Positions 1-7,463 of a stretch of DNA of 7,463 bases are shown in pieces. The DNA comes from Candidatus Saccharimonadota bacterium. Its GTDB lineage: Bacteria; Patescibacteriota; Saccharimonadia; Saccharimonadales; Saccharimonadaceae. The number at the start of each line of letters is the position of its first letter. The stretch's first letter is position 1. The translations under genes were made by a program, and so were the position numbers. The stretch is from assembly GCA_003545655.1 (NCBI GenBank), contig DODJ01000032.1, positions 1 through 7,463 of the forward strand, in the 5' to 3' direction. The notes below the pieces were generated by a model, which had not been told where the DNA came from, did no database searches, and saw nothing but the letters and a program-made list of their open reading frames with translations.

Positions 1-2214
1 GTCGGTGTCTTTGGGTATTTTGGCATTCTTCTTGCCGTCGGTAACGTATGGTCCATAGCGACCGTTAAGTACCTTCAGACCGTCGCCGAAATCGGCAATG
101 TTTTTTTCGGCTTCAGCTTTTAGTTTGTCGGCGTAAAGTTTGCGGGCTTCATCAAGCGAAATAGTATGAGGATCGAGGGGTTTAATGCTAACAAAGAGTT
201 TGTCTACTTGGATGTACGGCCCAAAGCGGCCAATATTCGCTTTAATGGGAAGTCCATCTTCGGTTTCGCCGACAAGCCGTGGAAGTTGAAAGGCCTTTAT
301 TGCTTCCTCTAGTGTGACGGTATCTACCCGAGCGCCCTTTGGCATAGGGGCGAACTTTGGCTTTTCTTCATCTTCGGTTTCACCGAGCTGTAGCATTGGC
401 CCGAAGCGACCAATCCGTGCGTAAATCATTTTGCCAGTTTTAGGGTCGGTGCCTACGGGGGTCGCTTTTGCTACCTGGGCGCGATCAATACCCCCTGAAT
501 TAGTAATGAGGGTATGAAATGGCGTGTAGAACTTTTCAAGCATGGTGTTACGCGCTAGTGCACCGGTTGCAATTTGGTCGAACTCTTCTTCTACATTTGC
601 CGTAAACCCATAGTCGATAATTTGGGTAAAATGATCATTCAGAAAGTCGCTAATCATCATACCAATAGAAGTAGGGATAAGTTTTCCCTTATCAGACCCC
701 GTTTTCTCTTGTATAACCTCGCGAGATACATCTGAACCATTGTTTTTTAGAAGAATTACATCACGTTCAACGCCTTCGCCTTCGCCCTTTTCGGCGTACC
801 CACGAACTTGCACGGTATTAATAATAGTAGCGTAAGTTGAAGGGCGCCCAATGCCTAACTCTTCAAGTTTTTTCACGAGCGACCCCTCGGTGAATCGCGC
901 TGGTGGGCGGCTAAACGTTTGCCGTGCTGCTGCTTCGGTAAATACCAGAGTGTCACCAGACTGTAGCGGAGGAAGGATTTCGGGATCTTTTTTGCTTGCA
1001 CCGTATACTTTTAGGAAGCCATCGAAAATAATTACCTCACCTTTTGCTTCAAACTGGTGTTGAGAGGAGCTTATGGAGATAGTGACGGTGGTTTTCTCGA
1101 GTTTTGCTGGTGCCATTTGACTTGCGAGCGTGCGGCGGCGGATAAGGTCGTAAAGTTTTTGGTCGTACTCGTTACTACTCCCCTTTTCTTGGGCGATGTT
1201 CGTTGGGCGAATAGCCTCGTGTGCTTCTTGTGCGCTGGCTGACTTTGTTTTAAATTGGCGCACCTGTGAATACTCTGCCCCAAAAGCACCAGTGACGTAC
1301 TCGGCAGTGGCGGCAAGCGCTTGCTTGCTTAGCACTGTTGAGTCGGTACGCATGTAGGTAATTTTACCCTCTTGGTATAGTTTTTGTGCGCTGGCCATGG
1401 TGGCACGAGCACCAAAACCAAGTTTGGCGTTTGCCTCTTGCTGAAGAGTGCTTGTGGTAAATGGTGCGCCGGGGTTGCGGGTGCCTGGGCTTGTAGTGAC
1501 GTCGGCAACGGTGAAGGTAGCCCCAAGAAGCTCGTTAAGGAAGGCCTGCGCTTCCTCTTCGGTATCAAACCGCTTAGGAAGTTCGGCTTTTATAGAGGTG
1601 TCACTATGCGTGAATTCAGCGGTAACTTTAAATTGAAAGGCGCCTTCAAAGTTTTGAATTTCACGCTCACGCTCTACAAGAAGTCGCACTGCCGGTGATT
1701 GTACGCGACCTGCCGATTTACCGCCAGGTACCTTTTGCCACACAACGGGGCTTAGCTCGAACCCTACAAGGCGGTCGAGGATTTGACGGGCTTGCTGGGC
1801 CTCTACGAGTTGCATATCTACTGAACGAGGGCTTTTAATGGCCTCTTCAATGGCGGACTTGGTAATTTCGTGAAACACAATACGTTTTGTGGTGGTGGGG
1901 CTGAGGCCAAGTACCTCGCAAAGATGCCACGCAATGGCTTCACCTTCGCGGTCTTCATCAGTTGCGAGCCACACGTTTTCGGCGGTTTTAACGGCCTTTT
2001 TCAGTTCGGTAATGGTTTTTTTCTTTTCAGGGTCTACCTCGTAAGTGGTAGAGAACCCCTTTGCTACATCAATAGGCGGGGTACCGTCTTTCGTTTTTTT
2101 GGCGATAGAACGAATATGCCCTACGCTAGAGAGCACAGTGAAGTCTTTACCAAGATACTTCCCAATGGTCTTGGCCTTTGCGGGTGACTCAACAATGACT
2201 AAATTCTTTGACAT
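1..2214 (-). CDS. topA: DNA topoisomerase I (type IA), 3' end cut by window edge
   Basis: Type IA topoisomerase, which relaxes negatively supercoiled DNA by making a transient single-strand break through a 5'-phosphotyrosine. The 738 visible codons are open without a stop. The N-terminal Toprim domain shows VESPAKAKTI (Glu9) and DEDREGE (Asp86, Asp88, Glu90; metal-binding). GRVQSPA (169-175) and EAHEAIRPT are family motifs. The catalytic tyrosine is Tyr287 in ITYMRTDS. After the core there are three short repeats, IGRFGPMLQ (601-609), IGRFGPYIQ (661-669) and NGRYGPYVT (from 717), typical of the C-terminal repeat found in zinc-free bacterial TopA. No CxxC zinc ribbon is visible, although the last residues are missing. 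The start ATG (2214-2212) has no Shine-Dalgarno site but has TATACT seven bases upstream, so the mRNA is probably leaderless. It lies downstream of dprA in the same direction, a common bacterial order. Confidence 0.97.
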   Translation of the reverse strand, partial: MSKNLVIVESPAKAKTIGKYLGKDFTVLSSVGHIRSIAKKTKDGTPPIDVAKGFSTTYEVDPEKKKTITELKKAVKTAENVWLATDEDREGEAIAWHLCEVLGLSPTTTKRIVFHEITKSAIEEAIKSPRSVDMQLVEAQQARQILDRLVGFELSPVVWQKVPGGKSAGRVQSPAVRLLVEREREIQNFEGAFQFKVTAEFTHSDTSIKAELPKRFDTEEEAQAFLNELLGATFTVADVTTSPGTRNPGAPFTTSTLQQEANAKLGFGARATMASAQKLYQEGKITYMRTDSTVLSKQALAATAEYVTGAFGAEYSQVRQFKTKSASAQEAHEAIRPTNIAQEKGSSNEYDQKLYDLIRRRTLASQMAPAKLEKTTVTISISSSQHQFEAKGEVIIFDGFLKVYGASKKDPEILPPLQSGDTLVFTEAAARQTFSRPPARFTEGSLVKKLEELGIGRPSTYATIINTVQVRGYAEKGEGEGVERDVILLKNNGSDVSREVIQEKTGSDKGKLIPTSIGMMISDFLNDHFTQIIDYGFTANVEEEFDQIATGALARNTMLEKFYTPFHTLITNSGGIDRAQVAKATPVGTDPKTGKMIYARIGRFGPMLQLGETEDEEKPKFAPMPKGARVDTVTLEEAIKAFQLPRLVGETEDGLPIKANIGRFGPYIQVDKLFVSIKPLDPHTISLDEARKLYADKLKAEAEKNIADFGDGLKVLNGRYGPYVTDGKKNAKIPKDTD

Positions 2215-2221
2215 ATATATA

Positions 2222-2227
2222 AGTATA
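2222..2227 (-). promoter_or_regulatory. Candidate -10 box for leaderless topA mRNA
   Basis: On the minus strand TATACT is followed by seven bases (TATATAT) and then the topA ATG. Initiation about seven bases after a -10 box would place the first transcribed base at or next to the A of the ATG. No convincing -35 element lies at 16-18 bp and no Shine-Dalgarno sequence is present. The call rests mainly on the same arrangement recurring at the pilin and pth genes. Confidence 0.45.
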
Positions 2228-2329
2228 CTCAGTGATTCTAAATAAATGCTTAACTTTTATGATGGATATACAATACCCCTTTTGTACCTAATTGTGGCAA
2301 TCGCACAACGCACAACTGTACAGCATACG

Positions 2330-2356
2330 GAGGGGGTTTGTAAAGCGACCCCCCTC
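2330..2356 (-). other. G/C stem-loop overlapping the dprA stop codon
   Basis: GAGGGGG (2330-2336) pairs perfectly with CCCCCTC (2350-2356), a 7-bp stem with a 13-base loop. The stem takes in part of the dprA stop codon. On neither strand is it followed by a run of T, so it is not a standard intrinsic terminator. It may protect or process the 3' end of dprA mRNA, or partly separate dprA from topA expression. The remaining bases to topA (2228-2329) show no gene or other structure that I can support. Confidence 0.4.
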
Positions 2357-3212
2357 ATAACGACCATCGGTCCCCACCAAGTGGGCGTACAATCCCCTTT
2401 ATCTCAAGCATAGTGAGTGTCTGCAAGTAAACCTGGGGTGAAAGCATGCTTTGCTGCTGTAGTTCATCACCCTTTCTGACGCCTTTTTTGAGTAGGGTAA
2501 TAATTAGGTGCTCTTCTGTGGTGTCGCCAAGCGGTTCTGGTGCAGCTACTATATACGAGGGCGCGATACGTTCGAGGATATCTTGAGCCGAGGTTACTGG
2601 GTGCGCGCCCTGTTTTAGTAATTTGTTCGCGCCTACTGATAGCAAGCTCGTGATAGGCCCCGGTACGGCAAAAAGCTCCTTGTTTTGAGTAAGGGCGTGT
2701 GTGGCCGTAGAAAAAGTACCGCTGCGGTCGGTTGCCTCGGTGACGACAACCGCATCGGCAAGCCCGCTAATAATGCGGTTACGGGCTAAAAAGTGGTACG
2801 CCCGAGCGTCCTCGCCAGGCGGCATTTCACTTATGAGAGCCCCGCCTTTTTGTATAATATCGCGCGCCAGCCCTATATGTGCCGTGGGATAGACGCGGTG
2901 GAGCCCGTTAGCGAGCACAGCAATAGTCGTACCGCCCGCCTCCAAAGCTGCTTTGTGGGCAGCGGCATCAATACCATAAGCAAGACCACTTATAACAGTA
3001 ACACCGGCTTTTGCAAGGTCATACGCGAGCTGCCGCGTTACCTCTATTCCATAAGGGGTGGGACGGCGTGAGCCAACTATTGCCACTGTGGGGCGCTTTT
3101 CTGGTAGCGCACCGATATAATAGAGCGCTTTTGGCGGCGGGGCGATGGTAGTTAGTATAGAGGTGAATGAGCTATCTACTATAGATAATCTATTGATTTT
3201 TCCTAATTTCAT
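2355..3212 (-). CDS. dprA: DNA-processing protein DprA (compact form)
   Basis: DprA binds incoming single-stranded DNA during natural transformation and loads RecA onto it. The 285-residue product shows the Rossmann-like DprA core: VAIVGSRRPTPYG (about 43-55), GLAYGIDAAAH (76-86), FLARNRIISGL (141-151), SGTFSTA (164-170), the PGP turn (184-186) and GANKLLKQGA (194-203). Residues from about 225 to 285 look like the C-terminal winged-helix domain (DELQQQSMLSPQVYLQTLTMLEIKGIV). Many DprA proteins are about 350-380 residues and start with a SAM-like helical domain. Only about 40 residues precede the core here, so that domain is missing. The ATG at 3212-3210 is supported by AAAGG five bases upstream. 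The gene ends in TGA. Its upstream region is shared with a divergent promoter carrying a 15-bp palindrome. The motifs fit DprA far better than related Rossmann folds such as LOG or TIGR00725 proteins. Confidence 0.95.
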   Translation of the reverse strand: MKLGKINRLSIVDSSFTSILTTIAPPPKALYYIGALPEKRPTVAIVGSRRPTPYGIEVTRQLAYDLAKAGVTVISGLAYGIDAAAHKAALEAGGTTIAVLANGLHRVYPTAHIGLARDIIQKGGALISEMPPGEDARAYHFLARNRIISGLADAVVVTEATDRSGTFSTATHALTQNKELFAVPGPITSLLSVGANKLLKQGAHPVTSAQDILERIAPSYIVAAPEPLGDTTEEHLIITLLKKGVRKGDELQQQSMLSPQVYLQTLTMLEIKGIVRPLGGDRWSL

Positions 3213-3231
3213 GGTTACCTTTAAAAAAGTA

Positions 3232-3246
3232 TTGACTTAAAGTCAA
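3232..3246. promoter_or_regulatory. 15-bp palindrome at the divergent promoter
   Basis: TTGACTTAAAGTCAA is a perfect inverted repeat with 7-bp arms around a central A. The left arm is the -35 element of the rightward RNA promoter, and the same hexamer reads TTGACT on the minus strand toward dprA. It could be an operator for a dimeric regulator acting on both directions, or a two-way -35 element. The best minus-strand -10 at 17 bp (TAAAGG) is poor, so the dprA promoter itself is uncertain. Confidence 0.45.
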
Positions 3247-3260
3247 CAAGGTGCTATAAT
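3232..3260 (+). promoter_or_regulatory. Strong sigma-70-type promoter of the 3267-3655 RNA
   Basis: TTGACT (3232-3237), a 17-bp spacer and a perfect TATAAT (3255-3260). The expected start is about seven bases later, near C3267. That is the first base of a 9-bp helix pairing with 3564-3572, so promoter and RNA fold agree on the 5' end. This is the best promoter in the window. No normal gene begins behind it. Confidence 0.85.
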
Positions 3261-3499
3261 GAAAAACGATTGATACGGCGCACAAAAATAAGACGCTGCA
3301 TCAAGCACCTTATACCCCCTATTTCTAACGGTAGTTCATTTAATTGTACTGCCAATGTTAGGTAGTGTGCAAGGCGCTTTTAAAGTACCTACCCTCCACT
3401 TTTCTAGCTTTGGGTTCATCCCACGACAGCTTTGCACGCTTACTAATCCCTTTAACACCTTTTCACTTGTGGAAAGGCGACCCGTTTAAGGAGATATTC

Positions 3500-3562
3500 A
3501 TGGGTGACTATACAGTAGTGGTTGGGACTCTGCGAGGTTCAACCAGGCGCGCATCATCATAG
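3500..3562 (+). CDS. 20-codon small ORF with strong ribosome-binding site
   Basis: ATG at 3500 is preceded by AAGGAG (3488-3493) with six bases between, one of the best Shine-Dalgarno sites in the window. The peptide, MGDYTVVVGT followed by LRGSTRRASS, ends at TAG (3560-3562). It has no membrane segment and three arginines near its end. A short hydrophobic strand followed by G(T)LRxxSxR resembles the phosphate-binding loop at the start of NADPH-dependent FMN reductases (usually GSLRxxSxN). If the TAG were read through, the same frame would add 14 residues of helix-like sequence before TAA at 3604-3606. It may be a leader peptide of the surrounding RNA, a small protein, or the remnant of a flavodoxin-fold gene. 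The ribosome-binding site can be hidden by the upstream segment 3446-3455. Translation is plausible, the function unknown. Confidence 0.4.
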   Translation: MGDYTVVVGTLRGSTRRASS

Positions 3563-3618
3563 TTATCGATCGCGACGCTTCATCGAATATTCTCTCGGGT
3601 GGGTTAAAGGGTAAAATG

Positions 3619-3655
3619 GCGCCAGGTGATGCCCACCCTTACCTGGCGCTTTTTT
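3619..3655 (+). terminator. Intrinsic terminator of the structured RNA
   Basis: GCGCCAGGT (3619-3627) pairs with ACCTGGCGC (3641-3649), extendable by GA/TT to 11 bp, followed directly by six T (3650-3655). The loop contains CCCACCC (3632-3638), a perfect complement of GGGTGGG at 3597-3603. The upstream strand could therefore invade the loop as a pseudoknot or compete with the hairpin. This gives a possible way to control read-through into the pilin gene 56 bases downstream. Confidence 0.92.
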
Positions 3656-3695
3656 ATTTGCAAACTACTAATGAGTTATAGAGTAAAAATCTCTA

Positions 3696-3704
3696 TGATA
3701 TACT
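3696..3704 (+). promoter_or_regulatory. Extended -10 promoter, pilin gene (leaderless)
   Basis: TGATATACT is an extended -10 (TGn then TATACT, 3699-3704). Six bases later comes the ATG at 3711, so transcription should start at the start codon itself. The -35 at 17 bp (TTATAG) is poor, as expected for an extended -10 promoter. No Shine-Dalgarno site precedes the ATG. Confidence 0.6.
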
Positions 3705-3710
3705 AAGTCC

Positions 3711-4319
3711 ATGAGCATGTGGGCAAAACAAAAAGGGTTTACAATCGTCGAGCTTCTCATTGTCATCGTTGTGATTGCTATACTTGCGGCAATTACCATT
3801 GTTGCTTATACCGGCATACAGCAACGGGCTCGTAATGCACAAACTCTCGTAGCAGTGAATGCGTATATGAAAGCATTTGCTCAATATGCGGCGCTGCATT
3901 CGGCGTATCCCAGTACTGGTGGAGCCAATTATAGCTGTTTGGGCGAAAATAACCCTGATGACTTTTGCTGGAGAAGAACAGGTACGCCACCATCGGCAGA
4001 TGCTATGGACGAGAACCCTACGCTCAATGCGGAGTTACGTACGGTCATGGGCACACTACCTGATACGAATCCAACGCTAGTAGGCGGAAGGAACGGTATT
4101 ATGTTTACGAACCATGGTAGTAGCGGGGTAACACTCGACGGTGTGCAGCATCGTTATTTTATTATGTATATTCTTGAGGGGACTGGTACGCAGTGTACGG
4201 CCGGCCAACCACTAAGTGGAAACTGGGCGACATTTACTTCAGCCGTACCGGCATCAGGTATTACAAATACCCTTTCAGGTGGGAGTGAATGCTGGGTTGC
4301 TCTACCAAACCCAGCCTAA
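3711..4319 (+). CDS. Type IV pilin-like protein with prepilin signal
   Basis: A 202-residue prepilin-like protein. The class III signal is clear: a short basic leader ending in KG (Gly9), then FTIVELLIVIVVIAILAAI. A prepilin peptidase would cut before Phe10, and Glu14 is the conserved +5 glutamate. One hydrophobic helix spans about 10-34 and continues as the amphipathic N-terminal spine (IQQRARNAQTLVAVNAYMKA). The C-terminal globular part (about 60-202) is polar and rich in Gly, Thr and Asn, with four cysteines (76, 86, 162, 194) that could form two disulfides outside the cell. It could be a major or minor pilin of a type IV pilus, or a pseudopilin for DNA uptake. No assembly gene lies in the window to decide this. 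ATG 3711 is preferred over ATG 3717 because of the promoter spacing. The gene converges on pth with 21 bp between stops and no clear terminator. Confidence 0.92.
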   Translation: MSMWAKQKGFTIVELLIVIVVIAILAAITIVAYTGIQQRARNAQTLVAVNAYMKAFAQYAALHSAYPSTGGANYSCLGENNPDDFCWRRTGTPPSADAMDENPTLNAELRTVMGTLPDTNPTLVGGRNGIMFTNHGSSGVTLDGVQHRYFIMYILEGTGTQCTAGQPLSGNWATFTSAVPASGITNTLSGGSECWVALPNPA

Positions 4320-4340
4320 CGTCGCAATTCCCATTAGTGG

Positions 4341-4910
4341 CTATGTGGATGCCGTATAGCTAGAATGTGCCATTTCTCCATTTAGAAAGTCCTCTACTAG
4401 CTGCGCAATGGGGTTTTGGGCAAGGTGCTGCAAGGACGCAAGTTCGTCGGTAGTAAACCGAGAAAGTACGAAGCTTGAATCATCCATACGGTTTCGAAGT
4501 TCGCTCCATATTCCTATGCGAATACGCCAGTACTCTTGGCCGAGATGGCTATTAAGGCTTTTGATGCCGTTATTACCCGCATCGCTCCCCTTTTGACGTA
4601 CTCGCACGGCTCCGAATGGCAAGGCAAGCTCGTCATGGAGGACAAGTAAGTCGTTTGAAGGATCTAGCGAGTAAAAATCGGCAAGTGACCGAGCCACCTG
4701 CCCTGTTTCGTTGTAGAATGTAAGAGGCTTTGCGAGTATGACTTTTTGACCATGGAGGTTTACTTCGGCAAGTAGGGCATTAAACTTACCGGATGACTTC
4801 CAGGTGGCGCCGAACGTTTCTGCGAGTGTGTCGATAATAATCCAGCCGGCGTTATGGCGTGTACGCGCGTAATTGGCGCCAGGGTTGCCCTGTGCGAGGA
4901 GTAGCTTCAT
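4341..4910 (-). CDS. pth: Peptidyl-tRNA hydrolase
   Basis: Pth cleaves the ester bond between peptide and tRNA in drop-off products, recycling tRNA in the cytoplasm. The 189-residue protein matches the family's usual length. Visible motifs are LLLAQGNPG with Asn9, TRHNAGW with the catalytic His19, KPLTFYNETG with Asn67, HDELALPFG with Asp93, and GSDAGNNGIKS with Asn113/Asn114. The usual GHNG is GNNG here, a variation near the substrate-binding asparagine, but the catalytic His and Asp are intact. I chose ATG 4910-4908. An in-frame TTG five codons upstream overlaps the -10 box and would add MYTTC before the conserved MKLLLAQ start. TATACT ends six bases before the ATG, suggesting a leaderless mRNA. 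The gene is divergent from the membrane-protein gene. Confidence 0.96.
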   Translation of the reverse strand: MKLLLAQGNPGANYARTRHNAGWIIIDTLAETFGATWKSSGKFNALLAEVNLHGQKVILAKPLTFYNETGQVARSLADFYSLDPSNDLLVLHDELALPFGAVRVRQKGSDAGNNGIKSLNSHLGQEYWRIRIGIWSELRNRMDDSSFVLSRFTTDELASLQHLAQNPIAQLVEDFLNGEMAHSSYTAST

Positions 4911-4916
4911 GCACGT

Positions 4917-4945
4917 AGTATACAATTATTGAAAATCTAAGGCAA
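4917..4945 (-). promoter_or_regulatory. pth promoter, leaderless
   Basis: On the minus strand TTGCCT (4945-4940), a 17-bp spacer and TATACT (4922-4917), followed by six bases and the pth ATG. Good hexamers at the ideal spacing make this the best supported leaderless start here. The spacer contains the -35 element of the divergent membrane-protein promoter. Confidence 0.75.
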
Positions 4946-4957
4946 ATGTGCTATAAT
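4929..4957 (+). promoter_or_regulatory. Promoter of the small membrane protein gene
   Basis: TTGAAA (4929-4934), a 17-bp spacer and TATAAT (4952-4957). Expected start is near 4964, which gives a leader of about 65 bases. It overlaps the pth promoter back to back, so polymerase probably cannot occupy both at once. Confidence 0.75.
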
Positions 4958-4963
4958 AATATA

Positions 4964-5028
4964 TTAGACTAACACTTCGTTTTCCAAAAAGACTTGAGGT
5001 GTTAGCGCACCTCAGAGAAAGGGCTCGT
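4964..5028 (+). promoter_or_regulatory. 5' leader with two mutually exclusive hairpins
   Basis: CTAACACTTC (4969-4978) pairs along its full length with GAGGTGTTAG (4996-5005), ten pairs with one G-U. TGAGGTG (4995-5001) pairs perfectly with CACCTCA (5008-5014), seven pairs around a TTAGCG loop. Both need 4996-5001, so only one can form at a time. The second ends just before the Shine-Dalgarno region GAAAGGG (5017-5023) and would crowd it; the first leaves it open. This fits a translational switch. No ligand class is recognised. Confidence 0.45.
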
Positions 5029-5454
5029 ATGGCCACTCTAGTTGTATCTCCCCTGTTCGGTGGGTTCTTCGAAATCCCTTTTTGGGTGCTGTACCTGGTG
5101 CAGTCGGTACTGCTTGCGCTCTTGCTGGTGCTCGTCCTCGTTGTTACTGTAGAGCGGCTCAATACGCTCGATGTTGACGCGACCGAGATGCAGGAGAAGC
5201 GGATATCGTTGAGTATCTGTATGGGGGCTGGCCTGGTTCTTTTCATGGGAGGTTTGGCGTACCTAGCCCTCTTCCTTATAGGGAATCCAAGCGAGCAGGC
5301 TGTGGCCATTGTCTTCGTCTTCTACTCGTGTCTGCTGTTGCTGTGGTTTTGTCGGCGCGTATGGGTGTTGCGGACACAGCACTCGTTTCGCGTGTACTAT
5401 AACCTTCCTTTGGCGCGAGTACGAGGGCGTACCTCTGCCCGCGATACCTTCTGA
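5029..5454 (+). CDS. Small membrane protein, three predicted helices, unknown function
   Basis: I do not recognise a family. The 141-residue product has three strongly hydrophobic stretches, at about 17-41, 60-85 and 90-108. The loop between the first two (about 42-59) is acidic and polar, with TLDVDATEMQEKR. After the third helix comes a basic tail rich in Arg (RRVWVLRTQ onward, ending near RARDTF-like sequence). By the positive-inside rule the C-terminus is probably cytoplasmic. The first helix is almost pure Leu/Val. ATG 5029 has GAAAGGG at 5017-5023 with five bases between. An in-frame GTG at 4999 lies inside the leader hairpins and would add a charged LAHLRERAR segment, so it is less likely. 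The gene stands alone between its own promoter and a UUCG terminator. It ends in TGA. Its location next to pth and der says little about its role. Confidence 0.75.
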   Translation: MATLVVSPLFGGFFEIPFWVLYLVQSVLLALLLVLVLVVTVERLNTLDVDATEMQEKRISLSICMGAGLVLFMGGLAYLALFLIGNPSEQAVAIVFVFYSCLLLLWFCRRVWVLRTQHSFRVYYNLPLARVRGRTSARDTF

Positions 5455-5459
5455 GGATT

Positions 5460-5484
5460 ACTCGCCCCTTCGGGGGCGAGTTTT
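5460..5484 (+). terminator. UUCG-loop intrinsic terminator
   Basis: ACTCGCCCC (5460-5468) and GGGGCGAGT (5473-5481) form a perfect 9-bp stem around the very stable C(UUCG)G tetraloop, followed by TTTTCATTTT. It ends the membrane-protein transcript. On the minus strand the hairpin follows the der stop by about 14 bases but has no T-run behind it, so it is at best a weak terminator for der. Confidence 0.93.
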
Positions 5485-5495
5485 CATTTTATTCG

Positions 5496-6884
5496 CTATA
5501 GCTCGTACTCGCCGTCTTGGGGCGCTTCAGCGGCTGCGGCGGCGCGCTCAGCTTTCTCTCGGTTGGCCTTAATTTGTTTTTCATCACGGAAGCTAAACTT
5601 GATAGCAGTCCCGGCGAAGTCGAAGGCTTCACGCATAACGCGTTCAAGGTGGCGCTTGTAGCTCCAGTGAAGGAACTTAAGGTTGCTGCCGTAAATAACA
5701 AACCATGGCGGTGACGTGTCGGTTTGTACCATGTAGCGAAGCTTTGGAAAGGTGTTCTTAAGGCCTGCTGGTGGGTGTGCGGCGACGGTCTTCTGTAGAA
5801 GATCGTTGAGTTTGCGTGTTTTGAGCTCTTGGGTGCGGCGTGTGTAAATATCTAAAATAAGGTCAAACAGCTTCGAAACGTTTTGCCCGGTTACCGAGCT
5901 GGTGAAAATGAGGGGTGCCCATGGCACAAAATCGAACGTACGAGAAATACGCGGTGCAAGCGCGTCGCGGGTGTAGGCGTCTTTTTCAATAACGCTGTCC
6001 CACTTACTTACCACCACCACAAGCCCCTTGCCTGCTTCATTGATGATACCAGCAAGGCGCTGGTCAAGTTGGGTATTTAGTTCGTTTACATCCATAAGAA
6101 GAAAACAAATATCACTTTCTTCAATGGCTTGAAGTGTACGAAGAACACTAAATTTCTCAATACCCACTTCTTGCTTGCCCTGGCGGCGCACCCCGGCGGT
6201 GTCGAGTAGCTCGATATATTCACCCTTATATTTCACCTTTATGCGGTTAATATCGCGGGTGGTGCCGGCAATGTTCGCTACCAGCGCTTGTTGCTTACCG
6301 GCGAGGGTGTTAAAGAGGTTACTTTTACCAACGTTCGGTCGGCCAATAAGGGATACACGAATAGCACTATGGTCTTGTTCGGTTCTTGCTGGAAGAAGCT
6401 CCGTAAGGCGGTCGAGGGTTTCGATAATACCTTGAGCATGCTCGGCGCTGGTGGGGATGATATCTTTAATGCCAAGGCGTTTGAATTCATCCGTTGGCAG
6501 GCTGCCAGCAAGGTCGGCTTTATTGGTAAGCAAAATAACCGGTTTGCGGCTTTTGAGAGCCTTTTTGGCAACAATGCGGTCTTCATCGCCTACATATTCG
6601 GTACTATCGACGACGACGAGAATAACATCGGCGGCATCGGCGGCTTCGGTGATTTGATCTTGAATAGAAGCTTCAAATTCGTCGTTGGGGTCTTTTAGTC
6701 CGGCGGTGTCAACGAGCCAGAAGTTGTGGTCGCCGTAGGTCACCCTACCAAGAACGCTGTCGCGAGTAGTGCCGGCTTCTTTTGCGACAATTGCCTGCTT
6801 GGTTTTCACGAAACGGTTAAAAAGCGAACTTTTTCCTGCGTTCGCGCGGCCAATGATAGCAACGGTAGGTAATTTTGAAGCCAT
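5496..6884 (-). CDS. der: Ribosome-assembly GTPase Der (EngA), tandem G domains
   Basis: Der is a GTPase with two G domains in tandem and a C-terminal KH-like domain; it acts in 50S subunit maturation. The 462-residue product fits the family. First G domain: P-loop GRANAGKSS (12-20), GTTRD (38-42), DTAG (59-62), NKAD (121-124). Second: GRPNVGKSN (181-189), GTTRD (207-211), DTAG (228-231), then SKWD (293-296) where NKxD is usual. The KH-like part follows at about 355-440 and ends in a charged, alanine-rich tail. The first P-loop is also unusual, since GRPNVGKS is the norm. ATG 6884-6882 begins the conserved MASKLPTVAIIGR. The frame stays open 37 codons upstream, but that stretch crosses a large intergenic hairpin and is unlike the family. 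No Shine-Dalgarno site is seen. TAAAAT ending ten bases upstream could be a -10, giving a very short leader. Confidence 0.96.
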   Translation of the reverse strand: MASKLPTVAIIGRANAGKSSLFNRFVKTKQAIVAKEAGTTRDSVLGRVTYGDHNFWLVDTAGLKDPNDEFEASIQDQITEAADAADVILVVVDSTEYVGDEDRIVAKKALKSRKPVILLTNKADLAGSLPTDEFKRLGIKDIIPTSAEHAQGIIETLDRLTELLPARTEQDHSAIRVSLIGRPNVGKSNLFNTLAGKQQALVANIAGTTRDINRIKVKYKGEYIELLDTAGVRRQGKQEVGIEKFSVLRTLQAIEESDICFLLMDVNELNTQLDQRLAGIINEAGKGLVVVVSKWDSVIEKDAYTRDALAPRISRTFDFVPWAPLIFTSSVTGQNVSKLFDLILDIYTRRTQELKTRKLNDLLQKTVAAHPPAGLKNTFPKLRYMVQTDTSPPWFVIYGSNLKFLHWSYKRHLERVMREAFDFAGTAIKFSFRDEKQIKANREKAERAAAAAEAPQDGEYEL

Positions 6885-6954
6885 AACAGAGGTAATTTTA
6901 GCATAGTTTTGGGAATTTTGCGAGCGTAAGTAGGATGAATACGGAAAAGCAAAT

Positions 6955-7001
6955 CGCCCCACGACATGTGGAGCGGTCTGCTCGACACATGCCATGAGGC
7001 G
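6955..7001 (-). other. Long intergenic stem-loop between pseudouridine synthase gene and der
   Basis: 6955-6970 pairs with 6986-7001 over all 16 positions when read as minus-strand RNA, with three G-U pairs. Inside, GAGC and GCTC (6971-6974 with 6980-6983) add four pairs around a five-base loop, leaving a two-base bulge (6984-6985). On the minus strand it is followed by ATTTGCTTTTCC, a weak U-rich tail. It may terminate or process the upstream transcript. The rest of 6885-7061 holds no gene that I can support, except possible weak der promoter elements and a 12-bp palindrome at 7034-7045. Confidence 0.6.
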
Positions 7002-7061
7002 CGTATCAGTTTGTTGGAAAGAGTTTGCTGTGTATACGTACGTATCCCTGGAGCCGTATCG

Positions 7062-7463
7062 TTATCTCTTCTCAGTAACAGCGTAAGCACCTGGTGGCAC
7101 ACCTTCGAGCGTATAGGCGCCAAACTGCGTACGATGCAACACCGTAACCTCGTACCCAAGCGCCGCAAAGGTGCGCCGAATCTGTCGGTTGCGGCCTTCG
7201 TGCATGTGTACTACCCAAGTGGTGCGATCATCGCCTTGCCGCTCAAGCATAAGTTTGCTTGGGCCATCTTCAAGCATGACGCCGTAGTCACTGATCATTT
7301 GCTGATGGAGCGGTTCGAGCGGCGCATTGAGCGTTATCTCGTATTGTTTAGTTTTATGGAACTTGGGGTGTGTCATTTCGTAAGCAAAGGTACCGTCATC
7401 AGAAAGAAGCAGCACGCCACTACTGTCTTTATCAAGTCTTCCAACAGGTTTCAAGTGATGAAG
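7062..7463 (-). CDS. RsuA/RluB-family rRNA pseudouridine synthase, N-terminus outside window
   Basis: The C-terminal 133 residues of a pseudouridine synthase of the RsuA/RluB/RluE/RluF family, which converts a specific rRNA uridine to pseudouridine. The first visible residues LHHLKPVGRLDKDSSGVLLL carry the catalytic aspartate (Asp11 of the visible part, in GRLD). KTKQYE (37-42) and HEGRNRQIRR (88-97) are the other family motifs, the last a signature near the active site. The frame is open to the right edge, so the N-terminal part, with its expected S4-like RNA-binding domain, lies outside. Which rRNA position is modified cannot be told from this part; RluB-like is the commonest match for this motif style. 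The gene points toward der, 177 bp downstream, with a long hairpin between them, so co-transcription is doubtful. Confidence 0.9.
   Translation of the reverse strand, partial: LHHLKPVGRLDKDSSGVLLLSDDGTFAYEMTHPKFHKTKQYEITLNAPLEPLHQQMISDYGVMLEDGPSKLMLERQGDDRTTWVVHMHEGRNRQIRRTFAALGYEVTVLHRTQFGAYTLEGVPPGAYAVTEKR

Follow-up and report, generated by a model that had tools for sequence, protein, structure and literature searches.

The window considered here, which is the whole stretch of DNA analysed (7,463 nucleotides), carries a unit of about 390 bases without a normal gene between a dprA gene and a gene with a pilin-type N-terminus. The question which this locus raises is what such a unit produces and whether its product is tied to DNA uptake, as the original prediction had supposed from these two neighbours, both of which were identified in the window by Pfam. 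The unit very probably represents a real RNA family, which is absent from Rfam and probably important. Our overall reading, to which we give an even chance, is that it is a stand-alone RNA gene new to Rfam, with a fold conserved order-wide, whose product would act in trans through C-rich, anti-Shine-Dalgarno-like loops on G-rich partners.

Predicted transcription unit and coding potential

The promoter-to-terminator unit of about 390 bases, placed at 3232-3655 by the original prediction, was confirmed, and its features are collected in Table 1. The promoter (TTGACT-17-TATAAT at 3232-3260) is present, has a TG extended -10 and matches the consensus at 11 of 12 positions; on its own it is unexceptional, since a scan of the region returned two promoter-like sites where 2.0 were expected in shuffles. 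Among 96 homologous loci a promoter was called in 91, with the TG in 90 of these 91 and at least ten of 12 consensus matches in 68, counts which are biased upward because the caller rewarded TG and TTGA with a bonus. Four of the five loci with no call have too short an upstream sequence, and the fifth (L150) has enough. At the 3' end, a hairpin (3618-3649) followed by six T lies where a terminator had been proposed, and it is missing from the scanner output because its loop of 13 nt exceeds the scanner limit of 8. A stand-alone RNA gene with promoter-like and terminator-like ends is thereby predicted, and its homologs are 251-410 nt long (28 homologs).

Table 1. Predicted features of the RNA gene, in window coordinates
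Feature	Position	Strand	Basis or remark
Predicted promoter	3232-3260	+	-35 TTGACT, 17-nt spacer, extended -10 TGCTATAAT
Palindrome TTGAC-N5-GTCAA	3232-3246		Overlaps the -35
Predicted non-coding RNA, about 389 nt	3267-3655	+	Start inferred 7 nt past the -10; end within the T run
P1 hairpin, UUGAU/AUCAA base	3270-3304	+	Covariation, 7/7 pairs compensated
L1 GCACCUUAUACCCCCUAUU, C-rich conserved linker, predicted single-stranded	3305-3323	+	Motif pattern in 79/93
P2 hairpin, CUAAC...GUUAG	3325-3361	+	GUUAG strand (3357-3361) common to P3x
P3x (3357-3361 with 3443-3447), extended by P3	3357-3447	+	Covariation, 16/16 P3x and P3 pairs compensated
P4, apical loop L2 with UACCCUCC (3390-3397), anti-Shine-Dalgarno-like CCUCC	3383-3401	+	Covariation, loop counts
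P5, 5' strand CCCUUUAAC	3448-3456	+	Covariation
P6 region, GCG...CGC outer pairs, inside P5	3547-3578	+	Approximate coordinates, by eye
G-box GGGUGGG, complementary to the P8 loop	3597-3603	+	Inferred pseudoknot
P5, 3' strand GUUAAAGGG	3603-3611	+	Covariation
P8 terminator hairpin, 13-nt loop GAUGCCCACCCUU (3628-3640), U tail	3618-3655	+	Stem covariation, loop counts

The claim that the unit holds no normal gene was upheld as well. In the five nearest homologs the 65-codon frame of the unit (3365-3562) stops after 40, 15, 7, 23 and 7 codons, and a conserved peptide product was rejected on this ground. Across the 28 homologs the longest ORF varies from 21 to 65 codons with differing start positions, and some of the homologs have similar ORFs, as expected from similar underlying DNA.

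Of the 91 homolog promoters, 42 have a palindrome over the -35, and the palindrome-promoter pattern was matched in 20 of 22 genomes. A regulon under this palindrome was considered and rejected, as outside the RNA locus the 22 genomes hold no more than two sites, where the palindrome is likewise combined with an extended -10 (G000:C24:5580-5608, minus strand, and G004:C3:116891-116919, plus strand). A comparison of the promoter with those of the genes for RNase P RNA and tmRNA yielded no clear pattern.

Conserved secondary structure

The 389-nt strand folds better than all of 100 shuffled sequences (z -5.87), and energy folding alone of one short homolog returned P1, P3x-P3-P4, P5 with its inner hairpins, and P8 (z -5.49). 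Conservation of the fold was assessed with two covariance models, R1 for the 3' part of the RNA and R2, a separate model, for the 5' part. Taken together, 51 of 52 tested pairs show compensatory changes, which agrees with the structured RNA originally proposed. In the R1 alignment (101 rows, nine of which were used in model building), 23 of 24 pairs are compensated against at most ten in slid controls, 97.3% of cells are paired, and the score is 0.455 against 0.137 in shuffled and at most 0.054 in slid controls. In the R2 alignment (94 rows, 31 of them used in model building), all 28 pairs are compensated against at most 19 in slid controls, with 93.8% of cells paired and a score of 0.662 against 0.211 (shuffled) and at most 0.125 (slid). 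These alignments lean to the given structure, a bias which the slid controls address just in part, and the cell counts are not independent events because many rows are related. Within the R1 set, the opposite-strand matches of L001 and L073 are echoes of true ones and were retained in the pair counts; the set of 96 used for promoters and synteny leaves out these two echoes and three contig-end copies (L098, L112 and L152), the 93 rows used for loop motifs leave out an opposite-strand R2 match (L133), and the 28-row alignment was drawn from the 30 first loci without L026, which lies at a contig end, and without L030, the second part of a split locus.

The long-range architecture differs from the one first proposed. 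The nine-pair helix (3267-3275 with 3564-3572) that was thought to close the molecule does exist in this sequence, but as a conserved element it had to be rejected: it is paired in only 103 of 243 cells over 27 homologs, or in 23 of 45 when just the five nearest are counted, and 3270-3274 sits in the local hairpin P1 instead. The long-range helix P5 (3448-3456 with 3603-3611) is paired in all 243 cells of the 27 homologs, and its covariation can be followed by eye, as CCCUUUAAC/GUUAAAGGG here becomes CCCUUUCAC/GUGAAAGGG in L014, CCCUCUAAC/GUUAGAGGG in L029 and GCCUUUAUC/GAUGAAGGC in L024. A predicted multi-helix fold, which compensatory changes have preserved in Saccharibacteria order-wide, is thus strongly supported. 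Its 5' part consists of P1, the linker L1, P2 and a long P3x-P3-P4 arm with L2 at its tip; in its 3' part, P5 closes the domain and P8 forms the end. Large additional insertions at the P4 arm were seen in four order-level homologs (L122, L103, L110 and L160).

The loops are conserved to a degree that their stems are not always. In the P4 loop (L2), CCUCC occurs in 91 of 93 rows while the surrounding stem varies, and the remaining two rows (L023 and L066) have CCUCC nearby. The pattern of L1 is unmatched in 14 of 93 rows, at least five of which (L105, L106, L126, L151 and L172) are cut, variant or misaligned. The P8 loop contains GCCCACC in 98 of 99 true matches, and a complement of this loop lies inside the P5 domain in all 99, as GGUGGG in 88, GGGUGG in seven and GGUGUGGG in four. 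In eight homologs this G-box is shifted 38-54 nt upstream of its P5-side position, into the P6 region, and in L094 the C-rich P8 loop is absent and the G-box is kept. A pseudoknot between the P8 loop and the G-box is therefore probable; it rests on complementarity and on the shifting box, because the P8 loop covaries with the G-box in no homolog.

The GUUAG strand can pair either upstream (P2) or downstream (P3x). Since P3x covaries, and since P2 and P3x are formed by separate strands in L139 and L170, these two helices may be alternative states in most genomes.

Distribution among Saccharibacteria

Conservation beyond the closest strains, the lack of which had been named as grounds for giving up the prediction, was found throughout the order. 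A plain DNA search of 61 relatives detected the RNA in 29. All 17 genomes of the genus, counting this genome itself, were among these, as were 12 of the 20 remaining family members, and the 24 genomes from other families gave no match. At E 0.01 or better, R1 matched 33 of 379 phylum genomes, among them all 32 sampled genomes of the order (24/24 in the family and 8/8 in its other families), a total which agrees with the unmatched genomes, as these, sorted by kinship, contain none from the order. Outside the order there was one match in 347 phylum genomes, a marginal one (E 0.0066), and none in the five genomes from other orders of the class. R2 matched 24 of the 379, every one within the order, and missed eight genomes of the family, which belong to genera g2, g10 and g11; the copies inspected from these genera (L023, L029, L066 and L087) have a remodelled 5' half and an L1 that lacks the C run.

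A wider search of the class with R1 matched 322 of 391 genomes; by row count these are 244 of the 250 family members and 78 genomes from other families of the order. Of its 69 misses, 20 are listed individually, and some misses reflect limits of the model, because G051, missed by R1, matches R2 at E 2.7e-18. Among the matches listed by name, most carriers are assigned to Ca. Saccharibacteria/Saccharimonadales, Microsaccharimonas or the TM7 oral taxa 348, 350 and 352, and three bear other labels, which are Chloroflexi, Parcubacteria and Paenarthrobacter. The first two of these are MAG contigs that carry the RNA (L097 and L099) and are perhaps misbinned Saccharibacteria, and the third (L116) is a pattern match only, which R1 did not confirm; it was the one locus without a match among 100 given to R1, the other 99 being matched. 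Most genomes have a single R1 match. Two were found in at least seven (G511, G540, G608, G610, G632, G633 and G714), which may reflect duplicate copies, mixed bins or echoes of a hairpin.

The RNA is probably important, and perhaps essential, because it is large and is kept by most of an order whose genomes measure about 0.6 to 1.6 Mb. The alignments and the structure could found an RNA family. Moreover, Saccharibacteria are described as genetically tractable in the part of PMC10633639 that we used, and, as far as the consulted parts of the two papers go, cultured strains have been studied by Tn-seq (Ca. Southlakia epibionticum, PMC10633639) and by RNA-seq (Nanosynbacter lyticus TM7x, PMC10768705), with which the role of the RNA could be quickly settled.

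C-rich loops and possible modes of action

The CCUCC of L2 resembles the anti-Shine-Dalgarno tail of the ribosome, and C-rich apical loops of the kind that characterise the sRNA sX13 are present in nearly all homologs. According to the relevant part of PMC3771888, sX13 of Xanthomonas has three C-rich loops and represses mRNAs with G-rich motifs near their translation starts independently of Hfq, and S. aureus RNAIII and an H. pylori RNA are compared with it in the same source; S. aureus RsaA and H. pylori RepG are also described, in abstracts of other papers, as sRNAs with C-rich loops. Like sX13, RsaA, RNAIII and RepG, the present RNA is structured and carries C-rich loops. Unlike them, it is order-wide and 251-410 nt long, and it has both a domain closed by the long-range helix P5 and a terminator that is probably pseudoknotted. 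We saw no sequence relation to sX13 and its kin. Its nearest functional analogue is sX13.

On this model, the strong promoter would make the RNA abundant and the RNA would act in trans, both of which are guesses from promoter and context. A pseudoknot between the P8 loop and the P5-adjacent GGGUGGG box would lock the 3' end, GUUAG would choose between P2 and P3x and might serve as a switch, and the exposed C-rich loops, above all L2, would base-pair to G-rich sequences around translation starts and restrict translation, working without Hfq as in the sX13 model. We commit to this sX13-like reading while holding it about level with a protein-binding scaffold, and the base-pairing mechanism as such is put forward tentatively, as something rather less than probable.

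For pairing below -10 kcal/mol we examined a 300-kb sample of a single genome, which gave 225 start regions. L2 reached this threshold in 16.0% of the start regions, in 8.9% of the coding controls and in 8.0% of the downstream controls; the best of 38 dinucleotide shuffles gave 17.3% at starts. The ribosome tail itself gave 17.8% at starts, 7.6% in coding and 8.4% in downstream controls, with a best shuffle of 20.0%, and this energy test has little power because the ribosome tail also fails to beat its shuffles. In the same 225 start regions, L1 and the P8 loop did no better than their own shuffles. When exact matches were counted, L2 (11.6%) fell under its best shuffle (15.1%), and L1 reached 21.8% of starts versus 5.8% of coding controls and 13.8% in the best of 20 shuffles, an enrichment which may come partly from promoter -10 and Shine-Dalgarno motifs near starts. 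The best loop-target matches, scanned by eye, revealed no target theme.

That the loop target signal is no higher in L2 than in shuffles is also what would be seen if the RNA were a housekeeping ribonucleoprotein component, in which the invariant loops are landing sites for a protein, for example one with a KH domain that prefers ACCC/UCCC, the RNA itself serving as scaffold or sponge and not as an antisense regulator. ACCC followed by a pyrimidine occurs in all three loops. Such a role, which we rate as a serious possibility at somewhat under even odds, would also suit an RNA that has a strong promoter type, folds elaborately and probably forms a pseudoknot at its 3' end, and that occurs, mostly as one match, in most sampled genomes of an order with reduced genomes. 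Against it stand the loss of L1 in some lineages and the fact that no gene for a protein partner is evident among the recurrent neighbours, which are topA, dprA, pth and der.

Returning to the base-pairing reading, its boldest extension would make the RNA an order-wide global controller of translation, that is, an abundant anti-Shine-Dalgarno decoy held in a rigid pseudoknotted frame, with the GUUAG switch exposing or hiding the decoy, in cells without SRP and 6S RNA. We consider this extension rather unlikely. The novelty, judged by Rfam and the literature searched, lies in the RNA family, and the base-pairing mechanism, if right, would be of a known kind.

Comparison with known RNA families

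The original prediction had recognised no known RNA class, and the Rfam search (release 15) supports it, since no match reached a gathering threshold and the best relaxed match in the window (E 0.55, 16.1 bits against a gathering cut-off of 43) is at chance level. Six diverse homologs had no match in the same release up to E 0.5, ARAGORN found no tRNA or tmRNA in the window, and the models of 6S RNA (RF00013), SRP RNA (RF00169), tmRNA (RF00023) and RNase P RNA (RF00010) did not match this RNA. In the open-access literature, searched at the level of titles and abstracts with supplements outside its scope, so that a prior mention is possible, there was no description of it, and word searches within the available text of PMC10768705, PMC8040213 and PMC10633639 found it unmentioned. 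The RNA is almost certainly a genuine family new to Rfam.

A strongly diverged member of one of the four known families just named is accordingly improbable. RNase P RNA and tmRNA are likewise structured, stand-alone and of similar length, but RNase P RNA occupies a distinct locus in 19 of 19 genomes, this one included (over the cut-off at G000:C6), and tmRNA is over the cut-off elsewhere in 17 of 19, falling below it in G024 and in the present genome (G000), whose assembly is 81% complete; identity with either was rejected on these grounds together with the lack of a model match here. A vacancy might be seen for the other two families, as neither 6S nor SRP RNA was found in the genomes searched. 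The 6S model had no match anywhere in eight genomes, although it is a weak probe which rings in just five of 14 control genomes. 6S RNA is, like the present RNA, a stand-alone RNA gene, but it forms a single long bulged rod, whereas the fold described here is a chain of several separate domains. SRP RNA, a housekeeping RNA that is likewise structured, has no match within the present RNA; one search found it in none of eight genomes, and in 22 Patescibacteria it gave two matches, neither credible (both E above 3). The RNA-binding domain of Ffh (PF02978) was found in none of these 22, versus 14 of 14 controls, which makes identity with SRP RNA unlikely. As a separate observation, the 22 Patescibacteria, having neither this domain nor credible SRP RNA matches, may lack SRP.

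Gene neighbourhood

Gene context was compared in the 96 loci, many of which end too early to judge, and in 27 longer stretches together with the window. The dprA gene is divergent and adjoins the RNA in 79 of the 96 loci, pth faces it from the opposite strand in 65, and topA, a name that follows the reading of the original prediction and no family search, lies upstream in 59. A same-direction pilin homolog is found downstream in one locus of 96, which is this genome alone. At nine loci topA adjoins the RNA and dprA has no match, and six of the 16 genomes tested have no DprA domain yet retain the RNA, several of the 16 having been picked because dprA was missing beside the RNA. The proposed link to DNA uptake did not survive these comparisons: a competence role is unlikely because the pilin neighbour is unique to this genome and the RNA persists without dprA. 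The RNA is a unit of its own in a conserved neighbourhood and no accessory of DNA uptake. In S. epibionticum, as reported in the consulted part of PMC10633639, dprA is outside the genes contributing to fitness.

The frequent divergent dprA and the palindrome over the -35 in 42 of 91 promoters would fit a competence-linked regulator that controls dprA from the shared intergenic region, but we judge this improbable, given the retention of the RNA at the nine topA-adjacent loci and in the six DprA-less genomes and the mere two sites of the palindrome-promoter pattern away from the RNA in 22 genomes. A cis-acting leader or attenuator, which the same-direction pilin-type gene directly downstream in the window could suggest even with a terminator in between, is very improbable and is disfavoured as a general role because synteny varies downstream (opposite-strand pth in 65 of 96 loci, same-direction pilin in one, and no constant same-direction gene in the 96), the entire RNA from P1 to P8 being conserved without that gene.

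In four of the six DprA-less genomes' loci inspected (L073, L089, L090 and L094), topA is the neighbour of the RNA. Elsewhere in the window, a 141-aa ORF without a Pfam match lies at 5029-5454 on the plus strand, and Pfam also confirmed pth, der and a pseudouridine synthase.
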